A stretch of 64,000 nt of DNA, taken from Halovenus amylolytica (GTDB lineage: Archaea; Halobacteriota; Halobacteria; Halobacteriales; Haloarculaceae). Positions 1 to 64,000 of the stretch are shown in pieces; the stretch's first letter is position 1, and each line of letters begins with the position of its first letter. Where the stretch lies: contig SAYS01000004.1 of NCBI GenBank assembly GCA_004015825.1, forward strand, positions 62,001 to 126,000, written 5' to 3'. Position numbers and translations under genes: made by a program. A model generated the notes under the pieces. That model was not told where the DNA came from. It saw nothing but the letters and a program-made list of their open reading frames with translations, and ran no database searches.

Positions 1-36
1 CGGCACCTTCTTGCTGCTACCAGTTCGAAAAGAGGC

Positions 37-828
37 ATGGACGGGCTGGATATCCTGGTCACCAACGACGACGGGGTCGACGCTGTCGGATTTCAGGCGC
101 TCTACGAGGAGCTCTCGACGATCGGAAACGTGACGGCCGTCGCGCCGGACGACGATCAAAGCGCAGTCGGACGCACCGTCTCGGAGTCGGTGTCTGCCCA
201 CAGTCACGAACTCGGCTACGTCGTCGAGGGCACGCCGGCCGACTGTGTGATCGCGGGCCTTTCCTCGCTGTTACCGGAGACAGATCTCGTCGTCGCTGGC
301 TGTAACCACGGTGCGAACCTCGGGGCTGGTGTGCTAGGACGGTCGGGGACAGTAAGTGCGGCAGTCGAAGCTGCCTTTCTCGGGGTGCCTGCACTGTCGA
401 CCTCGATGTACGTTCCGAACCCACACTGGGAGAAAACCGACGGGCTCTCGATCGAGCAGTTCGACACTGCAGTTCGGGCGACAGCCTATCTCGCCGAGCG
501 GGCGCTACAGGACGACGTCTTCCAGACTATCGACTATCTGAACGTCAATTCCCCACTTGCCGACCGGGCCACCGGGGAGATGCGTCTCACCTACCCCTCC
601 GAGGTGTACGAACTGTACTCCGAACAGGACGAATCGGAGATACGAATCCAGAACTCGATCTGGGAGAAGCTGGATCGTGGATCCATCCCCGATCCGGAAG
701 GGACCGACCGACGGGCGATCCTCGAAAACTGTATCAGTGTCTCTCCACTGACCGTCACACAGGCAATCGAAGAGAATTCGGCTCTCGACGGTCTCGTCGC
801 GGAATTTTCGAACCTGAGCCACCAGTGA
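37..828 (+). CDS. surE: 5'/3'-nucleotidase SurE
   Basis: SurE-family metal-dependent phosphatase, 263 aa, which removes phosphate from nucleoside monophosphates in the cytoplasm. The N-terminus carries the family signature TNDDGVDA (residues 9-16), with the metal-binding Asp pair at 11-12. A second conserved stretch, GCNHGANLG, near residues 88-96 supplies the Asn/Gly-rich active-site loop. Length is normal for the family. The ATG at 37 directly precedes the conserved beta-strand, so the start is secure. It is the first gene in the window; the 36 bases before it show nothing recognisable. The next gene is a small zinc ribbon on the opposite strand. Confidence 0.95.
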   Translation: MDGLDILVTNDDGVDAVGFQALYEELSTIGNVTAVAPDDDQSAVGRTVSESVSAHSHELGYVVEGTPADCVIAGLSSLLPETDLVVAGCNHGANLGAGVLGRSGTVSAAVEAAFLGVPALSTSMYVPNPHWEKTDGLSIEQFDTAVRATAYLAERALQDDVFQTIDYLNVNSPLADRATGEMRLTYPSEVYELYSEQDESEIRIQNSIWEKLDRGSIPDPEGTDRRAILENCISVSPLTVTQAIEENSALDGLVAEFSNLSHQ

Positions 829-951
829 CATCCGACGCGTCACTCATAGCGATTCTTGCCAGTCTGTACTGCCGGGTATAGAGATACTTACGCTTTCAGG
901 GTCGAAGCAGCCTGGTCGGGGCCGTATCGAAAATTATTGCGATAATCACTA

Positions 952-1092
952 TCACAGATCCCGGGATCTCCCGAGATTGAGCAGTTCCCCTCCACAGGCG
1001 GTACACAGCTGCGTCTCTGGCTCACTGACGCGCTCGCCACAGCTAAAACATTCGTACAGTTCTGTCTGTTGTTCAGTTACATGTGGTCTCAT
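952..1092 (-). CDS. Small zinc-ribbon protein (rubrerythrin-like fold), 46 aa
   Basis: A 46-aa ORF on the minus strand, ATG at 1092-1090 and TGA at 954-952. It encodes two Cys pairs, CFSC at residues 15-18 and CTAC at 30-33, each followed by Gly, which is the knuckle pattern of a rubredoxin/rubrerythrin-type zinc ribbon. The rest is hydrophilic and Glu-rich. Many such 40-60-aa zinc ribbons are annotated in haloarchaea without a proven function. The gene is convergent with surE and divergent from the empty stretch that follows. The assignment rests on the cysteine pattern and on clean start and stop codons. Confidence 0.8.
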   Translation of the reverse strand: MRPHVTEQQTELYECFSCGERVSEPETQLCTACGGELLNLGRSRDL

Positions 1093-1634
1093 ATATCATA
1101 ATAGGTGCCAGCTCTATATCATCTCTCCCCTAGGAGTCCTAGTATTGTTCAAAGATATATCGATCCTACGGTGGACAAACGTCCAGAAACGGAAGAACTT
1201 GTGCCAGCGGCTCTTCCGTGTCGACCTCCCAGCTCGCCCGGTGTTTTCACAACGAGAAGTCAATGGTTGGTTTTTATACTAAATTCCTGCATAGCAGTGA
1301 GTGGAGGGCGAAACGGTCGGTCAGAGACAGGGTGGCCTCAGACCCTCCAGAGGCAGACCGGGACAGACGAAGCGGACAATTCGGGACGAGGGATCCACAG
1401 ACGGCTGGTTTTCACCACCAAGTGGATTAGTGTTACACCTGTCAGAGGCGCCCGGCCACGTGGGCCCCACGTCCCAGCTTTCTCGTATACCCTAATACTG
1501 GTGGCTGTAAGAAATGAACGAATTTCGACCCGACGTGGTGTTGAATATTTTGACGAATTTACAGCCACCAGTATAAACAATATTTCATGGATTGATCAAT
1601 AAAGAATAAGCTCTGTCGTGGTGTATGTTCACGT
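1093..1634. other. Intergenic stretch without a supported gene
   Basis: No credible coding region is seen in 540 bp: the open frames have unnatural composition and no family signature. It contains an inverted-repeat element (1495-1574) and a short palindromic patch near 1458-1472 (ACGTGG-GCC-CCACGT). It may be an old insertion site. Confidence 0.6.
1495..1574. repeat. Inverted-repeat element, 16-bp perfect arms
   Basis: The arms ATACTGGTGGCTGTAA (1495-1510) and its exact reverse complement (1559-1574) bound an 80-bp element with no ORF. The first 39 bases (1495-1533) match 2993-3031 at 32 of 39 ungapped positions. The arm sequence resembles the arms of the elements at 50423 and 56789. It looks like a MITE-like or structured-RNA repeat. 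Confidence 0.75.
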
Positions 1635-1787
1635 ATGTCGACACAGAGTCAGCGAAAACGGTGTCACGGCTGTCAGTTCGAAGCAGCCGCCGGCGACGAC
1701 GAGTGGGAACGGATCGCCCACCCGTCTCTGGGGGAACTCACGCAGTGTCCGGAGTGTGGGAGTACAGACATCAGAAATTTCGGGTGA
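1635..1787 (+). CDS. Small zinc-finger protein, 50 aa
   Basis: A 50-aa ORF, ATG at 1635 and TGA at 1785. It has the Cys pairs CHGC (residues 10-13) and CPEC (38-41), separated by a mostly acidic and aromatic linker, so a single four-Cys zinc site is likely. The second knuckle is followed by GS, typical of zinc ribbons. No specific function can be assigned. It is convergent with the coiled-coil membrane protein gene only 15 bp downstream. Start choice is firm because no earlier in-frame ATG leads into the Cys motif. Confidence 0.8.
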   Translation: MSTQSQRKRCHGCQFEAAAGDDEWERIAHPSLGELTQCPECGSTDIRNFG

Positions 1788-1802
1788 CCCGTCGGCCTGA
1801 CG

Positions 1803-2756
1803 TCACAACCGACCAGTCGCAGCCGTCAGCGTCGCCGCGAGGCCGACCAGTACCAGAGCGCCCGACGCGATGGCGTTGATTAGAGTATCGGAGTGCAGGG
1901 TGGGGACCGAGCTGATATCGGCCGCAAAACCGAAAACGACGCCGACAGCGACGAGCGCAGCGCCGATTAGCCCGAGTGCGACACCGCCGGCGATGCTCAG
2001 GGGGGTCGTCTCCTCCTGATTTTCGAAGGCCGTCGAGACCTCGGTCTGGATGTTGTCGGCCACCTCGTCTTCGAGTGCGGCGATCCGGTCGCCGACGACT
2101 CTCTCGATCCGGTCGATTCGGCCATCGAGCGATTCGCCGACCCGATCGTCGACGTAGTTTTCCAGAATTGCTTCGTGCTCGTCGAGTTTCTCGGCACGTT
2201 CGGCGAGTGTCTGTTCCTGCGCCTCGATGGCAGCCTCACGTTCGTCGAACTCCGTGGTCCGCTCCTCGAGAGTGGCCTCCCAGTCGTCTAGCTCGGCTTC
2301 GCGGGAGTTGAGTTCCTGACGTTTTGCCCGGATCTGCTCGTCGCGTTCGTCCAACTCCTCCGCACGACTGTCGAGTTCGGCACGGATCTGCTGGAGCCCG
2401 CGTTCGCGCTCGTCGAGTGTCTGTTCCCACTCGTCGAGTTCTTCCTCGCGGCTCATACCTTCGGTATCCGGTCGCCCCGTTTCTTCGTCCTCGACTGTTT
2501 TGTCTTCCCAGGAGTCGTCAGAGCCCTGATGCTCCGTTTCACCTGCGTCATCGGGATCAGCTGTCTCGACGGTTTCCGATGTGTCTCCTGGCTCCGAGTC
2601 GGTTTGCGTCCCAGTTTCGGCGACTTCTCTGGTTGGTTCCGCTATATCAACAGGGCCTGTTTCCGGCGAGTCGGACGCTGTCTCGTCTGTTTGCTCCTCG
2701 TCCGACGACTCCGTCTCTGTCGGATCGTCAGCTGGAGGGTCAGGGTCGTTACTCAT
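1803..2756 (-). CDS. Acidic coiled-coil membrane protein
   Basis: A 317-aa protein of unknown function. Residues 1-105 are extremely acidic and low-complexity (Asp/Glu/Thr/Ser). Residues 105-210 are a continuous Glu/Arg-rich heptad region, clearly a long coiled coil. Near 250-275 and 290-315 there are two hydrophobic membrane helices, the second ending the protein. This predicts a C-terminally anchored protein with a long alpha-helical stalk and a disordered acidic tip, probably cytoplasmic as no signal peptide is present. It could be a scaffold or envelope-organising protein. The gene stands alone between the zinc ribbon and a hairpin-containing spacer. Confidence 0.75.
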   Translation of the reverse strand: MSNDPDPPADDPTETESSDEEQTDETASDSPETGPVDIAEPTREVAETGTQTDSEPGDTSETVETADPDDAGETEHQGSDDSWEDKTVEDEETGRPDTEGMSREEELDEWEQTLDERERGLQQIRAELDSRAEELDERDEQIRAKRQELNSREAELDDWEATLEERTTEFDEREAAIEAQEQTLAERAEKLDEHEAILENYVDDRVGESLDGRIDRIERVVGDRIAALEDEVADNIQTEVSTAFENQEETTPLSIAGGVALGLIGAALVAVGVVFGFAADISSVPTLHSDTLINAIASGALVLVGLAATLTAATGRL

Positions 2757-2878
2757 CGTTGCTCATCATGTTCGCACCCCGTCACCTAACCCTTTGTGCT
2801 TACCGGCAGGACGAACTAATTTAAAAGGCCGTCGTACCGCGGGACAGTTCTCATACGACCCGTTCCCCAATTATCTAG

Positions 2879-2908
2879 TACCGGGCGAATACTAGGGGAC
2901 GCCCGGTA
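2879..2908. terminator. Stem-loop, 9-bp perfect stem
   Basis: TACCGGGCG (2879-2887) pairs perfectly with CGCCCGGTA (2900-2908) across a 12-nt loop. It lies downstream of the stress-channel gene that ends at 3049 and upstream of the coiled-coil gene start at 2756. It could terminate transcription of the former or be a remnant of the dispersed palindromic family. It has no clear T-tract. Confidence 0.45.
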
Positions 2909-2992
2909 TGCTGGGGACTCACGTCTGGCCACTTGCCACCAACCGTCTGGGTTCCGCGCATCCGCGCGGCTGTATACCCTCTTTCCTGCTTC

Positions 2993-3031
2993 ATACTGGT
3001 GGCGATACGAAACTGAAGAATTTCGACCCGA
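2993..3031. repeat. Partial copy of the inverted-repeat element
   Basis: This matches 1495-1533 at 32 of 39 positions without gaps, including ATACTGGTGGC at one end and AATTTCGACCCGA at the other. I see no second arm, so this copy is truncated next to the stop codon of the gene ending at 3049. Confidence 0.6.
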
Positions 3032-3048
3032 AGAACCGTCAGTACTCC

Positions 3049-4902
3049 CTATTGTCGCCCGAATAGTCGCTTGAGAAGCGGCCGGCGGTACGGCGTCTCG
3101 GCGAGGAGAACACAGCAGTCGACTGTGTTCACCACGTCGAGATGAAGCGAGTTCGAGGCGAGGCGAGCGAGCATTCCACGCTCGGAAGCGCCGATCATCA
3201 CGAGCGTACGGTTGGCGGCCTCACGTCCGATTACCCTCTCGACGTCACCGGAATCGTCGACGATGATTTCAGCATCTTCGAGTCCGTGTTCGGCCGCCCA
3301 CTCTGTGAGGAACTGCTCACCATCGTCGCGCTCTTCGGGTCCGTCGACGACGTGCAGGAGACTGATGTTCGAATCGGCAGCGTCACGGAGCGCGCGTGCG
3401 ACGTCGGCGCTGAGATCGGAGTCCGGACCGCCCGCTGTTGCAAGCAGCACGTCCGAGACGTCGAGACCACGATCTTTGAGGACCAGGAATTTGCACGGAA
3501 GCGTTCCGGTGAGCTCCTCGATCGGGTGTGCGCGTTTGACCGTATCCCACGGTTTGCCCTCGTCCCAACCCATCACGACGAGATCTGCCGCGTCGCGTTT
3601 GCCCTGATGGAAGATCTCTTCGAATGCGTCGTGGGTCACCACTGTCGAAATTTCCGGCTCGATATCGAAGGCTCTTGCCTGTCTGCGATACCGTTCCATC
3701 TGGCGTTCAGACGACTGGATGATCCGCTCACGGCTGTCTGCGTTGGACTGGAAGCCCTTGTTTGTGGGTTGCTGGACGATGTGGACGAGATGGACCGACG
3801 CGTTGTCCTGCTGTGCTGCGTAGGTGTAGGCTAGTTCGACGAGTCCGCTCTCGGTTCGTGGATTCGAGATCGGAACCAGAATCCGTTCACCCTCTGCTTC
3901 CCGGTTGATTTCGGCCTCGTGGGTATCCAGCAGCGGGACGTACGACCGACCAACCCATCGGCCGAACAGCCACTCGGGTGCCGTGAGTCGGCTAATTCGC
4001 CTGGGGCCGCCCACCTGACCGAGCCGGTGTTCACTGGTCTGGTAGTAGTTGACGACAGTCACCAGGATCACGCCGCCGGCTGTATTCCCCAGAAACACGG
4101 GCACGACGAAATCGAACAGACCCACAGCCAACCCCACGTTGCCGTGCAGATACAGGTAGACCATCTCGGTAAAGGAGACGACGGAGTGGTACAGATTTCC
4201 GAGTGGGATACAGAGAAAGGCCAGATAGATCACGGCCAGCCGGGAGATCGTATCGCGTGCGGCGTACTCGACCCAGACGACGCCCGCGACGATCAGCCCG
4301 GCGAAAGCACCCTTCACGAAGAGGTTCCAGAACGTCTCGTCGACACCCTTCTGTGAGATGGTGATCGCCGCGTCAGCGGCTTCGGGGGAGAGCACGCCCG
4401 TGTAGGCGAGGGCGACAGCACCGAGTGCGCCACCGGTGAAATTCCCCAGTGCGACGACTCCCCAGTTGCGAAAGAGTGCCGGGATGCTGGCGAGTCGTTC
4501 GAGGGTGAGTGCGACCGGAGGAAGTGTGTTCTCGGTGTACAGCTGGTAGCCACCGAGAATGATGTAGATAAATCCGATCGGGTAGAGGATAGACGAGAGG
4601 ATCGGATCGCCGCCGGTCGTCCCGTACAGCGAGGCGTAGACCAGAAACGTGATGGTAATCGCCATACCACCTGCCAGCGCACTGAAAAACAGTTCTCGGC
4701 GGCCCTCCCGGATCTCCTCTTCGGCAGCGGCGATTATCCGCTGGAAGATCTCGTCCGAAGAGAACCGATCGCTGACGACTGCACCCTCGGACGGGACGCC
4801 GTGTTCGGATCGGTCGGCCGCTCTCTGGGGTCGCTGTCCGGACTCGTGATCGTCACCATTGTCGGTCTCTGTCCCGTTCACTGGGGCATCTGGCTTGGCC
4901 AT
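3049..4902 (-). CDS. Formate/nitrite-type channel fused to tandem universal stress domains
   Basis: A 617-aa fusion. After an acidic, likely disordered N-terminus, residues about 45-300 form a six-helix FNT (FocA/NirC) domain with several hydrophobic segments and the Gly-rich GNFTGGALG and GNTAGG half-helix breaks that line the pore in this family. Residues about 340-480 and 480-605 are two UspA-like domains; the first has ILVPISNP and VVMGW, the second a GASERG-type nucleotide-binding loop. The combination suggests a channel for a small monovalent anion gated or regulated by cytoplasmic ATP-binding stress domains. Substrate is not evident from sequence. The gene appears monocistronic. Confidence 0.88.
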   Translation of the reverse strand: MAKPDAPVNGTETDNGDDHESGQRPQRAADRSEHGVPSEGAVVSDRFSSDEIFQRIIAAAEEEIREGRRELFFSALAGGMAITITFLVYASLYGTTGGDPILSSILYPIGFIYIILGGYQLYTENTLPPVALTLERLASIPALFRNWGVVALGNFTGGALGAVALAYTGVLSPEAADAAITISQKGVDETFWNLFVKGAFAGLIVAGVVWVEYAARDTISRLAVIYLAFLCIPLGNLYHSVVSFTEMVYLYLHGNVGLAVGLFDFVVPVFLGNTAGGVILVTVVNYYQTSEHRLGQVGGPRRISRLTAPEWLFGRWVGRSYVPLLDTHEAEINREAEGERILVPISNPRTESGLVELAYTYAAQQDNASVHLVHIVQQPTNKGFQSNADSRERIIQSSERQMERYRRQARAFDIEPEISTVVTHDAFEEIFHQGKRDAADLVVMGWDEGKPWDTVKRAHPIEELTGTLPCKFLVLKDRGLDVSDVLLATAGGPDSDLSADVARALRDAADSNISLLHVVDGPEERDDGEQFLTEWAAEHGLEDAEIIVDDSGDVERVIGREAANRTLVMIGASERGMLARLASNSLHLDVVNTVDCCVLLAETPYRRPLLKRLFGRQ

Positions 4903-5047
4903 TCAACTGATCGAAGATAATACGGGTCAGGTAAAAACCTCTTTTGAATACCCGTCGCTCTCTGAGCCAGAGTCGCACGGGTCTCCGCATCGGAGTGAGA
5001 CCGCGCGAACGCACGATTCGTGCCCGGCACAGACCGAACTCGTCCGG

Positions 5048-6667
5048 TCAGGGATCGATATCGGTCACGGTTCCGACACCTTTGCTCTGGCCTTCTCGGA
5101 AGACGAAGCGCTGTCCGTCTTCGATCAGATAGGATCGGAATTTGAACCGGACGCGTGCGCTGCCACCGTCCCCGGGGAGCAGATGGCCATCGTCGGGATG
5201 AATCGTGGCCGCCTCACTGATCGTTTCGAGGTGGATCACCGGTTCGTAGCCATCTCCGATGTGTGTCGGATGGTTGAGCACCATGATTTCGGCCTCGAAC
5301 TCCCGGACTGGTCGGGGATCGCTGGCTCGCGGGACCAGTACCATCCCACGGTCGATCTCGCTCTCGTCGACGCCTTTCAGTGCGATACCGACGATCCGAC
5401 CAGCCTGGGCAGATTCGACGCGATGGTAGTGCATCTCGATACTCCGGACCTCGACCGCCCGGAACCGACCGTCTGGCATCGGCCCGAGCAGGAGTTCGTC
5501 ACCCTGTTCGACCGTCCCCGACCGGATCGTCCCCGAGGCGACAGCACCGACACCCGTGACGTTGTACGTCCGGTCGATGTACATCTGGAAGGACTCCTGA
5601 CTGTCCGTCCGTCCGGTCTTGGGGAGTCGCTCGAACAGCGTATCCAGCGTGTCGAGTCCTTTCTCTGCGACGGCGCTCGTGGTTACGATCGGCACCACCG
5701 TTTCGCTGATCTCGTCGAGTGCGGCCTCGACGCCGTGTCGTTCGATCCGTAGCGGCGAGCGCTCGGCATCCCGGAGTAGCCGTTCGATCTCGCGTTCGAC
5801 CTCGGCGATGCGCTCCTCGTCCACGATATCGGCTTTCGTGATCGCGACGATCGTCGGCAGTTCGGTCGCGAGCAAGATTCCCAGATGCTCCCGTGTCGTC
5901 TGTGTCGGCCCGTCGTCGGCCGCGACTGTCAGGAGTCCGTAATCTAGTTTCTGGCCGACGAGTCCCCGGATCGTCGTCCGTAGCCAGGGCTCGTGGCCGA
6001 CGGTATCGACGAAGGAGACCAGCCGGTCTGCCTCCTCGACGATGCTCGCCCGGTCACCTTTCCGGTGGGGGTTGTCCATCCGGATCGCCCCGTCCTCGTC
6101 GAAGCCGTAGACGCCGTAGGAGAGATCGGCGGAGAGCCCCCGCTCGATTTCGTGGGGCCGGACGTCCAGATAGCTCCGCGTGCCACCCTGTCCGTCGTCG
6201 GCTTTGCCAGTCACGAGCGAACCCACGAGCGTGGATTTCCCGTGATCGACGTGGCCAGCCGTACCGACGACGATGTGGTCGTCGTCCTGCATGACGGGAC
6301 CTTCCTTGACCGTCGCCAGCCCGACGAGATTACCCTCCACGTCGGCGTCGCGCCAGTCGACACCCCAGGTCTCGACGTCAGCGATGTGGGCATCCGCTTC
6401 CTCTGCCAGAAGCGAGAGCACGTCCATCGACTCCGAGAACTCCTCCTGTGGGATGCCCGTGATCTGGCCGTCGTCGGTCACACCGATCACGTAGGTTGCG
6501 GTGCCATCACCGGAGAGCACTCTGTGGCGAAGCTGTGCAACCAGGCTTTCGAGGCGTTCGTCCGCCAGATGGAGATCTTTCGTGAGCCGTTCTTTGAATT
6601 CGACACTGCCACCCTCCTGTTCACCGTGTTCGACGGCACGTTCCAGGGCGGCTGGTTCCGGGCCCAT
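5048..6667 (-). CDS. GTPBP1-like translational GTPase
   Basis: A 539-aa EF-Tu/EF-1-alpha superfamily GTPase. An N-terminal domain of about 130 residues, seen in the GTPBP1/2 family, precedes the G1 P-loop GHVDHGKS (residues 138-145). DTVGH supplies the G3 motif and TKAD the G4 motif. The C-terminal half has the two beta-barrel domains of elongation-factor GTPases (for example GVGAVASGTIRSG). Relatives in eukaryotes act in mRNA surveillance and stalled-ribosome rescue; the role in archaea is not established. It is separated from gatE by 96 bp and is probably transcribed alone or by read-through. Confidence 0.88.
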   Translation of the reverse strand: MGPEPAALERAVEHGEQEGGSVEFKERLTKDLHLADERLESLVAQLRHRVLSGDGTATYVIGVTDDGQITGIPQEEFSESMDVLSLLAEEADAHIADVETWGVDWRDADVEGNLVGLATVKEGPVMQDDDHIVVGTAGHVDHGKSTLVGSLVTGKADDGQGGTRSYLDVRPHEIERGLSADLSYGVYGFDEDGAIRMDNPHRKGDRASIVEEADRLVSFVDTVGHEPWLRTTIRGLVGQKLDYGLLTVAADDGPTQTTREHLGILLATELPTIVAITKADIVDEERIAEVEREIERLLRDAERSPLRIERHGVEAALDEISETVVPIVTTSAVAEKGLDTLDTLFERLPKTGRTDSQESFQMYIDRTYNVTGVGAVASGTIRSGTVEQGDELLLGPMPDGRFRAVEVRSIEMHYHRVESAQAGRIVGIALKGVDESEIDRGMVLVPRASDPRPVREFEAEIMVLNHPTHIGDGYEPVIHLETISEAATIHPDDGHLLPGDGGSARVRFKFRSYLIEDGQRFVFREGQSKGVGTVTDIDP

Positions 6668-6763
6668 GGCGTGGGGTTACATGCCACTGCCAATAAGCGT
6701 TCCCCGGCCGTGTTAATCGATAGCACACTAACTTCTCCCGAATTATTAGAACACGGACGCCTA

Positions 6764-8632
6764 TCAGGCCCGCTTCTGGATCTCCTCTCGCAGCACGTCA
6801 CTGACGACGTCGCCGTCTGCCTTCCCGCGCAGCGCACCCATACACTCGCCCATCAGCGCGGAGAAGGCACCCATCCCCTCCGCTTCGACCTGCCCTTCGT
6901 TCCGTTCGACGACCTCGACGATCGCCTCCCGGACCTCGTCTTCGCCGGCACTGCCGAGTCCTTCCTGCTCTGCTGCCTCCGCGACAGAGAGTTCTGGATG
7001 TTCGGCAACGGCCGTCAGAAGGTCCGGAACCCCCTCTTTTGCCAGTTCACCGTCTGCGAGCAATTCGAACAGCTCCTCGAAGTGGCTGTCTGTGAGCTGG
7101 TCGACGGGGACATCTTCACGGCGCAGTTCCGTGACGGTCGATTCGAGTGTCTGTGCAGCGAGCGTGGCATCGACGCCCATCGCCACCGCCTGCTCGAAGA
7201 GATCCATTCTGCGCCCGTAGGCGACCTGCTCGGCCAGTGACTCGCCGAGACCGAACTCCTCCTGATACCGGGTGACGCGCTCGGTCAGCAGTTCGGGCGT
7301 GTCGACCTCGGTCGGGTCGGGTTCGACCGGTGGTACGTCCGTCTCGGGGTACATCCGTGCTGCGCCGGGGAGCGGACGGAGATACCGCGTCGTCCCGTCC
7401 TCGTTCGCACCGCGGGTCTCCTCTGGCACGCCGTCGAGCGCTGTCTCGGCACGCTCCTGGACGGCCTCGATCGCGAGCTGTGCGGTCTCCGGATCGTCCG
7501 CGACGAGCGCGACAGCATCATCCGGCCCGGCACCCACAGCCTCCCGCAGTGTCTCGACTTCGTCCTCGGTGACGCCGTATGCGGGTAGTTCGTCGGTGTG
7601 GAAGATCCCGCCGGCACCGTGTCGTTTCGCGTGATCGGCGAACTCGGTGCCGAGTCGTCGGTCGGGCTGGATCTCCCGGCCGACGATGTCATCGAACCCG
7701 AACAGTGGGACGGCCATCGCCGTCCCACCGCCGGAGAGGGCACCGCCGATAACGCCGCTGTCGGTCCCTTCGAAGACCCCGGAGACGTCCTGGATTTCGC
7801 CGACACTGCCCTCGCGCTCGGCGAGGTCGTCGGCGATCGTGAGCAGTTCGTCCTGGCGTCGGACCTCGTTGCGGACGATGTCGTCGATATCGTCGAGGCT
7901 CTGGACACCTTTGATTTCCACGCGCGCTCCGTTTGCAATCGAGACGTTGACGTCCTGCCGGATCGTTCCCAGTCCGCGTTTGACCTGGCCCGTCGAGCGC
8001 AGCAGCATCCCGATCTGTTCGGCGGCCTCGTAGGCCTGTTGGGGTGTCGAGATATCCGGCCGCGTTCCGATCTCGACGAGCGGAATTCCCAGTCGGTCGA
8101 GGCTGTACCGGACGCCACTGTCGGTCTCCTCGACTCGCTGGGCGCTCTCCTCTTCTAACATCAGATCCTCGATGCCAACAGGGCCATTTTCGGTTTCGAT
8201 AACGCCGTCGGTCGCGGCGAGCATCGTGCGCTGGAAGCCGGTCGTATTCGAGCCGTCGACGACGATCTTGCGCATGACGTGTGCCTGGTCGACGGGGTCC
8301 ATATCCAGCAGCTGTGCGATTTCGAGTGTGACCTCCATCGCTTCTTCGTCGACGCGCGCGGGCGGTTCGTCGTCCTCTTCGACGAGACAGGTCGAATCGT
8401 AGGCGAGATACTCGAACTCGCGGTCGACACGACTCTCCTCGACGGCAGCCTGGTCGAGTTCGCCGAGTTCGCTTTTCGTCGGATGCAGATACCGCGTAAA
8501 CGACCGTGTCGACGCCTCCGGGTCACGGAGTTTCGTCGGACACGCACAGAACAGCTTCGTCTCGGTGTCGAGTTGCTGGTGGATCTCCAGCCCCGCGACG
8601 AGACCGAGTTCTTCGTAGTCGTACTCGCTCAT
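6764..8632 (-). CDS. gatE: Glu-tRNA(Gln) amidotransferase subunit E
   Basis: A 622-aa archaeal GatE. With the asparaginase-like GatD it converts misacylated Glu-tRNA(Gln) to Gln-tRNA(Gln). The N-terminus GLVAGLEIHQQL is the GatB/E signature. CACPT (about residues 30-34) is a conserved cysteine segment. An AspRS-like insertion domain lies in the middle, and the C-terminal 140 residues form the YqeY-like helical tRNA-binding tail. Length fits GatE rather than the shorter GatB. GatD is not in this window. The start is the ATG at 8632, right before the conserved strand. Confidence 0.95.
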   Translation of the reverse strand: MSEYDYEELGLVAGLEIHQQLDTETKLFCACPTKLRDPEASTRSFTRYLHPTKSELGELDQAAVEESRVDREFEYLAYDSTCLVEEDDEPPARVDEEAMEVTLEIAQLLDMDPVDQAHVMRKIVVDGSNTTGFQRTMLAATDGVIETENGPVGIEDLMLEEESAQRVEETDSGVRYSLDRLGIPLVEIGTRPDISTPQQAYEAAEQIGMLLRSTGQVKRGLGTIRQDVNVSIANGARVEIKGVQSLDDIDDIVRNEVRRQDELLTIADDLAEREGSVGEIQDVSGVFEGTDSGVIGGALSGGGTAMAVPLFGFDDIVGREIQPDRRLGTEFADHAKRHGAGGIFHTDELPAYGVTEDEVETLREAVGAGPDDAVALVADDPETAQLAIEAVQERAETALDGVPEETRGANEDGTTRYLRPLPGAARMYPETDVPPVEPDPTEVDTPELLTERVTRYQEEFGLGESLAEQVAYGRRMDLFEQAVAMGVDATLAAQTLESTVTELRREDVPVDQLTDSHFEELFELLADGELAKEGVPDLLTAVAEHPELSVAEAAEQEGLGSAGEDEVREAIVEVVERNEGQVEAEGMGAFSALMGECMGALRGKADGDVVSDVLREEIQKRA

Positions 8633-8866
8633 TAACTTGCGGTGGGTGACCCAGCGCCAAAAAACGTACTATACCGCCGGCTGATCCGAAACGACGCCCA
8701 TAATGACAGAATACTATAACGAACGGCCAGAGAGGGGGAAACCACGGTACATCGGTAGAATTCCACCAAACAGAGCAGATTTTCGGTGACGTACATTTAT
8801 AAGCATCATTCTTAGCACTGAGAACAACCAGACGGATTTACAAGTCCCGAGTTTATTGTGGAGAGC

Positions 8867-9343
8867 ATGGGAGCGGTGGAGCAATCGAGCGGGGTAGTGG
8901 AGTCGTACCTGTCGACACTCGAGGAGTCTTACGGCTCGTTTTCGATCAACCAGCGGACTGTCGCTCTCTCGGCCGAACAGTACACCGAGGAAGACGATCG
9001 GGAGGCGACCGTCGAGCTACAGATACAAGTCGAGAACGAAGACGCGGAGGTGTTATACGTCGAAGAAGGCGGAACGCTCACGTTGCCGTCGACGACAGTG
9101 TCGATGGACGAGTCACTCGAGCCGACAGTGAAATCGACGGTCGCAGAGAAAGCCGGGATCGAATGCCGGATCCAGGAACTAGACACTGTCACGATTCTCG
9201 GCTTGCACAATGCGGACGATGGCGAGTCTGAGACACTGTATCGCCTCGCAGTGATCTTCGAAGCGACACACGAGAGCGGGGCAGTAGACGAACAGGCGAT
9301 CTGGAAGGAGGAGAACACCGAGCGCAATCCTGTCTTTGTCTGA
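8867..9343 (+). CDS. Nudix-fold protein with degenerate catalytic box
   Basis: A 158-aa protein from the ATG at 8867; a GTG at 8858 would add three residues. The region LTLPSTTVSMDESLEPT and the following helix align with a Nudix box (G-x5-E-x7-R-E-U-x-E-E-x-G-U), but the first Gly is Thr, the RE pair is Ser-Thr and the second Glu of EE is Lys. Only the first Glu, one later Glu and the final Gly-Ile remain. The flanking strands and the C-terminal VIFEATHESG still fit the fold. It is therefore probably a non-hydrolytic ligand-binding Nudix protein. A possible TATA element lies near 8796-8803. It is convergent with egsA. Confidence 0.7.
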   Translation: MGAVEQSSGVVESYLSTLEESYGSFSINQRTVALSAEQYTEEDDREATVELQIQVENEDAEVLYVEEGGTLTLPSTTVSMDESLEPTVKSTVAEKAGIECRIQELDTVTILGLHNADDGESETLYRLAVIFEATHESGAVDEQAIWKEENTERNPVFV

Positions 9344-9379
9344 TAGTGTTTGTTGCGGTAATTTTTGTGACCACGTCAC

Positions 9380-9446
9380 AGATATCGGTGTTTCACGCCG
9401 TGTAACCGATATCTTGTTGCACCGTCGCGGTAAAGACTCGCAACAA
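9380..9446. terminator. Double hairpin between convergent genes
   Basis: Two adjacent perfect inverted repeats lie between the Nudix-fold gene and egsA. AGATATCGGT (9380-9389) pairs with ACCGATATCT (9405-9414). TTGTTGC (9414-9420) pairs with GCAACAA (9440-9446). Their position between two stop codons suits a bidirectional terminator. Confidence 0.5.
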
Positions 9447-9474
9447 GCACTATGAGAGGCAGCTGCCTGGATCA

Positions 9475-10533
9475 CTAGATGACGCCAGTGCGGACAGCAG
9501 CCTCGCGTGCGGCTGCTTCCCTGATGCCATCACCGAGGATCGTGTACCGATCCCGGATCTCGTGGGCGGTGGTCAGTGCTTCGATCACGGTCTCTTCGTC
9601 GATACCGAGCCCCTCCGCAGTCGTCGGTGCACCGATCCCCTCGAGTGCGTCCCGGACGTCACGCCAGTCCTTCTGATCGCTACCCTGGAGATAGGCCGTG
9701 ATGATAGAGCCGACGCCGACCTGATGGCCGTGCAGGGCGGTATCGGGCGCGAGCTGATCGAGTTTGTGGCTGAAGAGGTGCTCGGCGCCGCTTGCTGGCC
9801 GCGACGAGCCAGCGATGCTCATCGCCACCCCGGAGGAGACCAGCGCCTTCACGACGATCCAGGCGGACTCTTCGAGCCCGGGTCTGATCGAATCGGAGTT
9901 CTCGACGAGCATCTCTGCGGTCATCTGTGAGAGCGCTCCGGAGTATTCGGAGTACTCGACGTTTTTCAGGCGGTGGGCGAGTTTCCAGTCACGGACGGCC
10001 GTATAGTTGGAGATAATATCGGCACAGCCTGCGGTGGTCAACCGCCAGGGTGAGTCTGCGAGAATCTCCGTATCGGCGATGACGGCGAGTGGCGGGTCGG
10101 CGGCGACGCTGTGGCGGGTGTCGCCCTCGGGGACAGAGCCACGGCCGGAGACGATGCCGTCGTGGCTGGCCGCCGTCGGGACCGAGACGAAGCCGAGTTC
10201 GCCGTCTGCGGCCGCCATCTTGGCAATATCGATCGCTTTCCCGCCGCCGACGCCGACGAGATAGCCGGGTTCGACTTCCCGCGCGCGATTCCGGACTTTC
10301 TCGATCGCGTCGAAACTCGCCTTCTCGACGACGACCACTTCGGGTTCGGGCCCGATCTGAGCCAGCTGGTCGACAACCTGGTCGCCAGCGACCTTCTTCG
10401 GGGTTGGACTGGTGACTACCAGCGGTTGCCCCGTCAGGTGGCTCCGCGAGACGACGTCGGCTGTCTGTGCCAGCACACCGTGGCCGACGACGACGCTGCG
10501 GGGCAGCCGGATCCACTTCGATTTTTCGAACAT
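9475..10533 (-). CDS. egsA: sn-glycerol-1-phosphate dehydrogenase
   Basis: A 352-aa NAD(P)H-dependent enzyme that reduces dihydroxyacetone phosphate to sn-glycerol-1-phosphate, setting the stereochemistry of archaeal membrane lipids. It belongs to the iron-containing alcohol dehydrogenase/dehydroquinate synthase fold. GVGGGKAIDIAK is the nucleotide-binding glycine motif, and conserved Asp and His residues (for example in LFSHKLD and LHGHQVG) bind the metal. The chosen start is ATG at 10533 (MFEKSKW); upstream codons to 10596 read as non-family sequence. A TATA-like stretch about 27 bp upstream (10556-10563) fits a leaderless transcript. Confidence 0.95.
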   Translation of the reverse strand: MFEKSKWIRLPRSVVVGHGVLAQTADVVSRSHLTGQPLVVTSPTPKKVAGDQVVDQLAQIGPEPEVVVVEKASFDAIEKVRNRAREVEPGYLVGVGGGKAIDIAKMAAADGELGFVSVPTAASHDGIVSGRGSVPEGDTRHSVAADPPLAVIADTEILADSPWRLTTAGCADIISNYTAVRDWKLAHRLKNVEYSEYSGALSQMTAEMLVENSDSIRPGLEESAWIVVKALVSSGVAMSIAGSSRPASGAEHLFSHKLDQLAPDTALHGHQVGVGSIITAYLQGSDQKDWRDVRDALEGIGAPTTAEGLGIDEETVIEALTTAHEIRDRYTILGDGIREAAAREAAVRTGVI

Positions 10534-10586
10534 AGCTGGATATCTGGGGCGACGAACATAAGAACTGAGGATTGTCGCTTTTCGGA

Positions 10587-10606
10587 CCACCGGCATGCAT
10601 CGGTGG
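10587..10606. promoter_or_regulatory. Palindrome between divergent egsA and the isoprenoid synthase
   Basis: CCACCG (10587-10592) and CGGTGG (10601-10606) flank GCATGCAT, giving a compact dyad in the divergent promoter region. The string GGACCACCGGCAT recurs near 12518-12530. It could be an operator or a fragment of the dispersed palindromic family. Confidence 0.35.
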
Positions 10607-10663
10607 GTTCAACTCGCTCGGGCTCTTGAGATAGCGTAACAGAGTCGTCGACAGGTATACGGA

Positions 10664-11716
10664 ATGGACTCGACCCCGCCACAGCCCGACCTCGACTGGT
10701 GTCACGACGCGGTCCAGGGAGTCTCGCGTACGTTTGCCGTCACCGTCGACGTACTGGAAGAGCCCATGTCCTCCCAGATCTGTCTGGGGTATCTCCTCTG
10801 CCGTGTCGCCGACACCGTGGAGGACGCCGGCCACATTCCACCACCTGCGCAGGTAGAGTTGCTGGAGCAGTACGACGCCGCACTCGATCCAGAACGTGCC
10901 AGGACGATGGCTGATTTCCGCGAGGCGGTCGACGAGTGGTTGCCAGCGCCGGACAGCCGTAGCGACGACTGGCAGGTCGTTGGAAACGCCGAAACCGTCT
11001 GGGCCACCTTTCGGGAACAGCCCGAGCCGGTACAGACGGCGATACTCCCGCCGGTCAGGGAGATGATCGACGGGATGGCGTTGTTCATCGACCGGTACGC
11101 GACACGGGGCGGGCTCAGAATCCAGGATCGTGCGGAACTCGACGAGTACTGCTACTATGCCGCGGGGACGGTCGGAATCCTCATCACGAACCTGCTGACA
11201 CGCGGTGAAATTTCCGAAGCCCGCGAAAAAACCCTGTACAACTCGGCCGAAGAGTTCGGGCTTCTCTTGCAGCTCGTCAACGTCTCGAAGGACGTCTACG
11301 ACGATTTCACCGAAGAGAACAACGTCTACCTCCCGGCAGCGTGGCTCACCGAGGAGGGTGTCGAACAGAACGCCGTGATCGCGCAACGAAACAGGGGGGC
11401 AGTGGCGAAAGTCATCCGTCGGACGGCAGCCCACGCCCGGAGCTATCTCGACGAGGCAGGGCGGTATCTGGAGGCGATGCCGCTCGTCCACGGAAACACG
11501 GTCGCGGCCTGGCTGGTTCCGTATCTTCTCTGTGTCGGGACCCTCCGGGAGGTCGAGCAGCGACCGGCAGATGCAGTCACAGACAGGGACCTCAAGGTGT
11601 CGAGAGCCGAGGTCTTCGCCGTGATAGATGCCGCCAGGGGCGCGAATCAGGACTCCATCTCGGAGCTGCGCCAGCGGATCGCACAGGAGCCGTATCACAA
11701 GGTCGTCCAGCAGTAG
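10664..11716 (+). CDS. Squalene/phytoene synthase family protein
   Basis: A 350-aa head-to-head prenyl synthase. The first Asp-rich motif DTVED is at residues 50-54, preceded by SRTFA, the usual N-terminal signature. The second, SKDVYDD, lies about 160 residues later after QLVN. The fold condenses two FPP or two GGPP molecules. The sequence style (YLLCRVADTVED, then LVNVSKDVYDDF) is closer to squalene synthases than to carotenoid CrtB, but substrate cannot be settled by eye. Haloarchaea use squalene derivatives in their membranes. It is divergent from the lipid gene egsA and followed by samp2. Confidence 0.85.
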   Translation: MDSTPPQPDLDWCHDAVQGVSRTFAVTVDVLEEPMSSQICLGYLLCRVADTVEDAGHIPPPAQVELLEQYDAALDPERARTMADFREAVDEWLPAPDSRSDDWQVVGNAETVWATFREQPEPVQTAILPPVREMIDGMALFIDRYATRGGLRIQDRAELDEYCYYAAGTVGILITNLLTRGEISEAREKTLYNSAEEFGLLLQLVNVSKDVYDDFTEENNVYLPAAWLTEEGVEQNAVIAQRNRGAVAKVIRRTAAHARSYLDEAGRYLEAMPLVHGNTVAAWLVPYLLCVGTLREVEQRPADAVTDRDLKVSRAEVFAVIDAARGANQDSISELRQRIAQEPYHKVVQQ

Positions 11717-11780
11717 CAGCCCCAACCAACGGCATCGAAAAGCCGTTACGCTCAAGCCTGCAGACTGGTAAAAGCCGGAT

Positions 11781-11984
11781 ATGTCTGTCACAGTCGAACT
11801 CGTCGGTGAGGAGAGCCACGAGGTCGATGTCAGTGGCAAGACGTATGCGGATCTCCTCGCGCCGTTCGAGGTGAGCAAACACGAGGTATCGATGCTGGTC
11901 GACGGACGACCGGTACCGGAGGATCAGCCAGTCGACACCGGGGTCGAACGGGTCCGGATCATCCGGCTCATCCAGGGCGGCTAG
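11781..11984 (+). CDS. samp2: Ubiquitin-like small archaeal modifier SAMP2
   Basis: A 67-aa beta-grasp protein ending in Gly-Gly, the hallmark of ThiS/MoaD/SAMP proteins activated by an E1-like enzyme. Key segments are VTVELVGEE, the central HEVSMLVDGRPVPED and the terminal RLIQGG, which closely resemble Haloferax SAMP2 as I remember it. SAMP2 acts both as a protein conjugate and in 2-thiolation of tRNA wobble uridine. Its stop codon abuts the start of the GNAT gene, so the two are surely co-transcribed. Confidence 0.9.
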   Translation: MSVTVELVGEESHEVDVSGKTYADLLAPFEVSKHEVSMLVDGRPVPEDQPVDTGVERVRIIRLIQGG

Positions 11985-12380
11985 ATGGAGATCCACAACG
12001 CCGATGCTGCCGATCTATCCGAGATTGCGGGTATTCTCGACGCGGCCTATCTCCAGATCGATATCGACTCACTCCGGGATCGCATCTCTGTCGGGACTGT
12101 ACTCGTCGCAGAAGCGACTCGAAACAGTGCCGCCGACGCTGAACACACAGGGGCGGTACTCGGTGTGCTCGTCCTCGACGGCGAGACGATCACTGCAATC
12201 GCCGTACGTCCGGGTCGACGTGGACAGGGGATCGGCTCGGCGCTCGTCGGCGAAGCGAAAACACGTCAGGAGCGCCTGATCGCCGAGTTCGATCCGACGG
12301 TTCGGCCATTCTGGAAATCGGTCGGATTCGTGGTGAGCGAACAATCCGGTTCGGAGCGACTCCGAGGTATCAGTCGCTGA
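11985..12380 (+). CDS. GNAT-family N-acetyltransferase
   Basis: A 131-aa acetyltransferase. The acetyl-CoA pyrophosphate-binding motif RPGRRGQGIGSALV (motif A, R/Q-x-x-G-x-G/A) is at about residues 78-91, preceded by the beta-strand ITAIAV. The N-terminal helix and the C-terminal WKSVGFVV fit the fold. The substrate is unknown. The ATG follows the samp2 TAG with no gap, implying translational coupling. It may modify a component related to the SAMP/thiolation pathway, but this is only a guess from adjacency. Confidence 0.85.
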   Translation: MEIHNADAADLSEIAGILDAAYLQIDIDSLRDRISVGTVLVAEATRNSAADAEHTGAVLGVLVLDGETITAIAVRPGRRGQGIGSALVGEAKTRQERLIAEFDPTVRPFWKSVGFVVSEQSGSERLRGISR

Positions 12381-12566
12381 CGGACACTGTTCGTCGAAAA
12401 AGGCGAAGGGGGATTGGGGCCGCACCTCGCGAGGGATTGGCGCCGTAGAGTTCCCGTATCGGGTTGCGGGATCAGCCAGGAGTAGGGGTCCGCGGAATTG
12501 ATACGGAGACTGCTCGTGGACCACCGGCATAGCGTCGGCGGTTACGGTGACTCCGCATGCAGTCTA

Positions 12567-12716
12567 TCAGACTTCCTGTGCGCGCTGTTTCGCGACTTCG
12601 GCGATGCCCGCGTTCGCAGAACAGCCCGGGCACGCGCGGATGCGCCCGTACTCGTCTGCGAAGACGCGAGCAAACCGGTCTGAAACGTGCGCGCCGCAAT
12701 GGTTACACTGTGGCAT
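12567..12716 (-). CDS. Small haloarchaeal zinc-finger protein, 49 aa
   Basis: A 49-aa ORF starting MPQCNHCGAHV at the ATG at 12716. It has Cys pairs CNHC (residues 4-7) and CPGC (29-32), separated by the conserved-looking segment FARVFADEYG. The layout matches a widespread haloarchaeal small zinc-finger family (DUF7563-type, from memory). Function is unknown; a transcription or nucleic-acid role is common for such proteins. A longer in-frame ORF to 12824 exists but its extra residues look non-coding. It lies between the GNAT gene and larB. Confidence 0.8.
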   Translation of the reverse strand: MPQCNHCGAHVSDRFARVFADEYGRIRACPGCSANAGIAEVAKQRAQEV

Positions 12717-12820
12717 CGTATATTGACCGGCCTCACTCTGCCGGCGATATACTGTAGTGGCTGTACATAAATAGGAGTGGTACCTTACATGGAAGGTAGT
12801 TTCTGCGGCCGCCAGAACAG

Positions 12821-13609
12821 TCACCGAGATTCACTCACAGCGCCGTCAGCGCGGGCCGAATCGAGTTGCCGGGCGATCAGTCCGGCCTGTGCGCCGGCCG
12901 TGAAGCCAGCATCGACGTTGACGACTGTGAGTGCAGTACAGGACTGTAGCATACCGCTCAGCGCTGCCTCACCCTCGCCACCGTGGCCGTATCCCGTCGA
13001 AACCGGAACGGCGATGATCGGAACGTCGACGAGACCAGCGAGCACCGTCGGGAGCGCGCCCTCACGGCCGGCTGCAACGACCAGCACGTCTTGCTCGCGG
13101 AGGCGTGGCAGTTGATCCAGCATCCGGTCGAGTGACGCGACGCCGATGTCGTCCACACGCTGGACCTCGGCCCCCATCTCGACGGCGATGGCGGCTGCCT
13201 CGCCTGCCGGAACAGCGTCGGAGGTTCCCGCAGTCACGATCCCGACCGATGCATCGAGATCCGGCTGCTCGAAGGACGGTCCGTGCACGATCAACGTCCC
13301 CGAACGGTCGTCGAACTGGAGACTCGCGTCCGGGTGTGAGTCAGCCAACTGCTGGCGGATGGCGCTAGCTGCCTGCTGGTCGACTCGCGTTGCAATCGCC
13401 CGATCCGTCGTCTCGACACTCGCCTCGACGAGTGTTACCAACTCCTCGATTGTCTTGCCACTCGCGAGTATTGCCTCGGGGACGCCACTTCGCTGTGTCC
13501 GGGCAGCATCGAACCGTCCGGCGTCGCTGGTCACGTAGCCACGGAGTTTCGCTTCCGCGGCCGCGGGTGAGAGTTCCCCGTCTGCGAGGGCTTCGAGCAC
13601 GTCGCGCAT
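12821..13609 (-). CDS. larB: Nickel-pincer cofactor biosynthesis protein LarB
   Basis: A 262-aa LarB. In bacteria LarB carboxylates and hydrolyses nicotinic acid adenine dinucleotide, the first step to the nickel-pincer nucleotide of lactate racemase. The N-terminal 90 residues are helical (MRDVLEALADGELS). The C-terminal part is a PurE-like fold with TAGTSDAVPAGEAA, the VAAGREGALPTVLAGLVDVPIIAVPTS-like core and a GYG-Gly-rich loop. The ATG at 13609 starts at the usual family N-terminus; a GTG at 13633 would add eight residues. No LarA, LarC or LarE is in the window. Confidence 0.9.
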   Translation of the reverse strand: MRDVLEALADGELSPAAAEAKLRGYVTSDAGRFDAARTQRSGVPEAILASGKTIEELVTLVEASVETTDRAIATRVDQQAASAIRQQLADSHPDASLQFDDRSGTLIVHGPSFEQPDLDASVGIVTAGTSDAVPAGEAAAIAVEMGAEVQRVDDIGVASLDRMLDQLPRLREQDVLVVAAGREGALPTVLAGLVDVPIIAVPVSTGYGHGGEGEAALSGMLQSCTALTVVNVDAGFTAGAQAGLIARQLDSARADGAVSESR

Positions 13610-13741
13610 AGTGGATTCTCGGCTGGCAGCCACTCCTGTGTGTCGATCCAGGGCCGAAATCTGTCCGTTTTCGCGAACAGCCGGCAGAAACCGCCGGCGA
13701 AACCCCGTCAGACCGCCTCAGACCGGGTATGAACGGGAAAG

Positions 13742-13749
13742 CTTATAAA
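13742..13749 (+). promoter_or_regulatory. TATA box of the histone-fold gene
   Basis: CTTATAAA is centred about 28 bp upstream of the ATG at 13774 and preceded by purine-rich GGGAAAG, fitting an archaeal BRE-TATA and a leaderless transcript. Confidence 0.7.
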
Positions 13750-13773
13750 CGATCCTCGAAAAGGGGCGCCTGT

Positions 13774-13941
13774 ATGGCAGACCTAATTGTCAAAGCCGCC
13801 GTCAAAGAAGAGCTCGACGACATGAACGTTGCATCCGACTTCTACGCCGCTCTCGACGAAGAAGTCCAGGAGCTGCTCGAAGACGCTGCAGCACGAGCAG
13901 ACGCAAACGACCGAAAGACCGTCCAGCCGCGCGACCTCTAA
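13774..13941 (+). CDS. Histone-fold mini-protein (DUF1931 type)
   Basis: A 55-aa acidic protein beginning MADLIVKAAVKEELDD. It is made of short helices with a DFYAALDEEVQELLEDAAARA core and ends NDRKTVQPRDL, the same pattern as archaeal histone-fold proteins, in which the last helix follows a KTVxPRDL element. The size suggests a single histone fold that must dimerise. Its role may be in chromatin or transcription. The upstream in-frame ATG at 13729 is rejected because a strong TATA box lies between it and 13774. Confidence 0.85.
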   Translation: MADLIVKAAVKEELDDMNVASDFYAALDEEVQELLEDAAARADANDRKTVQPRDL

Positions 13942-13969
13942 GGCTGACGGCTTCTCCACGCGATATTTT

Positions 13970-14650
13970 TTATGGTGTGACGACACGAACTCCGTTAGCT
14001 GTGCCGACGTGAATCTCGGCTGCGAGTCCGACGAACAGGCCGTGCTCGACGACACCGGGGATCTGTGAGAGGGTGGTCGCCAGTTCCGCGGGCACATCGA
14101 TCGTTCCGAAGTCACAGTCTACGACGAGGTTGCCGTTGTCGGTCACCACAGGACCGTCTTTGTGGGCTGCAGCGCGCAGCGTTGGCTCGCCACCGGCGGC
14201 TTCGAGCGCGTCCGTGACGGGCTGGCGCGCAGCGGGGAGCAGTTCGATCGGGACGGGATGTTCGAGTGTCTCCGCTTCTTTCGTGGGATCTACGACGACG
14301 AGCAGGCGGTCTGCTGCGCTGTCGACGATTTTCTCGCGGGCGTGGGCTGCGCCGCCGCCTTTGATCAGGTTTCCGTCGGCAAACTGATCAGCGCCGTCGA
14401 TCGCGATGTCGGGCGTGGCCTCGTCGAGTGTCGTGAGCGGGATGCCGGCTTCGCGGGCGTTCGCCCGCGCCTGGAAGGATGTCGGGATGCCCTGGATATC
14501 GAGCCCGGCGTCGACCTGCTGGCCGAGTTTGTCGATGGCGTGTGCTGCCGTGCTCCCAGTCCCGAGGCCCACGATCATGCCATCCTCGACCTGCTCGGCT
14601 GCGCTTTCACCAGCACGTCGTTTCGCTTCGTCGGAGCCGCCGCGTTTCAT
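13970..14650 (-). CDS. rpiA: Ribose-5-phosphate isomerase A
   Basis: A 226-aa RpiA that interconverts ribose-5-phosphate and ribulose-5-phosphate. Family motifs appear in order: GLGTGSTA (about residues 28-35, phosphate-binding loop), DGADQ (catalytic Asp region), KGGGAAHAREKI (conserved Lys-Gly-Gly) and the C-terminal PGVVEHGLF. The start MKRGGSDEAKRRAGE at 14650 is supported because upstream codons run into the tRNA-His promoter. It is convergent with the histone-fold gene (28-bp gap) and divergent from tRNA-His. Confidence 0.95.
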   Translation of the reverse strand: MKRGGSDEAKRRAGESAAEQVEDGMIVGLGTGSTAAHAIDKLGQQVDAGLDIQGIPTSFQARANAREAGIPLTTLDEATPDIAIDGADQFADGNLIKGGGAAHAREKIVDSAADRLLVVVDPTKEAETLEHPVPIELLPAARQPVTDALEAAGGEPTLRAAAHKDGPVVTDNGNLVVDCDFGTIDVPAELATTLSQIPGVVEHGLFVGLAAEIHVGTANGVRVVTP

Positions 14651-14724
14651 ACCTGGTTGCTCTCGGTGGATCTTCAAAAGGGTTCCCACGTAGTCGGCGA
14701 CGCCTGTCGGGTGAGTTCGAAACG

Positions 14725-14730
14725 TATATT
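14725..14730 (+). promoter_or_regulatory. TATA box of tRNA-His
   Basis: TATATT is centred about 31 bp before the tRNA 5' end (14759), preceded by CGAAACG, a good BRE-like context. Confidence 0.6.
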
Positions 14731-14758
14731 TGTACCACTGGGCAAGCAAAGAATGCGT

Positions 14759-14830
14759 GTCCGGGCTGGGGTAATGGTATCCTTTGGGCTTGTGGTGCCC
14801 AAGACGCGGGTTCGATTCCCGCGCCTGGAC
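14759..14830 (+). tRNA. trnH: tRNA-His (GTG)
   Basis: A 72-nt cloverleaf. The encoded G-1 at 14759 faces C73 at 14830, the identity element of histidine tRNAs. The acceptor strands TCCGGGC and GCCTGGA pair over seven positions with one G-T wobble. The anticodon stem TGGGC/GCCCA closes the loop TTGTGGT, anticodon GTG. The T-arm is GCGGG/CCCGC around TTCGATT. No intron; CCA is not encoded. Its 3' end is repeated three more times downstream. Confidence 0.95.
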
Positions 14831-15299
14831 CTTCTGACGACGAGTGTATACGAGGAGTCGAAGGTCCACCGCAAGGGAAGCGAACCCTGGAAGTCGCAGC
14901 TCGCGCAGTGAGCAAAGCGAACGAGCAAGACCGTCTTCGAACGGTTCGATTCCCGCGCCTGGACTTTCTGGCGAGGAACGGACGTGACGAGCCGAAAGTC
15001 CAGCGTAAGCGGATCGAACCCCGAGAGTCACAGCCCGCGCAGGGAGTGAAACGATCGAGCAGGAATGTCTCTCTCCGGTTCGATTCCCGCGCCTGGACCT
15101 TCTTGCGAAGAACGAATGTGATGAGCAGAAGGTCCACCGCAAGGGGAGCGAACTCTGGAAGTCGCAGCTCGCGCAGTGAGCGAAGCGAACGAGCAATACC
15201 GTCTTCGAACGGCTCGATTCCCGCGCCTGGACTTTTTCCGAGGAGCAAAGCGACGAGCGGGAGCTCCACCGTGAGAGAGTGATGTCCCAGAGTCGTAGT
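14831..15299 (+). repeat. 134-bp tandem array of tRNA-His 3' tails
   Basis: The 22-bp tRNA 3' end (14809-14830; T-loop, T-stem 3' strand, acceptor 3' strand, C73) recurs at 14943-14964, 15077-15098 and 15211-15232, exactly 134 bp apart each time. Units 1 and 3 are nearly identical across most of their length; unit 2 is more diverged; a decayed fourth unit seems to run to about 15299. Each unit also has a 9-bp hairpin starting at the tRNA tail: 14826-14834 with 14860-14868, 14960-14968 with 14994-15002, and 15094-15102 with 15128-15136. The copies lack the 5' strand of the T-stem, so they are not functional tRNAs. Serial use of the tRNA end as an integration site, or a structured RNA array, would explain this. 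Confidence 0.85.
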
Positions 15300-15419
15300 G
15301 GATCGAAAACCTCTCAGAGTCCGTTTAGCAGCACGGTAGTCGCGACGGGACGGTTACACTGTGATTATCGTATAGTATTCAGTGTATACCTTTGCCCATA
15401 CCGCAGAGCCGTATGCTAC

Positions 15420-16418
15420 ATGTCCAGTAGCGATTATACCGTCTGCGTGACCGGCGGTGCAGGGTTTATCGGCTCACATATCTCCGAGGCATTGCTCGAA
15501 GACGGCCACGAGGTCGTGGTCATCGATCCGCTCGATCCGTACTACGATCCACGGATCAAAGAACACAATCTGTCCATCTGCCGGGACGCTGGCGGTGATC
15601 GGTTCACCCACATCGAGGATACGATCACGGACGAGGAACTCGTCGATCGCGTGTTCGGGGAACACGAGTTCGATTTCGTCTATCACCAGGCAGCGCAGGC
15701 TGGTGTGCGAACGAGCGTCGAGAACCCGAAAAAGCCCCACGAAATCAACACGACGGGGTTGCTTAACGTGTTGCTGGCTGCTGATGAACACGACGTCGAA
15801 CGTGTTATCAACGCCTCCTCGTCCTCCGTGTACGGGAAACCAGATTATCTCCCCTACGACGAAGAGCATCCGAACTACCCCCAGAGCCCGTACGGTGTGA
15901 CGAAACTCACAGCCGAACACTACTGCAAAGTCTGGAACAACGTCTACGATGTGCCGACGGTGAGTCTCCGGTATTTCACCGTCTACGGGCCCCGGATGCG
16001 CCCCAATATGGCAATTTCGAATTTTGTTTCTCGCTGTGTAAATGGTGAGCCGCCGATCATCTACGGCGACGGCGAGCAAACGCGAGACTTCACGTATATC
16101 GACAATGTTGTCGAGGCCAACCTGGCACTGTTGGAGACCGATGTGGCCGATGGTGAAATTCTGAATATCGGGTCGACGGACAATATTACGATCAACGAGC
16201 TCGCCGATCATATTATCGAGGAGACTGGTGCTGATGTCGAACGCGTCCACGAGAGCGGTCGCCAGGCGGACGCTCGGCACACGCACGCTGACGTCTCGAA
16301 GAGCAGGGAATTGTTGGAGTATGAACCAACTGTTTCGATCCGGGATGGTGTGTCAGATTTCCTGGACTGGTATGAAGCGAATCGGGACTGGTACGAGCCG
16401 TTAGTGCGATCCTCCTGA
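15420..16418 (+). CDS. NAD-dependent sugar epimerase (UDP-glucuronate/UDP-glucose 4-epimerase type)
   Basis: A 332-aa extended short-chain dehydrogenase. The Rossmann motif GGAGFIGSH is at residues 11-19. The Ser-rich strand NASSSSVYG and YGVTK (catalytic Tyr-x3-Lys) are in their usual places, followed by RYFTVYGPRMRPNMA, typical of 4-epimerases acting on UDP-hexoses or UDP-hexuronates. Start ATG at 15420 sits just before the Rossmann strand; the frame upstream is the tail of the tRNA array. It is the first gene of the glycan region and is followed by a broken nucleotidyltransferase. Confidence 0.9.
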   Translation: MSSSDYTVCVTGGAGFIGSHISEALLEDGHEVVVIDPLDPYYDPRIKEHNLSICRDAGGDRFTHIEDTITDEELVDRVFGEHEFDFVYHQAAQAGVRTSVENPKKPHEINTTGLLNVLLAADEHDVERVINASSSSVYGKPDYLPYDEEHPNYPQSPYGVTKLTAEHYCKVWNNVYDVPTVSLRYFTVYGPRMRPNMAISNFVSRCVNGEPPIIYGDGEQTRDFTYIDNVVEANLALLETDVADGEILNIGSTDNITINELADHIIEETGADVERVHESGRQADARHTHADVSKSRELLEYEPTVSIRDGVSDFLDWYEANRDWYEPLVRSS

Positions 16419-16484
16419 GAGTAGCTACGACTATCAGACGAGCGATGCCCACGAATTTAGCCGATCTGTACCAGATTATGTGAT

Positions 16485-17221
16485 ATGGATGCTGTAGTGC
16501 TCGCTGCAGGCGAAGGGACCAGATGACGCCCGCTGACCGAATACAAACCGAAAGGAATGGTCGAAGTCGCAGGGAAACCGATTCTTCCACGCTGTTTCGA
16601 ACAACTGGTCGAATTAGGTGCGGAACAGATAGTTGTTGTCGTTGGCTATCTAAAAAAATAATCCAGTACTACGGTGATGAATTCGAGGGAATACCAAATA
16701 CGTACACTCATCAGGGTGAACAAAACGGGTTAGCACACGCGCTCTTGACGGCTGAAGAGCAGATCGACGACGATTTCATGTTCATGTTTGGAGACAATAT
16801 CTTTCAGGCAAATCTCGAAGATGTTGTTCGTCGCCATCGTGAGGCCCGTGCCGACGCAGCCTTCCTCGTCAAGGAAGTTCCCTGTGAGGAAGCAAGTCAA
16901 TACGGTGTGCGTAAACCCAAGTACGGTAAAATAACAGATGTTATGCAAAAGCCGGAAGAGCCACCCTCGAATCTCGTGATGATCGGATTCTACACATTGA
17001 CGACTGCGATTTTCCACGCCTATTATCTGGTCCCACCGTCCAATCGTGGGGAGTACGAGATCAGCGAGGCAATCGATCTATTGATCCAGAGCGGTCGAAC
17101 GATCGATACAATCGGACTGGACGGCTGGCGCATTGGCGTCGGTTATCCGGAAGTTCGTGATGAAGCCGAACGGCGGCTGGAATCGGGTGTCGAAGCAGAG
17201 AGTGGCAACTCGAGTAGTTGA
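16485..17221 (+). pseudogene. Sugar-1-phosphate nucleotidyltransferase, broken by a stop and a frameshift
   Basis: Reading from ATG at 16485 gives MDAVVLAAGEGTR, the pyrophosphorylase signature, then an in-frame TGA at 16524-16526 where homologues have Met (R-M-R-P-L). The frame resumes with RPLTEYKPKGMVEVAGKP and continues to a run of seven A at 16652-16658. Restoring one A there joins it to the rest in the other frame (IIQYYGDEFEGIP and onward to 17221). The remainder is complete, with MFMFGDN and GYPEV in place. An intact paralogue lies at 34278-34982. Either the gene is dead or the assembly has errors; the two independent lesions favour a true pseudogene. Confidence 0.85.
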
Positions 17222-17466
17222 AATCGAGAACCTCGACAGCTCATTCTCATACGCAGGAGTACAATGGGATGAGTCCTATCAGCCCCCCGTTCTCCAGATA
17301 GCAGTTGATGTTGTACTTCTTTGCTGGTATCTGTCAGCAAACCACACCGCAGGAGGTGGTTCGCTAAAGAAACAGTATAAATATATGTTCTAAAGTCTCC
17401 AAGCCAGTTCCGATACGTACCACCTTTTCCGTACCCTTTTGAACTATCGCACGTAATCCCGATTCG
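17222..17466. other. Spacer with a small hairpin
   Basis: No gene is recognised. Near 17337-17366 the sequence AACCAC...GTGGTT forms a short stem extended by GC pairs across one-base bulges. A TATA-like ATAAATATAT follows at about 17377. This may be the promoter region of the GT2 gene at 17467. Confidence 0.4.
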
Positions 17467-18381
17467 ATGAAAGTCTCGGTGGTGGTATGCACCTACTCCG
17501 AGGATCGTTACGAAGACTTCGTTGGAGCAGTAGATAGTATACGGCGCCAAACGTACGATGATATCGAGATTGTCATCGTAGTAGACGGAAATAAAATTGT
17601 GTACGAACGCGTCCAAACTAACTATGACGCCGAAGGTGTTCTCACCCACTGCAACGACAACAATATCGGGTTGCTGGAAAGTCGAAACAAAGGGGCCGAA
17701 CTTGCAAATGGTGATATCGTTGCGTTCATTGACGATGATGCAATCGCAAATAAACAGTGGGTCGAGAAACTGGTATCCGTCTATGAGCAACGAAATGTCG
17801 AAGCTGTCGGTGGAAGAATGACACCCATATGGGTCGCCGGGAAACCCTCCTATCTCCCGGAAGAATTCTACTGGCTCGTCGGTGTGACACACCGAGGATT
17901 CGGCGATGAAGGCGAGGTTCGAAATACTTTCGGTTCGAACATCTCGTTTCGTCGAAATGTGTTTCTTGATCTTGGAGGATTCGATCCACATATCGGTGGC
18001 CGACAGGGCGACAAAAACCTGCAAGGCGGCGAAACAGAACTTGCCGCACGGCTGCGAACAGAACTAAACGGGACACTCTACTACAAACCGGGTGCAGAAG
18101 TAGGCCACAAGGTATTCGAGTATCGAACCGAGCTCGGATGGCTCCTTCGCAGGGCCTTCTGGCAAGGATATTCAAAGCGAGGTATGGAAGTGCTCGTTCC
18201 AGACTCCGGTGATGAAGAGACAGCATTTCTCCGTGATTTACTGTTGAAATTCATACCAGATCGTCTCGAAAAAACCCTAACAGGTCCTTCATTCACTGAA
18301 GCACAGAAGTGCGTGATGCTCGTCGTTTTTACTGGATGTGTGGGGCTTGGGTACCTGTATGGGTGCACAAAATGGCGGTAA
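17467..18381 (+). CDS. Family 2 glycosyltransferase (AglG/AglI-like)
   Basis: A 304-aa GT-A enzyme. The N-terminus MKVSVVVCTYSEDR is typical. The metal-binding acidic motif is FIDDDA (Asp 89-91), and GGFDPHIGG/GGETELAARL form the acceptor-site acidic region. A hydrophobic C-terminal segment near residues 285-300 could touch the membrane. Haloarchaeal relatives (AglG, AglI, AglE) add hexuronic or other sugars to dolichol-phosphate glycans. Its GC is visibly lower than the flanking core genes, as expected for an accessory glycan island. It stands alone between the pseudogene and a 387-bp gap. Confidence 0.85.
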   Translation: MKVSVVVCTYSEDRYEDFVGAVDSIRRQTYDDIEIVIVVDGNKIVYERVQTNYDAEGVLTHCNDNNIGLLESRNKGAELANGDIVAFIDDDAIANKQWVEKLVSVYEQRNVEAVGGRMTPIWVAGKPSYLPEEFYWLVGVTHRGFGDEGEVRNTFGSNISFRRNVFLDLGGFDPHIGGRQGDKNLQGGETELAARLRTELNGTLYYKPGAEVGHKVFEYRTELGWLLRRAFWQGYSKRGMEVLVPDSGDEETAFLRDLLLKFIPDRLEKTLTGPSFTEAQKCVMLVVFTGCVGLGYLYGCTKWR

Positions 18382-18768
18382 GACTGTCCCATTTCAAGAT
18401 TCTTCGTTCACAGTGTCGTTATGATATGGAACCTACTTGTACAAGTCGTATAGTACGAGCGAACCGGAAAGCTGATAACCCGTTCACTCTATGAATTATG
18501 ACCACAAAAGCCCAACTATAGAGCTAAAACACAACCGTGGGCGTACCGGTCAGCCGTCAATTTAAAACAATACTACAACTGGGGTCTGCTCGCGAGGTCA
18601 GTTAGATCTAGCAACGGCTTCCTTCACCTCCATTTTTCGTTTTGAATTACTTAGTATACGCCTGAGAGTGCCATAGAACTCTTTACACACCATAGTCCGA
18701 CTGATTACAATTATAATAGACTATTAGCTCAAAAGTACGTGCACTCGGTGTACGGTGTTTAAAATCAA
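18382..18768. other. AT-rich gap between convergent genes
   Basis: No ORF, tRNA or clear hairpin was found in 387 bp. Composition is lower in GC than the rest of the window. It lies between the stops of the GT2 gene and the ribbon-helix-helix gene and may hold remnants of rearrangement. Confidence 0.5.
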
Positions 18769-18969
18769 TTAGAGAGTGCCCTTTCGTTTCCGAATAATGA
18801 TTTCTCGCACCTGTTCAACGTGGTTCGTCTCGAATTGAATGAATGCTGTGAGGATGGCTTCGATGATCTCGGAGCGGTTGACTCCGAGATCGTCACACTC
18901 AGCGAACAATTCATTCGCCTGTCGCACGATTTCCTGGTCAACAGCGATTCCGAATCTCTCTTTCGCCAT
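18769..18969 (-). CDS. Ribbon-helix-helix DNA-binding protein, 66 aa
   Basis: The sequence MAKERFGIAVDQEIVRQANE has a short beta-strand followed by two helices (VRQANELFAECDDLG, then NRSEIIEAILTAF), the MetJ/Arc/CopG pattern with the GVNRSE turn between helices. The start is the ATG at 18969. The frame is open further upstream, overlapping the aminotransferase start, but only the last 66 residues have the RHH pattern. It is probably an autoregulator or the regulator of the divergent glycan genes starting at 19150. Such small RHH genes are frequent on haloarchaeal mobile DNA. Confidence 0.75.
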   Translation of the reverse strand: MAKERFGIAVDQEIVRQANELFAECDDLGVNRSEIIEAILTAFIQFETNHVEQVREIIIRKRKGTL

Positions 18970-19149
18970 AGCTAAAGTAAGCTGAGAACAGTGTGCACTA
19001 AGTACACGACGATTCCAATTTGTCTGAGCTGATTCAGCTATCCATATGAACTCTTCTACGACACGCTGATACTCCTTGTAAAGTACTGCATTTTTATGTG
19101 ATGATAGCCCTACCAACGCCTTGATTACGATCGGACAGAGAAATCTGGT

Positions 19150-20316
19150 ATGACGAAACGTAACGTGAGTGTCGCAGAACCGATTCTCGGCAAACAAGAG
19201 TACGAAAACATCGAGCAAGTTCTCGATTCTGGACGTTTTCTCCAGGGACCAATGGTCGAGAAGTTTGAACAGAAGTGGGCTGAATTCGTAGATGTCGAGC
19301 ACGCAGTAGCTGTCAGCAATGGTACGGTCGCGATCCAACTCGCACTCAACGCCATTGGTTTAGAACCCGGGGACGAGGTGATCGTCCCCTCACTCACGTT
19401 TGGATCGACCGCCACGGCCGTCGTCCATCAAGCGGGTGTCCCAGTCTTTGCCGACATTGATCGAGACCTGTACACGCTCGACCACACCGACCTAGAGCGG
19501 TGTCTCACCGACCGAACCGAAGCGATCATGCCTGTTCACTTGTATGGACATCCTGCCGAGATGGACGAAATTTGCGCGTTCGCCGATGAGCATGACCTCG
19601 CAGTAATTGAGGATGCCGCACAGGCACACGGTGCACGATACCGGGGAGAACAGGTCGGTTCAATCGGTGACGTGGGGTGTTTCTCCTTCTACGCGACAAA
19701 AAATATCACCTCCGGTGAGGGTGGAATGGTAACTACTGATCATGACGATATCGCAGAACAGATCCGCCTACTCCGGAGTCACGCCATGCCTGACCGCGAC
19801 AATCACGTCGACCTCGGGTACAACTACCGGATGTCCGAACTCCAGGGTGCGATCGGGTCGGCCCAAGTCGATCGACTTGCCGAGTTCAACGACCGCCGAC
19901 GCGAGATATCCGAACGTCTTCTCAAGGAACTTTCGGATATCGACTGGCTCGAACCCGCTACCGTCCGTGACTACGTCGATCACGCGTATTTCTGGGCACC
20001 GATCGAAGTGGATCCAGACGTCGCTGGTATGACCGGCAAGGAAATCTGGGAAGAACTACAGGAGCGTGGTGTCGAGACTCGCCACCGCTACGTTGATCCG
20101 TTGTACGAGCAGCCGGTTTTTCGGGAACACCGCGGATTCAACTCCGAGTTCCCATGGAGCGTGAACGAAAACGACCACGACTACGATCTCACCCTACCGA
20201 ACGTCGAGGCGGTGGCAGGTAACACGCTTGGACTCCCGAATCACCCCGGTCTCGACGATGCGGATGTCGATTATGTCATCGACACCGTCCAGGAGTTCTC
20301 CGAGACACTCGAGTGA
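19150..20316 (+). CDS. DegT/DnrJ/EryC1 sugar aminotransferase
   Basis: A 388-aa PLP enzyme that transfers an amino group to a keto-sugar nucleotide. The catalytic Lys is K184 in FYATKNITSGEGG, the family signature. SNGTVAIQLAL (residues 56-66) binds the PLP phosphate, and EDAAQAHGA contains the cofactor-stacking region. YNYRMSELQGAIG is also conserved. The substrate is probably a UDP- or dTDP-4-keto sugar made by a neighbouring epimerase/dehydratase. It starts a run of plus-strand genes (19150-24859) with short gaps that is likely one operon. Confidence 0.92.
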   Translation: MTKRNVSVAEPILGKQEYENIEQVLDSGRFLQGPMVEKFEQKWAEFVDVEHAVAVSNGTVAIQLALNAIGLEPGDEVIVPSLTFGSTATAVVHQAGVPVFADIDRDLYTLDHTDLERCLTDRTEAIMPVHLYGHPAEMDEICAFADEHDLAVIEDAAQAHGARYRGEQVGSIGDVGCFSFYATKNITSGEGGMVTTDHDDIAEQIRLLRSHAMPDRDNHVDLGYNYRMSELQGAIGSAQVDRLAEFNDRRREISERLLKELSDIDWLEPATVRDYVDHAYFWAPIEVDPDVAGMTGKEIWEELQERGVETRHRYVDPLYEQPVFREHRGFNSEFPWSVNENDHDYDLTLPNVEAVAGNTLGLPNHPGLDDADVDYVIDTVQEFSETLE

Positions 20317-20389
20317 CTCGACATTTTTCGGTTCCAATACCTCACGGAGACCGACGGATTCATAACTGGTGTGTTGCATCATTGGCTTA

Positions 20390-21382
20390 ATGCGAGTACT
20401 CATCACCGGCGGTGCAGGCTATATCGGTAACTATGTCGTCGAGGAGGTTCTCGAGAACGGGCACGAGGTTCGCGTGCTTGATTCGATGCTCTGGGGTGAC
20501 GACGCACTCGATCCATACAGTGGGCACGAGCGACTCGAAGTTCGGGAGGGTGACATTCGCCACATTGAGGATCTATCCTACGCGATGGAGGACGTCGACG
20601 CTGTCATCCACCTCGCTGGCATCGTAGGCGATCCGGCATGTGACGTTAACGAACAGGCCACGCAAGCGGTCAACATCGAAGCGACAAAGTCACTCGTCGA
20701 AGTCTGCAAACTTCACGACATCGAACGGCTTGTATTTGCCTCGACCTGCTCGGTCTACGGCGCGAGCGAGCTGATGGAGCTAAACGAGGGATCGTACCTG
20801 AATCCTCTCTCGCTGTACGCCGAGTCCAAAATCGACTCGGAGGAAATCATCCTCCACGAGACCCACGACATGTTCAGGGGCAACGACATCACACCCACTA
20901 TCCTGCGCCTGGGTACGATCTTCGGCTGGTCGCGCCGGATGCGCTTCGACCTGGTGGTCAATCTTCTCACTGCAAAGGCAGTGCTCGAAGACGACATTCC
21001 CGTCTACGGCGGCGAGCAGTACCGCCCACTCGTCCACGTCCACGACGCGGCACGCGCGTTCGCGGCGGTACTGGAAGCGCCCGATGAGAAGGTCAACCAT
21101 CAGATCTTCAATGTCGGCGACAACGACCTCAACTACCAGATCAAGGAAGTCGGGCGTATCGTTGAAGAGAACGTCGAGGGCGCGGAGGTCCGTTTTGTCG
21201 AACACAAAGAGGACGACCGGACGTATCGCGTGAGCTTCGACAAAATTAATTATATTCTCGGATGGGAGGCTGAATACGATATTGCAGATGGGGTACAGGA
21301 GATCAAAGAGTGGATGGCCGAAGAAGGGATTACGGATTACGAGCGAGATAACTTCAGGAACTCAGAATATCCTTATATGTAA
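20390..21382 (+). CDS. NAD-dependent sugar epimerase/dehydratase
   Basis: A 330-aa extended SDR protein, starting MRVLITGGAGYIGNYV at ATG 20390; an upstream ATG at 20369 would add seven unlikely residues. It has the Rossmann motif at residues 7-13, FASTCSVYG and YAESK with the catalytic Tyr-x3-Lys. It closely resembles the protein at 31787-32749 in organisation (GWS-x-MRFDLVVN, RPLVHVHDAARA), a subfamily seen in bacterial and archaeal surface-sugar loci. The exact reaction is not predictable. Only two bases separate it from the FemAB-like gene. Confidence 0.9.
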   Translation: MRVLITGGAGYIGNYVVEEVLENGHEVRVLDSMLWGDDALDPYSGHERLEVREGDIRHIEDLSYAMEDVDAVIHLAGIVGDPACDVNEQATQAVNIEATKSLVEVCKLHDIERLVFASTCSVYGASELMELNEGSYLNPLSLYAESKIDSEEIILHETHDMFRGNDITPTILRLGTIFGWSRRMRFDLVVNLLTAKAVLEDDIPVYGGEQYRPLVHVHDAARAFAAVLEAPDEKVNHQIFNVGDNDLNYQIKEVGRIVEENVEGAEVRFVEHKEDDRTYRVSFDKINYILGWEAEYDIADGVQEIKEWMAEEGITDYERDNFRNSEYPYM

Positions 21383-21384
21383 AA

Positions 21385-22443
21385 ATGGAGGTCATACATC
21401 TAACCCCCGAAGATACTGAAAAGTGGTGGAGGTACTACGAAAGTGTTGGAAGGCCTGGCCCATATCACCAACCAGACTATCTCCGGATACTTGAGGGAGA
21501 CTTCGAACACGACGACGAACGCGCCGAAGCCTTCGTTCTCATCAACGGTGATGATTTGGTCTACTATCCGTACATACGCCGTTCGCTCGAATCCGTTCCG
21601 TTCGCTAGCGAAGCCGAAACCAACCTTTCGGAGTACGATGACATAGTCTCATCGTGGTACTACGGCGGACCGTTTACGTCGAGAGACGATAGTGAACTCT
21701 GCGAAGCTTTTACCGAGGAGTTCAATGAACACTGCCGGTCAGAGAACATCGTCGCCGAGTTCGTCCGCTTTGACCCTAATGAGGGTAATCATGAGCGGTT
21801 CGATTGCCTCGGACCTGAATTTAACAGGAAGACTGTTTTTGTTGATCTGACCAAGGCTAAGGAAACACTCTGGAAGGAATTCGAGAAGCGGAACAGGAAC
21901 GCCATCCGACAGGCACAGGAGACGGAAATCGAAGTTGAACCGACCGAAGATCATGAGGACTACGAAGCCTTCTACGATATTTATACCAACGCAATGGACG
22001 CGAAGGACGCCACCGATCACTACCGTTTCGACTACCGTTTTTTTCTTGATATGCTAGAAACAAACCTGTCGACACTTCTCGTTGCCACGTACCACGACGA
22101 GGTTGTTGGGGGTGCAATGGTAGTACACAACGAAGAGGTAGCACACGACTACCTCCGTGCTTCCGATCCCGATTACTGGGATATGCGTGTGAACAATCTA
22201 ATTTGCTACGAAGCTCTGATGCATATGCGTAACACCGGAAGGAAAGTATTTGATTTCCAAGGAGGTCGCCCCGGTGTCTTCAACTTCAAGAAGTCGTTTT
22301 CACCCGACCGTGCAAAGCTATACCTCGGTAGGTCAGTACATATGCCCGAGGTCTATAGCGATCTGACGGATGAGGCTCAGAGAGCGGGTATCAATACCGA
22401 CGGGGAATACTTCCCCGAGTACCGTGTAGAGCAGAGCAATTAA
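21385..22443 (+). CDS. FemAB/GNAT-like acyl or aminoacyl transferase
   Basis: A 352-aa protein with the tandem GNAT architecture of the FemAB/FemX family. The segment KRNRNAIRQAQETEIEV (about residues 170-186) and the C-terminal FDFQGGRPGVFNFKKSFSPD are characteristic. In bacteria FemAB enzymes add amino acids from aminoacyl-tRNA to the peptidoglycan bridge. Archaea lack that polymer, so here it probably N-acylates or aminoacylates an amino sugar, fitting the sugar aminotransferase two genes upstream. It is tightly coupled to the epimerase gene. Confidence 0.8.
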   Translation: MEVIHLTPEDTEKWWRYYESVGRPGPYHQPDYLRILEGDFEHDDERAEAFVLINGDDLVYYPYIRRSLESVPFASEAETNLSEYDDIVSSWYYGGPFTSRDDSELCEAFTEEFNEHCRSENIVAEFVRFDPNEGNHERFDCLGPEFNRKTVFVDLTKAKETLWKEFEKRNRNAIRQAQETEIEVEPTEDHEDYEAFYDIYTNAMDAKDATDHYRFDYRFFLDMLETNLSTLLVATYHDEVVGGAMVVHNEEVAHDYLRASDPDYWDMRVNNLICYEALMHMRNTGRKVFDFQGGRPGVFNFKKSFSPDRAKLYLGRSVHMPEVYSDLTDEAQRAGINTDGEYFPEYRVEQSN

Positions 22444-22483
22444 ACCACAAAAGTATAACCGTACGACGACCTCCCTTACTTCT

Positions 22484-23749
22484 ATGAACATTGTATTGGC
22501 TTCAGTGGATTGTTTACGCCATGATACGTTTGATCATCGATTCTACGATAGCCTGAAGACGTCGGGTAGCCATTACGACACCTGTATCACGCAAGCTGCT
22601 TTTACAAGTCCGTCGCATACCTCGATGCTTTCCGGACTCAACCCGTTCAACCATGACGTCCGTTGGCTCATCGACTACGAGACGGATGCAACGCTTCTGC
22701 CAGAAATTCTCTCTGAAGAGGGATTCAACACCGTGGGATTTACCGGCGGATACCCGCTTCCAACGGGAAATATACCCGATGCGTTCGACGAATTCTACCA
22801 CATAACACCGATGGAAGATCGTATGGAAGGTCGCGGCGATGAGTTCGGACCCGCAAACCTTCTCGTGAACCGTGCGGTAAACTGGCTCGACGACCACGAG
22901 GGCGAGAACAACTTCGTATTCATACACTTGTTCGACCTACACCTGACGCTACGCTCGGAGTTCGGCAAACGCGACGAACCTGACTTCGACGAGAACCACG
23001 TCTACAAGAACGTCGAACAGTACATAGGACGTTACCAGCGTAGATACCGTGAGGAAGCGGACTTCGTTGCCAGACAACTCGAAAACTTACACGAGCTCGT
23101 CGATATCGATATTTCGGTCGTAACTGGAGACCACGGCTCCAAGATGCCTGGCGAGCACGGCTATCCTTGGGTCTATGACAGCGAAGGTAACCGTGTCGGA
23201 TCGCAAGTTCGTGGTGTCGAATTGTACGAAAACATAATACGGGTACCTCTCGTCTTCAGCGGTGACCCCTTCCCTGACGAGACGGTACACGAGCAGGTAC
23301 GTAGCATAGACATAGTTCCGACACTCCTTGATGCGCTCGACATAGACGTTCCTGAGACAGACGGCATGACATTGCTCGACAATGAACACCCGGAATTCGC
23401 CTACTCCGAGACGTACCACGGACAATTAACGAAAGAGAACAAGCTGACACACAAAATGAACAAACAGTACGACTTTGGCTGGAACGATCTCGACTCACTT
23501 GTCTGTCTACGCTCCAACGAGTGGAAGCTCATCTGCACGGCGAACGGCGAACTCGAACCTGTTGAACTTTACCATATTGCACAGGACCCCGGCGAAGAGC
23601 GCAACTTACTTCACGACGAGGGTGAGGTGGCCCAAGAGTACTTCGACGACTTAGAAACTATACTTGACAATGACGAACAGATGTACGTGACCGCTGATGA
23701 AGTTAACCAAGCGACGAAGGACCGTCTTGAGGATCTCGGATATCTTTAA
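22484..23749 (+). CDS. Alkaline-phosphatase/sulfatase-fold hydrolase or transferase
   Basis: A 421-aa protein of the alkaline phosphatase superfamily. SVDCLRHD near residues 7-14 gives the first metal Asp. The nucleophile region reads TSPSHTSMLSG (41-51), matching the sulfatase signature CxPSRxSLxTG except that Thr 41 replaces the Cys/Ser converted to formylglycine and His replaces Arg. GDHG (near 215) supplies further metal ligands. A Thr nucleophile is typical of LtaS/EptA-type phosphotransferases, so the sulfatase label may be wrong. No signal peptide is evident. It is followed four bases later by a GT4 gene. Confidence 0.8.
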   Translation: MNIVLASVDCLRHDTFDHRFYDSLKTSGSHYDTCITQAAFTSPSHTSMLSGLNPFNHDVRWLIDYETDATLLPEILSEEGFNTVGFTGGYPLPTGNIPDAFDEFYHITPMEDRMEGRGDEFGPANLLVNRAVNWLDDHEGENNFVFIHLFDLHLTLRSEFGKRDEPDFDENHVYKNVEQYIGRYQRRYREEADFVARQLENLHELVDIDISVVTGDHGSKMPGEHGYPWVYDSEGNRVGSQVRGVELYENIIRVPLVFSGDPFPDETVHEQVRSIDIVPTLLDALDIDVPETDGMTLLDNEHPEFAYSETYHGQLTKENKLTHKMNKQYDFGWNDLDSLVCLRSNEWKLICTANGELEPVELYHIAQDPGEERNLLHDEGEVAQEYFDDLETILDNDEQMYVTADEVNQATKDRLEDLGYL

Positions 23750-23752
23750 TGG

Positions 23753-24859
23753 ATGAAAAAAGTCCTACTTATTTCTAACGTTGGGCTTGGAAATAAAGGT
23801 GGGCGATCAGAGAAGTTCACCACCCGTAAACGGATGCTACAGGATCGTGGATGGGAGGTAGTAGTCGGACGTGTTCCCGAACCGTATCTTCCACTGTTTC
23901 CTTACGCGATTCTAAAGTGTCTGTATATCGGGCTAAAGCACGACGTTGATGTAGTAAACTCGGTTAGCAATCCCTTCAATCTCCAATTAATAGGTTACGT
24001 CGTAAGTCGTCTTCTGCATCTTCCGTGGCTCGTTGAGTTCCGCGATCCGATGGTCGACAACCCAGACCGTGATCCCAATGCGTTCCTCACGAAAGTAGCA
24101 GCGTGGGTTGAGAGTCTGGCAGTTCGGAGCGCCGATCAGGTCGTCTGGGGTGACGGAATTCAGATGGAAGATGAGCATCTCGAAAACAAGTATCCAGATG
24201 TATCATCAGAGAAATTCTATAAACTCCCTTTTCTTGGCTTTGAGTCACAAAAATTCGAGTCTGCGCCGACAGAAACATACGACGCTCTCACCATCACGTA
24301 CGCCGGTTCTTTCTACGATGGCTGGATAGAACCGTACGCGCTCCTCGAAGGCTTCTCGGAGTACGTAGAGAAGAACGAACCGGAAGAGAACGAACTAACC
24401 CTACAGTTCTACGGCGACTGGAACGAGGAGTATCAGGAGAAAGTCGAAGACCTCGAACTCACTGGCTTCGTCGAAACCCACGACTTCGTACCACACGATG
24501 AAATCATACCGGTTCTCAAAGGCTCCGATCTCGTCGTCTACGTCGGCGGCGACGACCCGGAGAACCGTCTCAGCATTCCGTCGAAAATATGGGACTATAT
24601 GGGTGCGAAGACGCCGATACTCGCCGTTGTAGACCCGTCGTTCCGTGTCGCCCGACTGATCAAAGAGAACAACTTTGGTATCGCGGTCCATCCCGACGAT
24701 ACGGAAGGCATAGCAGACGCGATCAAGGCGATACTTTCGGGTGAGTTTGACTACACGTCTGACAAAGAGATCTTCGACGAGTTCAGCAGGGCACACAAGA
24801 TGGACGTGTTAGCACGGGTTCTCGATTCTGTATCTTCGTACGAGGATCCATTCTGGTGA
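23753..24859 (+). CDS. GT4-like glycosyltransferase, paralogue A
   Basis: A 368-aa GT-B protein. The Gly-rich N-terminal loop SNVGLGNKGGRSEKF binds the nucleotide-sugar region, and the C-terminal domain has TYAGSFYDGWIEP, a FYGDWNEEYQ segment and the PHDEIIPVLKGSDLVVYVGGDD stretch before the usual E-x7-E region, which is poorly conserved. It is closely related to the protein at 25872-26966 (shared AGSFY-x-GWIEPY and FYGDWN-x-EYQ). It probably adds a sugar to a lipid-linked or polymer glycan. The ATG at 23753 follows the previous stop by three bases. Confidence 0.85.
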   Translation: MKKVLLISNVGLGNKGGRSEKFTTRKRMLQDRGWEVVVGRVPEPYLPLFPYAILKCLYIGLKHDVDVVNSVSNPFNLQLIGYVVSRLLHLPWLVEFRDPMVDNPDRDPNAFLTKVAAWVESLAVRSADQVVWGDGIQMEDEHLENKYPDVSSEKFYKLPFLGFESQKFESAPTETYDALTITYAGSFYDGWIEPYALLEGFSEYVEKNEPEENELTLQFYGDWNEEYQEKVEDLELTGFVETHDFVPHDEIIPVLKGSDLVVYVGGDDPENRLSIPSKIWDYMGAKTPILAVVDPSFRVARLIKENNFGIAVHPDDTEGIADAIKAILSGEFDYTSDKEIFDEFSRAHKMDVLARVLDSVSSYEDPFW

Positions 24860-24880
24860 ATTACGATATCTTACCGTTAA

Positions 24881-25790
24881 TTAGGTGTACCCCAGACTGC
24901 GTAACTGATCTTCCACATCTGCGTCAATTCGGCGTTCATCTGGATCATCTGATTCACCTGTGACTGCCCACGGAACCTTCCGGAGGTCAGGGTGGTGTAT
25001 GTACGGTGGATGCCCGTAGAGCCGTACACGCAGAGGTGATACGCGTTCACCGAGAAGATTCCCATGATCTGAGGTTACTACCGTCTTTCCCTCTTCAGCT
25101 CCAATAAGCTCCTCGGCACTTTCCATGACTAACTTGAGATTTTCAGCATATGCTCTCCATACGGTTTCTCTGTCGACGGGCCCTTTTCCCAGAGCATCCC
25201 ATATATCGCTGGCTCCAGTCTTGGCAGACTCTACTTCCATTTCATCGGTTCCTCTGAAGATCGTGTAGCGTAACTCTGGATACCCAATTAAAAGGATAAT
25301 GTGGTTGAAGGTAATGAACTATCAGACGTTTGTTTGGATACTCCTTCCGTGCTTCTATTGCGGCCTCCGTCACCGGTTCTGGAGGTACTGTACCGTAGGT
25401 CTCGTCAAACCCATCTCGCCATACCTCGATAAAAGCGTGAAATGCCGTTTGGACCTGGCGTGGGACCACAGGGTTTCCTGTCACATAGACCGTGTCCGTA
25501 AGAGCCTGTCCAGCGAAGTTTTTATTTGTCCATCCGTTGGTAGCACTCCCCGCGCTCGTACGTGTTTCATAGCTATTGAATCGGGAGATGTCCACTACCT
25601 CTCGGAACAAGTCCTCACGACAGCCATCGAGCAGGATGAGTGTATCCCAATCTTCGTTGATCACCCCTAACTCTGATTCGTACCATCTGTTCTGAATGGG
25701 GCCGATTACCCTTTGTGCGATACGGTTTCTCCACCACATAGGCTGACTGTAGTGCTTGTGTAGTTCCCTGAGCGGATACAGAATATCCAT
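24881..25790 (-). pseudogene. Sulfatase-fold gene, frameshifted
   Basis: Two minus-strand frames join into one family member. The first (25790 to 25242) starts MDILYPLRELHKHYSQ and has the LILLDGCRED metal motif and HYLQPHYPF, then runs off frame. The second frame, entered near 25290, reads LIGYPELRYTIFRGTDE and continues through VVTSDHGNLLGE to the stop at 24881. Adding one T in the TTTT run on the minus strand (25290-25293) restores the frame. The intact relative is at 55577-56431. If real, the break removes the second metal-binding half from the protein. Confidence 0.85.
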
Positions 25791-25871
25791 ATTATACCCG
25801 TCTGTACATTTCCAGATGTGATTTGACTTACGCTTGGTCGGTCCGGGACTAACTAATATCTGACTTATATA

Positions 25872-26966
25872 TTATTTACTTTTCAAAATCGCGTTAAGTA
25901 TATTTGCGTACTCGTCCATAGCTCCCCTGCTGTCGAACCTGCCTTTGAGACTGTCTGCCGGGTCGTACTCGAAATTACCCGTATAAACTGTCTTAATCGC
26001 GTCCGCTATCGAATCTGCCCTTTTCGGATGAGCGGAGATTCCGATATTCTCATTCTGAATAAACTCCCCGGCACGGAAGGACGGGTCAATTACACCTAGT
26101 ATAGGTGATTCAGCAGCGACGTAGTCCGCCATCTTCAAAGAAATATTACGCTCGTTGCGAGTATCATCGCCGCCGACATACAGAAGCAGGTGAGACTTCT
26201 TCAAAACTTGGATGATCTCGTCGTGCGGTACTGGGTCATACGTAGTTACTACATCCTCTAAATTTTCTTTACTTACTTTTTGCTGGTATTCGTTGTTCCA
26301 ATCACCGTAGAACCTCGCCTGTATACCCTTACTACCGTGGCGGTTCACGAACTCGCTCAGACCTTCCAAGAACTTGTACGGCTCTATCCAGCCCTCGTAG
26401 AAGGAGCCTGCGTACGTGATCGTAAACTCGTTATACGGTTCGGCATTAACCCTGTTGAACTTGTCAAAATCAACGCCCCCAACTCCGAGATACGGTATTT
26501 TATAGAAACTTGACTTCGGTATCTCTGGATATATAGTCGTGAAGTAGTCTTCTTCCATTTGTATGTTTTCCCACCAAGCTATCTGATCTGCCGAGCGGAC
26601 AACTCTTTTTTCCAACATGCGTCGCTGGAACTGTGAAAATGAACCGGGTTCCACATCTGGTGTTGTTACAAGAGGATCACGGAACTCTGCCAACCATGGC
26701 TCTCCAGTAATTTTCTTCAAAATGTAACCAATAGCGTGTAATTCGGGCGGGCTACAGTGAGTTACCATCACGTCGATATCATCCGAACGCAGCCGACGAG
26801 TCAGCTTAGGTACTTCTTTTAGAACCCCAGGAATCGACGGATTGGAAACATATCCTATTTCGACTTCCCAGCCACGCTCACGTAGGAGTTCTTTGTTCGC
26901 CTCTTTCTCTGGTCCACCCCCCATCTTGCGTGTGCGGTTATTAGAAATCATTAACACTCGATTCAT
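25872..26966 (-). CDS. GT4-like glycosyltransferase, paralogue B
   Basis: A 364-aa GT-B glycosyltransferase, paralogous to 23753-24859 but on the other strand. Shared landmarks include the start (RVLMISNN with a following GGGPEKE loop), EFRDPLV, SADQIAWW, TYAGSFYEGWIEPY, FYGDWNNEYQ and HDEIIQVLKKSHLLLYVGGDD. With the adjacent broken sulfatase-fold gene it repeats the sulfatase-fold/GT4 pairing of the plus-strand neighbours, suggesting duplication and inversion of a two-gene module. The acceptor is unknown. Confidence 0.85.
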   Translation of the reverse strand: MNRVLMISNNRTRKMGGGPEKEANKELLRERGWEVEIGYVSNPSIPGVLKEVPKLTRRLRSDDIDVMVTHCSPPELHAIGYILKKITGEPWLAEFRDPLVTTPDVEPGSFSQFQRRMLEKRVVRSADQIAWWENIQMEEDYFTTIYPEIPKSSFYKIPYLGVGGVDFDKFNRVNAEPYNEFTITYAGSFYEGWIEPYKFLEGLSEFVNRHGSKGIQARFYGDWNNEYQQKVSKENLEDVVTTYDPVPHDEIIQVLKKSHLLLYVGGDDTRNERNISLKMADYVAAESPILGVIDPSFRAGEFIQNENIGISAHPKRADSIADAIKTVYTGNFEYDPADSLKGRFDSRGAMDEYANILNAILKSK

Positions 26967-27010
26967 GACGTGATTGTCTGTTCTTGTCCCGACTGGAAAA
27001 CGTTGTCTTT

Positions 27011-27029
27011 CCCGCCAGTAGCAGGCGGG
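27011..27029. promoter_or_regulatory. Short GC hairpin in a divergent promoter region
   Basis: CCCGCC (27011-27016) pairs with GGCGGG (27024-27029) around a 7-nt loop, between the divergent starts at 26966 and 27093. The placement upstream of both genes argues against a terminator. Confidence 0.4.
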
Positions 27030-27092
27030 GCTGTTTGGGTGGCAGTAGACCTATCGAAACTTGTAATACCTCAGATACGGTGAGGACATATA

Positions 27093-28442
27093 ATGGCTGA
27101 TGTCGTCTTAATTACTGTCGACTCATTACGTTCCGATCATATAGGATGCTATAGTCACAAAAGAGAGACTTCACCAAATATAGACCAACTGGCAGAGGAG
27201 TCTCACCGGTTTACAAATGCTTTCTCACATGCGGGGATGACGCGAGCTTCTTTTCCCACGATCCTCACCTCGTCGTACACCAACATGTACGGTGGCTACG
27301 AAAGGATTACACAGGGGCGGACACTCATTTCAGAGGTACTGAAGCGGGAGGGTTACGCCACCGCTGGTTTCCACTCAAATCTGTTCCTCTGTGCCGACTT
27401 CGGGTATCAGCGCGGCTTCGATACGTTCTACGACTCCAAGACAGACCCCGGTTTCACAGCGAAGCTCAGACAGTTCGTCAAGACGAACCTCGACCAGGAT
27501 AGCTTTCTCTACAAAATTTTGCAGAATCTCTACGACGCTACGGAAAAAAATGCAGGTGTCAACGTCGGCTCCACCTACGTGAAGGCGGACGAGATCACTG
27601 ATTTATCGATCGAATGGGTGAACGAGGTGGATTCCGAGGACCGGTTCCTCTGGACACACTACATGGACGTCCATCACCCGTACGTGCCGCCGGAGGAGTA
27701 CCAGCTCGAGTTCCGGGACTCACCGATAAGCAACAGACGGTCGATCAAGCTCAGGAGGAAGATGCTCGAGTCTCCCGACGACGTCACCCCCGAAGAACGG
27801 CAGGAGCTAATCGACCTTTACGACGCCGAGATACGGTTTACCGACCACGAAATCGGACGTCTCGTTGACGAGGTGAAGGAGTCATGGGGTGAGGATGCCG
27901 TCGTGTTGATAACTTCAGACCACGGCGAGGAGTTCTACGAGCACGGACAGTACAGCCACAATACCGTCCACGATGAGGGAATCCATATCCCTCTAATAAT
28001 CGACGCCGAGGGGTCTGGCGAGTACGACGAGATGGTGGGTCTGATCGACATCTCGCCGACTGTAGCTGACTACGCCGGCTGCAACATCCCTGATAATTTC
28101 TACGGCGCCAGTCTCCGAAAGTTGGTCGAAGGCGGAAACTGGGACCGCGACCACGTTATCGGTGATTGGGGTGGTTCTGAAGGGGAACCTGATAGATTCT
28201 TCTACCGCGACAAAGAATGGAAATACATTAACAGACAAGGAGAAGAGGAGCTTTATGCTCTCGCGGACGACCCGGAAGAGAACGAAAATATTGTTCCAAG
28301 TAATCCGCCCGCTCTATCCGAAATACGGTCGACAATAGAGGATCACCGGGAGATCGTTACCGGAACCTCGATGGATATCGACGAGGTGGAGATGGACGAG
28401 GTTGTCGAGGACCGTTTGGAGAAACTCGGTTACAAGTTCTGA
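27093..28442 (+). CDS. Sulfatase-fold phospho/sulfo-transferase or hydrolase
   Basis: A 449-aa alkaline-phosphatase-superfamily protein. ITVDSLRSDHIGCY (residues 7-20) carries the first metal Asp. The nucleophile loop is MTRASFPTILTS, with Thr 50 at the position occupied by Cys/Ser in sulfatases. WTHYMDVHHPYVPP and LITSDHGEEFYEHG hold the other metal and substrate ligands. The C-terminus EDRLEKLGYKF matches the short tail motif (RLxxLGY) of its relatives in this window. It is soluble by inspection. Four bases later comes the flippase gene, so its product likely acts on the glycan before or at export. Confidence 0.85.
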   Translation: MADVVLITVDSLRSDHIGCYSHKRETSPNIDQLAEESHRFTNAFSHAGMTRASFPTILTSSYTNMYGGYERITQGRTLISEVLKREGYATAGFHSNLFLCADFGYQRGFDTFYDSKTDPGFTAKLRQFVKTNLDQDSFLYKILQNLYDATEKNAGVNVGSTYVKADEITDLSIEWVNEVDSEDRFLWTHYMDVHHPYVPPEEYQLEFRDSPISNRRSIKLRRKMLESPDDVTPEERQELIDLYDAEIRFTDHEIGRLVDEVKESWGEDAVVLITSDHGEEFYEHGQYSHNTVHDEGIHIPLIIDAEGSGEYDEMVGLIDISPTVADYAGCNIPDNFYGASLRKLVEGGNWDRDHVIGDWGGSEGEPDRFFYRDKEWKYINRQGEEELYALADDPEENENIVPSNPPALSEIRSTIEDHREIVTGTSMDIDEVEMDEVVEDRLEKLGYKF

Positions 28443-28446
28443 CCAC

Positions 28447-29856
28447 ATGAAACTCGGCCAAACTTCCTTTATCCACTTTATATCCAAAATCGGGTCGACC
28501 CTCGCGGGATTCGTCGCCACAATCTATTTTGCGCGGGTTCTCGGCGCAGACATACTCGGAACCTACTTCCTGGTGATTGCCGTCCTGACGTGGCTAAAGT
28601 TGTTCTCTACGATGGGGATATCTAGGTCTGTGATGAAGCGTATCAGCGAAACTGACGACGGAGACGAATTCTTCACCGCTGGGCTGGTTCTGCAGGTTGT
28701 CAGTCTGGTGATTGTTTCCTCTCTAATCCTGGCGTTTCAAAACCACGTTCAGGACTATACAGGGTTCGGGAGAGTGGACGTTCTGCTGGCTCTCCTGTTC
28801 GCGGGGTCGTTTTTCTCCTTCGTAACGTCTGTTCTAGTCGGAGAGCGCCTGGTACATATCTCCGGTATACTCGATCCTCTCGACAGAATATCACGCTCGG
28901 TAGCTCAGATTGCTCTGGTTATGTTGGGTTTCAACCTGCTGGGTATGTTTATCGGATACGTCGTTGCCAGCATAGTGTCGGCAACCGTCGGCATCTACTT
29001 TATATCCGCTCGGCTTAAATACCCGAAAAAAAAGTACTTCGTCTCTCTGTGGTCGTATGCCAAGTTTTCGTGGCTAGGAAACTTCAGCAATCGCACCCTC
29101 GCGTCGATGGACACAATCATTCTCGGCTTATTCGTTAGTTCCAGCCTGATCGGGATCTACGAGATTGCGTGGAACTTGGCTTCCGTCCTCGCCATCTTCG
29201 GTGTCTCTATTAGCCAGACATTGTTTCCTGAAATAAGCAACCTCAGTTCTGAAGATTCCGAAGAGGTTACAGAACTCGCTCAGACCGGCGTGAGTTACGC
29301 AGGCCTGTTTCTCATACCGGGTCTAGTAGGGGGATTCGTCCTCGGCGATGTGATCCTGTCGGTGTATGGTCAAGAGTTCCGACAAGGATCACTAATATTA
29401 GTGATTCTAATACTCGCGCGATTGATCTCAACCTACAAGAATCAGTTCGTAAACATCATTGATGCTGTCAACAGGCCAGATGTGAGTTTCAAAATTAATG
29501 GAATATTCGTCATTACGAATATCTCGCTCAACTTCGTTTTCGTCTACTTGTACGGATGGATCGGTGCCGCTGTAGCAACAGTGGTTTCGGCAGCGGTGGG
29601 TTGTGTGCTCGGTTACATTTCCCTGATCCGCTTACTAGAGTTTAGATTCCCATCGGCCGAAATAAGTAAGCAGCTGTTTTCGGCACTCGTTATGGGAGCA
29701 GTTGTCTATATCGGGGTAGAGTACCTGGCATATAGTATGAGTATGATTTCCAGTTTGTTATTGATCCCTGTTGGCGCGGGGATTTATTTTGGAGTGTTAG
29801 CAACCGTTTCCTCGGAATTCAAATCTACAGTTCGTTCCAATATTACACTTGAGTAA
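28447..29856 (+). CDS. Oligosaccharide flippase (Wzx/MATE-like)
   Basis: A 469-aa integral membrane protein with about 12-14 hydrophobic helices, starting MKLGQTSFIHFISKIGS, the typical N-terminus of the polysaccharide-export (RfbX/Wzx, AglR) family. It probably moves a dolichol-linked glycan from the cytoplasmic to the outer face of the membrane. ATG 28447 directly follows the stop of the sulfatase-fold gene; an ORF frame open to 28402 overlaps that gene and is not needed. It is convergent with the trmB-like gene, 26 bp apart, and ends the variable island. Confidence 0.9.
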   Translation: MKLGQTSFIHFISKIGSTLAGFVATIYFARVLGADILGTYFLVIAVLTWLKLFSTMGISRSVMKRISETDDGDEFFTAGLVLQVVSLVIVSSLILAFQNHVQDYTGFGRVDVLLALLFAGSFFSFVTSVLVGERLVHISGILDPLDRISRSVAQIALVMLGFNLLGMFIGYVVASIVSATVGIYFISARLKYPKKKYFVSLWSYAKFSWLGNFSNRTLASMDTIILGLFVSSSLIGIYEIAWNLASVLAIFGVSISQTLFPEISNLSSEDSEEVTELAQTGVSYAGLFLIPGLVGGFVLGDVILSVYGQEFRQGSLILVILILARLISTYKNQFVNIIDAVNRPDVSFKINGIFVITNISLNFVFVYLYGWIGAAVATVVSAAVGCVLGYISLIRLLEFRFPSAEISKQLFSALVMGAVVYIGVEYLAYSMSMISSLLLIPVGAGIYFGVLATVSSEFKSTVRSNITLE

Positions 29857-29882
29857 TTCTGCTGGTAAAGTAGAGCTGAGGT

Positions 29883-30725
29883 TCATAAAGAGGAATCGAA
29901 CTCCCACACCAGATCAAAATACCGCTTCATCCCGGCCACGAACGACCCGTTCCCGGTCAACGCTGCCTTCCGTTTGTGATCCGGAACCTCAGGTTCCTCC
30001 ACTAAAAAAATCGCCTCACCGGAGTCGTAGTCCATGCTGGGATCGACAAACGTCCCACGCCACGGCAGTACTTCCTCACTGAACCGAAATTCGATCGACG
30101 GATACTCATCCGACAGTCGCTCTACGACCGCTTCCTGTACTGCGGCCTTCTCGGCGGGAAGATGCGTCGGATCGAGGAACAACACCGAAATCTCCACACC
30201 TCGATCCAGCGCATCTGCCACCGCTGGCTCGACGTCCCCAAAGTACGCGAAGCTGTTTGTAATAACGTACACCGCTGTATTCGCGTCGTGATACAGCCGT
30301 CGCGTTTCCGTCTCGCTGGGTTCCCCAACGTCGACGACGTGGAACAGTTCAGCAGTCGGCGTCAGATCCTCGTCAGCCCGCTCGTACATGGGCCCGAAGG
30401 TATCAATAAACGACTCACGGAGTTCGGCCACATCTGATCGATAGTCTTCGTACTCCTGGCGGCGGTTCTCCATCGCACGCTTTAGGACCTGCTCCGGTGA
30501 CTTGGGCTGGTACTTCTTCGGGCGGCCAGGAATGACCTTGATAAATCCGAGATTAGCCAGCGAGTCCAGCACGCCGTAGATCCGGGCCTGGGGAATGCCA
30601 GTCCCATCGGAGATATCGGGTGCAGTCGTCCGCCCTGACTCGAACAGAAATGCGAGTGCTGTCCGCTGGTACTCCGTGAGATCGAGCCGCTGGAGGAGGT
30701 CGTCGGGATCTGTCGGCGCGTCCAT
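29883..30725 (-). CDS. TrmB-family sugar-sensing transcriptional regulator
   Basis: A 280-aa regulator. The N-terminal winged helix spans about residues 12-75 (LTEYQRTALAFLFESGRTTAPDIS, then IPQARIYGVLDSLANLGFI, the recognition helix). A coiled linker (AMENRRQEYEDYRSD) leads to a C-terminal sensor domain with phospholipase-D-like repeats as in TrmB/TrmBL. Haloarchaeal TrmB recognises TACT-N7/8-GAGTA; two matching palindromes lie upstream of the epimerase operon at 33917 and of the mini-protein at 34120. It is plausible, but unproven, that this protein is their regulator. Confidence 0.88.
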   Translation of the reverse strand: MDAPTDPDDLLQRLDLTEYQRTALAFLFESGRTTAPDISDGTGIPQARIYGVLDSLANLGFIKVIPGRPKKYQPKSPEQVLKRAMENRRQEYEDYRSDVAELRESFIDTFGPMYERADEDLTPTAELFHVVDVGEPSETETRRLYHDANTAVYVITNSFAYFGDVEPAVADALDRGVEISVLFLDPTHLPAEKAAVQEAVVERLSDEYPSIEFRFSEEVLPWRGTFVDPSMDYDSGEAIFLVEEPEVPDHKRKAALTGNGSFVAGMKRYFDLVWEFDSSL

Positions 30726-30794
30726 CAGTACCCTCTTTGTGAGCGGCCGTTGTAAAAACCAGTCTTCAGCAGTGACGGAAGATACATCTGGAGT

Positions 30795-31790
30795 CTATTT
30801 CTGGCGTCGGAGTAGTTCTCGAATCGACTCCTCGACCGTGTGAGTTGGCTCCCAGCCCAACTCATCGTGGGTTCTGGAGGTATCGACAGCAAACTCCTCG
30901 ACCATTGTCTCACCAGCACGCGGGTTTTCAACCAATTTTACCTCGGGATCGATACCAAGCTCCTCGTCGGCGAGTCTGGCAACCGTCTCGGCGACGGACA
31001 TCACCGAGGGGTCCTCGTCGCTGGCCACCTCGTAGGCAGTCGAACCGGTCTTCCCGGCCCGCAGATCGGCCAGTAGTTTTTCGGCACTGTCGAGATAGAC
31101 ACGGGCAACGTCTTTGACGTGAACGAAGTTTCGCGACTGTGTGCCAGGCTCGTACACCGTCAGAGGCTCGCCGGCGACCGCCCTGCTGACGAAGAAGTTG
31201 ATCACCGTCGGCTTCGTCACGACAGTACCGTCGAGAACGTGATCACCGTAGAGATTCGATTTCATGAACAGGTGTGCCGGGAAGGCACCGTCAGCGAAGC
31301 TCTCGATCGCCCGCTCTCCGAGCAGTTTCGTGCGGCCGTACCAGTTCAGCGGATCCCGTGGGAGGTCAGCAGTGATCGGGAACGTCCCCGGATCGCCGAT
31401 GACGGCCATACTGAACGGGAAGGCGAGTGCAGCACCGGTCTTCCGACAGAACCAGGCGACGTTGTTCGTTCCTGTAACGTTGACCTCGTAGGCGAGATCT
31501 GCATTCTCCTCACAGTCGTCGACACCGCTGACCGCCGCCAGATGGAAGACGATATCAGCGCCGTCGAGTGCATCTGTGAGTCTGGCACGATCCCGGATAT
31601 CGACGTGGGCAATTTCGAGTCCACCGACGGAGTCGACCTGACCGCGGTACTGATTGTCGAGTGCGATCAGGTTCCACTCTGGGTAAACCGACTGCAACTG
31701 ATCGATAACACGGCTCCCGATGTAGCCGGCAGCACCAGTCACTGCGACTGTCGGTTCGGCCTCGATCTCACGGCCGGTATCCCTGGTCAT
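30795..31790 (-). CDS. NAD-dependent sugar epimerase/dehydratase 3
   Basis: A 331-aa extended SDR enzyme, last gene of a three-epimerase operon. VTGAAGYIGSRV (from about residue 17) is the Rossmann loop; YGRTK is the Tyr-x3-Lys pair; SRNFVHVKDVARV is the substrate-domain motif. A short N-terminal extension (MTRDTGREIEAEPT) precedes the first strand. Its start overlaps the stop of the upstream epimerase by four bases (ATGA). The function within nucleotide-sugar synthesis is not predictable beyond class. Confidence 0.9.
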   Translation of the reverse strand: MTRDTGREIEAEPTVAVTGAAGYIGSRVIDQLQSVYPEWNLIALDNQYRGQVDSVGGLEIAHVDIRDRARLTDALDGADIVFHLAAVSGVDDCEENADLAYEVNVTGTNNVAWFCRKTGAALAFPFSMAVIGDPGTFPITADLPRDPLNWYGRTKLLGERAIESFADGAFPAHLFMKSNLYGDHVLDGTVVTKPTVINFFVSRAVAGEPLTVYEPGTQSRNFVHVKDVARVYLDSAEKLLADLRAGKTGSTAYEVASDEDPSVMSVAETVARLADEELGIDPEVKLVENPRAGETMVEEFAVDTSRTHDELGWEPTHTVEESIRELLRRQK

Positions 31791-32749
31791 GCTGCGGACA
31801 CCTCCGTCGCGGGCTGACGCATGCGCTCTGCCAGATCGCGCACCCCGTCACGGAGATCCCAGTCGAGATCGAAGCCAGTCTCCGAGAGTCGATCGAAGTT
31901 CACGTGATAGGAGGGGCCCGGATGTTCGTCTTCGAGATACGTGATATCCAGATCGCGGTCCAGCTCCTCGCGAACAATCTCCGCGATCTCCGAAATGCGG
32001 TAGTTTTCTGCACCGCCGCCGACGTTGTAGACCATCCGGGACCAGGCGTCGGGTTCGAGTGCTGCGTGGGCGTAGGCCCGTGCAGCGTCTTCGACGTGGA
32101 TGAACGGACGCCAGTTGCTGCCGTCCCCATAGACTGTGAGTGGCCGATCCGTCAGCGCTCGGAAGACGAAATGATTCACCACCAGATTGAACCGAATGCC
32201 GGGTGACCAGCCGTAGTTCGTACTCATGCGGAGTGCAGTTCCGTCGATACCGTATCGATCCATCGCCGTTTCGAGCAGCTCCTCGGCGGCGACCTTCGAC
32301 TCCGCGTAGGGGTTGAGTGGATTCTGGGCCGTCTCCTCGTCGATGTCGGTCGTGGCCGCCCTACCATAGTTGTTACACGAGGACGCGAGGACGACGTTCT
32401 CGACGTCGAATTTGCCTGCAGCAGTCAGGACGTTTTCCGTCCCGTCACGGTTGACCGCGAAAGTCTCGTCACGCCGATCGTGCGTACTCGCGGCACCCGT
32501 GATCGCTGCGAGATGGATCACCGTATCGACACCGCGGATCGCGCTCTCGACGTCACCGTACTCTCTGATATCACCGCGCCGGAAACTCAGGCCCGAGCCG
32601 ACCGAGCCGGCAAGGTTCGCAGGAGAGCCAGAGGTAAGCGAGTCGAAGACGACGACGTCGTTGACCCGGCTATCGTCGAGGAGCTGTGGAACGAGGGCGC
32701 TCCCGATGTACCCGCAGCCGCCGGTGACGAGGACGTTCGTCTCACTCAT
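31787..32749 (-). CDS. NAD-dependent sugar epimerase/dehydratase 2
   Basis: A 320-aa SDR protein: VTGGCGYIGSALV Rossmann motif at residues 7-19, SSCNNYG serine strand, YAESK catalytic pair and RPFIHVEDAARA. Its closest relative in this window is the island protein at 20390-21382, with the same GWSPGIRFNLVVN-type segment. It overlaps the first operon gene by eight bases and the third by four, so all three are translated from one mRNA starting at the operator-bearing promoter near 33920. Confidence 0.9.
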   Translation of the reverse strand: MSETNVLVTGGCGYIGSALVPQLLDDSRVNDVVVFDSLTSGSPANLAGSVGSGLSFRRGDIREYGDVESAIRGVDTVIHLAAITGAASTHDRRDETFAVNRDGTENVLTAAGKFDVENVVLASSCNNYGRAATTDIDEETAQNPLNPYAESKVAAEELLETAMDRYGIDGTALRMSTNYGWSPGIRFNLVVNHFVFRALTDRPLTVYGDGSNWRPFIHVEDAARAYAHAALEPDAWSRMVYNVGGGAENYRISEIAEIVREELDRDLDITYLEDEHPGPSYHVNFDRLSETGFDLDWDLRDGVRDLAERMRQPATEVSAA

Positions 32750-33917
32750 CGTCAGTCAGCACACCAGGCAGGAAGCGATCTTCGTGGGCGGTAATCGTTT
32801 CGTCGTGTTCGACGAGCGTGCCGAGAATATCGCGAACCCCCTCCTCGAAGGTAACTGACTGCCCTCCGATCAGGTCGGCATACCGCTCGTTTTCGATCTC
32901 CATCTTGTGCGTTTCGTCCTCGTCGCGTGGGTTCTCGAAGTGTTCCACTGCGACGTCGAGGTCGAACTCCTCGGACACGTCTGCAATCGTCTCTGCAACC
33001 TCGACAATGCTAATCGGGCGGGTTACCTGATTGTAGACCGCGTACTCGTCAGATCGTTCGTCGGGATCGATCAGCGCCAGGTTCGCGAGTCCCTCGACAG
33101 CGTCTTCAAGTGCGATGAACGGTTTGCGCTGTTCGCCCTTGCCGTAGACAGTCATCGGATAGCCAGCCACAGCCTGCGCACAGAAGCGGTGAGCAACAAC
33201 GCCGAAGTAGTAATCGAAGTCGAACCGGGTTGCCAGTCGTGGATCGGCTGCAGTTTCCTCGGTTCCGGTACCGTACGTGATCGCGGTCCGGACGTCCGAA
33301 ATCGGGATATCGAACTGGTCGTGCGCGAGGCGCATGTTGGCTGCGTCGTGACTTTTCGTCATGTGATACCAGCTGCCCGCCATCGCCGGGAACGGAACGT
33401 CGTCACGCTCGCCCTGGTTCTCCATCACTGCGCCCCCTTCGGGGATCGGGAACTCCGGCGCTCCGTAGACACCCGTTGTCGTCGTCTCGACGAAGTGTGT
33501 ATCACCGAGGTCGTTCTCGTGCAGTCCCCACAGAAGGTTCCGCGTCGCCTGCATGTTGTTGTGCTGGGTGAAATTCGCCCGCTCACCGTTGATCTGGGAG
33601 TACGGTGCTGACGGCTGGGCCGCCGTGTGTACCACTGTTGACGGCTCGTGGACCGACAGAATCTGATCGACTGTCGCTCTATCTGTGAGATCTCCCTCGA
33701 CGAAAGAGAGATTCGAGAGCCCGTGGACCTCCTCGGCCGCCTCGATTCGCTCGTTCATCTCCTTGACCGGCACTGCACTCGTCGATCCGACCGACTCGAC
33801 CCACTCCCGTCGACCGAAGTTATCGACGAGAACGACGCGTTCGTCTGTTCGATCTGCAACCCGCAGTGCCGTTGGCCAGCCGAGGTATCCGTCGCCACCT
33901 GTGATCAGTATGGACAT
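32742..33917 (-). CDS. UDP-sulfoquinovose synthase-like NAD-dependent enzyme
   Basis: A 391-aa SDR protein. The N-terminus MSILITGGDGYLGWPTAL, with Asp in the glycine loop, and the long insertion EVHGLSNLSFVEGDLTD resemble SQD1/Agl3. The diagnostic region is TTTTGVYGAPEFPIPEG followed by PFPAMAGSWYHMTKSHDAANM, matching the SQD1 pattern of Tyr-x-x-x-Lys plus Ser-x-Asp. SQD1/Agl3 convert UDP-glucose and sulfite into UDP-sulfoquinovose; Agl3 makes the sulfoquinovose of Sulfolobus N-glycans. The gene heads an operon with two epimerases. A TrmB-like palindrome lies two bases upstream of its ATG. Confidence 0.82.
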   Translation of the reverse strand: MSILITGGDGYLGWPTALRVADRTDERVVLVDNFGRREWVESVGSTSAVPVKEMNERIEAAEEVHGLSNLSFVEGDLTDRATVDQILSVHEPSTVVHTAAQPSAPYSQINGERANFTQHNNMQATRNLLWGLHENDLGDTHFVETTTTGVYGAPEFPIPEGGAVMENQGERDDVPFPAMAGSWYHMTKSHDAANMRLAHDQFDIPISDVRTAITYGTGTEETAADPRLATRFDFDYYFGVVAHRFCAQAVAGYPMTVYGKGEQRKPFIALEDAVEGLANLALIDPDERSDEYAVYNQVTRPISIVEVAETIADVSEEFDLDVAVEHFENPRDEDETHKMEIENERYADLIGGQSVTFEEGVRDILGTLVEHDETITAHEDRFLPGVLTDDE

Positions 33918-33919
33918 AG

Positions 33920-33938
33920 TTACTCAAATTATGAGTAA
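33920..33938. promoter_or_regulatory. Palindromic operator, TrmB-motif match (epimerase operon)
   Basis: TTACTCA-AATTA-TGAGTAA, perfect 7-bp arms, matches TACT-N8-GAGTA. It sits directly before the ATG at 33917, between it and a TTTTA promoter element near 33945-33950 on the minus strand, so it overlaps the expected transcription start. Confidence 0.75.
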
Positions 33939-34080
33939 GTATGGGTAAAAGTCTTCTTATTACTGCGAGATCAGGAGAGGAATCCGTCGTGGACCAGTCC
34001 GATCACCCTCGCCAGCAGCCGTGCATACAACAAGATCGGTACTGCGGTTCGTACAGCCGACCCCGCGAATCGGCAGTAAC

Positions 34081-34118
34081 ATTTAATAGGATACAAAGTT
34101 ACTCAGAAAATGAGTAAC
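34081..34118 (+). promoter_or_regulatory. TATA box and palindromic operator, TrmB-motif match (mini-protein)
   Basis: The TATA-like ATTTAATA is at 34081-34088. GTTACTCA-N5-TGAGTAAC, perfect 8-bp arms, occupies 34098-34118 and ends one base before the ATG at 34120. Again TACT-N8-GAGTA. The operator covers the expected leaderless start site, a repressing position. Confidence 0.75.
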
Positions 34119-34119
34119 T

Positions 34120-34248
34120 ATGGAACAGAGTGAGGAGGCACCAGAGCAGGAGACGCGAGACGCAGAGTCACACTTTTCAGACTTGGACGACGGCTGTGGC
34201 TGTACTGGGATCTGGGAGTATCTGTCCGAGCAGCGTTCGGCAGACTAA
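34120..34248 (+). CDS. 42-aa acidic CxC mini-protein
   Basis: ATG 34120 to TAA 34246-34248. The sequence is acidic for 24 residues, then has DDGCGCTGIWEYLSEQRSAD, with a Cys-Gly-Cys pair at residues 26-28 followed by an aromatic helix. It has its own TATA box and a palindromic operator shared with the divergent epimerase operon, so it is certainly worth treating as real although it is too short for most gene finders. No known function. It may bind metal, act as a redox-active peptide or be a regulatory partner. Confidence 0.7.
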   Translation: MEQSEEAPEQETRDAESHFSDLDDGCGCTGIWEYLSEQRSAD

Positions 34249-34277
34249 ACTGGCTATTCAATGTGTAGAGATCGGAA

Positions 34278-34982
34278 TTAGCCAAGAGGTGTCTCGATTC
34301 GATCAAGCTCGGTAGGTGTGTTCACGTTGCAACACCAGCCATCTAGCTGGACCGTCTCGATCCGTCGGTCGGCCAGGAGGAGCAACTCGATCGCGTCGGT
34401 CAGTTCGTACTCCCCTGTCTCGTTCGGCGTAACGAGTCGGCAGGCTGGGAATATCTCTCGGGAGAACGCGTAGAAGCCCCGGGGAACGGTTCGCGACGGT
34501 GGCTCAGCCGGCTTCTCGACGACACCCGCCACTTCACCGTCCTCGAACTCGAAGACTGCGCCTTTGCCGGCGAGGTCCTGCGAAACCTCTTCTGTCAGTG
34601 TCGTCACGGCTGCATCAGTCTCTTGGTGCCTCTCGACGACAGCGTCGGTATTCGCACGGAGTACGTTGTCCCCGTGTAGCCAGAGAAAGTCCTCATCGAT
34701 GTGCGGTTCGACCTGCAACAGCGCACGCGCAAGCCCGTCCCGCGTCTCCTGTCGCTCATAAGTAACCGGAACGCCCGCGAATTGCTCACCGTAGTACTCG
34801 CGGATCTGCTCGCCCCTGTAGCCGGTTATCACGACAAGCTCAGTCACGTCCAGATCTACCAACGTCTCGAAGACGTATGTCAGCAGTGGCTTGCCAGCCA
34901 CCTCGACTAACCCCTTCGGCTTCTCTTCTGTCAGCGGACGCATCCGCGTGCCCTCGCCAGCAGCCGGAACGACGCCCTTCAT
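34278..34982 (-). CDS. Sugar-1-phosphate nucleotidyltransferase
   Basis: A 234-aa single-domain pyrophosphorylase. The signature GVVPAAGEGTRMRPLTEEKPKG starts at residue 3; the Lys in KPKG and the metal Asp in WLHGDNVL (about residues 101-108) are in place. It makes UDP- or dTDP-sugars from NTP and sugar-1-phosphate; relatives include haloarchaeal AglF and GlmU N-termini. It is intact, unlike its paralogue at 16485. The first base of its ATG is the last base of the thioredoxin stop codon (TGATG overlap), so it is co-transcribed with that gene. Confidence 0.9.
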   Translation of the reverse strand: MKGVVPAAGEGTRMRPLTEEKPKGLVEVAGKPLLTYVFETLVDLDVTELVVITGYRGEQIREYYGEQFAGVPVTYERQETRDGLARALLQVEPHIDEDFLWLHGDNVLRANTDAVVERHQETDAAVTTLTEEVSQDLAGKGAVFEFEDGEVAGVVEKPAEPPSRTVPRGFYAFSREIFPACRLVTPNETGEYELTDAIELLLLADRRIETVQLDGWCCNVNTPTELDRIETPLG

Positions 34983-35404
34983 CAGCTGGCCTGCTGGAGC
35001 AACCCTTCGAGTGTCGAGCGATCCTGCGCGCCGACGACACGCTCGACTGGCTCACCATCGGAAAACACGAGCAACGTCGGAATACTCCGGGCGCCGAGTT
35101 GCTGTGCCAGACCCTGGTGTGCATCCACATCGACTTTCACCACGAGCGCGTCAGTTTCGGCGGCGAGGGATTCGATCGTCGGCTCCATCATCTTACATGG
35201 GCCACACCAGTCGGCGTAGCAGTCGACGAGCACCAGCTCGTGTTCGCTGGTGAGTTCCTCGAAGTGGGCCTGACTCTCGATTTCGACTGGCTCCGTCGGC
35301 GTGCCAGTCCCCTCGTCTCCCCCGACAGTCTCGTCGCTGTGTTCCTCGATCAGTTCCTTGCGTTTCTGCTCCCGGATGCGTTCGCGCTCGTCACTGTCGG
35401 ACAT
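34982..35404 (-). CDS. trxA: Thioredoxin
   Basis: A 140-aa thioredoxin with a 40-residue charged N-terminal extension before the domain. The redox motif WCGPCKM is at residues 66-72, with cysteines 67 and 70, and the cis-Pro segment SIPTLLVF follows. It reduces protein disulfides in the cytoplasm. The extension (Arg/Glu-rich, then Thr/Gly/Glu) is unusual for bacterial Trx but resembles some haloarchaeal proteins. It lies 47 bp downstream of the PAC2-like gene and overlaps the nucleotidyltransferase start by one base. Confidence 0.93.
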   Translation of the reverse strand: MSDSDERERIREQKRKELIEEHSDETVGGDEGTGTPTEPVEIESQAHFEELTSEHELVLVDCYADWCGPCKMMEPTIESLAAETDALVVKVDVDAHQGLAQQLGARSIPTLLVFSDGEPVERVVGAQDRSTLEGLLQQAS

Positions 35405-35451
35405 GACCGAAAGTAGAAGTCGCAGAATGACGAACGTTTCGGAAACGGGCG

Positions 35452-36204
35452 TCAGCCGATGTAGCGCAGATCTTCGTCCGACGGCGTCGGCGTGCCCTGC
35501 TCCATCTCCTGAATCTTCCGGACGACATCCTCCATCTCGTCGGCGCGGTCCTCCAGTGAGCTGAAATCGACCTCGAAGCCGAGAGTGTCCTGCAGAATCT
35601 CCAGCACAGCCTGTGCGCTTTTCGGATCGACGAGGTAGCCGCTCGTCTCACCCATCAGGCAGGCTGCGGGCAAGTCCCGACGCCCCCCGAGACCGAGCAG
35701 CAGACCGCTGACGCCGACGATGCCGCCGGCGGGCTCGTCCTCACGGAACTCGACGCCAGCCTCCTCGAGCCCCTCTCGCTGGCTCTCGTCGTTGATGGCA
35801 CCGATCACGTCGTACTCTTCGATGAGTTCGCCGGTCGGGACGCCACCGAGTGCGAAGATCCGTTCGGCACCGAACTCGTCTGCGACGTCGAGAACGGCGT
35901 CAGTCAGCCCGTAGTGGCCGACAGTGTCCTGGGCCTGGTGATTCCCCGTCAACACGAGAAGGTCCACGTCCTCGGCCTCGACGGCGTGTATCTCGATGCT
36001 CGCAAGCTGGGTCACTCCATCTTCGACACTGACCTGTGGTGGGAGATGCGTCGAGTAGATGCGGCTGACCAGTTCGCTCTCCAGTTCTTCGACGAGATGC
36101 TCCGCAACGAGTTTCCCGACGTGACCGACACCCGGCAGACCCTCGACGAACACTGGCTCCTGTAGCTCCGGCTCTTCGAGCTGCTCGATTTCGAACTCGT
36201 CCAT
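35452..36204 (-). CDS. PAC2-family proteasome assembly chaperone-like protein
   Basis: A 250-aa protein of the PAC2 superfamily. The early segment PVFVEGLPGVGHVGKLVAEHLV (residues 17-38) is the family hallmark, followed by VLTGNHQ and GGVPTGE strands. Archaeal homologues (PbaB-like) are proposed proteasome-assembly chaperones; direct evidence in haloarchaea is not known to me. It is next to nop10 in the conserved L44e-S27e-aIF2alpha-Nop10-PAC2 cluster, only three bases apart. Confidence 0.9.
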   Translation of the reverse strand: MDEFEIEQLEEPELQEPVFVEGLPGVGHVGKLVAEHLVEELESELVSRIYSTHLPPQVSVEDGVTQLASIEIHAVEAEDVDLLVLTGNHQAQDTVGHYGLTDAVLDVADEFGAERIFALGGVPTGELIEEYDVIGAINDESQREGLEEAGVEFREDEPAGGIVGVSGLLLGLGGRRDLPAACLMGETSGYLVDPKSAQAVLEILQDTLGFEVDFSSLEDRADEMEDVVRKIQEMEQGTPTPSDEDLRYIG

Positions 36205-36207
36205 ACC

Positions 36208-36390
36208 CTAAGAGCGGTTGCGCCGCTTAAGAGCGCGTCGATACTCGCCGTAGGGATCGTCGGGAGAAAAGGGCGCAGGAGCGCTGTTGACCGCCGGATT
36301 GCCACACGCCGGACACTCCGTCCCGAGCGTATACACCGGCCTGTCGTGGTTCGCTCTCCACGCCGAACAGACGTGAATATCGGATTTCAT
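36208..36390 (-). CDS. nop10: H/ACA RNP protein Nop10
   Basis: A 60-aa Nop10. It starts MKSDIHVCSAW and has the zinc-binding CPACG at about residues 26-30, the YTLGTECPACG core and a C-terminal helix ending YRRALKRRNRS. It binds Cbf5 and guides RNA-directed pseudouridylation. One base separates it from the aIF2-alpha stop codon. Length and order agree with the archaeal family. Confidence 0.95.
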   Translation of the reverse strand: MKSDIHVCSAWRANHDRPVYTLGTECPACGNPAVNSAPAPFSPDDPYGEYRRALKRRNRS

Positions 36391-36391
36391 C

Positions 36392-37192
36392 CTACTCGTC
36401 GTCGGAGCGCCGTTCGCGGTGGAACTCGCCGCTCCCGCCGTCTTCGGCGATCTGCTCCGTCGCGCGCTGGGCGCTCGCTTCGAGATGATCCTCTGCAGTC
36501 TTGTAGTTCGGCGCCTGCACCTCGATGCGGTACTCCGGCGAGCCGACGTAGGTGACCTTCAGCGATATCTCCTCTGGAATCTCGCCGTTCCCCTCGGCGG
36601 CCTGGAGTGCTTCCTTGATGACGTCGACGCCATCTGGTTCTGGTGACTCCAGATCGACGTAGCCCGTGACAGTCACGTACGGAACGGAGACGTTCTTGCG
36701 GGCAGTCTCGACCAGTGCGTCGATGCGTTCCTCGGAGAGATCGACGTTTTCGAGACCCTCGTGGCCGTGAATCGCCGCCTCCTCGAACCCGTCGTACAGC
36801 GAGCCGAACTTCGAGAGCAAGGCGTTTGCGATCTCCGTATAGTCGTCGTCTTCGATGTCCTCGCCGAAGGCGATCTCCATCCAGTTGTCGGCCTTCTGCT
36901 CGTTTTTCCACTCCTGGATCTTGTCCTTGCGCTGGTGATCGTTGACGTCTTTCAGCGAGAGATCGATCTGCTGGGCGCTCTTGTCGACGTCGAGCACCTT
37001 GGCGACGACGCGCTGGTCGGTGTTGACGTGATCGCGAACGTTCTTGATCCACCCGGAGGCGACCTCGCTGATGTGACAGAGGCCGCGTTTGTCCTCGTAT
37101 TCGAGGAGATCGACGAAGACACCGAAATCCTCGATCTCGTCGACGCGGCCGACGACGAGTTCGCCGGGTTCGGGCCAGCCGCTAAATTTCAT
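36392..37192 (-). CDS. Translation initiation factor aIF2 subunit alpha
   Basis: A 266-aa three-domain factor. The S1/OB domain begins [23 protein letters not shown], the basic strand [13 protein letters not shown] is typical, and a helical middle domain ([21 protein letters not shown]) precedes an alpha-beta C-terminal domain. With the gamma and beta subunits it delivers initiator tRNA to the small ribosomal subunit. Its ATG overlaps the S27e stop by four bases, so the cluster is translationally coupled. The tail has a HRERRSDDE end. Confidence 0.95.
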
Positions 37193-37362
37193 CGGGCCTC
37201 GACAGTTTCGGTGACCTCACCCTCGAGAATCGCCTCGCCACCGGTCGGCTGTGCGAGCTGGTGCCCGCAGACAGCGCAGTTGACCGTGGTCGCGGCTTTC
37301 CCGAAGACGATCTGTTCGTTCTCACAGTCCGGACATTCGACGCGGTAGAAGCTTCCTGCCAT
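37189..37362 (-). CDS. rps27e: 30S ribosomal protein S27e
   Basis: A 57-aa zinc-ribbon ribosomal protein. [36 protein letters not shown] contains CPDC (about residues 10-13) and CAVC (29-32). Start is ATG 37362; the ORF is open further up but those residues are not family-like. It lies two bases downstream of L44e. Confidence 0.95.
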
Positions 37363-37364
37363 CG

Positions 37365-37646
37365 TTATTCCTGGAAGATGAGTCGGCCAGCTCGCCAGCC
37401 CTCGCGCTGGTGTGCTTTGCCACACTCGCTGCAGCGGTAGCTGAGCTGTGTTTTCTTGGTCGGCTTGTCGCCACCGGGCACCTTGGAGAACTTCCCGTCG
37501 TTCCCGATTCCCGACTGGCGCTCTCGCTGGCGGTCGTTGACCTTTTTCATTCCCGACGAGCGACCGGTTCGAACCTTCTCGACCTCGTGCTCGTGGTGTT
37601 CGTTACAGTGCGGACAGTACGTATTCATCCGTCGTGGCATCTCCAT
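37365..37646 (-). CDS. rpl44e: 50S ribosomal protein L44e
   Basis: A 93-aa zinc-ribbon large-subunit protein. It begins [20 protein letters not shown], where the first Cys pair is CPHC, and ends with the second pair CSECGK and [13 protein letters not shown]. Basic residues dominate, as expected for a protein near the E site. It is the first gene of the operon that continues through S27e, aIF2-alpha, Nop10 and PAC2. Confidence 0.95.
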
Positions 37647-37680
37647 AGATATCGACCTTGCGGTGATTTCGACATCAGTG

Positions 37681-37689
37681 CTTAAAATC
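37681..37689 (-). promoter_or_regulatory. Promoter of the L44e translation operon
   Basis: On the minus strand GATTTTAAG is a TATA-like element centred about 38 bp before the ATG at 37646, giving a leader of about 10 nt. Confidence 0.5.
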
Positions 37690-37763
37690 CCCTCGTTTTC
37701 GCCGTCACAGCGGCCCCTGTCTGGGTCTGTGTCCCGTTGGCGTGGAGCAGACAGGCAGTCTCC

Positions 37764-38147
37764 TTACTCGAAGACGACCTGCACGGTTCGCTCGCGCGGT
37801 CCGTCACACTCGACGAAGAGGACCGACTGCCAGGTACCGAGTTGCAGTGATCCATCGACGACTGGAATCGTCGTCCCGGGGCCGACCAGGAGCGACCGAA
37901 TGTGTGAATCCGCGTTGTCGTCGATCTGATCGTGTTGCCACCCCGAATCCGCAACCAGTTCGTCGAGTGCGCTCTCGAAATCGGAGAGGAGCCGTGATTC
38001 CGCCTCGTTGACTGTGATGCCCGCTGTCGTATGCTGGACGAACACCGTCACGGTGCCAGTCGCGTCTGTCGGAATCTGTTCCTCGACGCGGTCGGTGATA
38101 TCGAACACGGACAGCCGCTCGGATGTCGAAACGTCGAACGTCTCCAT
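37764..38147 (-). CDS. YjbQ/UPF0047 family protein
   Basis: A 127-aa protein of the YjbQ family. VFVQHTTAGITVNEAE (about residues 35-50), the His-rich HDQIDDNADSHIRSLLVG and LQLGTWQSVLFVECDGPRERTV are its conserved blocks. Family members have thiamine-phosphate synthase-like activity in vitro; the physiological role is unsettled. It is divergent from the ABC exporter, 64 bp apart, and 117 bp from the L44e start, so it is probably a single-gene unit. Confidence 0.92.
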   Translation of the reverse strand: METFDVSTSERLSVFDITDRVEEQIPTDATGTVTVFVQHTTAGITVNEAESRLLSDFESALDELVADSGWQHDQIDDNADSHIRSLLVGPGTTIPVVDGSLQLGTWQSVLFVECDGPRERTVQVVFE

Positions 38148-38211
38148 ACGTGTAGTTTAGCAGTCAGTACAAAGAATCCCTCGCCCCCACACCAAAGTCG
38201 GAGGGCGGAGA

Positions 38212-39153
38212 ATGGACAGTATGGCCGCAATCGAGATCGACGGACTCAGCAAGGATTACGGCTCGGTCCTCGCGAACGACAGTCTGGAACTCAGAGTCGA
38301 GGATGGCGAAATTTTCGGCTATCTGGGCCCCAACGGTGCGGGCAAGACCACGACGATCCGGATGCTGCTGGGATTTATCAAACCCACGTCGGGAACCGCA
38401 CGGGTACTCGGCCACGACATCCGCGATGAGAAGGCGCTGATCGAAGCCAAGCGCGAGATTGGCTACCTTTCGGACGAACCCGGCTTCGACGAGCAGGCGA
38501 CCGGGACCGAGATACTCGATCTCCACGCCTCAGTCAAGGGAGACTCCCGGAGCGACGAACTGCTGGAGTTGTTCGATCCGCCGCTGGATCGGACGATCCG
38601 TGAGTACTCCCGCGGGAACGTCCAGAAACTCGGCCTCGTGACGACGTTTATGCACGATCCCGAGCTGGTGATCCTCGACGAACCGACCAGCGGCCTCGAC
38701 CCGCTGATGAAACAGCGCTTCGCCGAGTTCCTCCGCAGCGAGCGCGACAGCGGCGTCACGATCTTCTTCTCGTCGCACATCCTGAGCGAGGTTCGCCGGC
38801 TCTGTGACCGCGTCGGGATCATCCGGCAGGGCAGGCTCGTGACCGTCGAACCGATCGAGACGTTGCTGATGAAAAGCGGCAAGACGGTTCGGCTGAGCAG
38901 CCGAACGCCGATTCCGGACGACCTGCTGGCGATCGACGGCATCTCGGATCTCGAAACGAGTTCGCCAGGTGGCACGGAGTCTGGGGCTGCAGGGTCGGAC
39001 GACGGATTCACCGAATGCGCCTTCACATTCACCGGCGATATCAACGAACTCGTTCGAACACTCCCGGAGCAGGATCTACTCGACTGCTCGATCGAGGAAG
39101 CACCGCTAGAAGACGTCTTTATGCAGTTTTACGGAGGAGAGAGCGATGCTTGA
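38212..39153 (+). CDS. ABC transporter ATP-binding protein
   Basis: A 313-aa ATPase of the ABC-2 exporter type. Walker A is GPNGAGKTT (about residues 42-50), the signature YSRGNVQKLGL and Walker B LVILDEPTSGLD follow, and the switch His is in FFSSHILSEV. The C-terminal 90 residues form the usual regulatory tail. Starts at 38212 or 38221 are both possible ATGs. It overlaps the permease gene by eight bases. Substrate unknown; such two-gene systems often export drugs, lipids or antimicrobial peptides. Confidence 0.93.
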   Translation: MDSMAAIEIDGLSKDYGSVLANDSLELRVEDGEIFGYLGPNGAGKTTTIRMLLGFIKPTSGTARVLGHDIRDEKALIEAKREIGYLSDEPGFDEQATGTEILDLHASVKGDSRSDELLELFDPPLDRTIREYSRGNVQKLGLVTTFMHDPELVILDEPTSGLDPLMKQRFAEFLRSERDSGVTIFFSSHILSEVRRLCDRVGIIRQGRLVTVEPIETLLMKSGKTVRLSSRTPIPDDLLAIDGISDLETSSPGGTESGAAGSDDGFTECAFTFTGDINELVRTLPEQDLLDCSIEEAPLEDVFMQFYGGESDA

Positions 39154-39931
39154 GTTTTTCAGCTACGATCTCCGCAAACGGCTCAAGGGGAGTGTGTATC
39201 TCACGGTGGGGATGAGCCTGCTGACCACGATGATGATCTGGGTGTATCCCTCTTTCGGCGATACCTTCGAGGGTGACGAACTGCTCGAGGCGTACCCGCC
39301 GGAACTGGTCCAGCTGTTCGATATCCGGACGATCGGTTCGCTGGAAGGCTTTCTCGCCTTCGAACTGTACGTCTTCGGCTGGGTGATCTTGCTCGGGCTG
39401 TATTTCGCCTACAGCGCAGCCAGCATCATCGCGGAGGATATCGACCGCGGGCGAATGGACGCGCTGCTCGCGATGCCCGTCTCTCGTGCTCGACTCCTCG
39501 GCGAGAAGTTCGCCGCCCTCCTCTTGCCGATCGGACTAGTGAACGTCGTCGTTCCGCCAGTCGTGATCGTCGGTGCCCGGCTGATCGACGAACCGATCTC
39601 GGTGGCAGATGTCGTCGCTGTCCACCTGCTTTCTATTCCATACCTGTTTGCCTGTGCGGGCATCGGTATTCTCGCCTCTGTCCTCTTCGACCGGGTCAGT
39701 GTCGCACAGCGAGTCGCACTTGGCGTTACCTTCGCGCTCTTTCTTTCCGAGTCGGTACTCACGGGCACAGCGTACGAGGCGGTCGGTGCAATCGCACCGA
39801 TGCGATACTACGATCCGAACGCGGTACTCCTCGATAGTAGCTGGGACGTCATCGGGGCAGGGATCTTGATCGGGCTGACGGCTGGGCTCCTGCTGGCGAG
39901 CGGAGCCTGGTTCCGCCGGAAAGATCTGTGA
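39146..39931 (+). CDS. ABC-2 type permease
   Basis: A 261-aa membrane protein with about six hydrophobic helices, beginning MLEFFSYDLRKRLKGSVYL. The cytoplasmic segment EDIDRGRMDALLAMPVSRARLLGEKF is the coupling region typical of ABC-2 permeases. It pairs with the preceding ATPase. Its stop codon (39929-39931) directly abuts the stop codon of SpoVR (39932), so the two operons converge with no spacer. Confidence 0.92.
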   Translation: MLEFFSYDLRKRLKGSVYLTVGMSLLTTMMIWVYPSFGDTFEGDELLEAYPPELVQLFDIRTIGSLEGFLAFELYVFGWVILLGLYFAYSAASIIAEDIDRGRMDALLAMPVSRARLLGEKFAALLLPIGLVNVVVPPVVIVGARLIDEPISVADVVAVHLLSIPYLFACAGIGILASVLFDRVSVAQRVALGVTFALFLSESVLTGTAYEAVGAIAPMRYYDPNAVLLDSSWDVIGAGILIGLTAGLLLASGAWFRRKDL

Positions 39932-41947
39932 TTAGGCCAGCCACTCTTCCGGTTTAGTGTCGTAGTCGATATCGGTCGCCGCCAGGTGGGAGACCTTCGA
40001 CCACTCGACGTCGTGTTCGGTGAACTCCCGGCCGTCGAAGCGGATTTCGAGCCCTGTCTCCTCGGGTTCGGGTTCGCTGTCGCGTCGTCGGGCGACCTCG
40101 ATATCGTGTTCGTCGTACCGCTTCTCGATAGTCCGGAGCGCGACCGGGCGACCCCAGAGTTCGAACACCCGTTCGAGGGTGTTTTTCGCCTGTTCGAGAT
40201 CCAGCGCGACGCCGTTGTACTGGTGTTCGAGCAGGAGTTCGTTCCGATTTCGGTAGTTGCCATCGGAGACGACGATCGTCGGCTTCCCGAAGTTGGTGAA
40301 CTGCAGCATGAGCTTCTTTTTCACGTCGCGGTAGTCCGTCGACGTGGCGCGGTAATCACCCGAGGACTGCATGTACTCGTAAGTGAAGTAGTTGTGCTCG
40401 TCGACGAACTCCTGGGTGAGGAACTCGTCGAGGAAGGTCACGTCGTTGTGACTCTCCCGGATCTCGCGCATCCGGTCCCAGCCCACGGTGTAGTCGATCT
40501 CCGACAGGGCCTCCTCGATGGAGTCGTACTTACTGTCGTCGAACATGTACCGCGAGATGCGTTCGAGTTCTTCCATCGAGATGCGGTTGAGGAAGCCGAG
40601 GTTGGCTGGCTTCGTCAGCGAGTAGTGGCGTTCTGCCATCCCCTCGTAGGTGAAGATCTTCCAGGGGTACTTCTCCAGGTCGATCTCACCGTTCTGTGCG
40701 GCTTCGAGGGCCTCGGCATCGATCCGTGGATCGTCCGGATCGATCGAGTCGAGGTTCTCTGGATCGACTGACGAAACGAGATCGGCCGGTTCCAGCAGTT
40801 CGAGGACGTGCTGGAAATCCAGCGTGTCGTGGAAGTTCCGCCAGGTGATGCCGTCGACACAGAGCAGCTCCTCGACGACGTGACGCCGGTTCGCCGTGTT
40901 CTCGACGAACTTCCAGAGCTGCAGGCCCAGACTGTAGGGGTTGAGCCCGCCGGAGCCGAGTACTTTCGACATGTGATCCGCGTAGGTGACGAACTCGTCG
41001 GCAGCCGCAAAGTTCTCGTCGGCCATCATCAGCGACTCCCAGTAGGAGGCCCAGCCCTCGTTCATCACCTTCGTCATCTTCTGCGGGGCGAAGTAGTACG
41101 CCTCTGCACGCAGGATTTCGAGGATCTCCTTTTGCCAGTCTTCCATCTCTTGGGCTTTCCCGGCGTCGGGATCGTATCGCATTCCGTGCTGTCTGAGGAA
41201 GGCGAGGATGTCGTGTTCCGGCTCGGCCGGGAAGCTAGTGGTATCTTCGTCCTCGCGCTGGGCTTCGAGCCACTCCTCGTCGAAGACCTGCTGGCGGACC
41301 TCCTCCGAGAGTTCCAGATCGCCGAGCTGATCGACGACCTCCTCCGGATCGACCTCGGGCACCTCCTCGTCACCCGAGAGGGGCTGGAAGGGCTGGTGCT
41401 GGTCGATGTTGTCCTCCAGACAGAGGATGTGGTCGATCCACTTCTCGACCTCTGCGCGCTCGATCTCCGGATCCTGCATGTACTCGCGGATCGTCTCGCC
41501 GTGACGGGCGAGTCGTGCGGCAGCGTCGGGATCCTTGCTGAACATGCCGAACCACTCGTTGTTCGAGAAGAAATCCGAGTGGGCCTCGACGTGTGTGATG
41601 ACGGCCTTCTGGTCGGCGAGGCTGTTCGAGATCTGCAGGAAGGCGTGTGCCGGGTTGTCGTTGTTGACGATCTCGAAGGCCTTCCCGCCGAGGAACTGGC
41701 CCTGTTTCTGCTGGCGGTCGTACTGCATGCCCCACCGCCAGTGCGGATATCGCTGCTGGAAGCCGCCGTAGGCGATCAGTTCGTTCATCTCGTCGTAGTC
41801 GACGATCCAGTAGTTGACCGGGTACGGCTCCAGTCCTAGCTTCGTCGCGAGGGCTGCGGCCTCCCTGACTGGCTCTTCGAGTCGCTCTGCCTCGCGTTGC
41901 ATCTGGACGTCCTCGGGTGCGGTGATTGGTGTCTCTGAGTCGCTCAT
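39932..41947 (-). CDS. spoVR: SpoVR-family protein
   Basis: A 671-aa SpoVR homologue, longer than bacterial SpoVR (about 470-520 aa) because of an extra acidic segment (about residues 190-260). Conserved blocks include [51 protein letters not shown] and [10 protein letters not shown]. The role is unknown; in bacteria it travels with PrkA and YeaH in stress and sporulation regulons. Its start overlaps the YeaH stop by four bases (ATGA). Confidence 0.92.
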
Positions 41948-43260
41948 TGCTCTTCCTCCGTGCTGAGGATGTCGTAGATCGCATCCGTCACGTCCTCGGG
42001 ACTGGTGACGTACGCGACGGCGACGTTGTCGCTGTCTTTGAAGTACTGCTGGACCTCCTCGGCGTGTGTCGCGTTGATCGCGTTGCCCGAGGGCTGGGTT
42101 TCGACGTATGCGTGGAGGTTCGCGTCGATCTCCTCCATCAGCGGAATGACCCTGTCCTCGGTGTCGTTCGAGGAGTTCTCGGAGTCACCGGCCGCGAACA
42201 CGTAGCGGTTCCAGTCGCTCCAGGGGTACTCCTCGTCGAGTCGCTCTTTAGCGATTTCGTACGCGCTGGAGATGCGCGTCCCGCCGCCCGAGCGGATGCC
42301 GAAGAACTCGTCGCGTTCGACCTCCCAGGCGTCCGCGTCGTGGGCGATGTAGACGAACTCGGCGTTGTCGTACTTGCCCTGCAGATACCAGTCGAGGGGG
42401 GTGAACGTCCGCTCGACGAGTTCGCGTTTCTTCTGGCGCATACTGCCCGACACGTCCCGGATGTTGACCACGACGACGTTCTTCTCGCGTTCTTCGATGA
42501 TCTCGGGGTAGCGGTACCGTTCGTCTTCGCGCCGGTAGGGGATCTGGTCGATCCCTTCCCGGCGGATGCGCTGGGCCGTATCTGTCTTTTCGACCTCGCT
42601 TTGCATCGCTTCGAGGTCTGCGTAGATGCCCCGTTCCTCGCGTGGCATCTCCTCGTACTCGTTTTCGACCCACGCTTTCGAGACGGGGACGTTCTCTTCA
42701 GTGCGTGCCCACTCGAAGACTTTCGCCGGCCCCCAGCCGTCGATCTGCAGGGCCGCACGGATGTAGTCGCGGTCGAAATCCATCGCCAGCTTGCGCTTGA
42801 GCCCCTGTTTGAACAGCCGCTCGAAATCGAGTGTGCCCGTGGGGCCGGTCCGGGTGATATCGGTGAAGTCACCCTCTTTCTCTTCGATGACGCGCTTGCC
42901 CTTCGGATCGAGATCGAGCCCGAGCCGTTCGTCGAGTTCTTCGGCGAACTCCTCTGGGTCCATCTCGTAGTACTCGTGTTCGCCGCCCTCTTCTCCGGGG
43001 TCGCCATCCTCGCCGTCGTCGTCCGGCTGGGGCTCACCGACTGGATCCCCGGGCTGGGGGGTACCATCTTCGCCCTGGCCGACGCCGCCCATATCCCGCT
43101 GATCGTAGGCGAACTCGGGCAGGTCGATGATCTTGATCGGGATCTGGACGGAGTCGCGCCTGCTGCGCCCCAGATCACCGTACTGGATGAACTCCGCGAG
43201 ATCCTGTCGGCGGTTCTCGCCGACCTGCTTGTACCGTTCGATGTCGTCTTTTAGTCCCAT
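41944..43260 (-). CDS. YeaH/YhbH (DUF444) VWA-domain protein
   Basis: A 438-aa protein of the YeaH family. After a flexible acidic middle (residues about 75-130), the C-terminal half is a von Willebrand A-like domain. The MIDAS motif is [12 protein letters not shown] (about residue 250, D-x-S-x-S) and the second acidic site is in [16 protein letters not shown]. It is encoded between prkA and spoVR with short gaps, the same order as in bacteria, and is expected to act with the PrkA kinases in a stress response. Confidence 0.92.
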
Positions 43261-43270
43261 CTGTTGTGCC

Positions 43271-45553
43271 TCAGTTGTTCCACTTGTAGCTCACCTGGCT
43301 CATGACGTGGCGGCTCGTCAGCTCCGCCGACGCCTCGCTGTACTCGAACAGCTCCTGCATATTCCGGATCGTCTCGGCTTTGAGCTGGGCCGTCTCGGTG
43401 CCCTCCGGCGGGTTGTCCCACTGCCGCGGGTCGAAGTCCTCGAAGGTCCGCTTGATATCCTCCCAGTCGTGGGTGCCCAGCACCGACTTGATGACGGGGA
43501 TCTCCTTCGGGTTGACGTCGCCGACCCGGAACTCGTCGTCACGGTGGCGCCAGGCGTGGCGGTTCAGCGCCGTGATGATCTTCTCCTTGCGGAACGTCCG
43601 GACCTCCTCGTGGGGTTTGTCACCCTTGTAGTCGGCCTCGTTGAACCGGCCGAGATGCTCGATCTCGAAGACCTTCATCCGGAGGAGATCCGGCTCCTCG
43701 CGTTCGCCGCGCTCGTTTTCGATCTTCTGGCCTTCCGACCAGGCGTAGACGTGTTCGACGTACTCCTCGACAGTCCGTTCGTCGACGCGTTTCTCCCGCA
43801 TCATCGCGTCCAGCACGTCCTCCTCCTGCTGGTTGAAGATGTAGTTTTTCACCGACGCGACGCGCTCCTCGAACTCTGCGGCCTCGGTGTTCGAGAACAT
43901 CGGCGCGTCGCCGAGCCGTTCGGCCATCGCGTTGATGACATCACGGGGCATGATCACCCGCTCGACGGGCAGCTCCTCGTCGAAGCGCTCTGACGACTCG
44001 TGGAGGAGATCTGCAATCGTATCCCTGGTGTGTGTCACCGGGATGCCGTGTTCGCCGTCCGCCGCGTTGTCTCTGAAATCGAACTCGTCGATGTCGATCC
44101 GCTCGTCGCCCTCCTGCAGGTAGCCGCGGTCGAAGAGTAGTGCTTTGTCGGTCAGTGTGCGGTTCTCCGGCAGATCGGAGACGTCGAGCCGGGAGACGAC
44201 GGCGTATAGCGCCGCCCCTTCGAGCGCGTGGGGTGCGAGTTCGCGCTCGGTGACGGTCCCCGAACTGTCCCGGACGCTGATCGACAGCGGCTCGCGGATC
44301 CACTCTTCGAGCTGATCCCAGCTGTTCGCGTCCCAGACGGTCGTCTGGTCGGTCAGCTCACGGCGCAGCAGTTCTGCCTCCAGCGAGAGGTTCGTCAGAT
44401 AGGTGAACTGTCGTTTGTCCAGCCGGCGTTTCAGCGCTTTCAGCGGATCGGCACCGTTTCGCTCGGTGTGCTGGTTCAGCTGATCCTCCAGATCCGGGTT
44501 CGAGATGATGATCAGCTGCGTATCGACATCCATCCCGATCCCCTTGTCCAGTTTGACGTGGCCCTCGTCGGGGACGTTCAGCAGTTTCTGGAGCAGGTCG
44601 GCGTGCTGGGCTGCGTCCTCGACGATGGTCACGAGCCCGTTGCCCTGTGAGAGCACACCGTCGTAGGAAAACGCCTGCGGATTTTTTCGCCCGCGTGAGT
44701 CGAGTTCGCGCAGCATGCCGGCCATCCACGACCCCACGAGACGTTCTTTGGGCGAGCCCTCGTCTTCCGAGTGGAGGACACCGATACCGCGGCCGACGTC
44801 GACGACGAAGTTCTTGATCCGGAGATGCTTCTGGCTCGTCACCGCGGAGAAGAGGTCAGCGATCCCTTCACGACGGTACTCCTCTTCGAGATAGTCGTAG
44901 GCCTCCCGGCAGAACGGATCCATCTCGCTCTCGATCCGCACCGGGATGTGATCGTCGAGTCGTTCGTTGAGTTCCGCGAGCAGGTCTGCCCGCACCTCGT
45001 CCGGGAACACCGTCAGTGGGTGTGACTGGACGGGGCTCTCGTACCAGTCGTCCTCGTCGCTGACCGTCTGGCCGCCGTAGGTCATCGCCGACCCATCGCT
45101 CACGCCTGCAACGTTCCACTCCATCGTGTATCGGCGACCTTCGTCGGTCTTCGAGTACTCCCGAAGTCCGTTGATCAGACAGCGCTTGAGCTCGGATTTA
45201 CCGGTCGCTGTCGGGCCGTCGAGCCAGAGAATCTTCTCTTCCTTGCCTCGCCCGGCCGCGATCGAGCGCAGATCGTCGACGAAGTGGTTGAGCACCTCGG
45301 TGTTGCCGAGGATCGCATGTTCGCCGTCGTTCCACGGATCGTCGAAGAAGCGGTATCGCTCCTTCTCCTCGCCCTCTTCGATGACCGTCCGCGTGCCGGC
45401 GTGTTCGATCGCGTTGAGCAGATACTTCGGCGCGTGGGCGGCCTGATTCGGGTTCGAGAGGAGATACTCGACGTACTCCCCGAGGCTCATCGGCTCCTGA
45501 TACGTCTGATCGAGGGTGCGATCGGCCGACTTGATGTAATCGTTTCCGCTCAT
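43271..45553 (-). CDS. prkA: PrkA-family serine kinase/AAA ATPase 1
   Basis: A 760-aa PrkA. The Walker A motif is [12 protein letters not shown] (GPTATGKS at residues 113-120). The AAA+ region continues through ISNPDL (Walker-B-side) to the Lon-like C-terminal helical domain, and the kinase-like tail is at the end. It is longer than bacterial PrkA (about 640 aa). Homologues phosphorylate unidentified targets, and some now look more like AAA+ Lon-type proteases than kinases. It directly follows a second PrkA gene, 30 bp apart. Confidence 0.9.
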
Positions 45554-45583
45554 GCGTTGGTTCGGCCTCGGCTATCAGTCACG

Positions 45584-47656
45584 TTAGTCCTCCATCTCGC
45601 TTTTTGCGACCTCTGCACCGGCGAATTCGAGCACCTCCTTGGCCCCTTCCTGGGAGTAGCCCTGTTCCATCAGCGCGTCGATCCACTGGTTTCGCTCGTC
45701 GTCGTCCATCTCGCCGCTGGAGACCAGCGCCGAGAAGTTGATGTTGTGTTTCTTGTCCTCCCAGAGTTTCCGTTCGAGGGCGCGGCGCAGGCGGTCGTTG
45801 TCCTGCGGATCGAACGTCTCGCCCTCGCGTGCGCGCCTCGAAACCCAGTTTGCGACCTCCTGGCGGAAGTCGTCTTTCCGGTCCTCGGGCAAGTCGAGTT
45901 TCTCCTCGACGCTGCGGAGGAAGGTCTCGTCGGGCTCTTGCTCTCTGCCGGTGATATCGTCTTCGACGGTGTCGTCGTCGATGTAGGCCATCACGTGGTC
46001 CATGTACTTCTCGCCCTGGCGCTGGATCTCGTCGACGTCGTAGGCCAGCGCGTGGCGGACGTCCTCGATTGCGCGCTCTTTGTACTCCTCGCGGACCAGT
46101 TCGAGGTAGCGGTAGTAGGTCTCGAACAGCTCCTCGGAGATCGAGCCGTGGTTTTCGAGGTTGCCCTCCAGGTGGTTGAACGTGATAAGCGGCGAGAGGA
46201 ACATCCGGCTGCGGTGCATCGAATCCATGATCGCCTCGGCGATCTCGTCGCCGATAAACCGGGGTGAGACACCGGTCATCCCTTCACCGATTTCTGCCTT
46301 TTCGTTTGCCTCCTCGCGGAGCTTCTTGATGTCGATATCCTCGGTTTCGTCGATCTCGCCGTTGTAGGCTTTGGCCTTCTGGACGAGGCTGATACTGGAG
46401 GCATCGGGCTCTTCGATCCGCGTGAGCACACCGAAGAGGCCGGCCATCTCCAGCGTGTGGGGTTCGACCTGGATATCCGGTAGATCCGCGTTACGCAGCA
46501 TCTTTCGGTAGATGTCGGCCTCGTTCTCGTAGGAGAGCACGTACGGGAAGTCGATCCGTTTGGTCCGGTCGTTGAACGCTTCCATCTTCTCGTCGCCTTT
46601 CTTGTCGCGGTACTCCGGCATGTTCGTCCGGCCGACGATCACCTGATCGATGTCGATCCGTGGGTTGCTTTTCGGCTTGATCGTCTGCTCCTGGGTGGCG
46701 TGCAGGAAGTCGTAGAGGAACTCCCGCTGGAGTTTGAGCAACTCCTCACCGGAGAAGATCCCGCGGTTCGCGTTACAGAACGCGCCCGCGTAGTCGAACG
46801 CACGCGGGTCAGATTCGCCGTAGATCGCGATCTTCGAGTAGTTGACGTCGCCAGTCAGTTCGGTCTCGTCCTGGTTTTTCTTGTCTTTCGGCTCGAAGGT
46901 TTCGATGGACTGGCGTTTGTTCTCGTCGGCGACCAGTCGGACGATCTCGACGTGGTTGTCGAGGACTGCTTCGAGGTCGTCGTCGTAGTGTGCCAGCAGC
47001 TTGTCCATGTAGAACTCGCTTGCCGGATCGAGCGCCTGCTCGTTGCGGATCGTGTACGGGGCGTCCAGCGTCTCGTTCATCTTCTCGATGACCGACCGTC
47101 GCTGTTTCTCCGGGAGCAACACGATCGGATCCTGATTCATCGGCGACCGCACCACGTCGTCGGCAGGGTCCTGATCCGGAATTACGTCACAGAGATTCGT
47201 CCAGCGGAAGGTGTACATCCGTCCTTCGTCGCGGCTGGTGTAATCCTCGAAGTACGTCCGGACCTGTGAATCGAAGTCCGACTTCCCCGAGCCGACCGGA
47301 CCGAGCATGAGCAAGATACGCCGCTCCGGCCCGAGTCCGCGTGCACCCGATTTCACCTTGTTGACGAAGCCGTGGATCGCCTCGTGGACGACCCGGCCGT
47401 AGAAGGTGTTCTCACCGTCTTCGAGTGGATCTTCGGAGGCGAGTTTGTACTCGACGACGCCGTCTTCTTCGTCGTACTCCGTCCCGTAGAAATCGAACAT
47501 GTCTGCGACGCGCTGGTGGGCGCTTCGGGCGATTTTCGGGTACTCCTGTAGCTCTTCGAGATACCAGTCGAACGAACGCGTCCGGCGCAAGTCACTCGGT
47601 ATGGTGTCCCGGTACTCCTGGCTTAGCGATTCGAGTGTCGTTTCGTTGTTACTCAT
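45584..47656 (-). CDS. prkA: PrkA-family serine kinase/AAA ATPase 2
   Basis: A 690-aa PrkA paralogue. It starts MSNNETTLESLSQEYRDTIPSDL, the N-terminal PrkA signature, and has GPVGSGKS as Walker A (residues 119-126), RTNMPEYRDKKGDEKMEAF (sensor region) and a long helical C-terminus. It shares the AAA core with the next gene but the two are clearly different in sequence, so they are old paralogues that may form a hetero-oligomer. First gene of the four-gene stress operon. Upstream lies a 400-bp spacer with duplicated TATA-like elements. Confidence 0.9.
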   Translation of the reverse strand: MSNNETTLESLSQEYRDTIPSDLRRTRSFDWYLEELQEYPKIARSAHQRVADMFDFYGTEYDEEDGVVEYKLASEDPLEDGENTFYGRVVHEAIHGFVNKVKSGARGLGPERRILLMLGPVGSGKSDFDSQVRTYFEDYTSRDEGRMYTFRWTNLCDVIPDQDPADDVVRSPMNQDPIVLLPEKQRRSVIEKMNETLDAPYTIRNEQALDPASEFYMDKLLAHYDDDLEAVLDNHVEIVRLVADENKRQSIETFEPKDKKNQDETELTGDVNYSKIAIYGESDPRAFDYAGAFCNANRGIFSGEELLKLQREFLYDFLHATQEQTIKPKSNPRIDIDQVIVGRTNMPEYRDKKGDEKMEAFNDRTKRIDFPYVLSYENEADIYRKMLRNADLPDIQVEPHTLEMAGLFGVLTRIEEPDASSISLVQKAKAYNGEIDETEDIDIKKLREEANEKAEIGEGMTGVSPRFIGDEIAEAIMDSMHRSRMFLSPLITFNHLEGNLENHGSISEELFETYYRYLELVREEYKERAIEDVRHALAYDVDEIQRQGEKYMDHVMAYIDDDTVEDDITGREQEPDETFLRSVEEKLDLPEDRKDDFRQEVANWVSRRAREGETFDPQDNDRLRRALERKLWEDKKHNINFSALVSSGEMDDDERNQWIDALMEQGYSQEGAKEVLEFAGAEVAKSEMED

Positions 47657-48061
47657 GATTGTGGGTTCTGTTTGCGAAGCTATTCTGAACTGGGTCGATT
47701 CCGCCTGCGAGTGGGTCCGTTTCTATCGGTGGGCGCCGACGGCTCCGGGCCGCGTTGGACCTCGTCGGCTCACCGACACTATTTAATGCCATGTGCATGC
47801 ATACCATATGGAAGCCAGCTACCAGCCAGTCCTGAGTGTGTAACTGTCTGTCACCGACTTACCGATACTATTTAATTAAGAAGCTCTTCAGACTTATAAA
47901 TCTGTATACCGTGAGGTAATTTTCGTCCAGATCATGGAAAACACTGTAAAAAAGTACGGGACAGAAGCGAGGTGTTCTAAAACGAATCGGGGGTTGGATT
48001 TCTGTTTTTAAAGCTAGCTCGGTGTGAAACAGTCTTGGCCGGCCAGGTCGTACCGGCGCGT
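47657..48061. promoter_or_regulatory. Promoter spacer with a duplicated 21-bp element
   Basis: No gene in 405 bp. The segments 47767-47787 and 47856-47876 match at about 18 of 21 positions and both end ACTATTTAAT, a TATA-like core flanked by ACCGA. They lie 110-220 bp upstream of the prkA operon start (minus strand). Near 48003-48012 TTTTTAAAG could be the TATA box of the plus-strand gene at 48062. Confidence 0.45.
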
Positions 48062-48445
48062 ATGGATACCGACCGAGTGCCCGATGGCTGGCAACTCTGG
48101 ACCGAGGAGGAGTACAAACTCGTCTTTACCTACCGACCGGACGTGTTCAACAGCACCGACTTTCCCGCACCGTGTCTGCCGACAATCCACGTCACGAAGG
48201 GGAGACGGAGCCGTCGCCCTGGGCGGAACACCCCAGGCCCGTCGGACTCGTGGTACGTCACGCTGTATCTCGAACCGGACGTCAACGACGACGAACGAAG
48301 CTACGAGGACAGAGCGAGCGCACAGGAAGCCGCCCTGAATCTCGCCGGACGGTTCGCTGCCGGTGAAATCGACTACCGGTCACTGTACCAGGTCCCACGG
48401 GAAGCGTACTTCGACCGCCTCGACGAACTGACCGAACAGGACTAG
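48062..48445 (+). CDS. Conserved haloarchaeal protein (DUF5820-like)
   Basis: A 127-aa cytoplasmic protein starting MDTDRVPDGWQLWTEEEYKL (ATG 48062; the frame is open to 48035). It has YRPDVFNSTDFPAPCLPTIHVTKG and SWYVTLYLEPD, and an acidic helical C-terminus. I recognise it as a haloarchaeal family of unknown function from memory; no enzyme motif is visible. It is convergent with the PHP gene, and their stop codons touch with no spacer. Confidence 0.75.
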   Translation: MDTDRVPDGWQLWTEEEYKLVFTYRPDVFNSTDFPAPCLPTIHVTKGRRSRRPGRNTPGPSDSWYVTLYLEPDVNDDERSYEDRASAQEAALNLAGRFAAGEIDYRSLYQVPREAYFDRLDELTEQD

Positions 48446-49132
48446 CTACTGCTGGCTGCCAGTCAGGCGGTGGACGACCCTGCGGCGGAGGCCGCCGGCG
48501 GCCTGTCGGAGACTCACCCGCCAGGGCGTGCGTTTGCCATCGGTCGCCGTTCGACCCGCTTTGATCTCTTCGAGTATCCCCTCGGCGGTCGGCTCCGGCG
48601 GATCGACTTTCGTGACCGCCTGACCGACCATCTCACAGATGTGCGCATCGCTGCCGGCGGTCATCGGTAGCCCGCGTCGGCTCGCGAACATCCGTGCCTG
48701 CCGGTTCGAAAAGCCAGTCAGCAGCCGTGAGTTGTAGACCTCGATCGCGTCTGCGGTCGTGAGTTCCTGTTTCGAGATGTTCGCGAGCACCCCACTGCGC
48801 GATTCCTGGAACGGGTGTGGCACGACGGCGATACCACCGTTGTCGCGGATCCGGTCGATCGTCTCGGCAAATGGGAGCCCCGACGGGATCAGGGCGTCAG
48901 TGCCAAGCGAGAGAACGTGCCCGTCCGCGCTCGACACTTCCATCCCCGGAATCGCGATCACGTCGTACTCCGGGGCGAGCGAGACGGCGTCTCGGCTGGC
49001 ACTGATCTCGTCGTGGTCGGTGACCGCGATGGCGTCCAGCCCGACAGCGACGGCCTGATCGAGGAGGAGTTCGACGGAATCCCGGCCGTCGAAGGAGGCC
49101 TCGGAGTGGGTGTGCAGATCGATCGAGAGCAC
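48446..49132 (-). CDS. PHP-domain phosphoesterase
   Basis: A 228-aa PHP domain. The first metal motif LHTHSEASFDG is at residues 6-16, ITDHDE-type AVTDHDE follows, then PGMEVSS, HPFQ and GSDAH, all the expected His/Asp ligands for a three-metal site. It probably hydrolyses a phosphate ester or a nucleotide 5' end. The GTG start at 49132 (reading MLSIDLHTH) is chosen because no ATG lies between it and the first motif; the open frame further upstream overlaps the prsW region. Confidence 0.88.
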   Translation of the reverse strand: MLSIDLHTHSEASFDGRDSVELLLDQAVAVGLDAIAVTDHDEISASRDAVSLAPEYDVIAIPGMEVSSADGHVLSLGTDALIPSGLPFAETIDRIRDNGGIAVVPHPFQESRSGVLANISKQELTTADAIEVYNSRLLTGFSNRQARMFASRRGLPMTAGSDAHICEMVGQAVTKVDPPEPTAEGILEEIKAGRTATDGKRTPWRVSLRQAAGGLRRRVVHRLTGSQQ

Positions 49133-49182
49133 TATAGGCGTTGTTGGGGGAAGCAGTATAAGTGATCCCCGATATTCGGGCG

Positions 49183-50385
49183 CTAGCTCGCCTGCGGTCC
49201 CGGTCGACGCCGGTACAGCTCCCGGTACCGCCGAATCTTCCGGAACAGGAGCGAAAACCAGAAGCCGTGGTAGACGACGATGAACAGAACGAACGATCCC
49301 AGCGTGAACGGGAGTATCGAGACGAGCGTGTTGTACAGCCCGTGGATGAACGCCGCGATGAGCAGCCCTTTGACGACGATCGGCCCGCGTTTGCTCTGAT
49401 TGAACTTCGCCAGGCCGAGATAGAAGCCGGCCCACGCCGAGAAGACGACGTGACCCGGCCCGACGAACGCTCGCTGTGTGGCGATTGCGATCGCGTCTTG
49501 TTCCAGCACGATGAGTCCGTTCGTCGTCGTTTCGGCCCCGAAAATGAGGATGTACGTCAGGTTCTCGATCGCCGCGAAACCGACACCGGCCATCGCCCCG
49601 TAGACGACACCGTCGATCACCGTCCCGAACGCGTCCGATCTGTAGGCGTACACCCTGACTGCGAGCCACTTGACTGTCTCTTCGATGGGGCCGACCACGA
49701 GGAAGTAAAACAGCGAGAGACCGACGATACCGAAGATATTGAAAAACGGTTCGGTGATTCCGTTCACGACCCCGGCGATGCCCGCGAACACGACCCCGAG
49801 CAAGAACGTGACTGCGAGGATAACAAGTGGCTCGCGCGTCGTCGGGTCACGGTACCAGATATAGCCCGCGAGCAGGAGCGCCGGGACGGCTGATAGTGCC
49901 GAAAGGTAGCCGAGAATCGGCGCTTCGAGGACGAGCGCACCGGCGACGAGGAGTTGCCCGCCGAACAGTGCGACTGCGACGACCAGGAGGAGCCACCGTC
50001 TCGTCGACTGGAGTGCGTTCGTCAGTCGGACGGCGAACCGATCGAGCCAGGTCCGGACCTCCCAGGTCGCGATCTCGTGAAGATCGACCTCACCGCGGAA
50101 GGACTCCTGGACTGGGTCTCCCCTCGGCTTCGATCCCTGCCGCCGGCCCGAGCCGGCGGACCGACGGGGTGGGCCAGGTGGATGGCCGGGCAGTCGCTCG
50201 TCTCGGACTGACTGGCCAGCTGCACGATCTGTGTCCGGGTCTGGCTGGTCTGTTCCCGTTTCGGACTGGTCATTCCCCGCTGTGTCGTCGGAAGCCCCCG
50301 TCTCGTCGTCCGAGTGAGGGACCGGTTCCCCGGGTCGATCGTTCGACGGTCGGTCTCTATGGTCGTCCTCACCCGGCTCTGTCAT
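49183..50385 (-). CDS. PrsW-type glutamic intramembrane protease
   Basis: A 400-aa membrane protein. The first 110 residues are a disordered acidic/basic tail. About eight transmembrane helices follow. The catalytic Glu pair is GPIEETVKW (E235, E236); AFVGPGHVVFSAWAG and FIHGLYNT supply the conserved His. PrsW cleaves anti-sigma factors in bacteria; haloarchaea have no sigma factors, so the substrate differs. The N-terminal tail is an accretion relative to bacterial PrsW. Confidence 0.9.
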   Translation of the reverse strand: MTEPGEDDHRDRPSNDRPGEPVPHSDDETGASDDTAGNDQSETGTDQPDPDTDRAAGQSVRDERLPGHPPGPPRRSAGSGRRQGSKPRGDPVQESFRGEVDLHEIATWEVRTWLDRFAVRLTNALQSTRRWLLLVVAVALFGGQLLVAGALVLEAPILGYLSALSAVPALLLAGYIWYRDPTTREPLVILAVTFLLGVVFAGIAGVVNGITEPFFNIFGIVGLSLFYFLVVGPIEETVKWLAVRVYAYRSDAFGTVIDGVVYGAMAGVGFAAIENLTYILIFGAETTTNGLIVLEQDAIAIATQRAFVGPGHVVFSAWAGFYLGLAKFNQSKRGPIVVKGLLIAAFIHGLYNTLVSILPFTLGSFVLFIVVYHGFWFSLLFRKIRRYRELYRRRPGPQAS

Positions 50386-50422
50386 CAGCTATCCGTAGGG
50401 ATTCAGGCGTGTAGAAAGTTCC

Positions 50423-50507
50423 TATACCGGTGGACAGAACACTTGATAATTCGAGCGATACCATCGTGCCCGTCTCATATGTATCAAGGCTTCTGTCCAC
50501 CGGTATA
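50423..50507. repeat. Inverted-repeat element, 17-bp perfect arms
   Basis: TATACCGGTGGACAGAA (50423-50439) and its exact reverse complement (50491-50507), extended inside by CTTGATA (50442-50448) and TATCAAG (50482-50488). Total 85 bp, no ORF. The arm resembles those at 1495 and 56789. It lies downstream of the UbiA gene and upstream of prsW. Confidence 0.8.
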
Positions 50508-50536
50508 TCGGACCCCCAGGGTGGAACCGACTGTCG

Positions 50537-51391
50537 CTACACGAGCAGTTCCCAGCTTCCCAGCAGGACAGCGAGAAAGATGTGTTCGCTGTCGATGACG
50601 AACCCGTAGAAAAGCGGCGTCCGGTCTCTGGTCGCGACGAGGCTGTAGCCGATCATGTAGCAGATGAAGGGGAGCAGGAGGACGTACTGGCGGTTGAGAA
50701 CACCCGTGAGGAGGAACACCACGACGATCACACCGAGGACAGCACTCGCCGCGACAGCGAACTGTCTCGTGCGGGCGGGCCCGGCGACGACCGGGACTGA
50801 CTTGATCCCCTCGGCGCGGTCACCCGCGATATCCTTGATATCGAACACGACGGCGGCGATCGTCAGGGCCGCAGTGATGAAACCGAACATGAAGAGGATG
50901 TCGAAGCTCCCGAGTACGCCGTAGTAGACACCGACGCCGAGTGGGATCAGGCCCCAGGAGAGCCCCACAAGCAGATTTTTCACCAGGAGGATCCGCTTGA
51001 GCCCGACAACCGAGTACAGCACCGCAACAGCGAGCGGAACGATCATCGCCGGCGCGCCGGGAATCCCTCGGACGATGGCGACAGCCGTCGCGACGAGATA
51101 GAGGACAGCACCGAGCGCCAGCAGCCAGACACCGTACTGTCGGACGAACGAGGCACGCTCCGGGACGTTCCGTTCGTCTTCCGCGAGATCGGTGAGGCGG
51201 TTGAACGAGTAGACAAACAGCGTGACGGCGAAGACGATAAAGAGAGCAGCCGGGTCGACGGCGAGATCGGCGAGTAGCATCGTCGAGAGGGCGACGCTAG
51301 TCGCCGACAGCGAGATGAGCAGATTCGAGTGAACCAGGAACAGCACCGTGGCGGTGAGAACTGCTCGTGGGTTCGTCGTAGGTGCAGGCAT
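50537..51391 (-). CDS. UbiA-family prenyltransferase
   Basis: A 284-aa integral membrane protein with about nine helices. The two Asp-rich motifs of the family are NRLTDLAED (residues 64-72) and DIKDIAGD (about 184-191), which bind the prenyl diphosphate through Mg2+. Haloarchaeal members include lycopene elongases, menaquinone and digeranylgeranylglyceryl phosphate synthases; the exact role is not settled by the motifs. The N-terminus after the Met is short and hydrophobic from residue 10. Confidence 0.88.
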   Translation of the reverse strand: MPAPTTNPRAVLTATVLFLVHSNLLISLSATSVALSTMLLADLAVDPAALFIVFAVTLFVYSFNRLTDLAEDERNVPERASFVRQYGVWLLALGAVLYLVATAVAIVRGIPGAPAMIVPLAVAVLYSVVGLKRILLVKNLLVGLSWGLIPLGVGVYYGVLGSFDILFMFGFITAALTIAAVVFDIKDIAGDRAEGIKSVPVVAGPARTRQFAVAASAVLGVIVVVFLLTGVLNRQYVLLLPFICYMIGYSLVATRDRTPLFYGFVIDSEHIFLAVLLGSWELLV

Positions 51392-51542
51392 TGTGTCTCC
51401 GCGGGAAACAGCAGCCGTGGCGAACTCCGGAGGCGTAATTCCCGTGACGGCCTCCGAACGTAACGATCCCTGTCAGAGAGACAGGGTACTACAGGGAAAT
51501 CACGTTCGGATCGGAGTCGTGCAGTCTCGGCCCGGCCGATAG

Positions 51543-51713
51543 CTAGCCGATCTTCCGCCACTGTTCGCCACAGCCCGGGCAGTGTCGAACGATCCCGATC
51601 TCGTCGGGGTCGTTTTTCGTTCCCAGTTCATCGCCACACGACGAACAGGTCAACCGTTCGTAGGTGTCCTTTTCGATATCACCGGACCGGAGCCCCTTCC
51701 GAATTGAATCCAT
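51543..51713 (-). CDS. HVO_0758-type zinc-finger protein, 56 aa
   Basis: A 56-aa protein reading MDSIRKGLRSGDIEKDTYER, then LTCSSCGDEL and HCPGCGEQW. Two Cys pairs (CSSC, CPGC) form one zinc site. The sequence matches the haloarchaeal HVO_0758 zinc-finger family as I remember it. ATG 51713 is the family start; the frame is open to 51833 but those residues are not conserved. Divergent from the GpgS-like gene; 91 bp separate the starts. Confidence 0.88.
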   Translation of the reverse strand: MDSIRKGLRSGDIEKDTYERLTCSSCGDELGTKNDPDEIGIVRHCPGCGEQWRKIG

Positions 51714-51804
51714 GCGCGAGTGTAAACAGGGAGACACCAAAAACCTGCGGCAACCGTATGCGCGAATCGCGCCCCTTTTTACTGGGCTCTCGTAACCGAG
51801 TGCG

Positions 51805-52920
51805 ATGGAGTACACGCAGGAACGGTTCGCCACGTTCCACGACTACGGGGATGCACAGCCGCCCGCCCCTGTCGACGAGGCGACAGTCGTCGTCCCGCTC
51901 GCGGAGCGCGATCACGCGAGTCCGGCGGCCAACCGCGCCATGGAGAAACTCGAAGCGGTCGATCCCGGACGCGTGCTGATCGCGCTGCGGGCCGACAGCG
52001 ACGCGGTCAGCCGGATCGTCGAGTGGGTCGACTCCTTCGAGTTCGATGGAACGGTACTGTGGTGTACGGCCCCGGCGATCAAGACCGCACTCGAAGCGAA
52101 CGGAATCGACAGCGCCGCCGGGAAAGGACGTGACGTCTGGCTGGCAGTCGGTGTCGCGAGCAAGTCAGAGTACGTCGTCGTCCACGATGCCGATGCGACG
52201 ACCTACGACACGGCCCACGTCCCGAAACTGCTCTTTCCGCTCGCGAACGGTTACGACTTCGCCAAGGGGTACTACGCCCGCGTCGAAAACCAGCAGCTGT
52301 ACGGCAGACTGTTCCGGCTCTTCTACACCCCGCTCGTGCAGGTGCTCGAAGCCGAGCACCACCACCCGTTCGTCTCCTATCTCGATAGCTTCCGCTACGC
52401 ACTCGCTGGGGAGTTTGCGATGACGGCCGAAACTGCACAGTCAGTTCGCTCACCCAGCGGCTGGGGGCTCGAAGTCGGGACGCTCGGTGACACGTTCGAT
52501 ATCGCGGGCTTCGAGGGGACCGCACAGGTCGATCTGGGTATCCACAAGCACGAACACCGGTCTGTCGAGGGGTCGGGCGGACTCGGACAGATGTGTGCCG
52601 AGGTCGGCGAGACACTGTTTACCGTCCTCGAAGAGCAGGGGCTCGAACTCGACTACGACCGGCTCCGCTCGCAGTACCACGACCGCGCGGACCAGATCGT
52701 CGAGCAGTACGCGGGCGATGCAGCGTTCAACGGCTTTGCGTTCGACGAGCAGCGCGAACACGACCAGGCCGCAACCTACGCCGAGGCGATCACACCGCCG
52801 ACGACCGACGACAGACTGCCTGCCTGGCAGGAGATTGCTCTCGACCCCGCAGAGATCGAAGAACACTCAGCGGCGGCGATCGACCGGGTGACAGCGGATC
52901 GAGTCGCCGAGCGAGACTGA
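51805..52920 (+). CDS. Glucosyl-3-phosphoglycerate synthase-like glycosyltransferase (GT81)
   Basis: A 371-aa GT-A enzyme. VVVPLAERD starts the nucleotide-binding strand; GKGRDVWLAVGVASKSEYVVVHDADATTYD holds the acidic metal-binding DAD (residues 128-130). The GWGLEVGTLGDTFD stretch and HKHEHRSV match GpgS/MpgS proteins that make glucosyl- or mannosyl-3-phosphoglycerate, compatible solutes, as well as related uncharacterised archaeal members. The substrate choice is uncertain. It is followed by a small hypothetical gene 31 bp away. Confidence 0.82.
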   Translation: MEYTQERFATFHDYGDAQPPAPVDEATVVVPLAERDHASPAANRAMEKLEAVDPGRVLIALRADSDAVSRIVEWVDSFEFDGTVLWCTAPAIKTALEANGIDSAAGKGRDVWLAVGVASKSEYVVVHDADATTYDTAHVPKLLFPLANGYDFAKGYYARVENQQLYGRLFRLFYTPLVQVLEAEHHHPFVSYLDSFRYALAGEFAMTAETAQSVRSPSGWGLEVGTLGDTFDIAGFEGTAQVDLGIHKHEHRSVEGSGGLGQMCAEVGETLFTVLEEQGLELDYDRLRSQYHDRADQIVEQYAGDAAFNGFAFDEQREHDQAATYAEAITPPTTDDRLPAWQEIALDPAEIEEHSAAAIDRVTADRVAERD

Positions 52921-52951
52921 CATATATTACCCAGCAGGAACAGTGTCGCAT

Positions 52952-53425
52952 ATGGAGTGTACTGGTGACGATCTCGCCGGCATTGTCGATCTGTTTGGAG
53001 GACTTTCACGCGATACTCTCGCGACTGCACTCGTGGAACTCGCCTTCAAACAGGGCGAGGACGCCGAACCGTCTGCGTTCGAAGTGGAGATCGATGCGGC
53101 ACTCCGGGAGTACGAACTGGTCGAACTCGAACCGACCAGGGAAGAGACGCTCCTCGTTGCGGGGCCGGCAGCCTTTCCGATGCTCCCCGAGGAGGCCGAG
53201 GACCTCCACCACATTCTCGACGCCGAACAGCGGGAGATCGACCGGGCGGAGGCCGGCACTGCAGCGGCCGACAAACTCCACAGGGACGCTGTCGGTGCGA
53301 TAAACGCCGGCGACAGCGCCGAGATGCAGCGGCTGATCGATCTGAGCTACGATATCGAGGCGTGGGCACCGGTCGATCTCTCGGAGACACGGGATCGACT
53401 CGACGACGAACTGTCGACGGAGTAG
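52952..53425 (+). CDS. Haloarchaeal acidic protein (DUF7109-like)
   Basis: A 157-aa protein reading MECTGDDLAGIVDLFGGLSRDTLATALVELAFKQGED, helical, with LLVAGPAAFPMLPEEAEDLHHIL in the middle. It resembles a haloarchaeal family of unknown function from memory. Start is ATG 52952; a GTG at 52943 adds three residues. Its stop abuts the stop of the GT4 gene on the other strand with no spacer. It may be co-transcribed with the GpgS-like gene. Confidence 0.7.
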   Translation: MECTGDDLAGIVDLFGGLSRDTLATALVELAFKQGEDAEPSAFEVEIDAALREYELVELEPTREETLLVAGPAAFPMLPEEAEDLHHILDAEQREIDRAEAGTAAADKLHRDAVGAINAGDSAEMQRLIDLSYDIEAWAPVDLSETRDRLDDELSTE

Positions 53426-54526
53426 TTATTTTACTGGCGCCGGGGCTGAGAATCCCGGCCCCTCCTCGTCGGTGGCCGAGACGTCTTCGGGTGCCCGCTC
53501 GATGGTCTGATACAGCTGGATTAGCTGGTCTATCGTCTGGTGAATGTCGTACTGTTCGACTGCCGCTCTGGTGTCGCGATCCGTTTCGAGACAGCGCTCG
53601 ATCGCAGCGACCATCGCGTCGAGATTGCCGTACTCGAACCGTTCGCCGTTGCCGGACTTGATCGTCCGCTCGAACGGCGGGACGTCAGCCGCAGCGACTG
53701 GTGTCCCGCAGGCGTTCGCTTCGAGTGTCGACAGCCCCAGCGTATCCGCCGTGGAGGCAGTGACGAAGGCATCGATCGAGGAGTAAAACATCGGGAGGTC
53801 CTCGCGGGGGAGAAAGTCACGAAACGTAACGTTGTCCGGGTGGTTCGCTCTGAGTTCGTCGTGGCAGGGGCCCTCACCGACGATGACGAACTCGTACTCG
53901 GGCAGGCGCTCTGCCGCCCGGAGAATCTCGTCGACGTTTTTTTCCGGACTCACCCGACCGCTGTAGCCGACGACCGTTTTGTCCGGATACCAGTCCTCCT
54001 CTGTCGGCTGGAAAAACGCCATATCGATCCCGACGGGGAGCGAGATGTGATCCACGTCCCGGTCGATCTGGTCCGTCGACGCCGTCACAGCGTCGAAACT
54101 CTGGAGGAAGTTGTTCTCCACGGGAAGATACAGTTTCGCGAGCGCATCCGCGAGTGACTGGCTTTTGACGCCCTGGTGAAAGTACTCCTCGACGGGCGTG
54201 TGGTGGGTGTAGATCGTCGGAAGGTCGTGTTTCCAGGCGTAGTAGCGGCCGAGAATGCTAACCGAGGCCGGTCCGTGACAGTGGACGATATCCAGCTCCG
54301 GCAGTGTCGAGGGTCGCCGGAACAGTGGAATCCGGTACCCTTCGTACACCGGGTTCGGGAGTGATCGGACCGGAATCTCGCGATCGCCGGGCTCGTAGTC
54401 GCCGTCTGGGTAGACGACGTACACCTCGTAGCCCTGCTGTTCGAGTCGCTCGCGCCAGAGTTTGATCGTATACGTCACACCGTCGATCTCGGGGAAGTAA
54501 CTATCTGTAAAAAATCCGATCTTCAT
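53426..54526 (-). CDS. GT4 glycosyltransferase
   Basis: A 366-aa GT-B enzyme. MKIGFFTDSYFPEIDGVTYTIKLW is the classical N-terminal loop of GT4 enzymes related to glycolipid synthases. HCHGPASVSILGRYYAW, YSGRVSPEKNVDEILRA and the donor-binding Glu motif STADTLGLSTLEANACGTPV (E-x7-E) are present. It probably transfers a sugar from UDP- or GDP-donor to a lipid. Four bases overlap with the next GT4 gene (ATGA), so both are in the same operon. Confidence 0.92.
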   Translation of the reverse strand: MKIGFFTDSYFPEIDGVTYTIKLWRERLEQQGYEVYVVYPDGDYEPGDREIPVRSLPNPVYEGYRIPLFRRPSTLPELDIVHCHGPASVSILGRYYAWKHDLPTIYTHHTPVEEYFHQGVKSQSLADALAKLYLPVENNFLQSFDAVTASTDQIDRDVDHISLPVGIDMAFFQPTEEDWYPDKTVVGYSGRVSPEKNVDEILRAAERLPEYEFVIVGEGPCHDELRANHPDNVTFRDFLPREDLPMFYSSIDAFVTASTADTLGLSTLEANACGTPVAAADVPPFERTIKSGNGERFEYGNLDAMVAAIERCLETDRDTRAAVEQYDIHQTIDQLIQLYQTIERAPEDVSATDEEGPGFSAPAPVK

Positions 54527-55509
54527 CGTGCCACCTCTCTGTACAGCTGTTCGTACTCGGCTGCGACAGCGTCCAGTGAGAACTCCTCGCTTCGCTTTTT
54601 GGCCTGCTCGCCGAGTTGTTGCCTGAGTTCGGGATCTTCGAGTCGTTCGAGTGCGCGTTCGAAGCCGTCGACGCCTGGCTCGGAGATCTTGATGGAATCG
54701 TCACCGTCTTCCAGCCAGGCGAACGTCTCGATATCACGAACGACGACGGGTTTCCCTGCCGCCATCGCTTCGAGCAATGCGATCCCCTCGTTTTCCTCGT
54801 GTGTGGGGAAACAGAAGATATCTCCCGCGGCGAACGCGCCGCGGATATCGTCGACGAAGCCGGTGAACGTACAGTTGTCGGGGGACTCTTCGATCAGGCG
54901 TGTCGTCTCCCGGCCTTTCAGCGAGAGATCCAGGTGGCCGAACCAGGCGAAGTCGAGCTCCGGCATGCGGCGGGCCAGTTCGACGAACGTTTCGAGTCCT
55001 TTCCGTTTGATGACGTGGCCGACGAGGAACACCGTCGGCGATTCGAGGTCGTAGCGCTCTCGATACTCGGATTCGAGTGATTCGAACCCGTCGAGTTTCT
55101 CCCGGTCGACGCCGTTCGAGATGACGCGTGTCGGCGTCTCGGTGTAGCGTTCGAGCAACTGCTGGTTGTACTCGGAGGGACAGACCAGCTGGTCTGCCAG
55201 ACTGTATGCTCTCTCGAGATACGGCTTGAGCGGTTTCGCGAGCGCGTTCGTAAACCGAAAACTGTCCCCGAAGTCCTCGGCAGTCACGTGCGTATGTGCA
55301 ACGACTGGGACTCCGTTCGCGTTCGCTCGCCGTGCGTACCAGACAGAACGTGGCCCCATCACGTTACAGTGAAAGATATCCGCGCTCAGGTCCGGTTCAG
55401 TCGTGTACTCCACACCGAGCAGGTCGAACATTTTCCGCTGTTGGCTCACCGACTGCCGGATTCCGCCTGTGACGTGATCGCCGAACTCGAAGTAGTGGCT
55501 GATTGCCAC
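54523..55509 (-). CDS. GT4 glycosyltransferase
   Basis: A 328-aa GT-B enzyme read from a GTG at 55509 (VAISHYFEFGDHVTGGIRQS). The frame is open to a TTG at 55590 that would overlap the upstream gene, but those extra 27 residues look non-coding. Key features are GHVIKRKGLETFVELARRMPE, the GDIFCFPTHEENEGIALLEAMAAGKPVVV E-x7-E region and an acidic C-terminal helix. It is in an operon with the GT4 gene downstream and, 67 bp upstream, a sulfatase-fold gene. Confidence 0.85.
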   Translation of the reverse strand: MAISHYFEFGDHVTGGIRQSVSQQRKMFDLLGVEYTTEPDLSADIFHCNVMGPRSVWYARRANANGVPVVAHTHVTAEDFGDSFRFTNALAKPLKPYLERAYSLADQLVCPSEYNQQLLERYTETPTRVISNGVDREKLDGFESLESEYRERYDLESPTVFLVGHVIKRKGLETFVELARRMPELDFAWFGHLDLSLKGRETTRLIEESPDNCTFTGFVDDIRGAFAAGDIFCFPTHEENEGIALLEAMAAGKPVVVRDIETFAWLEDGDDSIKISEPGVDGFERALERLEDPELRQQLGEQAKKRSEEFSLDAVAAEYEQLYREVAR

Positions 55510-55576
55510 ATCGATCGGCTCATCGAACGGCCGGGTCCGCCACTGTCGGGACCCTCCTGACTGCCCGCGGGAGATA

Positions 55577-56431
55577 CTACTCGATTTCAAGCCACGGAAC
55601 CTCCATAAGTGGCGGAATGTACGTCTCGATGTGATGTTCCCAGACGCCCTCCTCGCCGAAGGCTTCCCCGTGGTCAGCGGTCACGACGACGTCCCCATCT
55701 AGCTCGTCGACGATCTCCGCGACTTCTTCGAGTGCGATCCGAAGATTTTCTTCGTACAGTGCGAGCGCCGCCCCGCGGGTCCCGTTTTTGAGCACGTCCG
55801 TCGGGCCGAGTTCGAGCCAGAGCCCCGCCTTCTGTGCGAGTTCGCTGCCGTCGAGTTTCTCCTCGACTTTCGGGCGGAGCTTGTCGCTGAGCGAACTCAG
55901 CGTCCCGTCGTTCGCGACCTCCTCTGCGTCCTCCTGATTTCTGATCCCTTTCTGGATCTGTTTCAGCTTGCGGCCCTTCCCGCGTGAGAGATACGGGGCG
56001 TGGGGCTGCATGTAGTGGAGCACCGTCCGCTCTGTCCGGTCGTCGGTATCCGAATGCCGTTCGAGTGACTCGGCCAGGCTCTCCGGGGGCACCGTTCCCA
56101 GATCGTCGTCCCAGCCTTCCTTCCAGACGTCGATGACGTCGCTGATATGCTCCGTGGCGGTCCACTCGTAGTCACAGCTTGCCCCCCACTTGAGTTCGTT
56201 GAGTGGGATTCCGAGACTGTTGATAAACGGATTGCCGGAAAAATAGGCGATATCGTGCTCTTCGGTAAACGTTCGGTAGGCCCATTCGGGTGTCGAGGAC
56301 CCGATACTCTCGCGTTTCTCCAGGGTCCCATCGAGATATTCGTCGTACACCTCCGCGAAGACATCGTATCTGCAGGCATCGAGTACCAAACAGTAATCCC
56401 ACTCTGACTCGAGAAACTGCTGGTTATCCAT
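55577..56431 (-). CDS. Sulfatase-fold (alkaline phosphatase superfamily) protein
   Basis: A 284-aa protein related to the broken gene at 24881-25790. YCLVLDACRYDVF holds the first metal Asp and a conserved Cys-Arg; SSTPEWAYRTF is the nucleophile loop, with Thr in place of Cys/Ser; HYMQPHAPYL and VVTADHGEAFGEEGVWEHH complete the metal site. No membrane segments. First gene of an operon with two GT4 enzymes, so its substrate is presumably the same glycan or glycolipid. Confidence 0.85.
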   Translation of the reverse strand: MDNQQFLESEWDYCLVLDACRYDVFAEVYDEYLDGTLEKRESIGSSTPEWAYRTFTEEHDIAYFSGNPFINSLGIPLNELKWGASCDYEWTATEHISDVIDVWKEGWDDDLGTVPPESLAESLERHSDTDDRTERTVLHYMQPHAPYLSRGKGRKLKQIQKGIRNQEDAEEVANDGTLSSLSDKLRPKVEEKLDGSELAQKAGLWLELGPTDVLKNGTRGAALALYEENLRIALEEVAEIVDELDGDVVVTADHGEAFGEEGVWEHHIETYIPPLMEVPWLEIE

Positions 56432-56457
56432 CGTGTAGAGTCTACTTTTCTATTCAT

Positions 56458-56466
56458 CTTATATAT
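56458..56466 (-). promoter_or_regulatory. TATA box of the sulfatase-fold/GT4 operon
   Basis: On the minus strand ATATATAAG is centred about 31 bp before the ATG at 56431. Confidence 0.6.
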
Positions 56467-56788
56467 TCTTATTGGTTGGCGGAAAGCCACTCTTCACCCC
56501 GATTCGGCCGAATATATTGGATTATTTAGATCTACAGGTAAAGATTCAAACATATCAGCACAGATACCGAGTTAAAGCTTTTCTGGCCCATCGACGACTC
56601 TTCTGTACTCTTCGAGCGAACTCCTGGTGGTTCGACGGATTTTCGCCGGGGAACGTGTACAGTTCCGGGGTAACTCCATATCTGTGTCCGACCCCCTCCG
56701 AGAACTGTCACCCGCCGGGTTCCGTGGGCCAAAATCACAGAGAGACACGGGGGAGAGTCAGGCTGGAGACACTGTCTGGAACCGACTC
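56467..56788. other. Intergenic stretch without a supported gene
   Basis: An open plus-strand frame runs through it into the GT87-like gene, but it has no hydrophobic or motif pattern before 56934. I see nothing else here. Confidence 0.5.
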
Positions 56789-56867
56789 ATACTGCCGGCT
56801 GTACATTCGTAAAGATATGCGCCACCCCGGGTGGTGCAATTCTTCAGTTTTGTACAGCCGGCAGTAT
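56789..56867. repeat. Inverted-repeat element, 17-bp perfect arms
   Basis: ATACTGCCGGCTGTACA (56789-56805) and its exact reverse complement (56851-56867); inside, GCGCCACC and GGTGGTGC form a second hairpin around CCG (56820-56838). Total 79 bp, no ORF, between divergent genes. Related in arm sequence to 1495 and 50423. Confidence 0.8.
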
Positions 56868-56933
56868 CAGCCTGCGGGAGACACTTTTTGTCTTCGAAAC
56901 GTTGATAGCGTGGCCGCGGTAGCATCTGATAGA

Positions 56934-58223
56934 ATGGGCGTCGAGTTCGGGGAACGGCTTGAGCTGGATACGTCGGTTCGGCGGCCGGAGCGGCTCGTGC
57001 TTCTGTTCGGTCTCCTGACCGGGCTGTTGGGTGTCGTCCTGGCTGCAAACGAACTGGCGAAGGGGACAGAGCTGGATTATCAGGCCTACTACTTTACTGG
57101 CCGAGCAGTCCTCCAGGGCGAACCCTTCGTCGGCTGGGCGATTACCGATATTTCCTTTTTAACGGAGAAAGCGTACGTGTACACACCGATCACGGCACCG
57201 ATATTCGTCGTCTACGGGATCTTTCCACGGTGGGAGATCGGCTACGTCCTCAACATCGTCTTGCTGTTCGTCGTCTTCCTCCAGATCGGTCGGCTGACTC
57301 TCGACTTTCTCGAAAGCCACGGCGTGACACTCCAGCGCGTCGACAGAGTGTTGATCCTCGGCTTCTGTGTGTTCTCGGGCCACAGCATCCTGGGAATGTA
57401 CCGGGGCAACGTCGATCCGATCATCCTGCTGGCACTCGCTGTCGGCCTGCTCGCGATGGAAAACGGCGAACAGATCAAGGGCGGGACGCTGTGGGCGACG
57501 ACGGCACACTTCAAACTCTTCCCTGCATTTCTCGGTGTGTGGATGATATATCGGCGTGCGTACCGTGCGATCGCTGCAGCGATCGTCACCGGACTGGGAC
57601 TGATCGTTCTTGGTGTCATCGTCTTCGGCATCGATGCCCACATCGAATTCGTCGAGTTCATCGTCAACGAGCGAAGTCGAGAGGGTGCCTTCCTCGGGGG
57701 TCTCGATCCGGAACTGCAGTGGATCACACTCCGTCGTCCGCTCTCCCAGTTCCTGCCGCTGACTGGAAACCAGCTCATCCTCCTTTCGACGGCGCTGATC
57801 GCTCCGTTCGTCTATCTGGTCTACCGCGACGCCGAGTCAGATCTCGACGCGGTTGTCGCCTTCTTCGCGACGATGGTCGCGATGTTGATCACGGTCGTCC
57901 CGTCGACGCTCAACTACGTCGTCTACCTCTACTTCCCGCTGCTCGCGCTGATCTATCTGACCGAAGAGAAGACCACGAAGTACCTGTTTCTGGCTGGGCT
58001 GGTGCTCGTCAACCTTCCGCTGTATCCACAGCACATCGAGTTGATCGTCGACGCACTGCCCCTTTCGGCCGGAATCGGTGACCTCATCGTCGGGGCTGCG
58101 CGGGCCGTTCTCACCTACACGTCGATCCCGCTGGTCGGCTTTCTCCTGGTCCTGGCCGGCTGTATCCGGTTCGTCCGCGTCCCCGATCCACTCGCGTCGA
58201 CGCCCGAAAGAGAGCGACTCTAG
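56934..58223 (+). CDS. GT87-like membrane mannosyl/hexosyltransferase
   Basis: A 429-aa polytopic membrane protein with about ten helices, of the DUF2029/GT87 type that uses polyprenyl-phosphate sugars. LDYQAYYFTGRAVLQG gives the Asp/Tyr-rich extracytoplasmic loop after the first helix (catalytic Asp likely in ELDY), and the AYVYTPITAPIF, MYRGNVDPIILLAL and KLFPAFLGVW segments are typical. Start ATG 56934; a GTG at 56910 is an alternative. The frame extends much further upstream through a repeat element, which argues against the longer form. Confidence 0.82.
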   Translation: MGVEFGERLELDTSVRRPERLVLLFGLLTGLLGVVLAANELAKGTELDYQAYYFTGRAVLQGEPFVGWAITDISFLTEKAYVYTPITAPIFVVYGIFPRWEIGYVLNIVLLFVVFLQIGRLTLDFLESHGVTLQRVDRVLILGFCVFSGHSILGMYRGNVDPIILLALAVGLLAMENGEQIKGGTLWATTAHFKLFPAFLGVWMIYRRAYRAIAAAIVTGLGLIVLGVIVFGIDAHIEFVEFIVNERSREGAFLGGLDPELQWITLRRPLSQFLPLTGNQLILLSTALIAPFVYLVYRDAESDLDAVVAFFATMVAMLITVVPSTLNYVVYLYFPLLALIYLTEEKTTKYLFLAGLVLVNLPLYPQHIELIVDALPLSAGIGDLIVGAARAVLTYTSIPLVGFLLVLAGCIRFVRVPDPLASTPERERL

Positions 58224-58229
58224 CCCGAC

Positions 58230-59120
58230 TCAGGAGCGGAGACTTCGGAGATGTCTGCGGATCTGTCGTCGACCGCGGGCGGACATCGCATTCCGGACGT
58301 GTCTGTCGGCCGACTGGCCGAGCCACAGGAGTTTGTAGAAGTCGTCGTGCGTCTCGAAGTCGGGTGGCAGCGGTCGGTGCTGCTGGTATCCACGGGCGAG
58401 CGCCCGGCGGAGCTGATTCTGGTCGGATCGGGGGAACCGAAACCAGTCGATGAATCGGAGTTCGGCGCGCGCGAGTGCGTAGCCAGCCGTGGTGACGTGT
58501 GCGTTCCCCCAGTCGAGAAACGCGGTCACCGATCCGTCGCTGTCGACGAGCAGGTTGTCAGGGAACAGGTCACCGTGGGTGAGTACCGGCTGCCAGTCCG
58601 TCTCACCGCCGAAGACCGTCAGCAACTCTCGACCACGCTCGGGGACGTGGAGCCCGTTCGGCGGACGGAGTTCGAGACTGTCACCGGCCCGTCCGAGCCC
58701 ACCCGTGCGGTCGAACTGGTGGGTCGCATGGAGTGTCCCGAGCATCGAACCGACCGCTTCCAGGATCTGCACTCGCTCCGTCAGTTCTAGCGACGGAAAC
58801 GGTGTCGGTGGGTCACCGTCACAGAACTCGTACAGCGCCCAGTACGTCCCTTTACCGTCACGAAGCCGCCCCGAGGCGAGCACTGTCGGACACGCGATAT
58901 CGGTGGTCTCGTCGACCAGTCGAACGACGAGCGGTTCGATCACGTCACCGGTCCGGATACTGAGACCGCCGATCTTGCAGACCGCGCGTCGGGGTTCGCC
59001 ATCGAGTTCGAGCAAGTGTGTCTCTGCGATCCGTCCACCGGTCGCCTGTTCGGAGTCGAGGACCGAACAGCCAACTGCCGCGTCGACGATCCGTTCGACC
59101 TGCTCCGGTGGTGTTGCCAT
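58230..59120 (-). CDS. Aminoglycoside phosphotransferase/choline kinase-fold protein
   Basis: A 296-aa kinase-fold protein. The catalytic HGDLFPDN is at residues 182-189 and the metal Asp in FLDWGNA at 203. It is an APH/ChoK-like small-molecule kinase; substrates in this family range from sugars to amino acids and lipid head groups. Next to glycan genes, a sugar or polyol kinase is plausible but unproven. Start MATPPEQVERIV at 59120. It is convergent with the GT87-like gene, six bases apart. Confidence 0.82.
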   Translation of the reverse strand: MATPPEQVERIVDAAVGCSVLDSEQATGGRIAETHLLELDGEPRRAVCKIGGLSIRTGDVIEPLVVRLVDETTDIACPTVLASGRLRDGKGTYWALYEFCDGDPPTPFPSLELTERVQILEAVGSMLGTLHATHQFDRTGGLGRAGDSLELRPPNGLHVPERGRELLTVFGGETDWQPVLTHGDLFPDNLLVDSDGSVTAFLDWGNAHVTTAGYALARAELRFIDWFRFPRSDQNQLRRALARGYQQHRPLPPDFETHDDFYKLLWLGQSADRHVRNAMSARGRRQIRRHLRSLRS

Positions 59121-59244
59121 CGCGACTCCCTTCTCGGCAGGATGGATTAGTCCCGTCGATTTCAGCGCCAGAAACAGACTCCGACACACTAAAACCAACC
59201 CTGCTCAAATCAGGGACAAACGAACTAATTCATAGCTCTACAGA

Positions 59245-60264
59245 ATGTTAAGTAAAAAACAAGTAGCAGTCGGCATCCTTTTCTGGGCACTGATCGCCGG
59301 TGCCTTTGTCACACTCGCTGGTATCGGGGACTTTCTGGAAAGTCTCAATGCGATCTCCGGGTGGGAGCTGGTCCAGATCCTCACCGCAGTCGCCGTGGGC
59401 GTGGTCGCGATGGGGTCGTGTCTCCACGTTATCTCGCTGAATATCGGACTCGGGTCGGGCTGGATCGAGACGATCTTTCTGAACACGAGCGTAAGTCTCG
59501 CCCACAATCTCACGCCTTTCGGTCAGGCCGGTGGCGCACCGATCGGTGCGGTGATCCTCTCGAAACGGTTCGATGGCAACTACGAGGAGTGTCTGGCAGC
59601 GCTGTCGATCAAAGATATCGTGAGCTTCGTCCCGTCGATTCTCGTCTTCATCTTCGGCGGTGGCTATTTCCTCCTGTTCGGGGAGACGATCCCCAACCAG
59701 CTCCGCCCAATCTTCGGAGCCTTTGCGCTGTTCGTCGTCGTCGTCGTCGGATCGGTGCTGGCCGTCCGACAGTATCCGGAGTTCATGCTGCGAGTGCTGC
59801 ACTATCTCGTCGGCGGTGTCAACCGACTGGCTGGCTGGCTCCCGTTCGTTCCAAGTCTCGACAAATCGGAGGTGAGCGAGCGAGTGACGAATTTCTCGGA
59901 CTCCATCGCCGATATCGCATCCGACCGAAAGACCGTCGTCGTCGCGAGCGCGCTGGCGACCACGTCGTTTCTCGCACAGGGGACACTACTCTGGCTTACG
60001 CTCGGCGCCGTCGACGTCACCATCCCCCTCCCACTCGCGATATTCATCGTCCCCGCCTCGCTTCTGGCCTCCGGACTCCCGCTTCCCGGCGGCAGCGGTG
60101 GTGTCGAAAGTGTCCAGATCCTCATGATCCTGGCCACGACGAGTGCCGCCTCTTCACCGACGATTACGGCTGTCGTCCTGAGCCGTGGGCTGGTGTTCTG
60201 GACACCGATCGTCCTCGGCTCGTTCACGCTACTCGGACTACAGTTGCAGGGAACGTTCGATTGA
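59245..60264 (+). CDS. UPF0104/flippase-like membrane protein
   Basis: A 339-aa protein with about eight hydrophobic helices and the LTPFGQAGGAPIGAV and LPLPGGSGGVES motifs (P-x-GGxGxxE), typical of the lysyl-phosphatidylglycerol synthase transmembrane/UPF0104 family. Archaeal members lie in glycan loci and are candidates for lipid-linked sugar transfer or flipping. Starts MLSKKQVAV at 59245. Convergent with the epimerase, two bases apart. Confidence 0.85.
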   Translation: MLSKKQVAVGILFWALIAGAFVTLAGIGDFLESLNAISGWELVQILTAVAVGVVAMGSCLHVISLNIGLGSGWIETIFLNTSVSLAHNLTPFGQAGGAPIGAVILSKRFDGNYEECLAALSIKDIVSFVPSILVFIFGGGYFLLFGETIPNQLRPIFGAFALFVVVVVGSVLAVRQYPEFMLRVLHYLVGGVNRLAGWLPFVPSLDKSEVSERVTNFSDSIADIASDRKTVVVASALATTSFLAQGTLLWLTLGAVDVTIPLPLAIFIVPASLLASGLPLPGGSGGVESVQILMILATTSAASSPTITAVVLSRGLVFWTPIVLGSFTLLGLQLQGTFD

Positions 60265-60266
60265 GA

Positions 60267-61190
60267 TCAGGAGTCCGTGTGTGTGGCACAGACCCGTCGT
60301 AGTCCTTCCTCGAAATCGATCTCTGGCTCCCAGCCCGTCGCCTCGTGGAACGTCGAGTAGTCCGCACAGGTGTGATAGACGTAGACGTGTTCGGGGACCT
60401 GACTCTCGATGTACTCGGGTTCGATATCCGTCCCGAGTTCCTCGTTGAGTTTGTCGACAAGTGTATTGAAAGAGTAGGAATCACCAGTTCCGACGTTGTA
60501 GACGCCGTCTAGCTGTTCGTCGGCAGCCAGTTCCAGTGCGCGTACGACATCGGAGACGTGGGTGAAATCCCGGGTCTGGGTGCCGTCGCCGTACAGTTTT
60601 GGTGGGATGCCGTTGGCGAGATCGTCGGCAAACTGTGCGATAACGTTCGCGTACTCGCCTTTGTGTGCTTCCGCCCCGCCGTAGCCCTGATAGACCGAGA
60701 AAAATCGAAGGCCGGCCATCGACAGCCCGTAATGATTCGAGAAGTACTCGCCGTACCGTTCGCGCGCCATCTTCGAGGCCTCGTAACCGGTGTCGACAGT
60801 GATATCCATATCCACCGGCGAGGGCTCGGTCTGGCTCCCGTAGATCGACGACGTCGACGCGTAGACGACAGTCTCACAGCCGTCGTTGCGAGCCTGTTCG
60901 ACGACGTTGACGAACCCCTCCACGTTCACACGAGCGCCGCGTGTTGGGTCTTCCTCGTGCATCGCGTACGACGACAGCGCAGCGAGATGAAAGACGACGT
61001 CGACATCTGTCGGCAGATCGTCTTCGAGCACCGACCGTTCGTAAAAGGTGACGTCGTCGACGAGGTTCTCGGGCGTTCCCAGCGAGCAGTCGTCCACGAC
61101 GACAACGTCGTTCGACTCCGCAAGATGGTTCGCAAGATTCGAGCCGATAAACCCGGCACCACCGGTTACCAGTACGCGTTTCGCTTCCAT
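60267..61190 (-). CDS. NAD-dependent sugar epimerase (UDP-glucose 4-epimerase type)
   Basis: A 307-aa SDR enzyme starting MEAKRVLVTGGAGFIGSNLA at 61190. The Rossmann loop GGAGFIG, YASTSSIYGS and YEASK (Tyr-x3-Lys) are in place; RFFSVYQGYGGAEAHKGEYANVI is diagnostic of the 4-epimerase branch. It likely supplies UDP-galactose or a related sugar to the adjacent GT4 and GT87-like enzymes. Upstream codons open to 61244 are ignored because they contain no family sequence. Confidence 0.9.
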   Translation of the reverse strand: MEAKRVLVTGGAGFIGSNLANHLAESNDVVVVDDCSLGTPENLVDDVTFYERSVLEDDLPTDVDVVFHLAALSSYAMHEEDPTRGARVNVEGFVNVVEQARNDGCETVVYASTSSIYGSQTEPSPVDMDITVDTGYEASKMARERYGEYFSNHYGLSMAGLRFFSVYQGYGGAEAHKGEYANVIAQFADDLANGIPPKLYGDGTQTRDFTHVSDVVRALELAADEQLDGVYNVGTGDSYSFNTLVDKLNEELGTDIEPEYIESQVPEHVYVYHTCADYSTFHEATGWEPEIDFEEGLRRVCATHTDS

Positions 61191-61315
61191 GCTGATCATT
61201 CGCCTCCGAACCGGCAAAAGTGATTTCATACTGACTCCGATCACCGTGCTCGAATGTTGCCCGAGGGCCAGGTAACCGAGAGACTAACAATCAGGGAGCA
61301 CATATCGGTGTACGG

Positions 61316-61915
61316 ATGGATTTCCAGCGGGTCCGGAGCCACGAGCCGAAAATAGTGCGGGACCAGCCACAGGAAGCGGCGGTCATCCTCCCGGTCATCT
61401 CCCCGGAGACGGACCCGAAAATCCTCTTTACGAAACGTGCGGACCACCTTTCGGATCACCCGGGACAGATGAGCTTTCCCGGTGGCGGTAAGGAACCTGA
61501 AGACGACTCGCTCGAAGAGACTGCGTTGAGAGAGGCCCACGAAGAGATCGGGTTAGAGCCATCAGAGCCATCCCTCGTCGGCCGACTCGACGATATCCGG
61601 ACGGTGACCCACTACTCCGTGCGACCTTTCGTCGGGGAGATCCCCGACAGGGAGTACGAACCCTGTGACGGTGAAGTCGCCGAGATCGCGCGACTCCCGA
61701 TCGCCGAACTGACCGACCGCAGAAATTATCACAGCGAGCGTCGCGACCACCCCCACTACGGCGATATCCGACTGCACTACTTCTACGTCGGCAGGTTTAC
61801 CGTCTGGGGTGCGACGGCACGGATGTTCGTCCAGTTTCTCGAACTCGCCACCGACTGGGAGATGCCAGCCGAGGCCGACCAGGAGGTCGAACCCGACGCC
61901 GACTTTCCAGTCTGA
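61316..61915 (+). CDS. Nudix hydrolase, CoA pyrophosphatase type
   Basis: A 199-aa intact Nudix enzyme. The box is GGGKEPEDDSLEETALREAHEEIGL (residues 56-80 including the lead Gly), with all catalytic residues, unlike the gene at 8867. HPGQMSFPGGG before it is the CoA-pyrophosphatase signature (UPF0035-like), so it should hydrolyse CoA or related nucleotides to 3',5'-ADP and phosphopantetheine. It overlaps nothing; only two bases separate it from the next gene. Confidence 0.92.
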   Translation: MDFQRVRSHEPKIVRDQPQEAAVILPVISPETDPKILFTKRADHLSDHPGQMSFPGGGKEPEDDSLEETALREAHEEIGLEPSEPSLVGRLDDIRTVTHYSVRPFVGEIPDREYEPCDGEVAEIARLPIAELTDRRNYHSERRDHPHYGDIRLHYFYVGRFTVWGATARMFVQFLELATDWEMPAEADQEVEPDADFPV

Positions 61916-61917
61916 GT

Positions 61918-63045
61918 ATGAGTTCCCAGACAATCGGCGTCGTCGGTGGTGGCGCGGTGGGACTCACCGCGAGTCTCGAACTGGCGAGACGGGACGTGGC
62001 TGTGACGCTGTTCGAACAGGGCAGACTGGGCAGCGGCGCGACCGGCCGCGCGGCTGGAATCTGTTACGACGCCTACGTCGACCAGCGTGACGCGGAGATT
62101 GCAGCCCGATCGCTGGATCGGTTCCGCGAACTCGGAGTCCTGACCGAACAGCCCTACGTCTGGTTTGCCAGAGCAGATGACGAGGTTGCAGCAGCGATCG
62201 AGTCCCACGTCGATGGGATGCAACGGGCCGGACGAGACGTCTCGCTGGTCGAACCCGCTGCTGTCTCGGAGCGGTTTCCGGGGCTGGTGACAGACGACGT
62301 GACGACGGCCGCGATTGCCAGGAATGCTGGCTACGTCGACACGACGGAATACGTCGAACTCGTGGCAGCCCGAGCAGCAGATGCAGGTGTGAGTATCGAG
62401 ACGCAGACTCCGGTAACAGTCACAGAGCAGGGGACGATCCAGACAGCCGACGGGTCACACTCTTTCGATGCTGTCCTCGTCACGGCAGGTGCAGGCACAG
62501 TGGACGTGCTCGAAGCGACCGAGTTCGATCCCGCAGTCAGATGCTACCGGACGCAGGTTCTGGTTGCGAACTCGGCCGAGAGCGGTACGATCGGCGGAGT
62601 GCCGATGTTCTACGATGCGTCAGAAGAGTGGTACGGGAGACCGACAGCGGATGGGGTTCTGGCCGGTGATGGCTCGGAGCTGTACGCCGGGCCGCCTGCC
62701 GACTACGAACGGGAGACTGATGCCAGTTTCCGAACGGAACGGATGGCAGCGCTCGAACAGCGAATCGACGGGCTTGTGGAGATAAGCGACGCCTGGGCCG
62801 GACTCTGTACTGCGACGCCGGACCGCGACCCACTGGTCGGGGAGTGTCTGCCTGGCCTCTACGTCGCGACCGGATTCTGTGGCCACGGCTTCATGCGGTC
62901 GCCAGCGATCGGGGCAGCGATCGCAGAGCAGATACTCGGTGGCGATCCGATCGCAGGATTCGAGCCGACCCGTTTCGACGGGACCGAATCGATAGAGCTC
63001 CCGGTCGGCGTGACAGAGAGTGACGCTGAACAACAGTTCGAGTAA
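61918..63045 (+). CDS. FAD-dependent oxidoreductase (DAO family)
   Basis: A 375-aa flavoenzyme. The dinucleotide-binding motif VVGGGAVGLTASLELARRD starts at residue 8 and the acidic end of the second strand follows. The C-terminal GLYVATGFCGHGFMRSPAIG contains the FAD-phosphate loop. The fold is that of D-amino-acid, glycine and sarcosine oxidases or dehydrogenases; substrate not predictable. Two bases after the Nudix gene, therefore likely co-transcribed. Confidence 0.9.
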   Translation: MSSQTIGVVGGGAVGLTASLELARRDVAVTLFEQGRLGSGATGRAAGICYDAYVDQRDAEIAARSLDRFRELGVLTEQPYVWFARADDEVAAAIESHVDGMQRAGRDVSLVEPAAVSERFPGLVTDDVTTAAIARNAGYVDTTEYVELVAARAADAGVSIETQTPVTVTEQGTIQTADGSHSFDAVLVTAGAGTVDVLEATEFDPAVRCYRTQVLVANSAESGTIGGVPMFYDASEEWYGRPTADGVLAGDGSELYAGPPADYERETDASFRTERMAALEQRIDGLVEISDAWAGLCTATPDRDPLVGECLPGLYVATGFCGHGFMRSPAIGAAIAEQILGGDPIAGFEPTRFDGTESIELPVGVTESDAEQQFE

Positions 63046-63050
63046 GCCAG

Positions 63051-63329
63051 CTACAGTTTGCTTTCGGCGTCTTCGGCCAGCTCTTTCATCCGCTTGCCGA
63101 CGCGGCCGGCATCCGAGAACTCGTCTTCGCTCATCGCGTTTGCGAGTGCGTTGCCGAGGACGAAGACGGCATGCTTGTGCTCACTTTTCGACATGTGGAC
63201 GTCGTCGGGTGTCACACCGACCTCGTGATACTGATCGAACAGACTCTCGTCGACCTGTTCGAGATCCTTGAAATAGTCCATGATGAGAACCATCTGTTCG
63301 TGGAGTTCGAGAAGCTCGTCTTTGTGCAT
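63051..63329 (-). CDS. UPF0058 family protein
   Basis: A 92-aa helical, acidic protein reading MHKDELLELHEQMVLIMDYF, with SKSEHKHAVFVLGNALANAMSEDEF, the UPF0058 signature. The function of the family is unknown; members are conserved in archaea. Convergent with the FAD enzyme, five bases apart. Confidence 0.9.
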   Translation of the reverse strand: MHKDELLELHEQMVLIMDYFKDLEQVDESLFDQYHEVGVTPDDVHMSKSEHKHAVFVLGNALANAMSEDEFSDAGRVGKRMKELAEDAESKL

Positions 63330-63400
63330 GAGTATATATTAGACCGATAGTACCATAAGTTTGTTTGGAAGCCAATTCACAGGCTGTTGTGGATAGATGG

Positions 63401-63616
63401 TCAGAAAACGTACTCGTCTTCGTGACCCATCATGCCGTCTTCTTCGTATCCCGGCTCTTCGTCCTCGTCGATCGGCCCGCTCGTCTTGTAGGCTTTGAGT
63501 CCGGTCGACAGGAGGTCTTCGATCGCCTCCTCTCTGTTGAGAAACTCGCCTTGTTCGACGAGCTGGGCGATCTGCATTTCGAGATGTTCGGGGATCGTGA
63601 TCTCTACCTTGGGCAT
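63401..63616 (-). CDS. Ribbon-helix-helix protein (DUF7120-like)
   Basis: A 71-aa protein: MPKVEITIPEHLEMQIAQLVEQGEFLNREEAIEDLLSTGLKAY is a beta-strand plus two helices of the CopG/MetJ type, with an acidic tail (DEDEEPGYEEDGMMGHEDEY) that could tune DNA binding. Its TATA element at 63645-63652 lies about 32 bp upstream, so the mRNA is probably leaderless. Confidence 0.85.
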   Translation of the reverse strand: MPKVEITIPEHLEMQIAQLVEQGEFLNREEAIEDLLSTGLKAYKTSGPIDEDEEPGYEEDGMMGHEDEYVF

Positions 63617-63644
63617 CGCTTCAAACGTGCTAACACAAAGAACT

Positions 63645-63652
63645 ATTTAAAT
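63645..63652 (-). promoter_or_regulatory. TATA box of the ribbon-helix-helix gene
   Basis: ATTTAAAT, centred about 32 bp upstream of the ATG at 63616 on the minus strand, itself palindromic. Confidence 0.6.
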
Positions 63653-63895
63653 CTGACGGGAATATGTGCAACTTACCGAAAAAGATTTTTCATAATCAAA
63701 AACATGGCGGACAGGGCCGCGACTAGCTGGATGGATGCGAGCCGATGATAAAAGTAGGATGTACATACTGTGGATGATCCCCCAGTCGTTTGCGGATCGT
63801 CCGGAGTATTCAGACAGCTGTCGCCGGCTCCCGAGTCCACAGAGGAGCGGGAATAACCGACGGTATCAAGCCTCCGGAGTCCTAACTGGAGGTAG

Positions 63896-64000
63896 ATGGA
63901 ACGAACGGTCGACGGGCAGACGGGGACGGCCGGGCGCGAATCGGTGTCCGTTCGCAGTTGTCCGCTCGATTCGGCAGCTGCATTCGCGTTGTTGGACGCC
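63896..64000 (+). CDS. Start of an unidentified gene, cut by the window end
   Basis: ATG at 63896 opens a frame that stays open to the window edge, 35 codons (MERTVDGQTG... ending ALLDA). GGAGG three bases before the ATG could be a Shine-Dalgarno element. The 35 residues show no recognisable motif, so no product is proposed. Confidence 0.55.
   Translation, partial: MERTVDGQTGTAGRESVSVRSCPLDSAAAFALLDA

Follow-up and report, generated by a model that had tools for sequence, protein, structure and literature searches.

The 3' tail of a tRNA is repeated in tandem in the tyrT region of E. coli (rtT RNA), where the repeats follow the tRNA gene and each of them starts with the tail. These repeats belong to one enterobacterial operon, have a unit of 178 bp and are not known to contain an inverted tail or exchangeable hairpin modules. 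Exchangeable modules joined by folded imperfect palindromes make up the cassette arrays of integrons. Among haloarchaea, short, hairpin-rich and gene-free repeats, the SMRs and PATEs, are reported from Haloquadratum walsbyi (PMC3119063). The part of that paper dealing with these elements describes SMRs as having inverted terminal repeats, producing no target duplication and inserting into other elements, and PATEs as resembling IS605 ends.

Here we analyzed an array of tRNA tails behind the tRNA-His(GTG) gene of Halovenus amylolytica (genome G000), within a window, the whole stretch of DNA studied, of 64,000 nucleotides. To the following reading we give a somewhat better than even chance: the array belongs to a family of tRNA-tail cassettes found in haloarchaea, that is, recombinogenic hairpin cassettes copied at T-arm homology and subject to birth and death.

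The array behind tRNA-His

The array lies downstream of rpiA and upstream of a gene of the sugar-nucleotide dehydratase/epimerase kind, which scores under every curated cut-off and seems, from open reading frames judged by eye, to open a run of glycan genes. Each complete unit, or cassette, consists in this order of a hairpin A, an inverted T-arm I, a hairpin B and a tail copy D corresponding to about the last 22 nt of the preceding tRNA, and the tandem units, all in the same orientation, share one period. TRF returned a period of 134, 3.2 copies and a score of 552, the top of the six rows obtained for the window. The spacer between tail copies is 112 bp. The features are given below; modules were delimited on the sequence and, in the lines marked accordingly, on the predicted fold as well.

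14760-14830, plus strand: tRNA-His(GTG) gene (3' end at 14831 according to ARAGORN); its tail D0 is the last 22 nt, GGTTCGATTCCCGCGCCTGGAC, 14809-14830
14831-14874, plus strand: unit 1, hairpin module A, outer stem TGGACCTTC (14826-14834) with GAAGGTCCA (14860-14868) (also fold)
14875-14886, plus strand: unit 1, inverted T-arm I, GGGAAGCGAACC, pairing with D0 (also fold)
14887-14942, plus strand: unit 1, hairpin module B (..GGAAGTCGCAG..ACCGTCTTC..)
14943-14964, plus strand: tail copy D1, 22/22 identity to the tRNA-His 3' end
14965-15008, plus strand: unit 2, module A, with the compensatory T-A pair 14965:14997
15009-15020, plus strand: unit 2, inverted T-arm I, GCGGATCGAACC (also fold)
15021-15076, plus strand: unit 2, module B, in which 15026-15064 matches the strict family motif AGTCRCAG..CGAGCAGGA (G000:C3:77026-77064)
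15077-15098, plus strand: tail copy D2, 22/22 identity
15099-15142, plus strand: unit 3, module A
15143-15154, plus strand: unit 3, inverted T-arm I, GGGGAGCGAACT (also fold)
15155-15210, plus strand: unit 3, module B
15211-15232, plus strand: tail copy D3, 21/22 identity
15233-15300, plus strand: decayed start of a fourth unit, a module A remnant (fold z = -0.55)

The initial annotation had pointed to the regular recurrence of the tRNA-His tail and to a paired stem carrying a compensated change, and in the main it is borne out. The 22-bp tail recurs exactly at 14943 and 15077 and with one change at 15211, at spacings of 134, 134 and 134, and the pairs TGGACCTTC/GAAGGTCCA (units 1 and 3) and TGGACTTTC/GAAAGTCCA (unit 2) are present; that the stem is more than a copied accident also stands. 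Two details differ. The base pair changes do compensate, but the pair concerned (14831:14863, 14965:14997, 15099:15131) is located just outside the tRNA, in the trailer. Moreover, the pairing extends further than claimed, the T-arm part of the tails being also paired with inverted copies (14875-14886, 15009-15020 and 15143-15154). As a single covarying pair in three copies is weak alone, the between-locus tests described below, the covariation of the B stem and the tail swaps, bear the weight.

The RNA folds of units 1, 2 and 3 have z values of -3.8, -3.5 and -2.9, against -0.55 for the fourth-unit remnant; units 1 and 2 beat every one of 200 shuffles and unit 3 beats all except one. For the corresponding DNA folds the z values are -3.7, -2.4 and -2.4, with 0, 4 and 1 shuffles equally good. 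Both are almost equally clear, so that folding cannot separate RNA from DNA. Judged by eye, short G-N-A loops frequently close the hairpins of modules A and B in many loci, L381 among them, and their stems show G-A mismatches, as in the CGAACGNAGTGAG type; DNA hairpins of this form are very stable.

In close relatives, which the initial annotation proposed to compare, the picture is mixed: among 15 tRNA-His loci from 14 genomes of the genus, tail copies are found in G000, G008 and G013 and probable remnants in G002 and G011, with none clear in the others. Arrays, remnants and unit-free tRNA-His sites inside one genus thus speak for rapid gain and loss.

Tail arrays at other haloarchaeal tRNA genes

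Tail arrays follow between roughly one third and one half of the haloarchaeal tRNA genes sampled. A tail copy was defined as the tRNA's own last 20 nt with at most 4 of 20 positions changed, within 400 bp of the tRNA. By this definition, 61 of the 147 tRNA genes sampled in five haloarchaeal genomes have a copy of their own tail downstream and 4 upstream, whereas non-haloarchaeal genomes of the same phylum have 2 of 57 downstream and 2 upstream. The downstream and upstream counts are 18 and 0 for the 40 tRNA genes of G000, 11 and 0 for 31 in the L150 genome (Halorarius litoreus BND22), and 13 and 1 (n=29), 10 and 1 (n=29) and 9 and 2 (n=18) for G371, G324 and G156, which represent three other haloarchaeal families. 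Outside G000 the tRNAs were sampled by best score and are not complete sets. G371 was picked for its many B matches and L150 via the B scan, so both are possibly biased upward; G156 was drawn by sampling, not via B, and is without any match to the relaxed B pattern. The survey of four haloarchaeal genomes omitted tRNAs with less than 250 bp of downstream sequence and kept 23 tRNAs of a divergent cluster separate (2 tail copies downstream, 2 upstream); two of its 50 positive tRNAs are adjacent genes in tandem, and another is an intron-bearing tRNA-Ser called in L347, probably falsely.

The first tail copy is mostly found about 75-240 bp downstream of the tRNA. Inverted T-arm 12-mers within 250 bp follow the same side: downstream and upstream counts are 23 and 6 in G000 (n=40), 16 and 7 in G371 (n=29), 14 and 6 in G324 (n=29) and 12 and 3 in G156 (n=18), as compared with 4 and 7 in non-haloarchaea (n=57). 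When the whole array was searched in 18 genomes of the genus, parts of it were recovered beside tRNA-Thr, Leu, Gly, Arg, Lys, Ser, Ala, Glu and Met. Of the 16 non-His tRNA loci examined, 14 have the local tail repeated downstream with no more than 5 edits, the exceptions being L023 and L042. On the Natronorubrum bangense plasmid NZ_CP031306.1, an array lies behind tRNA-Val(cac), with a tail copy of 20/21 and a spacing of 143. Separately, a region of the Halovenus genome outside the window (G000:C3:222418-231830) shows a dense cluster of 24 tRNA matches on one strand, many of them divergent, and is virus- or provirus-like; the 23 tRNAs counted separately above come from this cluster.

Across loci the architecture is D0 - hairpin A - inverted T-arm I - hairpin B - D1, sometimes iterated. 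In 48 arrays (the 50 positives minus the two tandem tRNA cases), the copied segment comprises roughly the final 22 nt of the tRNA and has a sharp edge. Counted from the 3' end, identity between the first copy and the tRNA is 0.88 at the 21st and 0.77 at the 22nd position, then 0.50, 0.40 and 0.27 at the 23rd to 25th; the inner 20 nt served for selection while these outer bases did not, and the ends follow ARAGORN and hold to within one position. In G000, 15 downstream tail copies have 0-1 changes and 15 have 4-6 changes, with none upstream. A series from fresh to decayed copies is thus present, and D and I decay in parallel, which fits birth and death of cassettes.

The inverted segment is matched to its own tRNA. 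Swapping tails on the spacer in the folding, we obtained -62.2 kcal/mol for local versus -54.5 for foreign tails placed before it (p=3.6e-14) and -59.1 versus -54.8 kcal/mol for tails placed after it, on the right side (p=4.7e-9). Foreign tails therefore cost folding energy when gaps are allowed. With ungapped matching, local tails beat foreign ones for the T-arm part of I in 14 of 48 arrays at the 5% level, and the acceptor part of I gave a local match in 2 of 48, equivalent to none. The local match thus comprises the T-arm part (ungapped) and a stem at the tail end (folding). In tRNA-Asp arrays, the tail copies differ from the tRNA by 0.03 substitutions per site and same-type A and B modules differ between genomes by 0.15 and 0.14; these figures are not strictly comparable, and the cleaner D may reflect constraint on D.

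The core AGTCRCAG...GGAMYGTCT characterises one type of hairpin B. In its strict form it occurs in 54 of 146 genomes of the family and 16 of 22 genera, the reversed control giving 0 matches, and in its relaxed form in 301 of 392 genomes of the order and 78 of 95 genera, with single control matches in about 30 genomes. A scan of one genome per species recovered at least 118 stretches, and the 80 listed are, going by their titles, haloarchaeal. In 149 distinct copies, the successive pairs of the flanking stem are paired at 0.99, 0.98, 0.74 and 0.73 versus 0.66, 0.51, 0.59 and 0.48 when shuffled, and the R:Y pair of the stem at 0.97 versus 0.80, related copies not being independent. B is a dispersed imperfect palindrome with a covarying stem, as in REP-like repeats. 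Among the loci examined, 54 of 157 distinct strict-B copies have a tRNA gene on the same strand within 600 bp upstream, and every tRNA listed beside B has the same strand as B. Many arrays hold other hairpins in the B position. As B also occurs away from tRNAs, it is the tail-I-hairpin-tail architecture, not B, that marks the tRNA loci. Many of the tRNA-less B loci listed belong to Halorubrum and have B inside another dispersed element; in L089-L107, L153-L158 and other Halorubrum loci, B lies within a larger dispersed repeat, away from tRNAs, with GAGGCTGGGGAGG and GGGACTCAAAGGGGCAG as examples of its flanks. B is reversed between protein genes in L044, L049, L051 and L052, in L063 and L069, and in L066 and L076, the host genes being, as read by eye, those of rps28e, nuo and another operon. 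There the coding strand shows by eye a small open reading frame starting with MST.RHSCS..CAGCD and ending at the next start codon.

In one other genus, different tRNA genes draw on the same modules, and these reassort. The same A and B modules are located behind tRNA-Asp and tRNA-Ser(gga), each with its own tails. For this genus, 52 genomes were searched (all gave matches, but the tRNA gene alone suffices for that) and 30 loci retrieved, two of them without array; the 28 arrays contain 42 typed cassettes and one further untypeable one. Five A types and four B types occur in 15 combinations. The association of A with B is weak, with a mutual information of 0.37 bits versus 0.23 shuffled (maximum 1.83, p=0.05), so they are not perfectly independent. 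In that genus, modules reassort between arrays as integron-like cassettes would.

Origin and possible role of the arrays

The reading as birth-and-death cassettes builds on what was observed: the frequency of the arrays, the way D and I alternate, the sharp edge of the copied segment, the match of I to the tRNA, the shared modules, the reassortment of A and B and the fresh-to-decayed series. In the mechanism that we propose, a hairpin cassette would enter immediately downstream of a tRNA through recombinational or template-switch copying. Synthesis would return to the host tRNA through about 10 nt of T-arm homology (TTCAAATCC), common to many tRNAs of the host, and by returning there it would copy the local tail a second time. 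Later D-D and I-I exchanges would multiply, delete and reshuffle modules, unequal exchange would have made the 134-bp tandem behind tRNA-His, and fold-back synthesis at the hairpins could restore I to match the local tail. Such a route would need no dedicated integrase and would leave the tRNA intact. As near-identical strains yielded no instance of an insertion, we infer the copying mechanism. The arrays would mostly be selfish or neutral DNA under birth and death. The conservation of the B core across families is more than simple neutral DNA predicts, which counts against this reading and fits some function. The possible constraint on D, the want of a local match in the acceptor part of I under ungapped matching and the imperfect independence of A and B weigh against it as well. 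The arrays are probably transcribed with the tRNA, and I competes for the tRNA tail, hence a possible cost or use at the RNA level. Birth-and-death copying is our preferred reading, followed by an RNA role.

The copying scheme is helped by a non-tRNA case, noticed by eye at about position 1500 of L058 (minus strand), where the pattern X-X'-B-X lies at the 3' end of a presumed aspS. The two gene-end copies X differ, again by eye, at synonymous positions only, which suggests entry of a foreign gene end together with the hairpins through homologous exchange.

Tentatively, the tail and hairpin cassettes may form an undescribed system that writes into each tRNA transcript a trailer directed against the cognate tRNA and able to unfold it, being either non-coding, selfish and tolerated through fast folding and processing, or a maturation timer; the next tail copy would be a possible decoy in it. 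Control of the tRNA at the RNA level seems to us rather unlikely. According to this proposal, the transcript would extend into the array and I would act as a cognate anti-tail with two alternative fates: through hairpin A it could invade the precursor's T-arm and acceptor strand, and through hairpin B the next tail copy could absorb it. Precursors escaping prompt cuts by RNase P and RNase Z would be trapped and lost, the trailer serving as a timer or quality control. The equilibrium folding is consistent with such a capacity. The probability of the acceptor stem falls from 0.98 for the tRNA alone to 0.13 with its own trailer, versus 0.49 with foreign trailers, and goes from 0.99 to 0.00 for tRNA-His of the window. 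With the own trailer it is below 0.1 for 38 of the 47 arrays left after removal of intron-bearing and poorly pairing tRNAs. Non-haloarchaeal trailers disrupt less than shuffled ones on average (0.79 versus 0.56). That the tRNAs listed beside B share its strand and that the B stem covaries also argue for a role in RNA. However, adding the own D1 gives no rescue in the model (0.08), while a foreign trailer followed by its own next tail spares the tRNA (0.78), and over half the tRNA genes sampled lack a tail copy. Sequestration drops with the decay of D1, from 28 of 33 for fresh copies to 6 of 10 and then 6 of 11 for decayed ones (a series that likewise lost some tRNAs to filtering), as expected of turnover. 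It occurs in 11 of 53 cases without tail copy (1 when shuffled) and in 3 of 47 in non-haloarchaea (3 when shuffled). We also considered that the next tail copy shields the tRNA from I, which the equilibrium folding speaks against; L009, L013 and L240 seem to end in I. The model is one of equilibrium, with co-transcriptional folding, processing and high salt lying outside it, and since precursors fold during synthesis and RNase P and RNase Z cleave them, these results show a capacity and not an activity. The array may also be, as the initial annotation alternatively proposed, one of structured RNAs processed out of the tRNA-His transcript.

The D copies might also be att cores left by repeated tRNA-directed integration followed by internal loss, which we judge improbable. 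The copied piece, from the T-loop to the 3' end, resembles the segments used by archaeal integrases in the part of PMC8371274 that describes them, the sharp segment of about 22 nt is of the att type, and the genome of the window has 18 PF00589 matches. None of these integrase matches falls between or near the copies: in line with the initial annotation, which saw no integrase nearby, there is no PF00589 match in the window, and the nearest on the contig, which starts about 77 kb upstream of the array, is about 116 kb downstream. Lying mostly about 75-240 bp downstream, the first copies leave no room for an integrase gene. An inverted T-arm in the middle of the insert is not what a simple att scar predicts, and the recurrence of the same modules at several tRNA genes, always with the local tail, also speaks against this reading. 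Successive integration and excision of one element at tRNA-His, which the initial annotation had put forward, was accordingly abandoned as the main reading, since many tRNAs and several families share one architecture, whose inserts are too short for a typical gene. Neither the plasmid nor the phage collection contained a match to the window array; the tRNA-Asp array of G371 had none in the phage collection and a single one among plasmids, the N. bangense tRNA-Val array, itself behind a tRNA, and an origin from plasmids or phages was rejected on this ground. In two other places of the genome, tRNA-Glu (G000:C8:143590) and tRNA-Arg (G000:C16:109415), an integrase match lies about 0.9 kb downstream, the second with stops, and there is no tail array; arrays and integrated elements might exclude each other, two cases being no proof of it.

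A REP-like origin, with a single-strand hairpin element mobilised by a Y1 (HUH) transposase and the tail copies as by-products, has in its favour the dispersed imperfect palindrome B also found off tRNAs, the many short G-N-A loops seen by eye and the five Y1_Tnp matches of the genome, but is highly improbable as the cassettes carry tail copies and IS605-type elements give no target duplication in the account of PMC3119063.

The arrays raise the testable question of how a tRNA precursor matures with a cognate competitor for its 3' half in the trailer. They also preserve natural traces of archaeal recombination at very short homologies.

Relation to known systems

A known RNA family was rejected on the basis of Rfam, in which only tRNA scored above the gathering threshold, both for the tRNA-His array (E<=10, RtT included) and for nine related loci (E<=1). 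A splicing-endonuclease BHB site in hairpin B was likewise rejected, the internal loops being by eye unlike the two 3-nt bulges and 4-bp helix described in the relevant part of PMC7714728. In the open-access literature, with subscription journals largely outside the search, we found no description of such haloarchaeal arrays, and we provisionally regard them as an apparently undescribed family.

The nearest in kind is the tyrT repeat region of E. coli. The haloarchaeal units are also in tandem and each begins with a tRNA tail; they differ in having about 100-200 bp with alternating orientation and in occurring at many tRNA genes of several families. Like integrons, the arrays have exchangeable modules and folded palindromes, but the likeness is one of analogy only: in the genome of the window they have no integrase nearby, they are without cassette genes and their joints are tRNA T-arms. 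They are short, hairpin-rich and gene-free as SMRs and PATEs are; the tRNA tails, however, mark the arrays, and PMC3119063, in the part that treats SMRs and PATEs, does not tie these to tails. Finally, a duplicated tRNA 3' end is common to the arrays and to attL/attR pairs, whereas many kb and often an integrase separate att copies, as the relevant parts of PMC8371274 and PMC3119063 describe them, and about 100 bp of hairpins separate the copies of the arrays. Tail copies beside haloarchaeal tRNAs should not be taken automatically as evidence of integrated viruses.
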